A DNA stretch of 45,394 nt from a virus: positions 1-45,394 of the IMG/VR virus record IMGVR_UViG_3300030329_004340. One strand, 5' to 3'. This document shows, in pieces, positions 1 to 45,394 of this stretch. The notes beneath the pieces were generated by a model that saw only the letters and a program-made list of their open reading frames with translations, was not told the origin of the DNA and made no database searches. Position 1 is the first letter of the stretch, and every line of letters begins with the position of its first letter. The position numbers were made by a program, and so were the translations under genes.

Positions 1-160
1 CCTCCTGTCTATTTATAAACTCTTGCTTTAGTCTTTCGTATGTTTCTTCATCAGTTGCATCAATCAGTCCACCTGATATTATTCCAAGACATATTCCTGC
101 TGCTTTGTCTTTGTTCATCCCATCTCTTACATATTCTTTATATACTTCTGATATTTTCAT
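1..160 (-). CDS. Hypothetical small protein, 3' end cut by window edge
   Basis: Only the first 53 residues are inside the window, and the reading frame is still open at base 1. The start ATG (160-158) overlaps the stop of the upstream gene as TAATG, and GGGAGG lies just upstream as ribosome binding site, so translation is probably coupled. The visible part is mostly helical and charged and begins MKISEVYKEYVRDGMNKDKA. It is the last visible gene of the leftward early block. I recognise no family and infer no function beyond a small early phage protein. Confidence 0.6.
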   Translation of the reverse strand, partial: MKISEVYKEYVRDGMNKDKAAGICLGIISGGLIDATDEETYERLKQEFINRQE

Positions 161-537
161 TACACAAACCTCCCTGTAAGTTGCTTAATATTATAATCAG
201 GATATTTCTCATTTAATATCTTGACAAGTTCATTGTATTCAATAACAGTCAATTCAGTCAAGTCCATTACTTCTACCCATTGGTCTTTACAGCCATTTGC
301 TAATTCTTGCCTTGAGTAAAGGCAGGTTATTCCATAGTCAACTATAGTATATTCAATATCTGACCCTGGCAGTTTAACAATTGGATATTTTATATTATAC
401 ATAACATACTTTACAAACTCTTCATCTGTTATTTCATTCTCAACAAATCGTGAAGCCAATTGCTGTAAATGCATTAATGTTAAGTCGTATTTTTTTCTTC
501 TGTCTTCTTCTTTTCTTCTATCTTCTTCTTTACTCAT
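160..537 (-). CDS. Hypothetical early protein with N-terminal KEEDRR tandem repeat
   Basis: A 125-residue protein of unknown function. The N-terminus is extremely charged because of two tandem copies of KEEDRR (residues 3-14), encoded by an 18-bp direct duplication. The rest mixes helical and strand-rich stretches and shows no catalytic motif I recognise. The ribosome binding site AAAGGA lies upstream of the ATG. Just before it is a 127-nt GC-rich foldable non-coding element (561-687), so this gene may be controlled by RNA structure. It ends in a TAATG overlap with the next gene. Confidence 0.65.
   Translation of the reverse strand: MSKEEDRRKEEDRRKKYDLTLMHLQQLASRFVENEITDEEFVKYVMYNIKYPIVKLPGSDIEYTIVDYGITCLYSRQELANGCKDQWVEVMDLTELTVIEYNELVKILNEKYPDYNIKQLTGRFV
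496..531 (-). repeat. Two 18-bp in-frame tandem repeats
   Basis: Bases 496-513 and 514-531 are two copies of an 18-bp unit that differ at one position. They encode the KEEDRR-KEEDRR start of the surrounding gene. The length is a multiple of three, so gain or loss of a unit keeps the frame. Confidence 0.85.
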
Positions 538-560
538 ATCGCTGTCCTTTGTTTTATATT

Positions 561-687
561 AATGAGAGCCTCACATATTCCTTTGCCTCATTGAGTTTCT
601 GCAGTCTGCTAAGGACTTACCCCTTCAGCAACTTCTGGTTTTTACACCTCTGTATCTGGAAGGGAGGACCAGTTATTGGCTCTCATC
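561..687 (-). ncRNA. Candidate structured RNA between two early genes
   Basis: This 127-nt stretch has no complete ORF of useful length on the coding strand. It is about 45% GC in a genome of about 30%, which in AT-rich genomes often marks structured RNA. Its ends pair: GGCTCTCATC (678-687) with AATGAGAGCC (561-570), nine Watson-Crick pairs plus a G-U pair when read as minus-strand RNA. Inside are several possible hairpins, including UACA-GAGG-UGUA, AGUC/GACU and CUC/GAG, and a longer CCCUUCCAG/CUGAAGGGG helix with one mismatch. It starts 7 nt after the upstream stop and ends 23 nt before the next start. It matches no riboswitch, tRNA or ribozyme core that I know. A degraded small gene is the main alternative. 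Confidence 0.45.
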
Positions 688-693
688 AATTGT

Positions 694-936
694 TTACACT
701 AACCTTTCCTTTAAGATAGTGTTTATTATAGGCATGTGGTATCTACAGAAATACCCTTTTCGCCAAATGCCTGAATCATCTTTCCAAACTTTATAATCAC
801 TTGGTGTTGCTTCAAATGTAGAATTACAACACAAACATTTCCTTACTTTAGGCAACAGAGTAATTTTTATGTTACCATGTGTGTCTATCTCTTGTGTTAC
901 ATTAAATTGTTTTTCATCTATGTTATTTAAATCCAT
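694..936 (-). CDS. Small zinc-finger-like protein
   Basis: An 80-residue protein with Cys34, Cys36, Cys37, Cys64 and His67. The cysteine/histidine cluster (KCLCCNSTF ... YFCRYHM) suggests one bound zinc ion, though the spacing is not a textbook finger. The leader AGGAAAGGAAAGCACT upstream of the ATG nearly repeats the leader of the gene at 1044-1436. It lies between a terminator (984-1017) and the structured element at 561-687. It may be a nucleic-acid-binding early protein, but that is inference. Confidence 0.65.
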   Translation of the reverse strand: MDLNNIDEKQFNVTQEIDTHGNIKITLLPKVRKCLCCNSTFEATPSDYKVWKDDSGIWRKGYFCRYHMPIINTILKERLV

Positions 937-983
937 AGTGCTTTCCTTTCCTTTTAATCTTAAATTTTATCACTATATGGAAA

Positions 984-1017
984 CAAAAAACCCTAGCCAA
1001 AATTAATTGACTAGGGT
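984..1017 (-). terminator. Rho-independent terminator, leftward
   Basis: Read on the minus strand, ACCCTAG pairs with CTAGGGT (7 perfect pairs, loop about 14 nt) and is followed directly by TTTTTTGTTT. It lies just downstream of the 1044-1436 gene and would reduce read-through into the genes at 936 and below. Confidence 0.75.
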
Positions 1018-1043
1018 CTAGTGTTTGCTTTCTACAAGTTTGA

Positions 1044-1436
1044 TTATTTATTTATTTTAGTGTTTCCAATTTCCGTAAAATATAAACAATCATTAGTGTT
1101 GATACCATCTAAGTATGTTGTTGGCTTTCCTATCGCAAAACCCTCTTGTGTTTCGTTATCGCCAAGTTCAACACTTTTAGGAATCAGTAACCTATAACCA
1201 CGAACATTTACTAGTGTTTTTTTTCCTTCTTTATTAGTAACAATAGCTTGTGTATCTATTTCCTTATAAAACTCGCTAAACTCACTACATAATGCCTTGT
1301 GTACAATATCATTGACCTTAGCCATTATTTGTTGCTTTTGTGAAAGTTTAGTACTTCGTGCTTTTGTTACTTCCATTTTTACACCTAGTTTGTTTTCTAG
1401 TGCTTTTAGGTTTTGGATTTTATCTTGTGTTTTCAT
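1044..1436 (-). CDS. Hypothetical early protein
   Basis: A 130-residue soluble protein, first gene of the leftward block beside the divergent control region. The N-terminal third is basic and helical, with a possible coiled coil over residues 1-25. The C-terminal half is richer in strands. No enzymatic motif is visible. AGGAAAGGAAAACACTAT precedes the ATG, almost the same leader as at the 694-936 gene, so the two may share translational control. A rho-independent terminator follows it, so it could be made in excess over the genes downstream. Function unknown. Confidence 0.7.
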   Translation of the reverse strand: MKTQDKIQNLKALENKLGVKMEVTKARSTKLSQKQQIMAKVNDIVHKALCSEFSEFYKEIDTQAIVTNKEGKKTLVNVRGYRLLIPKSVELGDNETQEGFAIGKPTTYLDGINTNDCLYFTEIGNTKINK

Positions 1437-1614
1437 ATAGTGTTTTCCTTTCCTATTAGAATTTATTTGTCAAAAAGCGTTAAATCATCCTCGCGGACAA
1501 CTTAAATTAAGCATAAAATATAATATAAACAAATAAAAAATATATTTTTATTATGGAACATTATACATTATATTAAGTATACAATATAAATAAAATAAAA
1601 TGAGGCATGAAAAA
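1437..1614. promoter_or_regulatory. Divergent intergenic control region
   Basis: About 178 bp, very AT-rich, between divergent gene blocks. Rightward, TATATT (1569-1574) in ATTATATTAAGTA nearly repeats the motif in front of TerS. Leftward there is a perfect TTGACA box (minus strand, near 1467) without a convincing partner, and several TATAAT-like sequences. A short GC-rich spot near 1493 can form TCC-GCGA-GGA in the leftward transcript. It probably holds early promoters for both directions, but I cannot fix exact start sites. Confidence 0.5.
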
Positions 1615-1782
1615 ATGAAACAAATATTACTAAAAAATCCAAGTAAGTACAATTTTGTTAATAATTTATTAATTGAGGCTTTACTACGGAAAAATAATAT
1701 TAACATGATTAATAATAATATTGATGTAAAAACGCATAAAAACGGGCTTAAAATAACAATAAATAAAATCGAGGAGGTTTAA
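1615..1782 (+). CDS. Hypothetical small basic protein
   Basis: A 55-residue basic, asparagine- and lysine-rich protein. I prefer the ATG at 1615 over the in-frame ATG at 1600 because TGAGG (1601-1605) then sits 9 nt upstream as ribosome binding site. It is the first gene of the rightward block. Its end contains the GAGGAGG used by the following gene. The middle looks helical, and no family is recognised. Confidence 0.55.
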   Translation: MKQILLKNPSKYNFVNNLLIEALLRKNNINMINNNIDVKTHKNGLKITINKIEEV

Positions 1783-1784
1783 AC

Positions 1785-2108
1785 ATGGATGAAACATTGA
1801 AACCAATAATAGAAGACATTATAAACAATACAAGACGCATTAACGAATTAACACTTAAAATAAATGAACTTGAAGACACCATAACACATAAAGAAACTCA
1901 AGTAAATCAAGATGTAATTGATAGTGTTTTAAATGATTGTTTTAATGAAATACTCGCATTGTTAAAAGATGATAAAATGACTATTGAAGATGTGTCTAAG
2001 GCTCGTTTTGTTAATGTTTACAATGTAGAAAACATCATAAAAAAATATAAATGGGCAACACATATAGACAAATTAAATAATAGTAACTCAAGCAAAAGAA
2101 AGGTATAG
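1785..2108 (+). CDS. Hypothetical helical protein
   Basis: A 107-residue protein, strongly helical. Residues 10-40 have heptad-like spacing (INNTRRINELTLKINELED) compatible with a short coiled coil. The C-terminal part (residues 65-95) could be a small helical domain. A strong GAGGAGG lies upstream of the ATG, two bases after the previous stop. It is the middle gene of a three-gene early cluster that ends in a terminator. Function unknown, perhaps regulatory. Confidence 0.65.
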   Translation: MDETLKPIIEDIINNTRRINELTLKINELEDTITHKETQVNQDVIDSVLNDCFNEILALLKDDKMTIEDVSKARFVNVYNVENIIKKYKWATHIDKLNNSNSSKRKV

Positions 2109-2111
2109 AAA

Positions 2112-2288
2112 ATGACTAAGAAACACTTTAAACAATTAGCACAAGTAATAAAAGATAATACACATGGTATTGTTGATACTAATACATTATATATCAATCG
2201 TGATGACTTAGTAAATGAATTATGTGTAATACTTAAACAAGTTAATCCGCGATTTAATACAACAATGTTTAAAGATGCATGTAAGTAA
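2112..2288 (+). CDS. Small conserved-type phage protein
   Basis: A 58-residue protein starting MTKKHFKQLAQVIKDN and ending NPRFNTTMFKDACK. From memory this layout (short basic helix, a central hydrophobic helix, then NPRF and a final CxK) recurs in small early proteins of many tailed phages, but its function is unknown to me. It starts 4 nt after the previous stop and is followed about 30 nt later by a rho-independent terminator, so it closes the small rightward early operon. Confidence 0.65.
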   Translation: MTKKHFKQLAQVIKDNTHGIVDTNTLYINRDDLVNELCVILKQVNPRFNTTMFKDACK

Positions 2289-2316
2289 TTATTATTAATA
2301 CAATGTAATAAACATT

Positions 2317-2350
2317 AAGCCTCGCTATTTAGTGGGGCTTTTTGTTTGTG
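2317..2350 (+). terminator. Rho-independent terminator, rightward
   Basis: AGCCTCGC (2318-2325) pairs with GTGGGGCT (2332-2339), eight pairs including two G-U, with loop TATTTA, followed by TTTTGTTTGTG. It separates the early cluster 1615-2288 from the packaging and structural genes. Confidence 0.8.
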
Positions 2351-2599
2351 TTAAGTTTGTTTGTTGTTTGCGTGTGGTGGTCAAGATGTGTTTGTATTTC
2401 CTTTGTATGTCCTTTGTTTATGATACAATATTTATTTCAACTAAATTATAATTTACAACGAAAAATCAATTTTCAACCTAATTCATGGGGTATAGGGGGC
2501 ATTTAGACCCGTTTTCGTGTAAAGAAATACCCGCACCCATTCTAACCCTATTTTTTGGATTGAGTGGTATTTTTCTTTTTTTATTACTTTTTTTCTTTT

Positions 2600-2640
2600 T
2601 ATATACATGTATATATACATTGTATATGTACATTGTTGTA
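2600..2640. repeat. Overlapping AT-rich palindromes
   Basis: TATATACATGTATATA (2600-2615) is a perfect 16-bp palindrome. ATGTATATATACAT (2607-2620) is a perfect 14-bp palindrome that shares half of it. ATACATTGTAT and TGTATATGTACA follow directly. The repeated unit is ATACA/TGTAT in both orientations, as expected for a cooperative repressor or activator site. It ends about 40 bp before the TerS start. Confidence 0.6.
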
Positions 2641-2642
2641 GG

Positions 2643-2682
2643 TTGAATTTTTTATTTTATAAAAAAATTACTATATTAAGTT
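2643..2682 (+). promoter_or_regulatory. Probable promoter giving a leaderless TerS mRNA
   Basis: TATATT (2672-2677) lies 5 nt before the ATG at 2683, so transcription would start at or next to the start codon. There is no Shine-Dalgarno sequence there. A TTGAAT (2643-2648) lies 23 bp upstream, which is too far for an ordinary -35 box, so the upstream element is uncertain. Confidence 0.45.
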
Positions 2683-3453
2683 ATGGATTTCAAAGAAATT
2701 AAAGGCATAAAACATTATTTATATGATTCTGTTAAAGAATTTAAGGCCTTTCGGCCTGATGAGGAAATCAAGGGTAACTGGAGGGAATGTCACCAAAGTG
2801 ACTGGGCGTTAACAGATGATATGCATGTATGTCAAATCCTCAAAAGAAGTCCAATATTTGATGAAGTTTCACATAAAAACAAAACATTGATTAGAACGGT
2901 ATGTGGTACATACATTGTGGAGCGATATACCATGAAGATGCTTGGCGAAAATGGAATTCCAGAAAACATTTATGCCTTTGCAAAAACATTTGCATCTAAA
3001 AATAGGTATCAAAAAGAGAACAAGGGAGAGATTAAAGAAATATTATTTGCTAAGTATGTTGCTAGAGGTAATGATGTAGTATCTGCCTTTAAAAAAGTTT
3101 ACAAAGGAGCGAATAATAAGTCATATATCTCTAGAAAGACAAATGAACTATTAAAAAAAGAGAGCGTGGTGAATATGGTAAAAAAAGAAGTTGAATTAAT
3201 ACTTAAAGACGAAGGTGTAACGAAAGAATGGATTATTGGACAGTATAAACAAATTGTTGATTTATCTGAAAGGGACACCGATAAGCTTCGTTCATTAGAG
3301 GCTTTATCTAAAATGTCTGGTTTATTTGATACTGAAAAGAAAACAGAACAAATTAGTGTCGGATTTGCTGGATTTCTTGAACCTGGTCAAAAGGAGCTAT
3401 TAGATGAAGGAAAAACAAAACTCATTGAAAACAATTCACAAGAAGAGGACTAA
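2683..3453 (+). CDS. terS: Probable terminase small subunit
   Basis: A 256-residue protein. Residues 120-180 (FAKYVARGNDVVSAFKKVYK ... LLKKESVVNMVKKE) match the DNA-binding helical pattern of Terminase_2-like small subunits, which bind the phage packaging site and load the large subunit. Residues 185-225 (VTKEWIIGQYKQIVD ... ALSKMSGLF) match the second helical part of the family. The N-terminal 100 residues are unfamiliar and make it longer than many relatives. TerL lies 1.4 kb downstream. The start has no ribosome binding site, and a TATATT box 5 nt upstream suggests a leaderless message. Confidence 0.75.
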   Translation: MDFKEIKGIKHYLYDSVKEFKAFRPDEEIKGNWRECHQSDWALTDDMHVCQILKRSPIFDEVSHKNKTLIRTVCGTYIVERYTMKMLGENGIPENIYAFAKTFASKNRYQKENKGEIKEILFAKYVARGNDVVSAFKKVYKGANNKSYISRKTNELLKKESVVNMVKKEVELILKDEGVTKEWIIGQYKQIVDLSERDTDKLRSLEALSKMSGLFDTEKKTEQISVGFAGFLEPGQKELLDEGKTKLIENNSQEED

Positions 3454-3655
3454 TTTATTAGAGAAAGAAAAGGACTTATGTATAGTCTGTGATTGTGATT
3501 TGTACTACAACGATAAATATACAAGAAGAATTGGCGTTTTAGACGCTAACAACGAGGTTTGCGAGTGGAGATGCCCTGATTGTAACTCTGAATTTGATTT
3601 TAACGATAATATTTTGTATATTTACGGCCAGAATTCGATAAAAGGAAAAGCATAA
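3404..3655 (+). CDS. Small zinc-ribbon protein
   Basis: An 83-residue protein with CIVC (residues 26-29) and CPDC (residues 57-60), spaced as a zinc ribbon, and an aromatic, acidic C-terminus. The first 20 residues overlap the end of TerS by 50 nt in another frame. No later ATG, GTG or TTG stands ahead of the first CxxC pair, so the long overlap seems real. It sits between TerS and virion genes. Zinc-ribbon proteins here are often DNA-binding, but no specific role can be assigned. Confidence 0.6.
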   Translation: MKEKQNSLKTIHKKRTNLLEKEKDLCIVCDCDLYYNDKYTRRIGVLDANNEVCEWRCPDCNSEFDFNDNILYIYGQNSIKGKA

Positions 3656-3786
3656 TGTCTTCATTTGTAGAAATTCCGAAGAATTACTTCATTGTTTCGA
3701 ACATATCTTTTCCAGTTTTTTATAATTATAATTATTCAAAGGAGAAAAAATGCCACAAGGTAAAGGAACATACGGAAGTCAAGTAG
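3655..3786 (+). CDS. Possible small protein overlapping the next gene
   Basis: A 43-residue ORF that begins MSSFVEIPKNYFIV and starts in a TAATG overlap with the zinc-ribbon gene. It fills the otherwise empty 94 nt before 3750 and then overlaps the next gene by 37 nt. The aromatic-rich sequence could be real, but there is no recognisable domain. The same DNA also contains TATAAT (3720-3725), which could be a promoter -10 box for the gene at 3750. Treat it as uncertain. Confidence 0.35.
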   Translation: MSSFVEIPKNYFIVSNISFPVFYNYNYSKEKKCHKVKEHTEVK

Positions 3787-4217
3787 GAAGACCCAAAAAA
3801 TATAAAAAAGGCGGGAAAACAGATAAAGAATTTAAAAAATATCCCTATTCATATAAAATGAACGAAGGGCCATCAAGTGAAGATATTTTAAATGTCACTC
3901 CAAACCCTAAGCCAGAAGGTGTAATTTCAAGGGTTACAGATACTGCGAAATCTTGGGGTGAAGAAGCAATTAGTGGAATGAAAGAAATGATGAGCAGAGA
4001 CAATCTTGTAGAAATGTCAAGAAAGGCTGGAGAAAAATTAGCTAGTATTAAAAATCTTGGAGAAGATATCAAGAGAGCTGGCTCTGATGCTTTTGAAGTA
4101 AAGGATATGGAAAATCAACCTAAAGACCATTCTGGAGAACCTACAAGTTATTATGAAGCTGGTGGCAAAGTTCCTATTTCTGATGCTAGAGAAAGAAGTA
4201 AAAAGAGTTATATATAA
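3750..4217 (+). CDS. Hypothetical basic virion-associated protein
   Basis: A 155-residue protein with a very basic N-terminus (MPQGKGTYGSQVGRPKKYKK) followed by a mostly helical, charged body. The start MPQGKGTYGS...GRP is one I remember from uncharacterised proteins near structural genes of many uncultured phages. The basic start could bind DNA or be an assembly tag. AAAGGAG lies 7 nt upstream of the ATG. It is translated into the lysozyme-like gene, whose ATG overlaps its end. Function unknown. Confidence 0.65.
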   Translation: MPQGKGTYGSQVGRPKKYKKGGKTDKEFKKYPYSYKMNEGPSSEDILNVTPNPKPEGVISRVTDTAKSWGEEAISGMKEMMSRDNLVEMSRKAGEKLASIKNLGEDIKRAGSDAFEVKDMENQPKDHSGEPTSYYEAGGKVPISDARERSKKSYI

Positions 4218-4879
4218 TGCCAAGAGATTGGGAATTTGACACAGAGTCTTCGGACTATACTATGTTGCAAGATATACTTTCTGACTTAGGAGGAGAGACT
4301 AGAACATTTGGAGGCAAAGATATTAAAGGATGGAATCAAGACCCTGACACGCTAATGAATGCAATGAGGCTTATATCATTACATGAAACAGGTGGCACTG
4401 AGAGTCCTACCCAAATGCAACTTCAAGGAAAAGAAGGACAAGAAGGCATGGGTTTATTTCAATATGAGAAAGGTAAAGGCCATGGAGCTCATACTGCTAT
4501 TAATAGACTTGAAAGTTATTTTGAAGGGAGAGGAATGGATGTTCCTGAATGGCTTAGTTCTGTAAATGAAGAAAGTGGATGGGATGTAAGCTCATTATCT
4601 CCATCTCAACAATATATGTTGTTTTTAGGAGACAAAGCTCTTGACCCAACTGCACACATGAGAGATGTTGACACAGTTGGTGGCCTTAGAGATTTTTGGG
4701 AAAAAGAACATTGGGCAGGACATAAGTATGGTGAAAATAATCAATTATTAAATCCAGAAGTTGTTAAAGCAAGGCAAGAAAGTTTTGACGAAACAATAGA
4801 GCATAATTTAAAAAAACATGGGGATTCAATGGGATTTTTTAAAGATACAATGTTAGACCAATTGGCATCTAAAAAATAG
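4217..4879 (+). CDS. Lysozyme/transglycosylase-like protein
   Basis: A 220-residue protein with hallmarks of a lysozyme-type muramidase or lytic transglycosylase: HETGG near residues 56-60 with a candidate catalytic Glu, then MGLFQYEKGKG (residues about 76-86) resembling the GLFQ segment of goose-lysozyme and Slt-like folds, and a helical C-terminal part with WEKEHWAGH. It would cleave peptidoglycan, either during DNA entry as a virion enzyme or at lysis. It has no signal peptide and lies between a small protein and TerL rather than beside a holin. Catalytic assignment is inference from motifs only. Confidence 0.6.
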   Translation: MPRDWEFDTESSDYTMLQDILSDLGGETRTFGGKDIKGWNQDPDTLMNAMRLISLHETGGTESPTQMQLQGKEGQEGMGLFQYEKGKGHGAHTAINRLESYFEGRGMDVPEWLSSVNEESGWDVSSLSPSQQYMLFLGDKALDPTAHMRDVDTVGGLRDFWEKEHWAGHKYGENNQLLNPEVVKARQESFDETIEHNLKKHGDSMGFFKDTMLDQLASKK

Positions 4880-6448
4880 ATGGCAAATTTAAATCTTAAT
4901 GGAAATATATCAAATAATGAAAAAATATTCAATTTGATTAAAAATGATTTAATTGCATTTGGTAAATTATTTTCCCCTCAAGACTTTTTAGCATCAAAAT
5001 CACCTGACTTTCATCATGAAGTCGGAAAACTTTTAATTAATAGAGAAATACAACAATTAGCGTTAGTCTTGCCTCGTGACCATGCGAAATCTACATTAGC
5101 GGCAACTGCAGTATTACATAAATTTCTATTTGCTACAAAGGATTCACCTGAATTTATCGCATGGATTGGTGAAGCACAAGACCAAGCAACAGATAACTTA
5201 GCTTGGATACAAAATCATATATATTCGAATGAAGCAATCCACTATTATTTTGGGGATTTACAAGGTGATAAGTGGACAAAAGCTGAAATAACACTTACTA
5301 ATGGCTGTAGAATGATTGCTAAGGGTACTTCTCAGCGTCTTAGAGGTAAAAAACAATTATCTACTCGTTATACAGGTATAATTCTTGATGATTTCGAGTC
5401 TGAGTTAAATACAAAGACTCCTGAAGCTCGTCAACAAATAAAAGATTGGGTAACTGCGGCTGTTTATCCTGCGATTGATTTTGATAAAGGTGGATTTCTA
5501 TGGTGTAATGGAACTATTGTGCATTATGATTCATTTCTTAATGGATTAGTAAAAAATTATGAAGCTGCGATGAATACTGGAGAAGAATATTCATGGAATG
5601 TTACTACTTATAAAGCAATACTTGATAATGGTAATCCATTATGGCCTTCTAGATGGCCTCTTAAAAAATTAGAAGAAAGAAAACAATTTTATATTGATTC
5701 TGGGACTCCTGCTAAGTTTTATCAAGAGTATATGAATCAAGCAAAATCACCTGAAGACCAAATATTTAGTGAAGAAGATATTAATGATGGTTTATATAAA
5801 GGTAAATTAAGATTTAGAGATGAAACTCAATCATGGTATTTAACATTAGACGATGGAAGGACTGAACATGTCAATATATACATGGGTGTTGACCCTGCTT
5901 CTACTCTTAGTACTAGGAACGATTATAGCGTTATTATGGTTATCGGTGTTACTGCTGATTTCGACTATTATGTTTTGGAATACTGGCGGAAGCGAGTACT
6001 CCCAATGGAGTGTGCCGATGAGATATTTAAAATTGCAGAACGATACAGACCAGTTAAACGAATAAATATCGAAACAATATCATATCAAGAAATGCTTAGA
6101 GATTATGTACATAAAAGAAGTAAAAAAGAAGGAAAGTTTTTACCTGGTATTGAACAAGGCATTAAGGGATATGGTAACCAAAAGAAAAAAGATAGATTAT
6201 TTGAAGGATTGCAACCAATGTTTAAAGCTGGAGCGGTTCATTTGAAAAAAGATATGCATGAATTCATTGGTGAGTTATTAGATTTTCCTAAAGGAAGTCA
6301 TGATGATACTATTGATGCATTTTGGCTTTCTACTCAATATGCAAAAGGAAGTAAAAAGATAACTTCAGAATATATTCTAGATAAAGAAACAGGCAAATGG
6401 AAAAAGCCCAGAAAGAAATACAATTGGATGACAGGAGCAAGGACTTGA
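4880..6448 (+). CDS. terL: Terminase large subunit
   Basis: A 522-residue packaging motor with two domains. The ATPase has a Walker A of the variant PRDHAKST type (residues 65-72) and Walker B IILDDFE (167-173). The RNase H-like nuclease has Asp338 in GVDPAS, Glu398 in INIETIS, and Asp475, Asp476 and Asp479 in GSHDDTIDAF. It cuts and pumps genome DNA into the prohead through the portal. It starts directly after the upstream stop with no clear Shine-Dalgarno, so translation is probably coupled. The C-terminal tail is basic (KKPRKKYNW), as in other large terminases. Confidence 0.93.
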   Translation: MANLNLNGNISNNEKIFNLIKNDLIAFGKLFSPQDFLASKSPDFHHEVGKLLINREIQQLALVLPRDHAKSTLAATAVLHKFLFATKDSPEFIAWIGEAQDQATDNLAWIQNHIYSNEAIHYYFGDLQGDKWTKAEITLTNGCRMIAKGTSQRLRGKKQLSTRYTGIILDDFESELNTKTPEARQQIKDWVTAAVYPAIDFDKGGFLWCNGTIVHYDSFLNGLVKNYEAAMNTGEEYSWNVTTYKAILDNGNPLWPSRWPLKKLEERKQFYIDSGTPAKFYQEYMNQAKSPEDQIFSEEDINDGLYKGKLRFRDETQSWYLTLDDGRTEHVNIYMGVDPASTLSTRNDYSVIMVIGVTADFDYYVLEYWRKRVLPMECADEIFKIAERYRPVKRINIETISYQEMLRDYVHKRSKKEGKFLPGIEQGIKGYGNQKKKDRLFEGLQPMFKAGAVHLKKDMHEFIGELLDFPKGSHDDTIDAFWLSTQYAKGSKKITSEYILDKETGKWKKPRKKYNWMTGART

Positions 6449-6481
6449 TTTTGATAACAAAAATATATTATATTACGAACT
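6445..6481 (+). promoter_or_regulatory. Probable promoter giving a leaderless portal mRNA
   Basis: TTGATT (6445-6450), an 18-bp spacer and TATATT (6469-6474) form a sigma70-like promoter. Transcription would start within a base or two of the portal ATG at 6482, which has no Shine-Dalgarno. The layout matches that before TerS. Confidence 0.5.
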
Positions 6482-8512
6482 ATGATTCCGATAGATAAAA
6501 GAGCAGAACAAATAAGACAGATATGGAGAAGGTGGCATGACGCCAGAAAAGACTGGGATGTGCATGCAAGAGAAGATATTGATTTTTATTTAGGGAATCA
6601 GTTTACTCCACAGGAAATGGATGAACTTCAATCAAGGAATCAATCAAGTGTTCCTTTAGACAGACTTTATTCTGCTATTGAACAGTTCAAGGCTATTATA
6701 ACTTCAAAACCACCAAAGTTTTCTGCGGTTGGTAGAGAAGACTCTGATGTTAAACTTGCAAATGTATGGAAAGGTATTCTTGAATATATATGGGATATAT
6801 CTGATGGCAATGAAGTATTTAAACAAGTTGTTCATGACTATGCAGTAACAGGTCTTGGTTATTTTTATGCTTATGTTGATAGAGAAGCTGATTATGGAAG
6901 AGGTGAAGTTAAGTTCACATATGTTGACCCATTTAGAGTAGCGGTTGACCCTAATGCAAGAAGTAAGTATTTTGATGACGCTACAGGAATAATGTTATCA
7001 ACTATACTATCGAAGCCACAAGTAGTTGATTTATATCCGCAATTGGCTCAAGAAACTGAAGATGGTAAATTATTAATTGATGAGTTAGAAAACTATTCAG
7101 ATGATGATACTTTTCCAAATACAACAAATGAAAGGACTAAAGGTTCTTTTACTCCTGATGTTGTTAAAGATTATGATAGAGAAGAAGGTTCAGAAAAATA
7201 TCAATTAATAGAATATTTTAGCAAGGTTAAAGTTCCGTTTTATAGAATTGTAAATATGCAATCAGGGGAAGAAAGAGTTCTTGATAATGAAAACTTACAA
7301 AAATTCCTATCTGAAAGAGAAGTTGAGAAAGCATTTAATCAAGGATTACTTGATATTGTGCCTATAACACAAACAAGAGTTAAGGTGACTTGTGCTTTAG
7401 GTCAAATTATATTATATGAATATGTTTTAAATACTGATAAGTTCCCCATAGTTCCTCTTCCAAATATATGGACTAATACACCTTATCCTATGAGTGATGT
7501 TAGAAAAAACAAGGACTATCAAAGATTTTTAAATAAAACTATGTCATTAATAACCTCACATGCACAAGCTGCAGCAGGTTTAAAATTATTAATACCTCAA
7601 GGGAGTGTTGAGGATATTGAGGAGTTAGAAAGAGATTGGGCAAATCCAAATGCAACAATAGAGTATGACCCATCAATGGGTGAGCCTCATTTTCCATCAC
7701 CTCAACCACTTGCAAGTTCTATTATGCAATTGCCTCAAATGATATCCCAATATATTGATTTAAATATGGGTATATTTGAAATGCAACAAGGAAATGCAGA
7801 AGTTGCTCCAAGAACTTCATCTGCTACGATGATGTTAGAAGATTTTGGGCAAAGAAGAAGTAAATCTAAATTAAGAGATATTGAAGGTGGATTAAGAAGA
7901 TTAGGACAAGTGATATATAATTTAGCTAAAGGGCATTACACATATCAAAAAACATTTAGAATTGTACAACCCAATAATGATTTAACTGAATATATGGTTA
8001 ATAAAAGAATGTATAAAGATAAAACAAATGAATTGAAAGCAATAGAAAATGATATTTTATTAGGGCAATTTGATATAAGAATTATTGGTAACTCTACAAT
8101 GCCATCAAATAAATGGGGAGAATGGAATATTCACATGGAAGCTTTCCAAGCAGGGCTAATTGATAGACAAGAAGCTCTTGGAAGCACAGAAATCTATGAT
8201 AAAGAAGGAGTTATGCAAAGAATGGATATTGTACAACAATTACAACAAAAATTACAAGGTGCAGAAGAGCAAATTAAAAAATTAACAGGTGATTTACAAA
8301 CCTCTAATAGAGCAGAGGTTCAATCACGAAAGCGTACAGAGGTAGAAAAATTCAAGGCTCAATTGAAGGGCCATGAAAGTGAAAGCAAGAGTGCTAGTAA
8401 ACTTGCTATTAATAAACTAGAGAATGCGGTTAAACTTGAAACTGAGAAATTACGAATGAGTAGTGACGCTCAGAAACAAATTCAGAAATCGCAATCAAAA
8501 GGAGATAAGTAA
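6482..8512 (+). CDS. Portal protein, P22-like family
   Basis: A 676-residue protein with the pattern of the P22-type portal family: an N-terminal helical segment (RRWHDARKDWDVHARED), FYLGNQFT, then RNQSSVPLDRLYSAIEQ and KPPKFSAVGRE, a central wing/stem region, and a long C-terminal coiled coil from about residue 585 to the end. Twelve copies would form the DNA channel at one capsid vertex, binding terminase outside and the neck proteins after packaging. It directly follows TerL and precedes the scaffold-like gene in a TAATG overlap. It begins its own predicted transcript. Confidence 0.85.
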   Translation: MIPIDKRAEQIRQIWRRWHDARKDWDVHAREDIDFYLGNQFTPQEMDELQSRNQSSVPLDRLYSAIEQFKAIITSKPPKFSAVGREDSDVKLANVWKGILEYIWDISDGNEVFKQVVHDYAVTGLGYFYAYVDREADYGRGEVKFTYVDPFRVAVDPNARSKYFDDATGIMLSTILSKPQVVDLYPQLAQETEDGKLLIDELENYSDDDTFPNTTNERTKGSFTPDVVKDYDREEGSEKYQLIEYFSKVKVPFYRIVNMQSGEERVLDNENLQKFLSEREVEKAFNQGLLDIVPITQTRVKVTCALGQIILYEYVLNTDKFPIVPLPNIWTNTPYPMSDVRKNKDYQRFLNKTMSLITSHAQAAAGLKLLIPQGSVEDIEELERDWANPNATIEYDPSMGEPHFPSPQPLASSIMQLPQMISQYIDLNMGIFEMQQGNAEVAPRTSSATMMLEDFGQRRSKSKLRDIEGGLRRLGQVIYNLAKGHYTYQKTFRIVQPNNDLTEYMVNKRMYKDKTNELKAIENDILLGQFDIRIIGNSTMPSNKWGEWNIHMEAFQAGLIDRQEALGSTEIYDKEGVMQRMDIVQQLQQKLQGAEEQIKKLTGDLQTSNRAEVQSRKRTEVEKFKAQLKGHESESKSASKLAINKLENAVKLETEKLRMSSDAQKQIQKSQSKGDK

Positions 8513-9213
8513 TGAGTACATTAAAAAGAGAAAATCTAAGTACAACTTTAGGTGAAACTCAAGAGAATGTAGAAGTAGGCAGTCAACATGAAGGGAGTTC
8601 TGAGACTAATTGGGAAACTCAAGCTAAGTATTTTCAATCAGAAAAAGACAAACTTTATGCAGAAAATCAAAAACTTAAACAATATGAGCAACTTGGACAA
8701 GTATTGGAATCTAGACCAGATGTTGTCGAAAATATGACACAGATGTTAAAAGGTGAACCAAATCAAGAGCAAATAGAAGTAAGTCGAGATGAATTTGACA
8801 GTTGGGAAGCCTATAATGACCCACAATCGCCTTCATATAAGTTAAGAATGCAACAAGAAGCAAAAATAATCGATGAAAAGGTTAATCAGCGTCTAAGTAA
8901 AATAGAGCAAAAAGCTGGAATAGATTCACTTGAATCTCAACTTAGAAATAGAGGATTAAATGATGAGCAAGTTAAATCATTTTTTGAATTTGCAAATCAA
9001 AGTCCTGCAAACCATGGAATCGATGGTGCTATTAAAATGTGGCAAGCTGTAACTAATGTGGAGACAAGAGAGAATCCGCTAGATGCTATCCGTAACAATC
9101 AAAATCTTCCACAAAGTGGAGGAGTCCTACAAGGACAAAGTCCTTCTACAAAGTCGGAATCTGATAGTGCATGGGAAGCTATAGTGGGTGCAAGTGACAA
9201 GAATGTATTTTAA
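8512..9213 (+). CDS. Probable capsid scaffolding protein
   Basis: A 233-residue acidic, glutamine- and glutamate-rich protein. Residues 38-65 have heptad-type spacing. Position between portal and major capsid protein, acidity, coiled-coil content and low complexity are typical of internal scaffolds that guide prohead assembly. The ribosome binding site AAAGGAG lies upstream, and the start overlaps the portal stop (TAATG). No protease domain is visible here, so any maturation cleavage must come from elsewhere. Confidence 0.65.
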   Translation: MSTLKRENLSTTLGETQENVEVGSQHEGSSETNWETQAKYFQSEKDKLYAENQKLKQYEQLGQVLESRPDVVENMTQMLKGEPNQEQIEVSRDEFDSWEAYNDPQSPSYKLRMQQEAKIIDEKVNQRLSKIEQKAGIDSLESQLRNRGLNDEQVKSFFEFANQSPANHGIDGAIKMWQAVTNVETRENPLDAIRNNQNLPQSGGVLQGQSPSTKSESDSAWEAIVGASDKNVF

Positions 9214-9223
9214 TTAAATAACA

Positions 9224-9265
9224 CCATCCTACTTGAAGATGCGAAAGCATAGTTGATAGAGGATG
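9224..9265 (+). promoter_or_regulatory. Structured leader before the capsid gene
   Basis: In the 68-nt gap before the capsid gene, CATCCT (9225-9230) pairs with AGGATG (9260-9265). ACT (9231-9233) pairs with AGT (9251-9253), and ATGC-GAAA-GCAT (9239-9250) forms a stem with a GNRA tetraloop. No T-tract follows, so it is not a classical terminator. It may stabilise or regulate the capsid message. Confidence 0.45.
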
Positions 9266-9281
9266 AAATTGGAGAAGTAAA

Positions 9282-10673
9282 ATGGCAACAGTAACAGCTG
9301 GGCAATTAAAAGCCACAAACATTACAGCTGCTGCGACAAGTGCTGACTATGGTCAAGCACCTGACCAAAGACGATTGTACGACTTTGGGGACAGAGTTGC
9401 AGAGCTAAGTCCAGAAGAATCTCCATTTTTTGTATATTTAAATAAAATGTCGAAATCGCCAACCAATGACCCTGTTTTCAGATTTTTAGAAAATAGGTCT
9501 AAAATCGATTGGACAACTAGAAGTTTTGAATTAGCCGCTGATGTTAATGGTGGCTCTGCAGTAAGTGAAGGAACTCAATATTCTTTTACTGTAGATGATT
9601 CAAGCTCTGGTAGTGCAACTGATGTTAATTGGTTACAAAAAGGCATGGTATTTGCGGTTCAAGTACTAGATGCTGCAGTTGGAACTGCTTACGCTACAGT
9701 AAGAGTTGATAGCTCAGTAACTGATACAGGTTCAGCAAACACATTTACAGGTAGAGTTATTTCATTGCCTAGTTCTAGTTTTAGTACAGGTTATAATGTT
9801 CTATCTAATAATGATAAATGTCAAGTTATAGGCACATCTTTTGAAGAGGGCACAGGTTCACCTGATGTATGGTCAAAAGGTCTAGATGATGATTATGGTT
9901 ATACTCAAATCTTCAAAACTGCTGCTGAAATGACTAACACTGCGATTGCGACTAATTTAAGAGGATATGCAAATGAATGGAATAGAATCTGGAATCTTAA
10001 ACTAAGAGAACATAAAGTTGATATAGAAAGAGCAATGCTTTTCGGTCAACGAAATAGAGTAGATAGTATACAATATTCAGAAGGAATTGTAGGACATGTA
10101 ATTAAAAATTCTGCACCAACTTCTGGAGATGCTAACTTATCTTATGTTCCAGGTACAGCATATAATAGAACATTAGCAGAAGGTGAATTCACTTATGATA
10201 GGTTATTAACTGACTTTGAAGTCATTTTTGACCCTGCAAGAGGTGGTTCATCTGCTAAATTAGCTTTAGCTGGACTTCCTGTAATGAGTTTGTTTAACAA
10301 ATTCGGTGCAGGTGGTTTAATTAAAGAAACTAATGATGCTAATACATATCAACAATATAATATTGACAAGGAGTATGTGGAAGGTTCTTATGGACACAAA
10401 CTATTAGCTGTTAATACTATACATGGTGATTTGAATCTAGTTAGAGAACCCTTATTTAGAGGCTTTTCAAGTGCATACATGATGATTGTCGACATGGGTC
10501 AAGTTAAATATAGACCTTTAGTTGGTAATGGATTAAATCGTGACACTCATATTATAACTAATGTTCAACAAGCAGACGAAGATTTAAGAAAAGATATGAT
10601 TCTTACAGAAGCAGGTCTTGAAATAAATCTACCAGAAACACATTGCTTGTATAACTTTGAAGCGGTAACATAA
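9282..10673 (+). CDS. Major capsid protein (probable)
   Basis: A 463-residue protein placed directly after the scaffold-like gene, with a small beta-rich protein following: the usual place and size for a major capsid protein. Its N-terminal part has the AELSPEESPFFVYLNK segment that I associate with HK97-fold capsid proteins of uncultured podovirus-like phages. The middle is strand-rich (residues 85-200) and the C-terminal part alternates helices and strands. GGAG (9271-9274) precedes the ATG, and the leader carries a tetraloop hairpin. The HK97 fold is expected for tailed phages, not proven here. Confidence 0.75.
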   Translation: MATVTAGQLKATNITAAATSADYGQAPDQRRLYDFGDRVAELSPEESPFFVYLNKMSKSPTNDPVFRFLENRSKIDWTTRSFELAADVNGGSAVSEGTQYSFTVDDSSSGSATDVNWLQKGMVFAVQVLDAAVGTAYATVRVDSSVTDTGSANTFTGRVISLPSSSFSTGYNVLSNNDKCQVIGTSFEEGTGSPDVWSKGLDDDYGYTQIFKTAAEMTNTAIATNLRGYANEWNRIWNLKLREHKVDIERAMLFGQRNRVDSIQYSEGIVGHVIKNSAPTSGDANLSYVPGTAYNRTLAEGEFTYDRLLTDFEVIFDPARGGSSAKLALAGLPVMSLFNKFGAGGLIKETNDANTYQQYNIDKEYVEGSYGHKLLAVNTIHGDLNLVREPLFRGFSSAYMMIVDMGQVKYRPLVGNGLNRDTHIITNVQQADEDLRKDMILTEAGLEINLPETHCLYNFEAVT

Positions 10674-10687
10674 GGAGGTTATGAATA

Positions 10688-11155
10688 ATGAGAAGTGATG
10701 TATTAAATAAGAATAGTGCAAAATATGGCGGACGCGTGCAAAATGTTGTTTTTGTAACAGATGCAGCTACAGCAAGTATTTCAGCTAATGATTCAGGAAA
10801 GATTCATGTTATGCCTGACTTAACAGCTGATTGTACTATTACATTACCTACAGAAGAAGTTGGTCTTTCTTATGAATTTTGGTATGGCGGCACAGCTGCT
10901 GATGCTCAAGATTGGATTATAAAGACTACAGGAAATAGTAACTATATGATTGGTGGTTTAGTTGGACACGATACTGATAATGGTGGAGATGATACTGCAG
11001 TCATAGATTCAGATAATGATAGTAACTCACAACTTAGTGTATTTACTCCAATAGCAGGCACATGTGTTAAGCTTGTTTGCGATGGAACAGTATGGTATGT
11101 TAATGGTTCTGTTATTTCTGCAACAGATACTTTCTGTGCTTTTGCTGACCAATAA
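10688..11155 (+). CDS. Beta-rich virion protein, probably capsid decoration
   Basis: A 155-residue protein rich in Thr, Ser, Gly and Asp, predicted almost all beta. It begins 15 nt after the capsid gene with AAGGAGG as ribosome binding site. Features are TADCTITLP (residues 47-55), a WYGGTAADAQDW segment and an ending of CAFADQ. Position and composition suggest a decoration protein on the capsid surface. No enzymatic motif is visible, and a head-fibre protein is an alternative. Confidence 0.55.
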   Translation: MRSDVLNKNSAKYGGRVQNVVFVTDAATASISANDSGKIHVMPDLTADCTITLPTEEVGLSYEFWYGGTAADAQDWIIKTTGNSNYMIGGLVGHDTDNGGDDTAVIDSDNDSNSQLSVFTPIAGTCVKLVCDGTVWYVNGSVISATDTFCAFADQ

Positions 11156-11178
11156 ACCGAATCAATAAGGTTTAATAG

Positions 11179-11234
11179 TTTTGTAGAACTATGGGAGTTG
11201 TCGTATAAAGGATAGCTCCCAAATCTACTAAAAA
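11179..11234 (+). promoter_or_regulatory. Strong intergenic RNA hairpin
   Basis: GGGAGTTGTC (11193-11202) pairs with GATAGCTCCC (11211-11220), ten pairs including two G-U. This is closed further out by GTAGA/TCTAC (11183-11187 with 11224-11228) and TTTT/AAAA. It lies in a 138-nt gap between two capsid-associated genes. No uridine tract follows, so it is more likely an mRNA processing or stability element than a terminator. Confidence 0.5.
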
Positions 11235-11293
11235 TTTTGATTAACATAACAAACCCATTCATGCTCAGCCAGGGCTTAGGGTAGGAGGTAAAA

Positions 11294-11824
11294 ATGGCAG
11301 AAACAGGATTACACAAATATAGTGTACAAGAAAAACTCAACAAAATGGATGTTGACATTATTGACATCTCAGCCACATTAACTGGCGATGGAACATCAGG
11401 CGATTTAATGTTTGATACAACGGAAATAGCAAATGCAGTAGCAGTTAATGGCGGTTCAGGAATTCTTCAATCAGTAGTAGCTATAGCGACAGATAATGGA
11501 ACAGATGCAAGTGGTGATGGTGCTAATATAACAGGTGCATGGAAACTTGTAATTACATCTGATTCAACAAGTATAGGTACTGTGAGTGATGCAATAGGAG
11601 CAGACACTTCAACAAGAGCAGTATTAGATGGTATATGTTGCATTGTGGATATGACAAGTGTTACAGACCATGGTTATTTTGGAGTATTTAGTAAAGAAAA
11701 TATAGGAGCTATTGTAAAAGCTGCTTCTGGAACTACAAGCTTATATGCTTATGGAATCACTAATTCTACTAATGATTATAATGGAGCTACTATTACACTT
11801 AGATTAGGCATAGTTAAAGATTAA
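11294..11824 (+). CDS. Beta-rich virion protein
   Basis: A 176-residue protein with a short helical start (HKYSVQEKLNKMD) followed by a Gly/Thr/Asp-rich beta domain. It is probably a second decoration or head-vertex protein, judged by place and composition. GTAGGAGG precedes the ATG. The stop overlaps the start of the next gene (TAATG), so both are probably made together. No known domain is recognised with confidence. Confidence 0.6.
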   Translation: MAETGLHKYSVQEKLNKMDVDIIDISATLTGDGTSGDLMFDTTEIANAVAVNGGSGILQSVVAIATDNGTDASGDGANITGAWKLVITSDSTSIGTVSDAIGADTSTRAVLDGICCIVDMTSVTDHGYFGVFSKENIGAIVKAASGTTSLYAYGITNSTNDYNGATITLRLGIVKD

Positions 11825-12594
11825 TGTTTATATCTAAAAAAATAGCAATCTCAGGAGGAGATATTTTTAGAGATGATTATTCTGTAGCTTTTGGTGGTAC
11901 TGATGAATATATAGATACAGGAACAACATTTCAATCTACTTTTAGAGGAGACCATTCTTATTCTATGTGGATAAAACCTGATGATGGACAGCCAAGTGGT
12001 ACTACACACATGTTCCTTGGAACTAAAGATTCAAGTGAAGATTATATATATGGAGCTATACTTGAGAGTGGAAAGATAAGATATTTTTTTAAGGCAAATA
12101 ATGATAATGACCAGCTAGATACTGATACTGCTGTATTTACAGATGGGCAGCAAGAATGGACTCATATAGCTATAACAGCTCAAAAAAGTGCCTCTTTAGG
12201 ATTTAAATTGTATGTTAATGGAGTCCTACATAAAGAACAAAATAGCAGTGCAACAAGTTCTGAAAATTGGGAAGCATATACATCGTCTACAAACTTTCTT
12301 ATAGGTGCTTATAATAATGAGGGTACCGCTGCACTTCCTTATGAAGGAGGTATGTCTGATTTTGCAATATATAATAAGGTATTATCTGCAAGTGAAGTTT
12401 TTTCAATATATAACAATAGACAGCCATTTAATCATAATGATTCTTCATTTAAAGGTAATTTAGTTACTTGGTATAGAATGGGAGATGGACTTGAGAGTGG
12501 TGGAGGAAGTACTATGTATGATATGGCAGGTTCCAATAATGGCACTTTAACTAATATGGATACTGGAGATATTCAAGGAGATGCTCCAAAATGA
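11824..12594 (+). CDS. LamG/concanavalin-like virion protein
   Basis: A 256-residue protein matching the laminin-G/concanavalin A-like jelly-roll pattern (Laminin_G_3 type): VAFGGTDEYIDTG (residues 19-31), YSMWIKPDDG (about 42-51), EWTHIAITAQ (115-124), LYVNGVL (134-140), and FAIYNKVLSASEV near 180-192. These domains bind carbohydrate or protein. On a phage head it would be a surface protein that may touch host glycans or mucus-like material. It is cotranslated with its neighbours by TAATG and ATGA overlaps. The carbohydrate role is inferred from the fold family. Confidence 0.7.
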   Translation: MFISKKIAISGGDIFRDDYSVAFGGTDEYIDTGTTFQSTFRGDHSYSMWIKPDDGQPSGTTHMFLGTKDSSEDYIYGAILESGKIRYFFKANNDNDQLDTDTAVFTDGQQEWTHIAITAQKSASLGFKLYVNGVLHKEQNSSATSSENWEAYTSSTNFLIGAYNNEGTAALPYEGGMSDFAIYNKVLSASEVFSIYNNRQPFNHNDSSFKGNLVTWYRMGDGLESGGGSTMYDMAGSNNGTLTNMDTGDIQGDAPK

Positions 12595-12827
12595 TATTTG
12601 ATAATAGAAAATGGTTAATAATTAATGTATCTGATGTTACGGATGAAATGATTGAGAATGCAATAGAAACATCAAGAGATACTCTTAGAATATCATTAGA
12701 TGGAAGTAAGACAATATTAAAATATGATGGAAGAAAGCCTAGTTGTTTTTATGGAATCGATACTTATACACATTCTGAAATATTAAAAGAGTTAACTAAA
12801 AGTGATTGGAGTCAAGATGTCATATAA
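12591..12827 (+). CDS. Hypothetical protein
   Basis: A 78-residue protein with a strand-helix-strand look: MIFDNRKWLIINVSD, then a helix with DEMIENA, then LRISLDGSKTILKYDG. The start overlaps the LamG gene stop (ATGA). It lies between virion genes and may be an accessory of the LamG protein, but this is guesswork. No family recognised. Confidence 0.6.
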   Translation: MIFDNRKWLIINVSDVTDEMIENAIETSRDTLRISLDGSKTILKYDGRKPSCFYGIDTYTHSEILKELTKSDWSQDVI

Positions 12828-13152
12828 AACAAGAAAAAATTTTAAACCTCATATGATGTATGGAGATAATAAGTCTAAAAAAGCTAATACTTATGAAGAA
12901 CACTTAGATTTGCAAAAAAAAGGTTGGGGGCATACTAAAAAATATGAAAAAGGTGGACTAATGAAAGGGCCTTCACATAAACATGGTGGAATTCCTATTG
13001 AAGTTGAAGGTGGAGAAATTGTAATAAATAAAACTGAAAACAATGCAGCAGGTAAACATGAGAAGGATTTATTAGCATTAAATAATAATCCTGATGATTT
13101 TGAGATTATAAGAAAAACTGATGCAAGAAAGCGAAGTAAGAGGATATCATAA
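12817..13152 (+). CDS. Small protein with HGGIPIEVEGGE motif
   Basis: A 111-residue protein. I choose the ATG at 12817 over the one at 12802 because GGAG (12805-12808) is well placed for it. The C-terminal half contains HGGIPIEVEGGEIVINK (about residues 53-69), a motif I remember from a conserved but uncharacterised protein next to neck and tail genes of many uncultured phages. The N-terminus is basic. Its start overlaps the upstream gene by 11 nt. A virion assembly role is likely from context only. Confidence 0.6.
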   Translation: MSYKTRKNFKPHMMYGDNKSKKANTYEEHLDLQKKGWGHTKKYEKGGLMKGPSHKHGGIPIEVEGGEIVINKTENNAAGKHEKDLLALNNNPDDFEIIRKTDARKRSKRIS

Positions 13153-13355
13153 TGAAAATATACTTTTGTATATGTGGGAATAAAGTAGAAATAAATAAAA
13201 ATGAAACAAAAGAATGCGATTGTGGAAAAGTATTTGGGAGTTCTGGTTCTTTATCTGATTACATAAATATGAGAAAAACATTAAGTGGAACTACTAAAAT
13301 GGAGTTTAATACAATAACAATGGATGATTCTATAAAAGGAATGAATAATGGCTAA
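13152..13355 (+). CDS. Small zinc-ribbon-like protein
   Basis: A 67-residue protein with CICG (residues 6-9) and CDCG (residues 22-25), a compact pair of Cys-x-Cys turns that could hold one zinc ion, followed by a helical, Met-rich tail. The start overlaps the stop of the previous gene (TAATG), and its end overlaps the next start by 8 nt. Function unknown. It is the third cysteine-based mini-protein in this genome. Confidence 0.6.
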   Translation: MKIYFCICGNKVEINKNETKECDCGKVFGSSGSLSDYINMRKTLSGTTKMEFNTITMDDSIKGMNNG

Positions 13356-14556
13356 TTTTGATGCACAAATACAAGATTTAGTTGGCACAGGTTTTACAGA
13401 CCAAACCGCAATGGATACTTGGATGACTGAAGGTGCAAGGGAGTTAATTAATTTATTCCCACCAAATTTATTGTTTCAATGTGCGACAGAAAGTACTTTA
13501 AATCATTCAACGACAACATTAACAAATATGGATACAAAAGGCTCTGTATTGGGAGTTACAAGGAGTGATGGAAATATCCAACATCCATGTAGAGAAATTC
13601 CAGGATTATATAGAGGAAGAGCAACTGATTCTAAGGATTTAATGTTTTTTGGAAGTCCAAGTGACCCTGTATACTATATATGGAATAATATTTTAAGTGT
13701 TGCTCCTACTCCAAATCAAAGTGAAACAGCAATAATTCAACATATATCTTATCCAAGTATTGATGCATCAGGAGAAAGCTCTATATCAAATTTCCCAGAT
13801 AATGCAGAATATCTAGTAGTTTTATATGCTGCGAAGAAAGCATTACAACAACAATTAAATAGCAAGCAAAGTGACTTGCCAACAGATATATCGGCTCCAG
13901 CATTGGCTAGCGTTGGTTCATCCCTGCCAACCTATTCCGCACCAAGCTCGTTTGTACTTATTCCCCCGCCAGCTGGAGCTGATGTTGATTTATCATCAAT
14001 AACATTTTCTTTTCCTAATGTTCCAGTAGCATCTCCAAATTTTGCAGATATAGACAATTGGATTACGACGGAAGAAGATTCTGAAATGGCGGCAGCAAGA
14101 ATACAAGCAGTTAGTCAAGAATTAGCTGAATATGGTACTAATATACAATCTTACTCAGCTGAAGTGACTAAGGAGACTCAAAGATTTCAAGCAGAAATTG
14201 CTAAAGCTTTACAAAAATATCAAGCTGAAACTGGTTATGATTTGGGATTATATAATGCAGAAGTTCAAGCCCAAGTTCAAAGATTTAATTCTGATTTACA
14301 AAAAAATACTGCAAATTTCACAAATGACTTGCAAAAGTATCAAGCAGAGTTTGCAAAAGTATCTTCTGATAATCAAAACACATTAGCAAAGTATACTCAA
14401 GATTTAGCTAATTATAATCTTAAAATGCAAAAGCATACTGCTGATTATCAATGGCTTCAAGGACAATATGCAATCGTTGAAGCAGATTATCAAAAAGGAG
14501 TACAAGCATTAATTGGAGGTGGTGCAACACCTCCACAACAACAAGGAGGAAAATAG
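13348..14556 (+). CDS. Probable neck / head-tail connector protein with long coiled coil
   Basis: A 402-residue protein. Residues 1-180 look like a folded domain (DAQIQDLVG, TWMTEGARELINLFPP, then DPVYYIWNNILSVAPTP) that I associate with connector proteins of uncultured podovirus-like phages. A Pro/Ser-rich linker (about 180-225) follows, then a long helical region (230-390) with repeats such as QKYQAE and LQKYQAEFAK, probably a coiled coil. It would form part of the neck below the portal. The C-terminus ends PPQQQGGK. The exact connector role is inferred from position and architecture. Confidence 0.55.
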   Translation: MANFDAQIQDLVGTGFTDQTAMDTWMTEGARELINLFPPNLLFQCATESTLNHSTTTLTNMDTKGSVLGVTRSDGNIQHPCREIPGLYRGRATDSKDLMFFGSPSDPVYYIWNNILSVAPTPNQSETAIIQHISYPSIDASGESSISNFPDNAEYLVVLYAAKKALQQQLNSKQSDLPTDISAPALASVGSSLPTYSAPSSFVLIPPPAGADVDLSSITFSFPNVPVASPNFADIDNWITTEEDSEMAAARIQAVSQELAEYGTNIQSYSAEVTKETQRFQAEIAKALQKYQAETGYDLGLYNAEVQAQVQRFNSDLQKNTANFTNDLQKYQAEFAKVSSDNQNTLAKYTQDLANYNLKMQKHTADYQWLQGQYAIVEADYQKGVQALIGGGATPPQQQGGK

Positions 14557-15042
14557 ATGGCGGCAGATAGAGCAACAGTTAGCGTATCGGCATCTCTATT
14601 GCCTGATGAAATAAAAACATCGGTTGGTGGAACAACAGTTTATGACCTAGATGATTTAGGTGATAATAATAAATGGGTTTATACACTTACTAATGTTGGA
14701 GCATCATCTGAGGATTTAATAACAACAAGTGCTACTTATTTAGGGCAAGGAACATCTGAAGAAGGTGCAACTGGAACTACACAAGGAACAGATGATGTAG
14801 TATTTTTATTTGTTAAGCATACTGGAACTACAGATGGAAGTACTTCAACTACAGCAACATTAAATCTACATTTAAGTGCTGGTACTGCAACAGGTTCAGC
14901 GGTTGGAGATATAGTTTTAAAACCAAATGAATGTTTTTTTGCAAGATTAGGTAATACAGAAATTGACGACATTAACGCAGATTCATCATCAGGAACTATA
15001 CAAGCTATGGTATTTGCTATATGTGATGATGGTGGAGTGTAG
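14557..15042 (+). CDS. Beta-rich virion protein
   Basis: A 161-residue Thr/Ser/Gly-rich protein predicted all beta, in a neck gene cluster. It begins immediately after the connector stop, which suggests coupled translation from the GGAGG at 14546-14550. Its composition resembles the small beta-sandwich proteins at 10688, 11294 and 16829, so it may be a head, neck or tail surface protein. No specific family recognised. Confidence 0.55.
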   Translation: MAADRATVSVSASLLPDEIKTSVGGTTVYDLDDLGDNNKWVYTLTNVGASSEDLITTSATYLGQGTSEEGATGTTQGTDDVVFLFVKHTGTTDGSTSTTATLNLHLSAGTATGSAVGDIVLKPNECFFARLGNTEIDDINADSSSGTIQAMVFAICDDGGV

Positions 15043-15056
15043 GATAGGAGAATAAT

Positions 15057-15452
15057 ATGGCAAAAAGAGATTATCCTAATGATTATTTTTGTTGGTATAA
15101 TGATGATGAAAGATTAGCAATATTATGCTTAGATACTACCTCTACAGATTCTAGTGAAAGAACAAATGAGAGGTGGGACACATATCAAAGCGATGATACT
15201 ACAAATGGTTTACGAATTACATATCATTCTAAATATGAAAAGTTAACTTCATTAACAGATAGCTTAAAAAACAAAGGTGGTTTAGATAGCGGATTACATA
15301 ATTCTATAGTATGCTATGTTAAAGCTAGATTATTAGAAGATGCAGGAGATATACAAAAAGCACAATATTTTAGAGCAATGTATGAGAGAACACTTAAACA
15401 ATACCCTTCAAGAAAATCAGGGGTTAGAGGTTTATCTGTTCCTAGATTATAG
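15057..15452 (+). CDS. Probable neck/adaptor protein
   Basis: A 131-residue protein. It begins with an aromatic-rich stretch (YPNDYFCWYNDDERLAIL) and continues with helices ending KARLLEDAGDIQKAQYF and the basic SRKSGVRGLSVPRL. From memory this arrangement is conserved in uncultured podovirus-like phages beside connector genes. A role joining portal and tail is plausible but untested. GATAGGAG lies before the ATG. Confidence 0.55.
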   Translation: MAKRDYPNDYFCWYNDDERLAILCLDTTSTDSSERTNERWDTYQSDDTTNGLRITYHSKYEKLTSLTDSLKNKGGLDSGLHNSIVCYVKARLLEDAGDIQKAQYFRAMYERTLKQYPSRKSGVRGLSVPRL

Positions 15453-15460
15453 GAGTTAAT

Positions 15461-15850
15461 ATGGCATCAGATACAACATGGAAAACAGAAAATAATACTA
15501 AGGCAGGAGGTTCTAGCTCAGGAGCAACCTCCCATGATTTAACAGTTAGAGATATAAGAGATGAAATTGAACATCTTTTTGGAAGACAATCTGAAGCATA
15601 TTTGCTTAGACTTATTAATGATGGAATGCTTGAATTAGCATCTAAAAAACAACATTATAAAGCTTCAGCAACTACAAATTTAGAGCAATATAAAAGGTGG
15701 TATAAATTAGATGATTCAGTTATAGATATTGTAAGAGTTGAAATATTGGATTCTAATAATAGGTATATAAGAGTTCCAAAACTTGCAGACCCTCATAATA
15801 TTAAGAGGGCAGATACAGATGAAACTGATGATTCGTTAACTTCATCATAG
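15461..15850 (+). CDS. Probable head-tail adaptor protein
   Basis: A 129-residue protein. After a disordered Ser/Gly-rich start, residues 26-60 form helices (RDIRDEIEHLFGRQSEAYLL, INDGMLELAS), followed by strands around RWYKLDDSVIDIVRVEILD (86-104) and a C-terminal arm. This helix-bundle plus beta layout fits adaptor proteins that sit under the portal ring. It lies 8 nt after the preceding neck gene. Family assignment is by pattern and context only. Confidence 0.55.
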   Translation: MASDTTWKTENNTKAGGSSSGATSHDLTVRDIRDEIEHLFGRQSEAYLLRLINDGMLELASKKQHYKASATTNLEQYKRWYKLDDSVIDIVRVEILDSNNRYIRVPKLADPHNIKRADTDETDDSLTSS

Positions 15851-15859
15851 GGAGGGTGA

Positions 15860-16009
15860 ATGGAATCTTTAGAAGAGATTAAAGAAAAACTGAGAAATCA
15901 AAAGATAAACTCAGAAAGAATAACTTGGAAATGTGAAGGTGCAATTGAACTTATTGATTCATTATCAGGTTATAGTTTAGTAAAAGAGAAGAAAAGTACT
16001 AAAAAATAG
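15860..16009 (+). CDS. Small helical protein
   Basis: A 49-residue, highly charged, mostly helical protein (MESLEEIKEKLRNQK, then KCEGAIELIDSL). A strong GGGAGG lies upstream. Small proteins of this kind, built of a helical hairpin ending in an IEL-type segment, are common between neck and tail genes, and their function is unknown to me. Spacing to both neighbours is short, consistent with one operon. Confidence 0.55.
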   Translation: MESLEEIKEKLRNQKINSERITWKCEGAIELIDSLSGYSLVKEKKSTKK

Positions 16010-16032
16010 TTTTTTGAAAATAGGGAGATAGT

Positions 16033-16818
16033 ATGGCAATTAAAGATAAAGATGCTATCAGAAGGGCAATTGTGACTCCTGATAAGCATTTTCCTTTGCA
16101 CGACAAAAAAGCAATTAGTATAGTATGTCAAGCTATAGAAATTGTAAAACCTGATATTTATATTGATTTAGGAGATACAGGTGAATGGGAGTACTTTAGT
16201 ACTCATTATTGGAAAGGAAGAAATAAAAAGCCTATGGAAGATTTAATTCCATTATTAAATAAAGATGTTAAGGCTGTCAATAAAGGAATGGATATTATTG
16301 ACAAATCTTTAGATAAAGTTGGATGTAAGGAAAGGCATTTTTGTCAAGGAAATCACGAAGTATGGTTAGATAATTTTGTTATTAGATACCCTTACTTAGA
16401 TAAATATAAAACTGAAAATGCATTAAGGATAGAAGAACGAGGTTATAAATATCATCCTTACAATAGAAAGAAAAAGTTAAAAATAGGTAAGATTAATTTT
16501 ACCCATGGTCATAAAACTGGAATGCATCATGCAAAAGCACATTTAAGTTGTTATAAACAAAGCGTTATGTATGGCCATACTCATGACTTACAAAGATATA
16601 CAGATACTGGATTAGGTGGAACGATGAGTGCTTGGAGTCTTGGGTGTTTGAAAGATATTGATAAAGATGAAGATTGGTTAAGAGGAAATATTACTAATTG
16701 GAATCATGCTTTTGCAATTATTGATTTTTATAAAAATGGTAACTACAAAGTTGAAATTGTAGAAATAATAAAAGGAGTAACTTCTCTTTGGGGGCAGTTA
16801 CTAAAAGGTAATAAATAA
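16033..16818 (+). CDS. Calcineurin-like metallophosphoesterase
   Basis: A 261-residue enzyme with all metal-binding blocks of the calcineurin-like phosphoesterase superfamily in order: DKH (Asp17, His19), GD (47-48), GNHE (106-109), THGH (157-160) and GHTH (181-184). It probably uses a two-metal site to hydrolyse phosphomono- or diesters; the substrate (nucleic acid, cyclic nucleotide or other phosphoester) cannot be told from sequence. It is unexpectedly placed among neck and tail genes, so it may be packaged in or on the virion or simply expressed late. GGGAG precedes the ATG. Confidence 0.85.
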   Translation: MAIKDKDAIRRAIVTPDKHFPLHDKKAISIVCQAIEIVKPDIYIDLGDTGEWEYFSTHYWKGRNKKPMEDLIPLLNKDVKAVNKGMDIIDKSLDKVGCKERHFCQGNHEVWLDNFVIRYPYLDKYKTENALRIEERGYKYHPYNRKKKLKIGKINFTHGHKTGMHHAKAHLSCYKQSVMYGHTHDLQRYTDTGLGGTMSAWSLGCLKDIDKDEDWLRGNITNWNHAFAIIDFYKNGNYKVEIVEIIKGVTSLWGQLLKGNK

Positions 16819-16828
16819 GGAGAAATAA

Positions 16829-17275
16829 ATGGCGACAATGACTGTAAATATAACAGAGTCATTAACATTGAATGGTGTTGAACAAGGTGGTAATACTTCA
16901 CTTGATATTACAGGTATAAATGATGTATATAAAAGAACTGTAGCTTGTACCTCTAGTCAAACGACAACTATAGCAGTATTTAATTCTGATGTTCATGGAG
17001 CAGCAGGAGCTATAGATATAGAAAATTCTAAATACATAAGAGTTACAAATCTTGATTCTACAAATCCAGTTGAACTTGCAATTGTAGGAGCAGCTACATT
17101 ATATCAAGTGACATTAGCAGCAGGTCAAAGTCATGTACTTGGAAGTGCAGATGATTTAATGTTATCTGAAGCTGACACAAGTCCAAGTTTTGGAACAATG
17201 GCTGATTTAGGAAGTATACAGGTAAATCCTGGTAGCAATGCTGTAAGTGTAGAGATTTTTATAGCTAGTACATAA
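16829..17275 (+). CDS. Beta-rich virion protein
   Basis: A 148-residue Thr/Ser/Val-rich protein, probably all beta, with a repeating pattern of short strands and no charged helices. It lies between the metallophosphoesterase and the envelope-directed cluster, with AAGGAG as ribosome binding site. It may be a small tail or capsid surface protein like those at 10688 and 14557. No family recognised. Confidence 0.55.
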   Translation: MATMTVNITESLTLNGVEQGGNTSLDITGINDVYKRTVACTSSQTTTIAVFNSDVHGAAGAIDIENSKYIRVTNLDSTNPVELAIVGAATLYQVTLAAGQSHVLGSADDLMLSEADTSPSFGTMADLGSIQVNPGSNAVSVEIFIAST

Positions 17276-17968
17276 ATGAAAATAGGTGATTTATTATTAC
17301 TTAAAGGCTATATCAATAAAAAGCAATTACAACAAGCCCTAAGAAAGCAAGCAGAAAATGCTATTAATTATGATAAGTCTCAACCTCTAGGTAAGGTTTT
17401 AATAGAGGAGGGATATGTTACGCCTGATGATGTTGCGGAAGCTTTAGAAGACCAATCATCAGCAATAAAGGAGGAAAGAGCTATGTCTAGGCCAACGGAA
17501 ATAGGAGAAGGTAGTAAATTTACTTTTGATTTAAAATTCTTAGTAACTATAGGAGCGGTTATCGTTTCAGGATGTGGAATTTATTTTACAATGAATAGTG
17601 CTATAGATGAATTAAAATCGGCAAATAGTCCTAGTAGATTGGAATATGAAGTTTTACAAAATGAAATAACAAGTATTAAAAGCAAAGGGAATCTAGATAT
17701 AATTACTTATAAACTAGAAGAATATGATGAGACATTTGCTGAAATAAAAGAACTTGTAAATGATTTAAAGCCATTAAAATCTGACTTAGAATACATTAAA
17801 TCAGAACTTAACAAATTGAAAAATGTAGAAATAGATATACCAGAAGTTGATTTGTCTGGCTTAGAAACTTCTATTAATAAATTAAGCAATAGCTTAAATA
17901 ACATAGAGAATAAATTAAATGACTATGAAAAGAGACTTAATAAAGTTGAAAAGGGAGGTAGGTTCTAA
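17276..17968 (+). CDS. MshEN-like domain fused to a membrane anchor and coiled coil
   Basis: A 230-residue protein of three parts. Residues 1-61 hold two repeats of the MshEN/T2SSE_N pattern: IGDLLLLKGYINKKQLQQAL and LGKVLIEEGYVTPDDVAEAL, each followed by a Gln. In MshE-type ATPases this domain binds cyclic di-GMP. Residues 86-107 are one membrane segment (FLVTIGAVIVSGCGIYF). Residues 120-228 form a long coiled coil, likely periplasmic if the N-terminus is inside. The first ATG follows a stop (TAAATG) with no Shine-Dalgarno, but an in-frame ATG at codon 70 has a strong one, so a short form without MshEN is probably made. Cyclic di-GMP binding is an inference. It precedes an outer-membrane-type protein. 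Confidence 0.7.
   Translation: MKIGDLLLLKGYINKKQLQQALRKQAENAINYDKSQPLGKVLIEEGYVTPDDVAEALEDQSSAIKEERAMSRPTEIGEGSKFTFDLKFLVTIGAVIVSGCGIYFTMNSAIDELKSANSPSRLEYEVLQNEITSIKSKGNLDIITYKLEEYDETFAEIKELVNDLKPLKSDLEYIKSELNKLKNVEIDIPEVDLSGLETSINKLSNSLNNIENKLNDYEKRLNKVEKGGRF
17468..17485 (+). promoter_or_regulatory. Internal Shine-Dalgarno and start codon
   Basis: AAGGAGG (17468-17474) lies 8 nt before an in-frame ATG (17483-17485) inside the MshEN fusion gene. It is a better initiation site than the gene's first ATG. It would give a 161-residue form starting MSRPTEIGEGSKF that keeps the membrane segment and coiled coil. Confidence 0.65.
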
Positions 17969-19029
17969 TGTATGGAAAACTTATTAAAACTATTTTACTT
18001 TGCAGTACATACAGTAGCTTACTATTTAGCAATTTTTTTGACAATGCTACTTTGTATGGTTCTGTTTCTATGTCTACACCCTATATTAATGGCAATTCTC
18101 AAATAGAAGATGACTATAAATACAACTTAGGATTAAGAAAGATTGCCTTATTCCCATACCAAAATAGAGATACTTTTTATGATGGAGAAGAAGAAGAATT
18201 AAGTGATAATGCCTTATTTGGAGCTGTTGAGGGCCTAGAATACCTTTTTTCAGTAAGTTCTATACGACACCAAGGACATGAGTTTACTGACCAAAATATT
18301 TGGCTTAAATGGTCAACTTCTAAATTTGCTACTAAAATATCATATGTAGATAAAGAAAGTAGAGATTTACAATTTACATCAATTGATGCAAGATATAGAT
18401 TAAAAGTTTGGAATATGAATTTAACATTAGGTAGCTCGATAAAAGCTCATCCAATATATGGGCATCCACCTATATTAGACTATGAAGGTGCATGGTGGGA
18501 ATTAGCATATGAATATGGATTTGTAGATTATATGGTGCCTCTTCATGACTTAAATGAAAATGGGATTATAGATGATTATTATGTATGGATTGAAACAAAT
18601 CCTGAGACTGAAGATGGTTATTGGATATATTATTACGAAGGAATTAATTACTATTGGGAAAATCCTAATGGAGAGTATGTAGCTGGTAGTGATGAAGAAT
18701 TTTTTGAATATCATTATCCGCATGTAGTTAATATGTATAATGAGGAAAATAAGTCAAAAGATTGGCAAGCTGAATTATCTATCATGATTGGATTAGATTT
18801 TTATATGGGTAATGATAATTATTATTCCCATATTTGGGCAAATGTTTTTCCTGAATCTGTTGGATTAACAGATAAGGCTTATGAAGGGGAGGACATTCAA
18901 TATGACATTGGCATTCTATTAGGAACCAATCTAAGTGAGCATATTGGGGTATTCATTGAGGGTAAACAACAATCTTATTATGGTAAAGAAGAATATAACA
19001 TTAGTACAGGAGTAAATTGGAGATTTTGA
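17968..19029 (+). CDS. Predicted outer-membrane beta-barrel protein
   Basis: A 353-residue protein with a Sec-type signal peptide (basic MYGKLIK, hydrophobic ILLCSTYSSLLF, cleavage near residue 21-24). The mature part alternates polar and aromatic residues as barrel strands do, and it ends NISTGVNWRF, with the terminal Phe typical of the BAM-recognised beta-signal. An aromatic, acidic insert (about 193-265) carries DLNENGIIDD, resembling a calcium-binding DxNxxG loop. It would be placed in the host outer membrane. AAGGGAGG precedes the ATG, and it directly follows the MshEN/coiled-coil gene. From memory, similar proteins occur in other uncultured phages without known role. Outer-membrane disruption, receptor masking or a tail-associated part are alternatives. 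Confidence 0.65.
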   Translation: MYGKLIKTILLCSTYSSLLFSNFFDNATLYGSVSMSTPYINGNSQIEDDYKYNLGLRKIALFPYQNRDTFYDGEEEELSDNALFGAVEGLEYLFSVSSIRHQGHEFTDQNIWLKWSTSKFATKISYVDKESRDLQFTSIDARYRLKVWNMNLTLGSSIKAHPIYGHPPILDYEGAWWELAYEYGFVDYMVPLHDLNENGIIDDYYVWIETNPETEDGYWIYYYEGINYYWENPNGEYVAGSDEEFFEYHYPHVVNMYNEENKSKDWQAELSIMIGLDFYMGNDNYYSHIWANVFPESVGLTDKAYEGEDIQYDIGILLGTNLSEHIGVFIEGKQQSYYGKEEYNISTGVNWRF

Positions 19030-19115
19030 ACTTTATAGAACACGCTTTAGCCTTTATAGCAGGATTTATAACTACATTCTGTTTAGGTTATATTTTATTA
19101 AAAGGAAATGAATGA
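19026..19115 (+). CDS. Possible 29-residue membrane peptide
   Basis: A TTG-initiated ORF overlapping the barrel gene's stop. Nearly the whole peptide is one membrane segment (ALAFIAGFITTFCLGYILL), ending KGNE. Its stop overlaps the next start. The start codon is weak and the nearer GGAG is too close, so initiation may depend on coupling to the barrel gene. A tiny holin-like or accessory membrane peptide is possible, but it could be non-coding. Confidence 0.4.
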   Translation: MNFIEHALAFIAGFITTFCLGYILLKGNE

Positions 19116-19432
19116 TGAAATTTTGGGTTGCAAATATTTTAGCAAAACAAGGAGGAAAAGCTTTAGGAAGGTTAACTGATAGAGTTCTTCAAGCTAGAGA
19201 AATAAAAAGACTTAGAGATTATGTTGAAAAAGATAATGAACTTGATAAACAAATGAGACAAGTTCAAAAAAATCAAAATAAAATTTTGAAGAATCAAGAA
19301 CTTATGGAGAAAGAGATTGCTACGCTTAAAAAAGACTCTCATCCTAGAGCAGATTGGATATGCATGGATTGTGGATGTAATGCAAAAAAAGTTGAAATAC
19401 CAACAAAGAAGCTAACAAAAAAGGAGAAATGA
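19112..19432 (+). CDS. Helical protein with C-terminal cysteine knuckle
   Basis: A 106-residue protein; translation may begin at the ATG at 19112 or at the one at 19115. The N-terminus is amphipathic (FWVANILAKQGGKALGRL) and could lie on a membrane. Residues 35-78 form a charged coiled coil (QMRQVQKNQNKILKNQ), and CMDCGC (residues 86-91) may bind metal. It belongs to the envelope-directed cluster between the barrel gene and a second small membrane protein. Function unknown; a lysis or envelope accessory is a guess. Confidence 0.55.
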   Translation: MMKFWVANILAKQGGKALGRLTDRVLQAREIKRLRDYVEKDNELDKQMRQVQKNQNKILKNQELMEKEIATLKKDSHPRADWICMDCGCNAKKVEIPTKKLTKKEK

Positions 19433-19433
19433 A

Positions 19434-19586
19434 ATGAGTGAATGGTTATTAAGTAACTGGGAATGGGTTTTATTGGGTTTTATGGTAGTTGAAAAAATCA
19501 TTAAAATCAGTCCTAGTAAAAAAGACGATATCCTATTGGATACGATTATTAAACCAATATTCAATATGTTAAAACCTAAGAAGTAG
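19434..19586 (+). CDS. Small single-span membrane protein
   Basis: A 50-residue protein with one hydrophobic segment near the N-terminus (WLLSNWEWVLLGFMVVEKII) and a basic amphipathic tail ending MLKPKK. AAGGAG lies upstream of the ATG. Size and layout fit a small holin-like or pinholin-like protein, but no family match is claimed. Its stop shares a base with the GTG start of the next gene, so the tail nozzle gene is probably translationally coupled to it. Confidence 0.55.
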   Translation: MSEWLLSNWEWVLLGFMVVEKIIKISPSKKDDILLDTIIKPIFNMLKPKK

Positions 19587-22500
19587 TGGCTAAAGAGGTC
19601 TTAACATTAAATGATTTCTCAGGAGGCGTTAACACTCATTCTTTCGATAGAGATGTTAAAACTCCTGGGAAAGACCCTTCGGAAGCACAAAGTGTTTTAA
19701 GCAGCTTTCTTAATCTTGGTGATTCAGATAAAGGAGGAGAATTTGTTCAATTATATAATGTTGAAGTAGATGTCGATGGTGTTTTAAGAGTTTCTGGAGG
19801 AACACATCAAAATCATGTAGCAACTTATGGACAAAATAGATTTCCTGATGGATTAATACAAGGTGGCGGATTATTTTCATACCCAACAGATAATACTTTA
19901 AATTACTTAAATCATGGTATTCTTAATTCAAATAAATATTCAAATTGGACATTAGGTAGTGGAGTTTCTCTTGTAAGCTCTGATACTATAACATTATCAG
20001 ATGGAACTTCTACAAAAGATATTTCTCCTTCATCTGCAAATAGCGATAGATTTATTAAAATGACTCAAACTGCTTCTCAATATGGAGCATCGGCTGTTCC
20101 TATGAATTCTATTGAACTTAATTTAGATAGCTCAAAGGAAAAAGTTCCTATAAAAGCTGGAAAGACTTATACTTTAAGATTTAAAATGACATCAAATCAG
20201 CCATATATTGAAACGGCAGGAGTATATCCTCCGAGTATAAAAATTTATAATGATAATAATGTATTTGATACAGATGGAGATGGCAATTATGACTCACCTA
20301 TATATAACACTATTCAAGGATGGGGAACTGATAGTAGTGCAACCGCAAATGATGCAACTGCTCACAATTCTAATGATGGAAAATCTTTATTAACCCTAGA
20401 AAGTGTAGATAATGATTTTGTTGGAACTGCTGATATTACAGTAAGTTCTGGAACAAGTACTTTTGATATTAGTGCAGGTAATGCTACTGCTGCAGTTGTT
20501 CAAGGTGAGGGAATGCCAACATATTGGTTAAAAAATAGAACATTTTTAGCAGCTGTCGAAGGAACTGATACCGCAGGCGGAAGTGGAGCTGCAATATTAC
20601 TTAATGAAGGAAGCGACCTTGATGCAGATGACTCCGCTCCAGTACTTGATGATGGTACAAATGCTTCTGCAGACAATGAAGTTCAGCATTGGATTGCAAG
20701 AGCTGAAGGAGGAGGAGTAGGAGATATAATAAAAATAGATGATGAAGAAATGGCTTTTATTTCAAAATCATCAGGCACTTTTAATGTTATACGAGGATAT
20801 AATGGAACAACTGCTGCAGCTCATACTAATAATAAACCTGTATCAAAACTTGCAAATAGAACTAACGCTTTAAAAATAACAATAAGTGATGATACTAGCC
20901 CTGATGCAGTATGGTTTGGAACTAGCAATTATCTTGATGGAAACTTTAGTGCTGGAGAAAATTATCAGATAATGTTTTATTATAGAACTGATAGGAATGT
21001 AGGCACAGGTTCATATACCGCAAATGCTTATAATCCTGTATTTACTTTAAACGAATATGATGGTTCTTCATGGAGTGAGACATTAAGAAAAGTGCTTCCT
21101 AACACTACTATAGGTGATGGAGGTGAAGATACAACTGGAAGTAAAATTGCATTATCTAATAATAATGCTTCAGTATCTGGCACAGTTAAAGGAACATTAG
21201 CGGCACATGGATTAAAGACTGGTGATGTTATATATATAGAAGAAAGTCCAACATTTAGAGGAAACCAAGTAGTAACTGTAATAGATGATAGTAATTTTTA
21301 TTTTACACATCCAGGATTTGCAAGAGCTGGAACACAAACCGTTGTAAAACAAGATGATGGGAGTAATAATAATCTTGTAAACATGGCGGGTCATTTTGGT
21401 GCTGGTGCTACTGCATTAACTGTTGACGATGGACAAACTTTTCAGCCTGGTGATGTAATACAAATGGGAAGTGAAGATGTATATGTATATTCAATTAGTG
21501 GAAATGTTTTAACAGTTGTAAGAGATTGGAATGGAACAACTGATGCTCAACAAAATGATGATTCTACAATAGAATATCAAGATGCTTATGCAGTTGCTCA
21601 TGTATGGAGGCCTGCAACTTTTACTTTATCTAATCCAAATAGAAAAAGAGGATGGATACAACATAGACTTTCAGGAGATACAACAAAAATAAAAAGTGGA
21701 TTTACACTTGCAAAAGACCCAGATGGAGATAAATATATTCATGTTTCTCATTTTGATATTTATAAAGCGTCTGGTGTAGATTTAGAAACATTAGCATTTA
21801 ATAATGATGAATTAACAAGTCCATTTGAAGAAGAATTTATAGGAGATTGGCAAGAATATGAATATACATTTACTATACCTCATAATGTAGAATCAGGTTC
21901 AAAAAACAATCCTATCCCAGGATGGAGAATAAAAATTGATGGAGGATATGTTGTTGACCCTGCTTATAATAATGTTGATGTAGCCGCAGTAGGCAAGAAA
22001 AGTACACATAATTTATATATTGATGATGTGAGATTAACATCAGATGAGAATGATTTTGTTTATCTATTTTCAAGAAATACTACATCAGTTTCAGATTTAA
22101 TAGCTCTTAGCCCAAATACATTTGGAGCGGAAAATATAGTAAGATATACAGGCCTTGATGCAGATTTTCAAACATATATAGCCAATGGAAGGGTATTTAT
22201 ATGTGATTCTAATTACTCTAATAAAGACAATAGACCTTATCAATTCCAATATGTTAATTCAGATAGAAATTTAGAATCAATAGGAGCAGGAACTTCAACT
22301 TATTGGAAAAAAGGAATTCATACGAATGAAGGCCCAACGCTTCTTGGAACAACTTCTAAATCAGGTGGAATAGATTATGATAATGTTGTAAAACTTATAG
22401 ACAATGGACTCATGAATAGTGATATTATAGATAGAAGAACATATGCAAGAGTAATGAAAAAGTATGAAAGTGCTTTTGGATGGAATCCTAATAGTAGTAG

Positions 22501-25195
22501 ACCATTTGGCCCAAATGGATATGATGGCACTGCATCAAGTGGAAATTACCAAGGTGATGGGAAATATGGAGTAATGACTGATTCTTCAGGAGCATCTACA
22601 ACTGCGGTTCAATATAAGGCTGATGATGCTTTTGGGAAAATGTATACTGGAAATCACGATTGTAAGCAAGTTCTTTATAATTGGGGAAGTAATCGTCTTG
22701 ATTGGCATGATGAAGAACCTTATTCTGATAATGGTAGATGGTTTCAAAAAAGAGAACATTTATATACCTTTAAAGGATATGATACAAGTGATACATTAGA
22801 TTTAGATTCAAAACTAAATAATGATGTTGCATTAATTGAATGGGAAATTGAAGATTTCTTCATGGGTAAAAAAATGTCTGAAAGAATGATGGATACTGAG
22901 AATGGTTCACCTGGAAATGTTATTCCAAATTGGGAACTTGATATATATGCTTTTGGAACAACTGAAATTGATACAAGTGATGTAGATGGCGTTTCATATA
23001 CATCTCCTGGAACACTTGCTACACCAGATAATGCATGGAATGGCTTAGTATTTACTACAGTTGGAGATGTAGCAGAAGCAATGTCAACAATTAATGGAAG
23101 CCCTATATTTAGTTGGAATTCAAATCCATCAAATAAACAATATCATGAAATTTATACTATGCATAGTGGAATGAGCGATAGAGTTGACGATATAAATGAT
23201 GAATATGGTCATTTCACTGCGAAATATAATGGTTCTGCTTCATTTCCTTTAGGGCAAATAAATAAAAGAAATACAATTGGAGTAAAACTATTAACTGATT
23301 GTAGCTCTCTTCTAAATATAGGAGGTGCTAGCTATACTCCAAATGAATGGCAAAATTCTGCTACTAGAAATGTCACTAATGGCTCTCAATATCTACATGG
23401 TGGAGTTGCAATGGTTACTCTTAAAAAATTACATGTATATGGTTATACAAATGGATATTCAGCTACAGATTTACCTACTTCTAATCAAGTAAGTGGTGGT
23501 ACTCTTATTAATCTTAATTTTACAGGAACAGCTGGGTCAGGTTGGAATAAAACTTGGGATGTTGCACTTACAACTGTCAATATTCATGGAGAAGAAAGTG
23601 CTTTTTCAAATATAGAAGAAGGTGTAAGCGGAGGTACATCTACACAACAATTAGAAATGTCAGTATATATGACACAAAGTATTCCTAATGATAAATATCT
23701 TAAAAAGATTAAAGTATATATGAAATCATCTACTTTAGATATCTTTTATTTACAAGCTGAAATAGACTTAGGAACAATGAAGATTAAATCTTCTACTTCA
23801 GGTAAAGAATTTCCTGGATTATATATATCTGATAAAGGATATTATTCTTTTACTTTTCCAAAAGATTATGGGTTGCAACCAAACTTAATCGATAGCTATG
23901 AATCTCAAACTACTATACCTCAAAAAGTAGCATTTAATAGTGAGAATATGTATTGTAAATTCAAAACAGCTACAATATGTAATAATAGAGTATATGTTGG
24001 AAATGTAGAGCAAAATGGAAGAATATATAGTGATAGAATGATAAAATCACCAGTTAATCAATTTGGAATTTTACCTTCCTCTAGTTTTATTGATGTAGCG
24101 ATTAATGATGGAGATGAAATAACTCATCTTGAATCTTTTAAAGATTCTCTTATGCAATTTAAAAAGAGAAAAGTATTTATTATTAATGTATCTGAGGGTT
24201 ATGAATATTTAGAAGAAACACTTGATAATGTTGGAGTTGAGCATAGTAGCCAAGTCTGCAAAACTCCTAAAGGAATTGCATGGATAACAGAAAATGGATG
24301 CTATATTTGGGATGGAAAAGAATTAACCAACTTAATTGAAAACAAACTTACAACTGAAACATTTTCAGATGCAGCTTGCAAATGGCAAATTATATCTGAT
24401 GATATTCCTCAAATAGGCTACTTAAAAGAAGCTGATAAATTAATTATATTAAAATCATCAAAACCATATACATCTACAAGTTCTGAAGGAAGATACTTAG
24501 AGGGATATATATATGACTTTAGAAATCAAGCATGGACAATGACATTTAATAGAACTCATGCACATGGAGAAAAATCTAACTTTATTCATCATACAGATGG
24601 TAGTCTTGTTTGGAATAATAGCAGTGCAGCAGGCAACAATATAGCTAAGTTTTACAAATGGAGCAATGACCCAATATCTACATATAATATGCCTGGAGAC
24701 CTTTCAACTTTAGATAATATTAATGATTTAAAACAATTTAGAATAGTCACAAAAGACTTTACATTTGAAGAGCCTTCTGTTAGAAAAAAGATATATAAAG
24801 TTTATGTTACTTATAAAAGTGTTGATAATGTTGGGCAAACTACTGAAGCGGCAGCTAATTCAAATGTTTTATTATACTATGCAACTAATGGACAAGGTGA
24901 AGTAAATGGAACAACTAATTGGACAGAATTCCCAGAATCTAAAGAAGCTAGTGCAAGTACAGTATTATATAAAACAAGTAGTGAAGATGCTGGTTCAGCA
25001 GGATTTCAAGGAACATCTACATGGAAAACGGTTGAATTAAAACCATCGTCATCTATCAATAATATATATTCATTTCAATTAAAATTTGAATTAGATAAAC
25101 AATCTTCATATAAAGATAGCAATAATTCAAAAGTTGCTAATGGCTTTATGATTAATGACATAAGTATTGTATATAGGAAAAAAAGCATTAAATAA
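19586..25195 (+). CDS. Giant tail protein with nozzle-like C-terminal part
   Basis: An 1869-residue protein starting at GTG (TAGTG overlap). The N-terminus (LTLNDFSGGVNT ... VSGG) and the last ~450 residues, with FKDSLMQFKKRKVFIINVS, GIAWITENGCYIWDG and a later YDFRNQAWTMTF, resemble the beta-propeller of podovirus nozzle proteins (T7 gp12-like). The long middle is inserted beta modules: a DTDGDGNYD calcium-type loop near residue 230, two copies of a short repeat ending in NGTT (about 379-420 and 622-663), and regions like carbohydrate-binding modules (FTIPHNVES followed by YIDDVRL). It probably forms the tail nozzle and a host-surface contact. The assignment is moderate because the protein is more than twice the size of T7 gp12. 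Confidence 0.6.
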   Translation: MAKEVLTLNDFSGGVNTHSFDRDVKTPGKDPSEAQSVLSSFLNLGDSDKGGEFVQLYNVEVDVDGVLRVSGGTHQNHVATYGQNRFPDGLIQGGGLFSYPTDNTLNYLNHGILNSNKYSNWTLGSGVSLVSSDTITLSDGTSTKDISPSSANSDRFIKMTQTASQYGASAVPMNSIELNLDSSKEKVPIKAGKTYTLRFKMTSNQPYIETAGVYPPSIKIYNDNNVFDTDGDGNYDSPIYNTIQGWGTDSSATANDATAHNSNDGKSLLTLESVDNDFVGTADITVSSGTSTFDISAGNATAAVVQGEGMPTYWLKNRTFLAAVEGTDTAGGSGAAILLNEGSDLDADDSAPVLDDGTNASADNEVQHWIARAEGGGVGDIIKIDDEEMAFISKSSGTFNVIRGYNGTTAAAHTNNKPVSKLANRTNALKITISDDTSPDAVWFGTSNYLDGNFSAGENYQIMFYYRTDRNVGTGSYTANAYNPVFTLNEYDGSSWSETLRKVLPNTTIGDGGEDTTGSKIALSNNNASVSGTVKGTLAAHGLKTGDVIYIEESPTFRGNQVVTVIDDSNFYFTHPGFARAGTQTVVKQDDGSNNNLVNMAGHFGAGATALTVDDGQTFQPGDVIQMGSEDVYVYSISGNVLTVVRDWNGTTDAQQNDDSTIEYQDAYAVAHVWRPATFTLSNPNRKRGWIQHRLSGDTTKIKSGFTLAKDPDGDKYIHVSHFDIYKASGVDLETLAFNNDELTSPFEEEFIGDWQEYEYTFTIPHNVESGSKNNPIPGWRIKIDGGYVVDPAYNNVDVAAVGKKSTHNLYIDDVRLTSDENDFVYLFSRNTTSVSDLIALSPNTFGAENIVRYTGLDADFQTYIANGRVFICDSNYSNKDNRPYQFQYVNSDRNLESIGAGTSTYWKKGIHTNEGPTLLGTTSKSGGIDYDNVVKLIDNGLMNSDIIDRRTYARVMKKYESAFGWNPNSSRPFGPNGYDGTASSGNYQGDGKYGVMTDSSGASTTAVQYKADDAFGKMYTGNHDCKQVLYNWGSNRLDWHDEEPYSDNGRWFQKREHLYTFKGYDTSDTLDLDSKLNNDVALIEWEIEDFFMGKKMSERMMDTENGSPGNVIPNWELDIYAFGTTEIDTSDVDGVSYTSPGTLATPDNAWNGLVFTTVGDVAEAMSTINGSPIFSWNSNPSNKQYHEIYTMHSGMSDRVDDINDEYGHFTAKYNGSASFPLGQINKRNTIGVKLLTDCSSLLNIGGASYTPNEWQNSATRNVTNGSQYLHGGVAMVTLKKLHVYGYTNGYSATDLPTSNQVSGGTLINLNFTGTAGSGWNKTWDVALTTVNIHGEESAFSNIEEGVSGGTSTQQLEMSVYMTQSIPNDKYLKKIKVYMKSSTLDIFYLQAEIDLGTMKIKSSTSGKEFPGLYISDKGYYSFTFPKDYGLQPNLIDSYESQTTIPQKVAFNSENMYCKFKTATICNNRVYVGNVEQNGRIYSDRMIKSPVNQFGILPSSSFIDVAINDGDEITHLESFKDSLMQFKKRKVFIINVSEGYEYLEETLDNVGVEHSSQVCKTPKGIAWITENGCYIWDGKELTNLIENKLTTETFSDAACKWQIISDDIPQIGYLKEADKLIILKSSKPYTSTSSEGRYLEGYIYDFRNQAWTMTFNRTHAHGEKSNFIHHTDGSLVWNNSSAAGNNIAKFYKWSNDPISTYNMPGDLSTLDNINDLKQFRIVTKDFTFEEPSVRKKIYKVYVTYKSVDNVGQTTEAAANSNVLLYYATNGQGEVNGTTNWTEFPESKEASASTVLYKTSSEDAGSAGFQGTSTWKTVELKPSSSINNIYSFQLKFELDKQSSYKDSNNSKVANGFMINDISIVYRKKSIK

Positions 25196-26775
25196 TGGCA
25201 AATAAATTATTACATACCAAGCAAACAAAAAGCAAGGTATCTAATCATTTTTTCGCATCAAATGTAGGTAATGATTCAGATATCAATATAGTCTCTCTTG
25301 TTTCAAAAGGAACTTATTTAACCGCAAAAGCTGGCGGACAATGGCATTCTGTTAAACTTCAACCACCTCAAGAACTAGATAATGGAAATTTCATTAATTT
25401 AAAAGTCGAAGGAGAAGCAACATTTTATAGTTCTGAAATTCAATTCCTTAATGGATTTAGTAGCCCAGGAGATATATATATAAGAGCAGGTGCTAAATTA
25501 TATTTTGAAGCAAAAACTGCAAGCCCAGATATATATATTACAGCAGGTTCAGATACACTTGAGTTTCATGTAGGTGGTGATAATATTATGACTTTAAATG
25601 AAACAGATGATGGATTTTGGTTAGAACTTCAAAATAATGCTGATTTAGTTATTAGTGCGGCAGATAAAATAAGATTAGATGGCAATGAATCTGGAAACAC
25701 TTATATTAGTGGAGAAACAAGTGGACTTGGAGATGACATAGTATTTACAGCTGGAGGTGGCGATATAATGTCTCTTACTTCAGCATCTGTTACTATAACT
25801 GGTACAGCATCTATGACAAGTACAACAGCAGACCAATTCAAGATTAAATATGATGCAAGCAATTATGCTTTAATGAATGTTAGTGCAACTGGAGATTTAG
25901 AAATTGAAACAATTGGAGCGGGTACTACTGATTCCGATATTACTTTAAATGCAGATGGAGATATTATTTTAAATGCAGATGGCGGTAATATAGATTTTAA
26001 GGATGCTTCAACAACTTTAGCACAAATAATAAAACAAACAAGTGGAAACGAATTTTACTTGCACTCGGCAATAGGAACTGCTAATTATCTTAAAATGTAT
26101 ACAACCTCAAATGGTGTATCAACTATAAGTACAGTAGATAGTGATGGAACTGTAGGTCATTTAACAATAGCCCCTAATGGTATATTAAAAACAGAAGCAG
26201 ATGATGGTGGTATATTTATAAAAGAAACTGCCGACGCAGGAACTGATACTAATGGATATGGACAAATATGGGTACATGATACTAACCCTGTAGAATTATG
26301 CTTTACTGACCAAGATGGAACAGATATTATAGGTATTGGAAAATATCATTATGATATTAAGTTTATTGGATATGCAGGTTCAGGAACAGCTTCTTATTTA
26401 CCAATTAATGGATATATTTTTGACCAAACTTCAACTTCTAGTAGAAATGAATATCATAGTTTTATTGCCCCTTATAATGGCACAATACAAAAAGTAGCAT
26501 TTAGAAGTGAAGTTGCACAAGATGGAGATTTGAGCTTTAGGGTGCTTGAGTCTGCTGATGGAACTGAAATTCCTGGAACTACTGTTTTTAGACATGAAAC
26601 AACAGTAGATATAGCAGATGATGTATATCAAGAATTAGATATGACAGGGCCAGGCACAGGTAGTGATTACTCTCCATTAACCAAGGGGAGAATTTATGTT
26701 TTTTATTTAAGTTGCCCATCTGCACCTTTAGATACAAATATAACTATTGTTTTTAAATGGGATATAACAAGTTAA
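25195..26775 (+). CDS. Probable tail fibre / spike protein
   Basis: A 526-residue protein, nearly all short beta strands, with repeats such as LNADGDIILNADGGNIDF (about 250-268) typical of trimeric fibre shafts. Residues 1-70 may be the tail-binding head. The last ~130 residues (from YHSFIAPYNGTIQKVAFRS) look like a separate beta-sandwich tip that could bind the receptor. The start overlaps the stop of the nozzle gene (TAATG). It is the only clear fibre gene in the window, so it probably sets host range together with the middle of the nozzle protein. Confidence 0.65.
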   Translation: MANKLLHTKQTKSKVSNHFFASNVGNDSDINIVSLVSKGTYLTAKAGGQWHSVKLQPPQELDNGNFINLKVEGEATFYSSEIQFLNGFSSPGDIYIRAGAKLYFEAKTASPDIYITAGSDTLEFHVGGDNIMTLNETDDGFWLELQNNADLVISAADKIRLDGNESGNTYISGETSGLGDDIVFTAGGGDIMSLTSASVTITGTASMTSTTADQFKIKYDASNYALMNVSATGDLEIETIGAGTTDSDITLNADGDIILNADGGNIDFKDASTTLAQIIKQTSGNEFYLHSAIGTANYLKMYTTSNGVSTISTVDSDGTVGHLTIAPNGILKTEADDGGIFIKETADAGTDTNGYGQIWVHDTNPVELCFTDQDGTDIIGIGKYHYDIKFIGYAGSGTASYLPINGYIFDQTSTSSRNEYHSFIAPYNGTIQKVAFRSEVAQDGDLSFRVLESADGTEIPGTTVFRHETTVDIADDVYQELDMTGPGTGSDYSPLTKGRIYVFYLSCPSAPLDTNITIVFKWDITS

Positions 26776-26782
26776 TGGATAT

Positions 26783-26837
26783 TTGTATATGACGAGAAAA
26801 TTTACTATATTTAACTGCTGTATTTCAGCAACTTTTA
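26783..26837 (+). promoter_or_regulatory. Probable promoter and leader hairpin
   Basis: TTGTAT (26783-26788), a 17-bp spacer and TATATT (26806-26811) form a sigma70-like promoter in the only sizeable gap of this region. The predicted leader carries TGCTG-TATTT-CAGCA followed by ACTTTT, a weak hairpin that may attenuate or protect the mRNA. It would drive the internal virion genes from 26856. Confidence 0.45.
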
Positions 26838-26855
26838 AGCTTAAAGGAGTGATTA

Positions 26856-28064
26856 ATGAGTATATATGATGTAGTTTCCGCACAAACAAACCCATATTTA
26901 GGAGATTTGAGTTCAAGAGCAGCTTCAGAAGAGGCCAAATCTGGTGCTCAAGAGTGGAGAAGTGATAAAATGGGTGAATATAAAGCAGAAGTTAAAAGGA
27001 GACAGGACAGAGCTGCAAAAAAAGCTAGAGAAAAACAAAAGAAATACAAAATGTTAGGGAAAGTATTTGATGTTGCATCATTGCTTTTGCCACCTGGTAT
27101 GGGCCCAGGAATGAAAGCTTTAATTAAAGGAGCTACAAAAGGTGCACTTGCACATGGGCAAGCAAAAGAAACAAAGAAAGCTCTTAAAGGCATGGGCCAA
27201 ATGGGTGGTTTTAAAGGAACTTTTATGGAAGATTATGCCAAAGGATATGATGAATCAATGAGAAAGACCATGGAAAGTCTAGACCCTCAACAAGCAGGAT
27301 TAATGGGACTTGGAGGCTCATTAATGAGTGCTGGAATTGGTGATAAACTTGGAGATTTAGCTAAAGGAGTTGGAAAAGACATCACAGAAAATATGTTTTC
27401 TGGATTAGGAGAGAAAGCAGGAGAAAAACTAAGTGAAGTCACAGAAGAACAAATAGAAAAAGGTGCTAAGGGGACATTTAAAGACTTTTTTAGATTTAAG
27501 CCAGAGCGAAAGTTAGACCCTACAGGACAATTCGCAGATGAATTTAAATCACAGTTAAGTGAAGATATAAAACCTGGATTTGAAGCTTTAGAGCAATCTG
27601 GTATAGATATGAAAAATATAAAACCTGGCACTTTTAGTCATGATGAAATAGCTGGAAGGTCTTGGGCTACAGATATGGAAGGAAATACTGTAGAATTTGG
27701 AGAAGGTATTACTCCTGAAAGTTTTCAAGCATATCAACAATATCTTGGAATGAAAGATATGGGAGAAAGAGCTCCTTTATCAATGATGAGAGAAGATAAA
27801 TGGTATGGAGATGAAGGCTTCAAAGGGCATCTAAAAAATGTATTTGCTCCTTGGAGTTCTGATGATGGAGGTGAAGGATTTATAGATGCCTTGACAAGTG
27901 GAGAATTAGGCTCTGAAGCTATGGGAATTTATGGCCCACTTATAGAGCAAGGAATTTTTGGTATAAAACCAACAGATATGGCGGTTCAAACGCCTGGGCA
28001 AATTAGACAACAAATGTCACCATTTGGAAACCCCAATTGGGCAGCAAGTTTACCTAGACCATAA
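26856..28064 (+). CDS. Probable internal virion protein
   Basis: A 402-residue, Gly/Met/Lys-rich protein. The N-terminal 60 residues are a charged helix (KRRQDRAAKKAREKQKKYK). Glycine-rich hydrophobic stretches follow (LLPPGMGPGMKALIKG and GLGGSLMSAGIG), then a less ordered C-terminal half. Such mixes of membrane-active and helical segments are seen in proteins ejected with phage DNA. AAAGGAG lies upstream of the ATG, and it opens the last late transcript unit. The role is inferred from context and composition. Confidence 0.5.
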   Translation: MSIYDVVSAQTNPYLGDLSSRAASEEAKSGAQEWRSDKMGEYKAEVKRRQDRAAKKAREKQKKYKMLGKVFDVASLLLPPGMGPGMKALIKGATKGALAHGQAKETKKALKGMGQMGGFKGTFMEDYAKGYDESMRKTMESLDPQQAGLMGLGGSLMSAGIGDKLGDLAKGVGKDITENMFSGLGEKAGEKLSEVTEEQIEKGAKGTFKDFFRFKPERKLDPTGQFADEFKSQLSEDIKPGFEALEQSGIDMKNIKPGTFSHDEIAGRSWATDMEGNTVEFGEGITPESFQAYQQYLGMKDMGERAPLSMMREDKWYGDEGFKGHLKNVFAPWSSDDGGEGFIDALTSGELGSEAMGIYGPLIEQGIFGIKPTDMAVQTPGQIRQQMSPFGNPNWAASLPRP

Positions 28065-28073
28065 GGAGAAATA

Positions 28074-28505
28074 ATGACAGATTTTGGAGAATTTACAGAC
28101 ATTTTTAGAAAGCTTGGGATAACAGACCCATATAATACTGAAAGTATTGCTGCTTCAATTGGTGCTGCGACAGGACAAGATTTGCCTACTGCAATGGTTG
28201 CATCTCTTACTCCTCAAATGATGAAGGGAGCAGAAAGAGAAACCTATCAACCCATTGTCGAACAAAGAAGCCAAACATTATTACAAGATTTAGTAAATAC
28301 AATGAATAAGCAAGGAGTACAAAGCGCAGGAGGATTTGCTGGTTCTTCAGCATTCCAAAATATTCAACAAGGAGCAAGGGATGTATTTGGAAAGGGAGCT
28401 ACAGATGTATTATCAGAAGTTGGAAAAATGCAAGCAGGTGCAAAGGGGAATATACAAAATATTGTTCAATCATGGCGTGATACAATAAAATCAGTTAAAT
28501 ATTAA
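28074..28505 (+). CDS. Probable small internal virion protein
   Basis: A 143-residue protein, mainly helical, rich in Gln, Ala and Gly, with no membrane segment or enzymatic motif. It begins 9 nt after the previous gene with AAGGAG as ribosome binding site and ends 8 nt before the next, so all three are in one operon. It may assist assembly of the ejection proteins. No family recognised. Confidence 0.5.
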   Translation: MTDFGEFTDIFRKLGITDPYNTESIAASIGAATGQDLPTAMVASLTPQMMKGAERETYQPIVEQRSQTLLQDLVNTMNKQGVQSAGGFAGSSAFQNIQQGARDVFGKGATDVLSEVGKMQAGAKGNIQNIVQSWRDTIKSVKY

Positions 28506-28513
28506 GGAAATTT

Positions 28514-30961
28514 ATGGCAGTAGATTATGAAAGTCCATTAGACAGACTATACAAACAAGTAGCAATTGCAAAAGAATTAAAAGGATTATTTAGCCCCTCC
28601 CCTGCAAAAGAGCGAGAACGAGAACTAATGTATAATCGCTATGAAAAAACTCTCAGAAAACATAGTGATTGGTCTGAAACAATATATGATAATGACCAAT
28701 TGCAGGACAGATATAATGAAATAAGACAAATGTATAATAATAATTATGATAAAATGGATGATATGACAAGGCAATTATTTATTGATACTGAAGCTAGATT
28801 TCAAGAACAAAACAAACTTAATAATGAATGGAATGCAGAAATATCATCATTTAATAATCGAATTATTAACAATAAAGACGAAGTTCCTGGATTGAGAGAA
28901 GGTGTGATTGAATCTTTTGAAAATTATGCCTTAGCACAAGATTATGAAAATACTGAATATTATTCAAATAAAAACAATCAATATTATTCTGTGTTAGTTG
29001 AAGCTGAGCAAAATGCATGGACTAATAAAGGCAATGAAGGATTTATTCCATATAACCAATTAAGTTCTGAATCACAAGATGACATATTAACCAAACAAGC
29101 ATTATTAAAAGATAATAGAAAAAATGATATACTTACCCAATTAGAAGGATATAACGAATGGCATCAAGGCTTGTATACTAAATTTGGAGATAGAGTAAAA
29201 AATGATGTTGTATTGGCTAACGACCTTGCATCATTTGAAGATATGATTCAAATGGGATTAGGACAAATTAAAGATGATGGGTTTTTAGATTCTAATGAAT
29301 TGGAAGTAATAACAAGCTCTATTATGGAGCAAGACCCTAATGCAATTAAACAATTAAAAGTAAATGAATTAAGGGCAAAAGAAATGGCAGGAAACGAATC
29401 CTTTCAAAATTTTAAGGATGCATTAGATTCTTATACTTATTTACAACATATTTATGCTGGCTTAGATAGTGGAAATTTAGGAATTTTACAAGGAATTGCA
29501 AATCAAGGTATAACTGGAACAAGTTTTCAAGCTGGAGGAGGCAATACTTTAGATATAAATGACATTTATTCAATTCAACAAGCTCAAGACGAAATCATGG
29601 ATGAAATAGAAAAAAAGAAAGCTATGATATTTTCTGCAGATGCAAATGTATTTAAGAATCTCAATCAATCTGCAATGGATTTATATGCAATGCCCCAATT
29701 TGATGGTGATGCATATCAATCTTTAAATAATCAATTATTAAATTTTAGAGATAGTGTTAAACAAAATACATTAACAGGAGGAAGTTTCTCTCCTTCTCCG
29801 CCACAATATAATAATAAAAAAGAAGTAGAAGAAAATAATCAAAGTATTCCTACAGACCCAGTTTTTGATGCAAATAATCCTTATAAAGCGTTTCATGGAG
29901 AAGATAAGGATTTAGTTTTAAATTCTATACCTGATTCTGATAGTAAAAATATAGCCAATGTACATATAGATAATATGAATAATAATTCTATGGCCATATC
30001 TGCATTAGATGAGTATGTAGACCCAAGGCAATCACAATTATTAAAAGACCAAAAAGTAATGTGGGAATTATTAAAAGAATATAATTTGTATAATAATCAA
30101 TATAATACAGCTAGTGCATATCAAAATAATTTTGGTGGCATTATAGATATGGAAAGCTTTTTAGTTAATGATAATGGTGACTATTTGCCAAATGTAGAAG
30201 GTGGCGAACAATATTTTTATGATAATTTTGAAAACTTTTCTCTTCTTCAGCCAGCAGGGGCTCCATATTTAAAAAATGCATATATGTCTGCGGTTCTTCC
30301 TCCTCTTGGAACAATAGCGGCAGCAACAGGATATACCCCAGACTTTCGTAATAATATAAATTCAGACGGATATTTAGCTTTTAAAGAAGGTGAGAATATG
30401 CAAGTTAGCCTAGGTGATGTTCCAGATAGTGAAATGAAAACTGACGCTCATTACAATAAGCAAAAAGATAGAAGAAAATGGACAAAAGACATGACAGGTG
30501 GAAATGTAGAAGCTGCGAAAAGATTGAATGAAATTGAAGCCGCATTATGGATGTATAATGAAAAATGGTTTGGAAATAATTCTGGACAAACTAATGAATT
30601 TCTAAAAGGAAGAAAAGAGGATTCAGTAGTTTATATAAACAGTATTCCAATCAAAATATCTGATTATATACCCATGATGTGGTTTGAGCAAAATCTAAAC
30701 ATGTTTACCGAGTTTACTTCAGGTGGATATGGCCATGAATTATACGGTGGCGGTCTTGAAGAATCTCTTTATGAAAGGTTAGGATTTGAGCAAGAATATA
30801 ATGATATTTTAGCAAAGAGTTTTAAAAACCCTGAATTTATATTTAGAACAAATACACGATATACGCCATATGGTATATTAATGGCTTCTGACAAGTCAAA
30901 TAAAGAGAGAAAACAAGATTATGAGAATTCAAGGAAAGAAATACAAAAACTAACAAGATAA
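28514..30961 (+). CDS. Large internal virion / ejection protein (probable)
   Basis: An 815-residue protein, strongly Asn/Tyr/Asp/Glu-rich and mostly helical. A linker with GGSFSPSPPQYNN (about 417-429) separates two large helical parts. A short hydrophobic patch (YMSAVLPPLGTIAAATGY) near residue 600 could touch a membrane. Place and size, next to a 2446-residue protein at the end of the late operon, match the big internal proteins that podovirus-type phages inject with their DNA. No enzymatic domain is seen. Confidence 0.5.
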   Translation: MAVDYESPLDRLYKQVAIAKELKGLFSPSPAKERERELMYNRYEKTLRKHSDWSETIYDNDQLQDRYNEIRQMYNNNYDKMDDMTRQLFIDTEARFQEQNKLNNEWNAEISSFNNRIINNKDEVPGLREGVIESFENYALAQDYENTEYYSNKNNQYYSVLVEAEQNAWTNKGNEGFIPYNQLSSESQDDILTKQALLKDNRKNDILTQLEGYNEWHQGLYTKFGDRVKNDVVLANDLASFEDMIQMGLGQIKDDGFLDSNELEVITSSIMEQDPNAIKQLKVNELRAKEMAGNESFQNFKDALDSYTYLQHIYAGLDSGNLGILQGIANQGITGTSFQAGGGNTLDINDIYSIQQAQDEIMDEIEKKKAMIFSADANVFKNLNQSAMDLYAMPQFDGDAYQSLNNQLLNFRDSVKQNTLTGGSFSPSPPQYNNKKEVEENNQSIPTDPVFDANNPYKAFHGEDKDLVLNSIPDSDSKNIANVHIDNMNNNSMAISALDEYVDPRQSQLLKDQKVMWELLKEYNLYNNQYNTASAYQNNFGGIIDMESFLVNDNGDYLPNVEGGEQYFYDNFENFSLLQPAGAPYLKNAYMSAVLPPLGTIAAATGYTPDFRNNINSDGYLAFKEGENMQVSLGDVPDSEMKTDAHYNKQKDRRKWTKDMTGGNVEAAKRLNEIEAALWMYNEKWFGNNSGQTNEFLKGRKEDSVVYINSIPIKISDYIPMMWFEQNLNMFTEFTSGGYGHELYGGGLEESLYERLGFEQEYNDILAKSFKNPEFIFRTNTRYTPYGILMASDKSNKERKQDYENSRKEIQKLTR

Positions 30962-30968
30962 AATTTAA

Positions 30969-33900
30969 ATGGAAGATTCAGTAAAAAGTTACTTAGATAA
31001 CTACAGATACCAAAATCCACAATATAACGATTATAGCGACCAAATGTTATATCGTAAACTATCAAGAGAGGGAGATGCAACACTTCCATCTTCTGGAACG
31101 ATTCGATATAAAAGACCAGAGGATAGAGATGGAGCTGCTTATACAACTCATTCAAAAGACTACTCACCTGAAAAAATGAATTCATTTGGAAGTATTCTAT
31201 CTGACTACTTAGGAGATTACTTTGTTAATGAAAATTCATATGATTGGATGAAGGCAGCATATAATCAATCTCTTACAGGAATGACTGAGCAATTAATAAC
31301 TGGAAAACAAAAATATGATTTAGATGACTATGACCCTAATATATTAGAAGATATTGGAAGCATGGCTTTAAGCTTTATATTTCCTGTAGATTTATTGGCT
31401 ATGTGGGTAGGAGCTAAAATAGGGGGAGGTGTCGTTAAAGGACTTTCTTTAGTAGATGATGGGGCAAAATTAGTTGGACATGCAATAGGTAAATCAAAAG
31501 GATTTGATAAGGCTTTAAAGCATGTATATAAAACCCTTCCAATGTATCAAAGTGGAATAACCCAAGCAACAACATTAGGCACATATGAATCTGCAATGAG
31601 TAGTATTGCAACTGCTACAGACCCAGATTCTAATGCCTCTGATATTATATTTGCTGGAGTTAAAGGATTTGGTCATGGTGCAATGGTTGGAGGATTATCA
31701 GGACTAGCAGGAGGAGCATTAGCAGGTACAAGTAGATACTCTAAAGCATTGGAAAAATTTGGTAAAAGTGGTGAAAAATTAAAACAAGCATCAAAATTAG
31801 ATAAATTTGGAATGACTATTAAGGATTGGGCTACTGGCCCTGTAGGTCAAGTAATGACGGAATCCTTGGTAGATACAAGTATTGAAATTGGAGAAAGGTC
31901 AATACTTTATGGTGAAGATATAGATGCTAAGGATATACTTCATGCATATGGAAGGAATATAGGTCTATTTACAGTAATGAAAGGACAACATTCTCTTTGG
32001 AGCTCAACTACAGGAAAAATGTCAGAAGCTCTTGATTATTATAGAGACAATGTTTCTTCTAAGGATAAGAAAAACTTATCTGACAATGAATCATTAGCTG
32101 AGAATACAAGAGATAATATAGATGCTGAAATATCTAAGGATATTAATGATTCTGATTCATCTCCAGAATTAATAAAGCATGAAGAAATTGTACAAAGCGA
32201 ATTAAATAAACATATTGAAAATGTTCAAAATAAAATAGGTAAAGAAGGGCTTGATGCTGATTCTATTAAAAGGGAGTTTGAAAGATTTGAAAGAGATTTA
32301 GAAACTCTTGTAGAAATGGAGAAATCAGGCGGAAAATTTACAGAAGAACAGAAACAATTTTATGTTAAAAGGATTGAAGATGCAATGAATATCCTTAAAT
32401 CTTCTATAGCAGTTATTGACATGAATATTAAAAACCAAAAAAGCCCTAAAGCTAAAGAAAAAAACCTTCCTGCTATGAAAGCATTAACTGATAAATGGCA
32501 AACTGATTTAGATAATTTAATAGGACTTCATCAAAAAATAAATGATGTATTTGACGGAAACAAGCATTCAAAAAATTCAAATACTACTATGCGAGATTTC
32601 CAAGATACAAATGCTAAAAGAAAAAGACTTTTAGAACAACTAAAAAACAAAAAGAAGACAGAAAAAACTAATGAATATGACGAGTATATAAAAATGCTTG
32701 AATATAAGTCAGCAGGTGATGAAACTTTAAAATTCAAAGAACATGATGGAGAGAATCTTCCAATAGATAATAAAGAATTGTTTGACACAGTAGAGATGAT
32801 GGATAGAGTTGATAGAGTTACTAAAGCGACTCAAAGCAAAGGTATTGATATTGATTCAGCTGATGGCCAAAAACTTCATATAAAAGAAGGTGATTTAGGT
32901 GGAAAGAAAACTGAAGACATAGATTTTGAAATACAAGAAATGGCTAAAATAGAGAATGATTTAGAATTAAAAAGGAAAACACTTAAAAAAGGCGATGAAG
33001 GTTATGTAGAATTTGTAAAAGAGAGAAATCAATTTGAATCTATATATGGAGATGCTTCTACAAGAAAAGCAAAAAAAGAAATATATGAAGCGTATAAAGA
33101 TATAGACAATATAATAGATAAGACAGACTCTCCTGATAAAAGAGATAAACTTTTAGAATCAAAAGAATTTTTAAGAGACATGCTTGTTAACTTCGAAGGT
33201 GGATTATTAGCTGATTTCAAATCAGTAGAAGTTACAAAAAGACAAAGAGGGTATGTAGGTGGTAAAAAAGCTACAAAATTAAAACCACAAGGGGTAAAAG
33301 ATAAAATAAACCAATATAAAAGGTTTGCTTTATTTATGGCTGAACAGAATAAATCTATTTTCGAAACTACACGAAATGACTTTCAGAAATTTGTTGATAC
33401 TATTGGAACAAATCAAAAATGGAGTGCAAATAAAAATACAGCTTCTCTTAATGATTTGGTAAGATATATAAATCAACAAAAAGACACAAATAATTGGAGA
33501 GGTGACAAAGGTGAATTTAGGACTTACTCCGATGCAGATTTAAAAGCCGCTGAGATTAAAGGGGTTCCTCCTGAAGGAGTAAGAACAGGAGAAATCTCTG
33601 GCTTAGATAGTAAAGTTCAAACAAGTATAGATAAAGCTGGTGATGATGGATACTTTTTAGGAAATGTTGGAAAAGCTGGAACAAGAATAAAAAGGTTTAT
33701 TGTTGGAAAAGCTAAGTCGTTATGGAAGAGTATGAGGGATAAAGCCAAGAAAAATGAAGCAGGATATGATGACTTCATAGTCACAGATGCAGATGGTAAG
33801 CCCTTACATACAGAATCAGGAGGAGACTTAATACGACTTATATTTGGAGAAAAAACAGGTGGCTCTGGAAACGAAATGAGAAGATTTAGAGATACTGCTT

Positions 33901-36900
33901 CCAATTGGGTAAAAACAAAATATGGAAGCGATAGTATAGAAGCTCATATTATAGACCATTTTGTTCATGGGCGTACATCAGAAGCAGATTTTGGAAAAAT
34001 GCTTGATAGATATGCAAGGGATAAAGGAAAGTTAAGCACAAAAGAACAAGAGACAATGATAAAAGACCTTTTAACTGAATTTATGACTGATGCTAAAAAT
34101 GGTGAAGCTAAAGTTAGTAAATCTAGAGATGGGAAGAATCAAGGAAAAGGCAAGATAGGAAAAATATTTGGAAATAAAAAATTAGGTAAAAACTCTAGTA
34201 TGTATTCATTATTAGAACTAAAGGAAGGATATAATAAGATAGATACTGATTTTGCAAATAATAAAGATTTACAATTAGGCAACTATAGATATACTAAAAA
34301 AGAGGTTGAGTTTTTTGTAGACTTAATGATGTCTACACAAGGTAGAATGAAAGAAATCTTACCTCAACAAAAAACCTTAGTAGATTTTATAAAAGACTAT
34401 GGTGATATAGAATTAAGTACAAAAAGTGCAGATTACCAATTATTATCAGACCTTGATTCAAGGATAATGACTGCTAGAGAAAAGAGAGTTTTAATAAACT
34501 TTATTGAAAAAATGTACCCTGAATTAGATGCTAAATTTGTAGACAAAATAGGAACTTTTGCAGGAAGAGATATTCTAGGGAGTATACATGGAAATCTTAT
34601 TCGTATAGCCGAAGGAAAGGCATCTGTAGATACACTTCCACATGAAATATCTCACTATGTCTTTGATGTATTAGAAGCAATTGGAGACAATAGGTCTAGA
34701 GCTTTGATACTAGAGGGTATTGATTTATTTAGAAAAGATGTAAAAGGAAAAGAGCTTATAAAAGCAAAAGAGATATATGCTGCAAAAAAAGAACTTGATG
34801 TTAAAAAATTGACAAAAAATCAAATATCTGAAGCTAAAGATATGCATGCAAGAGAACTATTTATTGATGCTAGTGGTAAGCATGCAGCAAAGCAAATAAC
34901 AAACAAAAGCTTAGTTGGAAGAATGGGAGCATGGTTTAAAAAGTTTTGGCTAAATATGAAGGATACTTTTGGAATAACAAATTATGCTGATGCTCAACAA
35001 AGAAAAAGTGATTTGATATTTCTCATGGGAGAGAAAACAGTTAAGAGAGATTTGCCATCATCTGTCATTGAAGTATCATTTAATACAGAAGTAGAATTTC
35101 AACTTGGTTCAAAAGCTGGAAAAGAAAATTTTGACTCAAGGGCATTATCTATAAACACTTTAGAGGATAGACTTAAAAAAGATTTTGGATATACCGCAAA
35201 GGATATTAATAAACTTCGTAACAAACCTTGGGAGCTTGGAGGATTAAATACTGTAAAATTCAATAAGGATTCAGATATTACATTAGGAGCTTATGATGGC
35301 TATATTGATATGTTGTCTAAACAGATATCAATTCATGAAGCCAATAAACTTGCAACAAAAAAAGAAGCTGAAAATTATTCTAGAGTTATAGATACTGAAA
35401 TGAAATATAATATAACTGAAACACAAAGAAATGAATTCTTTAAGATATATGGTACAAAATTTGGAAATGCAAGCGACCTAATGATAAAGCACTATAAAAA
35501 TTGGATAGAAGCTGGATTTGACCCAATTGAAAGAAGAACAACATCTATAGATAATATATTAGCTTTAACAGAAAATAATCCTGGTTTAAAATTACATCAA
35601 AGAGTATTAATGCCTACCTCACATGTTTTAACTAATTATGGAGGTAAAGCAGGGCAACAATTGGGTTATAAATTTGTTAATTTTGAAGCTTTTGAAAATA
35701 TATATAGAGGGCAAGGTCAAGCTATTCTCTACAATATACAACAAAGAATAGGTAAAAAGGGAACGAAGTATTTGTATCTCGCTGACAGACAAAGAGCAAA
35801 TAGTGAATTAAAAGAATTAAAGAAAAGAAGAGGAGAATCTTCTTATGCTGAAAAGCAATACAGAGAACTTAAAACTCAATATGAAAAATTTTATGGAAAT
35901 AAAAAAGAAGGTATAAAAGCTGACCTTCAATATAGGCTCGCTTTAAAAGATTGGAAAACATTAACGGATGGGTATTGGCAACATCTTGAACAGAATATAA
36001 GATTAAATACAGGAAAGGTTGAAGGAGATAAACTTGTAGCTGACCTTAAAAATGGAAAATATATAAATGATTACTTTGTAAGAAAGCTATCTCCAACAGT
36101 TTTAAAGAACCTTGATAAAATTAAAAATGGTAAGCAATTTGAAAAGCTAGTAGAACAACATATGGATACTGCTGCAAGAAGGGCTGTTTCAAAAATTATG
36201 TCAAAGGGAACTAAAACCTTTGAAAAGAAAGTAGCAGATTGGAAAGCAAAACAAGAAAACAAAGATAAAGTTAAGGCTCAATTGTATGATATGTTTAGTA
36301 AAGGGCCAACACAGCTAGACCCTTCATTTATGAGAGACAGAGGGCCATTACTTCCAATGTTTATGGAGGTGGATGGTAAATTAGTAAGAACCTATCAAAC
36401 TAAATTTGAAGATACTGCTGTTAATTATGTTAGAGGAATGGCCAAATATCTAGCAACTGTAAAACTATTTCCAGAGTTTACAAAATTAGATAGTAAAGTA
36501 TATGATACTAAGGCAAGGCTTCTTGAATCTATATCAGCTAATAATGAATTTGGATTTTATGCAAAAGAAGCAATTCAATATAAATTAGGACTATTTGATT
36601 CCAATAATAGTATGGTAGGGAATACTACTCAAAAATTCTTATCAACTGTTGCAAATGTTTCAGCGGTATTAGGACTTTCATCTCCGATGTCTGGTATTAA
36701 AAACCTATTTATACAAATTCCAAGAAGTGTGTCTGTATATGGATTTAGAAATACATTAAGTGCTATGTCAAGAGCTGGCTATATACCATTTGAGATGGGA
36801 AGAAAGTCTGTTAAGAAATTTAATCAAGAAGCGAGAAAGAAAGGATATGTTGGATATGGTACTCCAGAATTACTAGCAACTGAGGGAACCAAATATTCAA

Positions 36901-38309
36901 AATGGTATTTTGACAATGTAAACTTAATGACAAGGACTGAAAACTTTAATAGAATAGTAACAGCTGAAGCTGGTACTCAATTATTTAACCAACTTTTATC
37001 AAAATATCGTGGTGAAGGCACAATGTTTAGAAATCTTGAAAGAAGTAATAAAGAAATAGAAAGAATGTTTAATGAGACTTGGAGATTATCACCTGAAGAA
37101 ATTAGCTTTTTAGGAAAAATGGAGCAAAATGACTTCAATAGTCAAAAATATTCTGATATTTTACATAAAGTTGGACACTTTTCACATGTATCATCTGCAG
37201 GTGGAACTTCTGTTGGTATGCTTCCATTATGGATGTCTAGAAGTGTTGCAAAACCCTTAACACTATTTCAGAGAATTGCTGCATCTGTTACATGGGATTC
37301 TTATGTTAATTATGTAAAGCCAATTAAAAATGGTAATTTTGCTCCAATATTAAAAGCAGCAATTGGACATACAATATCAGGAGCAGCCTTATACTCTATG
37401 TATGATTTGTTATTTGACACTCAACCTCCAAAAGAAGATAGTGATTTTATTGATAGAACTCTTATGTATCTACATAGGTCTGAGTTCTTTGGAATGTTTG
37501 GGGAACTTTTTTCTCCATATGAAAAGGGAGATGTTAGAATGCTATCAGAACCTATTATTTTTAGAAATTTAATAACAGCTCAAGAAGAATTATCCAATGC
37601 TGGATTATTTGGAGGAGAACCAAATAAAACTGTTAGACAGGCAGTACATAGTTTAAATAAAAGAACAATCGTTATTTATGGACAAGGTGTTAAAGCTCTT
37701 GAGAAAACATTTAAAACACCTTCACTTAACTACAACTATGAGCAAAAAAGAAGAAGAATTAAATCTCTTGAAAGAGAATGGCGTGAATTTATGTTAAGTA
37801 AAACTGGAGCTACTACTTGGGTTGATACAGATATACAAAGAGGAACTGAAAAACAAATATATTACCATAATTTAAAGAAAGCATTTTACTTTGGTGATGA
37901 AAATGATATAGCAAAAGAGTACTACAAAGCCTTTAATTATATTATTCATGATTTGGAAGCTTCTAATTATACAGATGTAAACGAAATGATTAAAGCGGCA
38001 GAAAGAATGATTGAAGCCTCAATAAAATCTACAAATGTTTTAAATGTAAGCCATGAAAAAGATGGAAAATCTATATCAAGAAGGGAACAATTTTTAAACT
38101 ACTTGAAAGGTGATAACAGAGCACTTGCATTAAGAATGGAAAAAGATTGGGAAAAAATGAAAAAAGCATATGACAAAATTATTAAAAAGTCATCCCATAG
38201 ACGACAATGGTCAGTATTTCCAAATACTGTAAGTAAAAAAGGACAACCATCAAGCCCTCAAAGAAGAATATATCAATCTTTATATGGCGGTGGCTATGAC
38301 CTTTGGTAA
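30969..38309 (+). CDS. Giant polyvalent virion protein with HExxH metallopeptidase-like motif
   Basis: A 2446-residue protein, the largest product here. The N-terminal part has two hydrophobic segments (MALSFIFPVDLLAMWVGAKI near 130-150, and AMVGGLSGLAGGALAG near 238-253) that could insert in host membranes on ejection. Residues 380-850 are charged coiled-coil-like helices. HEISH (1225-1229) is an HExxH zinc-peptidase motif, and Glu1296 in HARELF may be the third ligand, as in peptidase domains of large polyvalent proteins. The C-terminal 600 residues, with KNLFIQIPRS and a hydrophobic AAIGHTISGAALYSMYDLLF near 2130, resemble a large-polyvalent-protein domain such as LPD38. It has no Shine-Dalgarno and follows the previous stop by 7 nt. 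Protease activity is inferred. Confidence 0.6.
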   Translation: MEDSVKSYLDNYRYQNPQYNDYSDQMLYRKLSREGDATLPSSGTIRYKRPEDRDGAAYTTHSKDYSPEKMNSFGSILSDYLGDYFVNENSYDWMKAAYNQSLTGMTEQLITGKQKYDLDDYDPNILEDIGSMALSFIFPVDLLAMWVGAKIGGGVVKGLSLVDDGAKLVGHAIGKSKGFDKALKHVYKTLPMYQSGITQATTLGTYESAMSSIATATDPDSNASDIIFAGVKGFGHGAMVGGLSGLAGGALAGTSRYSKALEKFGKSGEKLKQASKLDKFGMTIKDWATGPVGQVMTESLVDTSIEIGERSILYGEDIDAKDILHAYGRNIGLFTVMKGQHSLWSSTTGKMSEALDYYRDNVSSKDKKNLSDNESLAENTRDNIDAEISKDINDSDSSPELIKHEEIVQSELNKHIENVQNKIGKEGLDADSIKREFERFERDLETLVEMEKSGGKFTEEQKQFYVKRIEDAMNILKSSIAVIDMNIKNQKSPKAKEKNLPAMKALTDKWQTDLDNLIGLHQKINDVFDGNKHSKNSNTTMRDFQDTNAKRKRLLEQLKNKKKTEKTNEYDEYIKMLEYKSAGDETLKFKEHDGENLPIDNKELFDTVEMMDRVDRVTKATQSKGIDIDSADGQKLHIKEGDLGGKKTEDIDFEIQEMAKIENDLELKRKTLKKGDEGYVEFVKERNQFESIYGDASTRKAKKEIYEAYKDIDNIIDKTDSPDKRDKLLESKEFLRDMLVNFEGGLLADFKSVEVTKRQRGYVGGKKATKLKPQGVKDKINQYKRFALFMAEQNKSIFETTRNDFQKFVDTIGTNQKWSANKNTASLNDLVRYINQQKDTNNWRGDKGEFRTYSDADLKAAEIKGVPPEGVRTGEISGLDSKVQTSIDKAGDDGYFLGNVGKAGTRIKRFIVGKAKSLWKSMRDKAKKNEAGYDDFIVTDADGKPLHTESGGDLIRLIFGEKTGGSGNEMRRFRDTASNWVKTKYGSDSIEAHIIDHFVHGRTSEADFGKMLDRYARDKGKLSTKEQETMIKDLLTEFMTDAKNGEAKVSKSRDGKNQGKGKIGKIFGNKKLGKNSSMYSLLELKEGYNKIDTDFANNKDLQLGNYRYTKKEVEFFVDLMMSTQGRMKEILPQQKTLVDFIKDYGDIELSTKSADYQLLSDLDSRIMTAREKRVLINFIEKMYPELDAKFVDKIGTFAGRDILGSIHGNLIRIAEGKASVDTLPHEISHYVFDVLEAIGDNRSRALILEGIDLFRKDVKGKELIKAKEIYAAKKELDVKKLTKNQISEAKDMHARELFIDASGKHAAKQITNKSLVGRMGAWFKKFWLNMKDTFGITNYADAQQRKSDLIFLMGEKTVKRDLPSSVIEVSFNTEVEFQLGSKAGKENFDSRALSINTLEDRLKKDFGYTAKDINKLRNKPWELGGLNTVKFNKDSDITLGAYDGYIDMLSKQISIHEANKLATKKEAENYSRVIDTEMKYNITETQRNEFFKIYGTKFGNASDLMIKHYKNWIEAGFDPIERRTTSIDNILALTENNPGLKLHQRVLMPTSHVLTNYGGKAGQQLGYKFVNFEAFENIYRGQGQAILYNIQQRIGKKGTKYLYLADRQRANSELKELKKRRGESSYAEKQYRELKTQYEKFYGNKKEGIKADLQYRLALKDWKTLTDGYWQHLEQNIRLNTGKVEGDKLVADLKNGKYINDYFVRKLSPTVLKNLDKIKNGKQFEKLVEQHMDTAARRAVSKIMSKGTKTFEKKVADWKAKQENKDKVKAQLYDMFSKGPTQLDPSFMRDRGPLLPMFMEVDGKLVRTYQTKFEDTAVNYVRGMAKYLATVKLFPEFTKLDSKVYDTKARLLESISANNEFGFYAKEAIQYKLGLFDSNNSMVGNTTQKFLSTVANVSAVLGLSSPMSGIKNLFIQIPRSVSVYGFRNTLSAMSRAGYIPFEMGRKSVKKFNQEARKKGYVGYGTPELLATEGTKYSKWYFDNVNLMTRTENFNRIVTAEAGTQLFNQLLSKYRGEGTMFRNLERSNKEIERMFNETWRLSPEEISFLGKMEQNDFNSQKYSDILHKVGHFSHVSSAGGTSVGMLPLWMSRSVAKPLTLFQRIAASVTWDSYVNYVKPIKNGNFAPILKAAIGHTISGAALYSMYDLLFDTQPPKEDSDFIDRTLMYLHRSEFFGMFGELFSPYEKGDVRMLSEPIIFRNLITAQEELSNAGLFGGEPNKTVRQAVHSLNKRTIVIYGQGVKALEKTFKTPSLNYNYEQKRRRIKSLEREWREFMLSKTGATTWVDTDIQRGTEKQIYYHNLKKAFYFGDENDIAKEYYKAFNYIIHDLEASNYTDVNEMIKAAERMIEASIKSTNVLNVSHEKDGKSISRREQFLNYLKGDNRALALRMEKDWEKMKKAYDKIIKKSSHRRQWSVFPNTVSKKGQPSSPQRRIYQSLYGGGYDLW

Positions 38310-38758
38310 TCCATTAATTTATCGATAGGTACAAGCACTAACTGACTCCTATTATCATCACCACCCATCACTAAACGAGCAATTTTATCATTTAAAAGCT
38401 CTTTTATTCTTTTTTTGAGTTTACCTACATTGAAAATAAATCCGCTCTCTATCTTCCCCTCATAAGAAAGAAGATGAATCCAAACATTTGAATCTGTTGT
38501 AGATATGCCAGAAGGATTTCCTTTATATCTTACCTCAATAGCAATATTTCCAGTTGTTTTCCAGATATCTCTTTCAGTTTTTACTTCTATTTTCTTATTA
38601 CCCAATTGCATATCTTCTACAAATTGCTCTCCCATTTTACCAAATTCTAAGTCTAAATCAAAGCCTTTGCAGTATCCCTCTGTTAATGGCATCCAAAACC
38701 CCTCTTTCCAAACTTTGCATTCACCAAATACTTTTAATATATCACGCAGAAAAATCAA
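38294..38758 (-). CDS. PD-(D/E)XK-like nuclease
   Basis: A 154-residue protein with GEQFVEDM (residues 43-50), then KIEVKTERDIW (56-66) containing the E-x-K of PD-(D/E)XK nucleases, and TGNIAIE (69-75). The pattern E...EVK.ER...TGNIAIE fits small phage endonucleases of the restriction-like fold, and an acidic pair lies at Asp35/Asp37. It probably cuts DNA during replication or recombination intermediate processing. The start is an ATGA overlap with the RuvC-like gene. The stop end overlaps the end of the giant rightward gene by 16 nt. Confidence 0.65.
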   Translation of the reverse strand: MIFLRDILKVFGECKVWKEGFWMPLTEGYCKGFDLDLEFGKMGEQFVEDMQLGNKKIEVKTERDIWKTTGNIAIEVRYKGNPSGISTTDSNVWIHLLSYEGKIESGFIFNVGKLKKRIKELLNDKIARLVMGGDDNRSQLVLVPIDKLMDYQRS

Positions 38759-39240
38759 ACAAAATACTTATGTTTTGCATAGTGTGTTATTAATATAGAA
38801 TCTGCCGTTGCTAAAGTTACTTTTTTTAACTTAGGATAAAGCTCCTTTGCCTTATCCTTTAACCAATTCTTTCTTTTCCTTACTTCAACTCCTTTAGGAC
38901 ATCCAAACCATTTAATCCAATTGTTTGGTATCTCTGTATATGTATGTATATCATGTGATGCAGCTATACCTAGCCATTGACCATAATTAACTCCATATGT
39001 AAAAGCATGTCTGCTTCCATTTGTTGGTCTTGCCCATACTCTTTCCATTAAAAACTTAACATCACATGGAGCTGTATCTGAAATTGCTACTTGAAACAAT
39101 AAAGACATATCAAGAACCTTTTCAGGACATTTAAATGCTTTAATTGTTCCATCTTCATTTATTACTGTTAATCCCCCACTTTTCCCAGGGTCTACTCCTA
39201 TATATTTAAAAGGGGATTTCTTCTTTTTGTATTTGCCCAT
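38755..39240 (-). CDS. RuvC-like Holliday junction resolvase
   Basis: A 161-residue protein with the RuvC/RNase H-like layout: YIGVDPGKSGGL (Asp17), LMERVWA (Glu66) and TLATADSIL (Asp147), which supply the acidic metal-binding residues. It would resolve four-way junctions or branched replicating DNA before packaging. The N-terminal KYKKKK is basic. It overlaps the end of the helicase gene by 35 nt and the nuclease gene by 4 nt, so the three are one translational unit. Confidence 0.8.
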   Translation of the reverse strand: MGKYKKKKSPFKYIGVDPGKSGGLTVINEDGTIKAFKCPEKVLDMSLLFQVAISDTAPCDVKFLMERVWARPTNGSRHAFTYGVNYGQWLGIAASHDIHTYTEIPNNWIKWFGCPKGVEVRKRKNWLKDKAKELYPKLKKVTLATADSILITHYAKHKYFV

Positions 39241-40552
39241 ATTCTATCATTTCTCCCATTGAATTATAAACTTTACACTTGTCTCCATCATAGCCTAAAT
39301 CTACTGAACCTGTATCTCCATATCTAACCTTTTTAGCAGATATTGTAAGAATATTTTTACCCTTACCTGCTTCTCCTTTAACTTTATAATCATAGTGAGT
39401 AAAGAATACATTTTCCGCAACTTGTTCAATCGCTCCACTTTCAGCCAAGTCTGATAATTGAGGCTCATATGATTTATCTCTATACTCAATGCCCCTATTT
39501 AATTGAGATGCTAATACTATTGCAGCATCCGTTTCTTTTGCAAGCCATTTATAATCATTTACAAGCTTTTCAATCTGTAGTCGCCTTTGTTCTTCTTTTC
39601 CACTACAAGATATTAGTTGTATATAATCATCAAAAACTATATCAGGTTTAAACTTCTTCACTTCACCTGATGATGTTGCAAAATCTCTTAAGTTATCAAA
39701 CATTAAAAATTTATCTTCATGATATTTCTGTTTAATTAACTTTATAGTCTTATCTACAATTTCTCTTTCTTGAGAGGTGTATACATTTTTCCTTACCATT
39801 GAATATGATAATTCATGAGACTCTAAGCAAAGTATCTTTTTTATCAATTCAGAATTAGGTAACTCTCTGCTAAAGAATATAGCTCTTTTACCATCTGCTA
39901 AAGCATTGGCCAACATGTTAATCATAACAGTTGTTTTACCATGTCCTGGCCTTCCACCTATAATAGTAATCTCTCCTCTAGTTAATCCACCTGCAAATCT
40001 ATTTAAATTTTGAAAACCTGTACTTATTAACTTGGTTTCTTTGTTATTTATACTTGCTAAAGTTTCTTCTACTATATCATCTATCTTTTTTGCAGATGAA
40101 GGTTTTAATTCTAAAAGCTCACCAAATAATGAATGAGCATTTGAAATTGTATCATATACATCAATATAATTCCCTGAAGCTTTACCCTCTATTTCTGAAA
40201 TTTGGGTTATCACTTTTCTCATTAAATACTTTTCGTATAATAATGTAGCATAGTAGTCGGCTGATTCACTTGTAGCACTTTCATTCAAGCACGAAGTGAT
40301 ATAAAAGTTTGTTAAACCTTTTTTCCTTTCCTCTGATGTTAATTGAGAACAGATTGATATCAAATCAAATTTCTTATTTTGTCTTTTTAAATAAGATATC
40401 TTATTCCATAATAATCTAGCCTTAGATTGCCCAAATATGCTCGTATCATTGAAATATTTAGCAATACCATCATAGACATCATTATCGCTAATAATAACAC
40501 CTAAAAGACTATTTTCTAATTCATCATCAAAGGGCAATTTTGATTCCAGCAT
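39206..40552 (-). CDS. DnaB-like replicative helicase
   Basis: A 448-residue protein with a DnaB N-terminal helical domain (about 1-110), a linker, and a RecA-like ATPase: Walker A GGRPGHGKTT (199-208), FFSRELP (226-232), Walker B PDIVFDDY (303-310), SQLNR (349-353) and the ESGAIEQ segment (371-377). It unwinds DNA ahead of the fork as a ring. GGAGG lies before the ATG. No separate primase or polymerase gene is visible, so it probably recruits host enzymes. Confidence 0.92.
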   Translation of the reverse strand: MLESKLPFDDELENSLLGVIISDNDVYDGIAKYFNDTSIFGQSKARLLWNKISYLKRQNKKFDLISICSQLTSEERKKGLTNFYITSCLNESATSESADYYATLLYEKYLMRKVITQISEIEGKASGNYIDVYDTISNAHSLFGELLELKPSSAKKIDDIVEETLASINNKETKLISTGFQNLNRFAGGLTRGEITIIGGRPGHGKTTVMINMLANALADGKRAIFFSRELPNSELIKKILCLESHELSYSMVRKNVYTSQEREIVDKTIKLIKQKYHEDKFLMFDNLRDFATSSGEVKKFKPDIVFDDYIQLISCSGKEEQRRLQIEKLVNDYKWLAKETDAAIVLASQLNRGIEYRDKSYEPQLSDLAESGAIEQVAENVFFTHYDYKVKGEAGKGKNILTISAKKVRYGDTGSVDLGYDGDKCKVYNSMGEMIEYGQIQKEEIPF

Positions 40553-40566
40553 ATTACCTCCTTTGA

Positions 40567-41394
40567 TTAAAACAATGTTTGCTGAGATGTTCTTTGTTTT
40601 ATTATTTTTATGTATTCTGGATTAAGCTCAATGCCAATCCATTTTCTTCCTAACTGTTGTGCAACATATGCAGTAGTCCCACTTCCCATAAAGGGGTCGA
40701 GTACTGTGTCACCTTCTTTAGTGCTAGCTTTAATGCAAAGCTCAGGTAGTTTTTGTGGAAATACTGCAAAATGTGCACCTTGATAATTACTTGTAGGCAT
40801 TTCCCATACATCATGTCTTCTAACCCATCCTTCTTCATGTTTTTTTGGTATTCCTACTGCTTCCGCATTAAAGTAATACTTGGGTTTTTTAGAAAACAAA
40901 AATATATGTTCATGAGACTTTTGAAATCTGTCATTAACTGCTTCGGGCATTGGAACGGGTTTATGCCATATTATATCTTGCCTTAAATACCACCCATCTT
41001 CCTGCATAGCAATTGCAAATTTCCATGGTATGCCTACTAAATCTTTTACTTTTAAATATCTGTGTTTAGGTGGTGCTTTTCTTTTCATTCTATATTCAGA
41101 GCCTGTATCTTCGGTAGTAATACTGTTATCACTTTCCCAAGCTCCACCCTTAGCTCCAAAGTATGTATCCCCTATATTAATCCACATTGTTCCATCATCT
41201 TTCAGAGCGTCTCTTCCCCTTGCAAAAAGGTTAACCAATTTGCTTATAAACTCCTCAGGGGTATCCTCTTGACCTAGCTGACCTTTTTCGTCATAGTCTC
41301 GAAGACCCCAATATGGAGGGGAAGTTACTAAAGATTGAACAGAATTATGTGGTAATTTAGAGATACAATCATGACAATCCCCCTGTAGTATCAT
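40567..41394 (-). CDS. DNA methyltransferase (N4-cytosine/N6-adenine type)
   Basis: A 275-residue amino-methyltransferase of the N6/N4 class. The catalytic motif SPPY (25-28) comes first, and the AdoMet-binding motif DPFMGSGTT (233-241) followed by GIELNPEY comes last, the beta-class order. It transfers a methyl group from AdoMet to an exocyclic amine in DNA. SPPY is more often found with N4-cytosine enzymes but does not settle the base. No restriction endonuclease is adjacent, so it probably protects phage DNA or has a regulatory role. It lies 14 nt upstream of the helicase gene, in the same operon. Confidence 0.9.
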   Translation of the reverse strand: MILQGDCHDCISKLPHNSVQSLVTSPPYWGLRDYDEKGQLGQEDTPEEFISKLVNLFARGRDALKDDGTMWINIGDTYFGAKGGAWESDNSITTEDTGSEYRMKRKAPPKHRYLKVKDLVGIPWKFAIAMQEDGWYLRQDIIWHKPVPMPEAVNDRFQKSHEHIFLFSKKPKYYFNAEAVGIPKKHEEGWVRRHDVWEMPTSNYQGAHFAVFPQKLPELCIKASTKEGDTVLDPFMGSGTTAYVAQQLGRKWIGIELNPEYIKIIKQRTSQQTLF

Positions 41395-41578
41395 TCTCTT
41401 GTTTCTCCAATTCTTTTATCCTTATAATTACATTACAAATTAAGTCCTCAGTTACTAAGACATTGAACTCTGTGACTTCTCCTAGCATCTTTTTATATCT
41501 CTCAACATCATCCTTTAGCCATCTAATGATTCGTTGTCTGTCTGTCTCTCCTTTGAACTTATTTTGTTTTTTAGCCAT
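41369..41578 (-). CDS. Hypothetical small helical protein
   Basis: A 69-residue, charged, helical protein (RQRIIRWLKDDVERYKKM, then VTEDLICNVIIRIKELEKQ). Its N-terminal codons overlap the end of the upstream ORF by 64 nt, and its end overlaps the methyltransferase start by 26 nt. The consistent helical pattern supports coding. It might be a small accessory of the methyltransferase; that is only a neighbour-based guess. Confidence 0.5.
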   Translation of the reverse strand: MAKKQNKFKGETDRQRIIRWLKDDVERYKKMLGEVTEFNVLVTEDLICNVIIRIKELEKQENDTTGGLS

Positions 41579-41775
41579 TCTTGTTCCTTAGTTGTGATAT
41601 CCTCTAATAACTTTTCGCTTACCTTATCAAGAAATTTATCTGTTTTAATATCATTGATTTTATAAAACTTTGTACTATCTTGAGTAGGTACACAATGAAA
41701 GGGCTCTCCCTTAAAATATATACCCCAACTGTTATTTTCAAGAACATCTTTGATTATTTGTTCTATTCTAGACAT
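41515..41775 (-). CDS. Hypothetical protein, start uncertain
   Basis: The frame is open from an ATG at 41979, but the first 116 nt of that version would overlap the better-supported gene at 41864-42112. I therefore give the internal ATG at 41775, which has GAGG 9 nt upstream and yields 86 residues (MSRIEQIIKDVLENNSW). The intervening codons (LLEEDAIKHQLKLIDESK) also look protein-like, so the longer 154-residue form or a non-ATG start remains possible. The sequence is helix-strand-helix with no recognised motif. Confidence 0.5.
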   Translation of the reverse strand: MSRIEQIIKDVLENNSWGIYFKGEPFHCVPTQDSTKFYKINDIKTDKFLDKVSEKLLEDITTKEQEWLKNKISSKERQTDNESLDG

Positions 41776-41863
41776 AAGCCTATCCTCTTTTTCTTTTTTT
41801 TTACTCTCGTCAATAAGTTTCAACTGATGCTTAATAGCATCTTCTTCTAATAAAAATGATTTA

Positions 41864-42112
41864 TTATCCGTCGTTACGCTTACTGCTCTTAGCTCCGACT
41901 TCAGAAGTGCCTTTGCTATCGACTTCAGCTTGTCGCTCTTTGACTCTTTTTTCTGCGAACTTTGCAAATTTATCCTCATCTTTCTTTAGCTTCAAATACG
42001 AATCAAAACAAAACTCCATATTATTCTGTCTTTGATTCAGAATCTGTATGTCCCTTATCAATACTGTCATCGCTTGTTCTAACTGCTTTCTTGTTGCTTT
42101 TCTTTGTTTCAT
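41864..42112 (-). CDS. Hypothetical helical protein
   Basis: An 82-residue, mostly helical and charged protein. It has a basic start (MKQRKATRKQLEQAM), a central helix with repeated Gln/Asn and aromatic residues, and a polar tail. It resembles, from memory, small conserved proteins of uncultured phages that have the RKATRK start and a later KKDEDKF (residues 43-49). It overlaps the upstream gene by 92 nt in another frame. Function unknown. Confidence 0.55.
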   Translation of the reverse strand: MKQRKATRKQLEQAMTVLIRDIQILNQRQNNMEFCFDSYLKLKKDEDKFAKFAEKRVKERQAEVDSKGTSEVGAKSSKRNDG

Positions 42113-42269
42113 TTTTCTTTACCTTTTTTGTTGAAACCTTGCTAACTTCATTAACCATATCTTTTAAATCCTCAATTACAGATACCATTCCTCTTGCTTG
42201 AGATTCCAATGTAGTTACTCTATGTATAAGTGAATCTATCTGATTTTCCATATTTATTCTAATACCCAT
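42021..42269 (-). CDS. Hypothetical coiled-coil protein
   Basis: An 82-residue protein. Residues 7-42 form a coiled coil (MENQIDSLIHRVTTLESQA), and the second half is a Lys/Ser/Asp-rich disordered tail. The ATG overlaps the stop of the membrane protein gene upstream. The tail is encoded within the 92-nt overlap with the next gene. It could act with the membrane protein as an adapter, but no function is assigned. Confidence 0.55.
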   Translation of the reverse strand: MGIRINMENQIDSLIHRVTTLESQARGMVSVIEDLKDMVNEVSKVSTKKVKKNETKKSNKKAVRTSDDSIDKGHTDSESKTE

Positions 42270-42499
42270 TATTTATTCTCCTTGTATAATGTTATATAAC
42301 TGTTTCCTCTCCATTCAAATATATGACCTTCTCCATGTTCTTCATACATACAGTTGAACGCTTCCCCAAATTCTAGAGAATCAAAGGAATTTAACTCTTC
42401 TTTTATTGGTTCATGATTAGCAAGCTTAACTGCTCCAAGAGCAATTGTTAATACTAACACTAGAACGATTTCGTATTTATATTTTCTAATTAACTTCAT
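42269..42499 (-). CDS. Small membrane-anchored protein
   Basis: A 76-residue protein with a basic start (MKLIRKYKYE) and one membrane segment (IVLVLVLTIALGAVKLA, residues 11-27), followed by about 48 residues outside, predicted periplasmic and ending EWRGNSYITLYKENK. GAAAGGG precedes the ATG. It could act in superinfection exclusion or membrane-linked replication; neither is shown. A 74-nt nested inverted repeat lies immediately upstream and may control it. Confidence 0.6.
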   Translation of the reverse strand: MKLIRKYKYEIVLVLVLTIALGAVKLANHEPIKEELNSFDSLEFGEAFNCMYEEHGEGHIFEWRGNSYITLYKENK

Positions 42500-42518
42500 T
42501 TATCCCTTTCTATTATAC

Positions 42519-42592
42519 TGTGGGTACATTGATTCCGACTAACATTACCCCAAAATTGCTTAAAATTTAATAATGTTATCAACATACCCACA
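42519..42592 (-). repeat. Nested inverted repeat / RNA stem
   Basis: TGTGGGTACATTGAT (42519-42533) faces ATCAACATACCCACA (42578-42592), matching at 13 of 15 positions. Inside, TAACATTA (42540-42547) faces TAATGTTA (42571-42578) perfectly. In the minus-strand transcript the two outer mismatches become G-U pairs, giving an unbroken 15-pair helix plus an inner 8-pair helix. No T-run follows, so it is not a standard terminator. A TATAAT (minus strand, 42517-42512) lies just past the outer arm. Confidence 0.7.
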
Positions 42593-42597
42593 TATAA

Positions 42598-42741
42598 TTA
42601 TCTTTTAATGTGTCTGTATACTGTAGCCCTAGAAATATTAAATATTTTACCTATAGTATTAGTTTTTACACCAAGCCTATATAAAACATTTATTCCTGCT
42701 GAAGTACCAAACCCAACTTTTCTTCTAGAATGGTATATCAT
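42598..42741 (-). CDS. Small helix-turn-helix DNA-binding protein
   Basis: A 47-residue protein whose whole C-terminal part (VLYRLGVKTNTIGKIFNISR then ATVYRHIK) matches the HTH of Hin/resolvase-type recombinases, without their catalytic domain. I choose the ATG at 42741 because AGAAGG (42753-42748 on the minus strand) sits 6 nt upstream; it overlaps the end of the SSB-like gene by 17 nt. It ends 6 nt before a nested inverted repeat, which may be its own binding site. Regulator or origin-binding role is an inference. Confidence 0.6.
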   Translation of the reverse strand: MIYHSRRKVGFGTSAGINVLYRLGVKTNTIGKIFNISRATVYRHIKR

Positions 42742-43339
42742 CACCATCCTTCTGTTCAAGCTTTGAACCTTCACTCCACTCGTTAACCCATTTAACATCC
42801 ATGTAGTAAGCATCATATCCATTTTTATTGGTATACTTCTTACCTTGCTTAACCACCGCTCTTACAGGCATACCAGTTAAGTCAGATGTATTAAGTGTAG
42901 GAAGCTCCTTCATCTCAACATCCTTTCCATCTATAGTCTGAGTAACCACATTGCACTCTTTACCAAGAGCTTTGCAGAAATTCAAATATCCTTTATTGCC
43001 TGATGGATTTGATTGAAAACTATCCCCTTCTCCTGGCTCTAAGAATCTAAATACACCTGTGCTTCTAAACACTCTTCCAACGAATTCTCCACCTATGTTT
43101 TTTCCGTTGTAATTTATACCATTATTCTCAGGAGCAACTTTTACCTTAAAGTTATAAACTCTTGCTTTATATCCCTTAAACTCAACAACTCTTGTCTCAG
43201 GTTCTATAATGTGTCCAAGATACTCTCCTTCTACAGTTGGTGTAAAGCTATTAGTTTTCTTGTTATTGTTTTTTGTGTCTTCTACATAGTAGCTTTTCTC
43301 ATTCTTCATTTCATCGAACATGTCATTTACATTCGCCAT
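42725..43339 (-). CDS. Probable single-stranded DNA-binding protein
   Basis: A 204-residue protein ending EQKDGDDIPF, the acidic tip typical of bacterial and phage SSBs that recruits replication partners. The body is strand-rich (EGEYLGHIIEPETRVVEFKG, YNFKVKVAPE, PVRAVVKQGKK) and may be an OB-type fold, though I cannot match a family. The neighbours, an annealing protein and an exonuclease upstream and helicase and resolvase downstream, support a role coating single-stranded DNA. AAAGGAG precedes the ATG. Confidence 0.7.
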   Translation of the reverse strand: MANVNDMFDEMKNEKSYYVEDTKNNNKKTNSFTPTVEGEYLGHIIEPETRVVEFKGYKARVYNFKVKVAPENNGINYNGKNIGGEFVGRVFRSTGVFRFLEPGEGDSFQSNPSGNKGYLNFCKALGKECNVVTQTIDGKDVEMKELPTLNTSDLTGMPVRAVVKQGKKYTNKNGYDAYYMDVKWVNEWSEGSKLEQKDGDDIPF

Positions 43340-43909
43340 TTATTTCTCCTTTTTCATTTCATTTATCATTTTATTTAACTTTTCTTTACAGACATCTAAG
43401 TTATTTGCATTGATTTCCATGTTATCTACTTTTATCATTAAGTCATCTGTAAATTCCTTACCTAGTGGCTTAGAAAGGCTTTTAAGCTCTTCTTTTTCCT
43501 TAGGGGTAAGTGCATCAGGCTCAGGCAAATCTTCCCCTGCAAAGATATATAAACCTAATCCATGCAAAGCTATTGCTTTAGCCAAACATCTCATTATAGA
43601 TGTATTGATATGAAAAGCATTTGGCTTTTCTATCGGTTGATTACGATTATCTAGAACAGGGTGTATTTGTGATAGTGAAACACCATCAACATCTACCCAT
43701 ACTTCTACAAAATAACCGCATTCGGTTGCAAAAAATGGTGAACCATCTTCTGCCTTTGTAACTCCCCATCTTGCACTCGGACATTCCTTTTTAAGTTCCT
43801 GTACCGCATATGCCCAAGACAGATAATTAAAGTTGCCCTTCTTTTCAATGTGTTTGCTCACATCTTTTTTAAAGAGCTTCATGAATGTACTTTGTTTTGT
43901 GTTGCTCAT
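43340..43909 (-). CDS. Single-strand annealing protein, DUF1071/Sak3-like
   Basis: A 189-residue protein whose first 130 residues match DUF1071: NYLSWAYAVQELKKECPSA (28-46), YFVEVWVDVDG (66-76), PVLDNRN (84-90) and SIMRCLAKAIALHGLGLYIF (104-123) followed by AGEDLPE. This family anneals complementary single strands in phage recombination. The C-terminal 60 residues are helical. Its start overlaps the end of the Cas4/RecB-like exonuclease gene (ATGA), so the two are probably made as a pair, as in other phage annealase-exonuclease systems. Confidence 0.8.
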   Translation of the reverse strand: MSNTKQSTFMKLFKKDVSKHIEKKGNFNYLSWAYAVQELKKECPSARWGVTKAEDGSPFFATECGYFVEVWVDVDGVSLSQIHPVLDNRNQPIEKPNAFHINTSIMRCLAKAIALHGLGLYIFAGEDLPEPDALTPKEKEELKSLSKPLGKEFTDDLMIKVDNMEINANNLDVCKEKLNKMINEMKKEK

Positions 43910-44694
43910 CTTCTCTTTATCTCCTGTCTATTTGGTGGATTACATAAGTCTAAAAATTGACAATAGCTACAGTTCCAAGATTGAACTGGAGATACTCCTT
44001 TTTTAAACATAGGTAATCCTTGTTTGTGTTCATCGTTTATGTTCTTCCAAAATAGATATGCTCTTGATATATAGCTTAATGGAACCTCAACATATCTAGT
44101 CTGTGAATTGTCTTTGTTGTAATACAATAGATACATACCATCTATCCTTCCAAATTCTTGCTCTACAGCAAATCCATAAGTTCCAAGCTGTAGTTCATAG
44201 TATATGGATGGGTCAAATTTCTTCTTTCTTCCAAATTTCATTGACCAAGAATAAGATGCACAAGATTTTAAATCATACAGATAAACCTTGTTATCTTCGG
44301 CTACAATATCATAAAACCCTCTAACATTTAGAGATGGTATAGTAATTTCTTTTTCTGTATGGAATTTGAGATTGCTTTCTTTTTCTTTATTACTTTCTTT
44401 TTCTTTACTATACATAGTACTATACATAGTATTATACATTGTAAGGGCTTTCTCAAAATCATCATGTAAAATAGTTCCTAATCTTAAAAGCATTAAACCT
44501 TTATCTGCAATAGGATTTGTAGGTTCAGCTTTTACTACAGATTCAAAATATAACTTTCTAGAACAAGACCCTGCACCGCTAGCATGATACCAATGTTCCT
44601 TTCCCTCATATCTATTCTTTCTATTTTCATCGTTTGTAGCCTTGATGTAGTCTCTGTATATCTTAACTACATCTATCGGGCTATCTTGACTCAT
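43906..44694 (-). CDS. Cas4/RecB-like exonuclease with Fe-S cysteines
   Basis: A 262-residue PD-(D/E)XK exonuclease. Catalytic elements are LHDDFE (His77), GFYDI (Asp129), YDLKS (Asp141, Lys143) and ELQLGTYG (Gln169). Cys44 and the C-terminal Cys242, Cys245 and Cys251 match the 4Fe-4S layout of Cas4/AddB proteins. It probably resects DNA ends to give single strands for the annealing protein encoded next. Residues 85-108 are tandem repeats (TMYN/TMYS and KEKESN), an insertion between the His and Asp motifs. Confidence 0.85.
   Translation of the reverse strand: MSQDSPIDVVKIYRDYIKATNDENRKNRYEGKEHWYHASGAGSCSRKLYFESVVKAEPTNPIADKGLMLLRLGTILHDDFEKALTMYNTMYSTMYSKEKESNKEKESNLKFHTEKEITIPSLNVRGFYDIVAEDNKVYLYDLKSCASYSWSMKFGRKKKFDPSIYYELQLGTYGFAVEQEFGRIDGMYLLYYNKDNSQTRYVEVPLSYISRAYLFWKNINDEHKQGLPMFKKGVSPVQSWNCSYCQFLDLCNPPNRQEIKRR
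44371..44442 (-). repeat. In-frame tandem repeats inside the exonuclease gene
   Basis: Two 18-bp units (44371-44388 and 44389-44406, one mismatch) adjoin three 12-bp units (44407-44418 and 44419-44430 identical, 44431-44442 with two differences). All lengths are multiples of three. They encode KEKESN twice and TMYN/TMYS three times. Confidence 0.9.
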
Positions 44695-44839
44695 TTATGT
44701 CCCCACTTGCATATCTGATTATAAGTTTATTTAAGCATTCGTTAGCATTATCAAAACCATTTAACAGACATGTCCCTCTGAATTTCTTCCATATATCTTT
44801 GTCTATATCCTTCACAAGATATGATGTTGTCTCTTTCAT
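44681..44839 (-). CDS. Small ribbon-helix-helix-like protein
   Basis: A 52-residue protein: a short strand (TTSYLVKDID), then helices (DIWKKFRGTCLLNGFDNA, NECLNKLIIRYASGD). The layout strand-helix-helix with a Gly between helices fits Arc/MetJ-type DNA-binding proteins. GAGGGG lies before the ATG, and a promoter about 30 nt upstream makes it the first gene of the replication operon. It may autoregulate this operon. It overlaps the exonuclease start by 14 nt. Confidence 0.65.
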   Translation of the reverse strand: MKETTSYLVKDIDKDIWKKFRGTCLLNGFDNANECLNKLIIRYASGDINESR

Positions 44840-44865
44840 ATTATTCCCCTCTTTCGTTATGCATT

Positions 44866-44894
44866 ATATTAATAAATATTTTCAATTATCACAA
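44866..44894 (-). promoter_or_regulatory. Probable promoter of the replication operon
   Basis: On the minus strand TTGTGA (44894-44889), a 17-bp spacer and TAATAT (44871-44866) form a sigma70-like promoter. An overlapping TATAAT (44868-44863) is an alternative -10 box. It lies in a 95-bp AT-rich gap, the only one upstream of the ribbon-helix-helix gene. Confidence 0.5.
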
Positions 44895-44934
44895 GAATTT
44901 TATATAACAAAATATATATTTTCTTATGTCTCAA

Positions 44935-45099
44935 TTAATTCTCATTACTTTTTTCTATACTTTCTAGAAACTTAGATATATCTTCTGTAAGAAACCTAAC
45001 ATCTTCCATTGATAGCAAAACATTAAAGTTTTTTAATACATGTAGTGTTCTCTTTAACAGACGAATCATTTCTTCTATATCGTGTATGTGTATACTCAT
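44935..45099 (-). CDS. Small helical protein
   Basis: A 54-residue helical protein (MSIHIHDIEEMIRLLKRTL, then VRFLTEDISKFLESIE). I choose the ATG at 45099 rather than 45144 because AAAGGATGG lies just upstream and the longer form would overlap the previous gene by 28 nt. The repeated aliphatic and acidic pattern suggests a two-helix hairpin. It is followed by the promoter gap at 44866-44894. Function unknown. Confidence 0.6.
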   Translation of the reverse strand: MSIHIHDIEEMIRLLKRTLHVLKNFNVLLSMEDVRFLTEDISKFLESIEKSNEN

Positions 45100-45116
45100 A
45101 ATCCCATCCTTTCTGT

Positions 45117-45290
45117 TTAATCTTTTCTTTTTATTAATTTCCAATCGCCCTCTACTAATAACTTATGTTCTATTTTATGGAATACATCAAGAAGAGATAA
45201 CTCTCCATCTTCCCATAAATCCTCATCAGGCACTTCTTCCCATTCAGATACACTTGGGTCGTTTTCTATGGATGTTATTTCAATTTTCAT
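45117..45290 (-). CDS. Small acidic protein
   Basis: A 57-residue protein, very acidic at the start (NDPSVSEWEEVPDEDLWEDG) and basic at the end (DWKLIKRKD). The start is an ATGA overlap with the stop of the truncated upstream gene, and GGAGG lies about 10 nt upstream. No family recognised. Its charge pattern could fit a DNA-mimic or protein-interaction protein, but nothing in the sequence demonstrates that. Confidence 0.55.
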   Translation of the reverse strand: MKIEITSIENDPSVSEWEEVPDEDLWEDGELSLLDVFHKIEHKLLVEGDWKLIKRKD

Positions 45291-45394
45291 AATCCTAATC
45301 CCTCCAATCGTTTGTGTATTTTTGGCTTTTCCTCATCAGGAAAGTAATCCCAATATTCCATCAGTATATCGTATGCATGTTGATATTTGATTAA
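45287..45394 (-). CDS. C-terminal fragment of a small protein cut by the window edge
   Basis: The last 35 codons of a minus-strand gene whose start is outside the window, ending HKRLEGLGL. The segment AYDILMEYWDYFPDEEKPKI is a helix-turn-helix-like helical hairpin that I remember from small early phage proteins of unknown role. The stop overlaps the next start (ATGA). Confidence 0.55.
   Translation of the reverse strand, partial: LIKYQHAYDILMEYWDYFPDEEKPKIHKRLEGLGL

Follow-up and report, generated by a model that had tools for sequence, protein, structure and literature searches.

One late gene of this virus probably gives rise to two nested products, and we hold this with considerable confidence: a long protein that carries an N-terminal MshEN_N domain, and a short protein that begins at an internal in-frame start codon and consists of the remaining membrane anchor and coiled coil. 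The window analysed here is a stretch of 45,394 bases out of a 48,213-base virus record, and the features discussed below are collected in Table 1. An earlier note on this DNA had described the open reading frame, and its coordinates and translation were borne out when the sequence was read again. The explanation of the whole that we favour, tentatively and just short of even chances, is that of a dual-start gene whose inner-membrane core is combined with an outer-membrane barrel and with an optional, c-di-GMP-tuned domain. The parts are known, the combination is new; in the titles, abstracts and term counts of the literature searched, no description of a phage-encoded MshEN domain was found.

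Table 1. Features of the probable dual-start gene and its partner (positions in the window unless a contig is named)
Feature	Position	Strand	Basis
Long form, 230 aa (MshEN_N, transmembrane segment, coiled coil)	17276..17968	+	ORF and translation
MshEN_N domain, residues 1-62	17276..17461	+	phmmer, profile search, VIA-align
MshEN motif I, residues 2-25 (KIGDLLLLKGYINKKQLQQALRKQ)	17279..17350	+	24-residue spacing as in PMC5013675
MshEN motif II, residues 37-60 (PLGKVLIEEGYVTPDDVAEALEDQ)	17384..17455	+	24-residue spacing as in PMC5013675
Internal Shine-Dalgarno AAGGAGG	17468..17474	+	conserved in relatives
Putative short form, 161 aa, starting MSRPTEIG at ATG codon 70	17483..17968	+	start codon kept in relatives
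Single transmembrane segment, about residues 86-108	17531..17599	+	hydropathy maximum 1.95, window 88-106
Helical coiled-coil region, residues 121-182 and 194-226	17636..17953	+	AlphaFold2 secondary structure
Shine-Dalgarno GGGAGG of barrel gene, within conserved C-terminal GGRF codons	17953..17958	+	-12.7 kcal/mol
Partner gene, 353 aa, predicted 12-strand outer-membrane beta barrel	17968..19029	+	model, VIA-align, synteny
Short-only homologue	L122:3394-3879		profile search

The first ATG follows immediately on the upstream gene's TAA and lacks a Shine-Dalgarno (SD) sequence (duplex energy +0.6 kcal/mol), whereas the in-frame ATG at codon 70 has its AAGGAGG 8 nt upstream (-11.6 kcal/mol), a contrast that the earlier note had drawn and that these energies confirm. 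The internal SD ranks fourth strongest among 40 starts examined in the window, and its energy is reached by 4 of the 1211 other ATGs there. Homologues of the 230-aa protein were found at 45 IMG/VR loci, the relatives being metagenomic viral contigs. Of 65 distinct contexts among them, 59 have ATG as the internal start codon, 6 have GTG and none has anything else, while the linker peptide varies; a recognisable SD precedes this codon in 59 of the 63 long-form contexts, the four without a clear one being L015, L041, L069 and L072. GTG appears on at least three branches (L035/L036; L073; L098/L102/L200) and is the sole Val codon at this position, yet it accounts for 5.3% of the Val codons elsewhere in these genes; since ATG to GTG is a one-step mutation, this alone is not proof. 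When the same peptides were recoded synonymously in 500 shuffles, none of the 500 reached as low a mean SD energy as the natural sequences (-7.46 against -4.66 ± 0.38, 47 contexts); as the contexts are related, such counts do not represent independent events. Start codon and SD are both conserved beyond amino-acid constraint, as expected of the preserved internal start that had been proposed, and it is because the ATG/GTG is invariant and the SD exceeds the synonymous null that two nested products appear very likely. The internal SD is the stronger one in 35 of 47 contexts; a smaller share of the relatives accordingly has a good SD at the first start as well. That the N-terminal region is translated too can be read from the differences among relatives, 59% of which fall at third codon positions.

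It could be argued that the internal start is a relic of gene fusion, that only the long form matters and that the SD-like sequence merely reflects a Lys/Glu-rich linker. The linker is indeed KEE-rich in many members, and the SDs of the four contexts named above are weak. However, such a relic would have to survive the outcome of the synonymous null, the presence of a start codon in all 65 contexts, GTG substitutions that preserve start function, and an AGGAG kept in the differing linkers of both versions of the N-terminal region (K-type and N-type, see below), which makes it highly improbable. Dual starts of this layout have well-known precedents in T7 gene 4A/4B and the long and short forms of E. 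coli CheA, where one frame with an in-frame internal start yields isoforms with and without an N-terminal domain; the proteins and their functions are unrelated to the phage gene described here.

That residues 1-62 form a MshEN_N domain, as the earlier note had read from two MshEN-type repeats, is well supported by profile and model comparisons. Searched against the PDB with phmmer, residues 1-69 gave meaningful matches only to the N-termini of type IV pilus/MshE ATPases (PilF, 5e-10), and the family profile matched PilF (7.9e-12), PilB (2.7e-07) and MshE (1.8e-04). In the AlphaFold2 model of the 230-aa protein (overall pLDDT 67, about 80 for residues 1-60, the coiled-coil part being of low confidence), VIA-align matched the predicted fold to the four-helix bundle of the MshE/PilF N-terminal subdomain: c-di-GMP-bound MshE (5htl, Z 9.9, 2.3 Å over 59 residues) and PilF GSPII-B (9gl5, Z 9.9, 1.3 Å over 56 residues) were followed by other PilF/PilB chains, the first unrelated helical bundles appearing at Z 6.4. 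Both repeats have the published 24-residue spacing, and most key positions fit the motif (R/K/L)LGxx(LVI)(LVI)xxG(LVI)(LVI)xxxxLxxxLxxQ, with deviations at I3, Y12, P37, Y47 and V53. Pfam returned no PF05157 for the N-terminal part at E<=10, in a search that had no positive control for an isolated N subdomain; DUF4388 passes the cut-off in this region. The phage domain shares with MshE of V. cholerae and PilF GSPII-B/C of T. thermophilus the four-helix fold, the two 24-residue motifs and most ligand contacts. Unlike them, the phage protein has neither MshEN_C nor an ATPase and is fused to a membrane anchor and coiled coil, its domain has Lys and Pro at two motif-first positions, and its linker counts 11 residues instead of 5.

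The earlier note had further held that the short part exists alone in other phages and that MshEN is an added module. A short-only gene was found on one contig only (L122); the domain is a module, but "added" needs correcting, since nearly all relatives carry an N-terminal domain and it is absent only in L122. The L122 core starts at MATELGEGSKFT, after TAGGAGGTATT, exactly at the position of the internal start and with an SD of its own, and it groups with N-type relatives to which it is 85-94% identical; as it sits inside a clade that has the domain, domain loss is the simplest reading. Where the domain usually stands, L122 has an 87-aa gene (L122:3122-3382) with one transmembrane segment and a coiled coil, holin-like by eye, for which no Pfam match and no relative in the other loci was found. 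In a tree of the core (58 rows), the N-terminal type needs at least three changes, forced by well-supported branches, and its two versions, K-type and N-type, are swapped on separate branches; that different cores bear almost the same N-type domain (MNIGDYLLKSNKITQKQREKAELEHE...) indicates module exchange. The genes upstream of the long-form gene also differ among relatives. MshEN_N would accordingly be better put as a swappable, occasionally lost module.

Compared with the published motif (PMC5013675), the predicted c-di-GMP contacts of this protein, a K-type member, are K2 (for R9), I3 (for L10), G4, D5, L18, L22 and Q25 in motif I, and P37 (for R38), L38, G39, V53 (for L54), L57 and Q60 in motif II. 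PilF GSPII-B, which has a natural Lys at the first position of motif I, binds c-di-GMP with a KD near 6 nM, and GSPII-C, with Pro (P335) at the first position of motif II, binds near 500 nM (PMC11731258); the isolated MshEN_N of MshE (1-62) binds at 0.35 µM (PMC5013675). Because the contact residues are retained and the Lys/Pro deviations occur in PilF domains that bind, c-di-GMP sensing is plausible here, and we consider the chances of binding by this protein to be evenly poised. Most relatives retain the residues for c-di-GMP: contact positions are kept in 42-44 of the 44 K-type relatives and P37 in 40, with conservative changes at positions 3 and 53; the turn residue Gly46 varies. Across 39 K-type domains the contact positions (position 37 excluded) are 0.955 identical as compared with 0.801 elsewhere, a value attained by 15 of 10000 random position sets, in a set chosen by the pattern MK[IL]GD plus Gly39, a choice that predetermines part of both motifs. 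The N-type domain has lost motif I, and the equivalents of R9, L25, L29, Q32 and Q61 are gone; c-di-GMP sensing therefore cannot account for the family as a whole: judged from these residues, it is plausible for this protein and not conserved family-wide.

The kinship with PilF, PilB and MshE, the domain's nearest relatives, might also point to a docking decoy, which would bind the partners of type IV pilus/type II secretion ATPases at the membrane, stop pilus assembly and exclude superinfection, with the barrel masking or replacing a surface receptor. Phage proteins that target PilB are known (Tip of D3112, Aqs1 of DMS3), and swaps of the N-terminal version between lineages fit adaptation to a changing host target. 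Docking alone does not, however, predict K-type ligand contacts conserved above the rest of the domain, nor could any host pilus gene be linked, and we regard a decoy as unlikely. Terminase and portal, compared for host assignment, gave distant matches only.

The stop of the dual-start gene overlaps the start of the next gene as TAATG. A barrel gene, which the earlier note did not mention, lies downstream of the core in every one of the 66 distinct contexts that extend far enough to tell, and neither gene was seen there without the other; the barrel start overlaps or falls within 10 nt in 42 of them, within 150 nt in 14 and further away in 10, some of the latter with small ORFs in between. The barrel model (pLDDT 78) has 12 strands and an insertion of roughly 100 residues between strands 7 and 8. 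Its best VIA-align match is KdgM (4fqe, Z 14.3), and its fold resembles small porins (KdgM, NanC) and autotransporter barrels at 9-10% identity, as well as other viral proteins in BFVD (closest A0A516LKJ4, 24% identity). The even strand number of the model and the C-terminal Phe (most relatives end in WRF or similar) are features of an outer-membrane barrel, and the N-terminus has a signal-like hydrophobic helix, judged by eye and from a modest hydropathy peak. The insertion shows no less conservation than the strands (0.78 vs 0.72); within it, a DLNxNGxID-like stretch, in which D194, N196 and D202 are invariant, is reminiscent of a calcium-binding loop. No homologue of the barrel was found in cultured phages.

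Likeness to small oligosaccharide porins such as KdgM and NanC could suggest an auxiliary uptake pair, in which the barrel would be a porin and the inner-membrane protein its periplasmic scaffold, but a similar fold at 9-10% identity is no demonstration of function, and the conserved insertion of ~100 aa could fill or cap the barrel, so that this reading seems improbable. Because the core and barrel genes are strictly paired, we infer instead a trans-envelope complex of the two, an inner-membrane/outer-membrane assembly that we consider somewhat probable. Since the pairing is constant and the N-terminal module exchanged, core and barrel would form the constant unit and the sensor domain its swappable part. 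The arrangement recalls the NfrB/NfrA pathway of the N4 receptor in E. coli, in which an MshEN-bearing inner-membrane protein is paired with an outer-membrane protein (PMC8669472, PMC8669469); NfrB/NfrA is a host-encoded glycosyltransferase system and the phage pair has no glycosyltransferase, the likeness drawn here being one of arrangement.

The dual-start gene lies among phage late genes (terminase, portal, SU10-type capsid, metallophosphoesterase), and no other late gene of the window has a classic single transmembrane segment, one very large virion protein aside. This, the large helical domain that follows the segment, and the best PHROG matches (holin, 8.7e-5; Rz-like spanin, 1.8e-4) would suit a dual-start lysis protein, in which the short form would act as a class III-like holin or an i-spanin, the long form would counter it, and the barrel would stand in place of a lipoprotein partner. 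Lambda offers models for both aspects, S105/S107 being a holin-antiholin dual start and Rz/Rz1 spanins that are inner- and outer-membrane partners encoded by overlapping genes. The phage gene resembles these in being a dual-start membrane protein with an overlapping partner gene, but differs in that its forms are set apart by a folded domain of 69 residues instead of 2 residues, and that its outer partner is a predicted beta barrel and not a lipoprotein; a lysis role is here a proposal. These PHROG matches, to which the support for a lysis assignment is confined, are weak and coiled-coil prone, and in a control the holin profile also gave weak hits in unrelated genomes. Moreover, the gene sits among structural genes with no endolysin recognised, and the family has no conserved lipobox, Cys being absent in several clades. 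A lysis protein of this kind is rather unlikely, and a role in lysis control in the broader sense is doubtful.

Several narrower identities were rejected. The coiled-coil region matches Pfam DUF7365 weakly, and control genomes ring at low stringency for DUF7365 as for holin; a short-form lipoprotein (VSGC) fails because the Cys is not conserved among relatives; and an Rz-type i-spanin with an o-spanin lipoprotein is at odds with a downstream gene that encodes a predicted barrel. No lipobox was found among the other gene starts scanned, and the last 2.8 kb of the record hold mostly minus-strand ORFs, with no lysis gene recognised by eye.

In the dual-start mechanism that we favour, ribosomes coming from the upstream gene would initiate at codon 1 and make the long form, and those loading at the strong internal SD would initiate at codon 70 and make the short form. 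Both forms would have the one inner-membrane anchor in common, and also the coiled coil, which is probably periplasmic (N-in/C-out; charge counts under the positive-inside rule do not decide between topologies), and the core would join the downstream barrel in a trans-envelope complex during late infection. The long form would add a cytoplasmic MshEN_N, whose most likely role in K-type lineages is to bind c-di-GMP and to tune the complex. What is tuned, the least certain part, would probably be the moment at which an envelope event, for instance lysis, takes place. More speculative still is the full version, in which an optional-sensor c-di-GMP receptor would set the activity of the inner-membrane/outer-membrane complex through the ratio of the two forms and the host's c-di-GMP, with lineages swapping or dropping the sensor; we think it rather improbable as a whole. 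If c-di-GMP is bound, the phage would have direct access, at the membrane and late in infection, to the signal by which its host switches between sessile and motile life. The swapped versions would provide a natural comparison of sensing, non-sensing and absent sensors on a constant core.

Outside the metagenomic contigs, the core gave only weak coiled-coil matches among cultured phages (E 0.3 or worse, in Bacteroides phages), and no homologue of core or barrel was confirmed in contigs of cellular genomes. The idea that similar short proteins occur in cyanophages and pelagiphages found no match in HTVC008M or P-SSM4, in a search without a positive control. Two further observations concern other parts of the window. 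The 220-aa protein encoded at 4217-4879, adjoining the terminase, has a lysozyme-like look (HETGG...GLFQYE) and no Pfam, PHROG or PDB match. At 25768, an in-frame ATG within ORF 25195-26775 is accompanied by a strong SD-like sequence of -13.8 kcal/mol and may be a second internal start.
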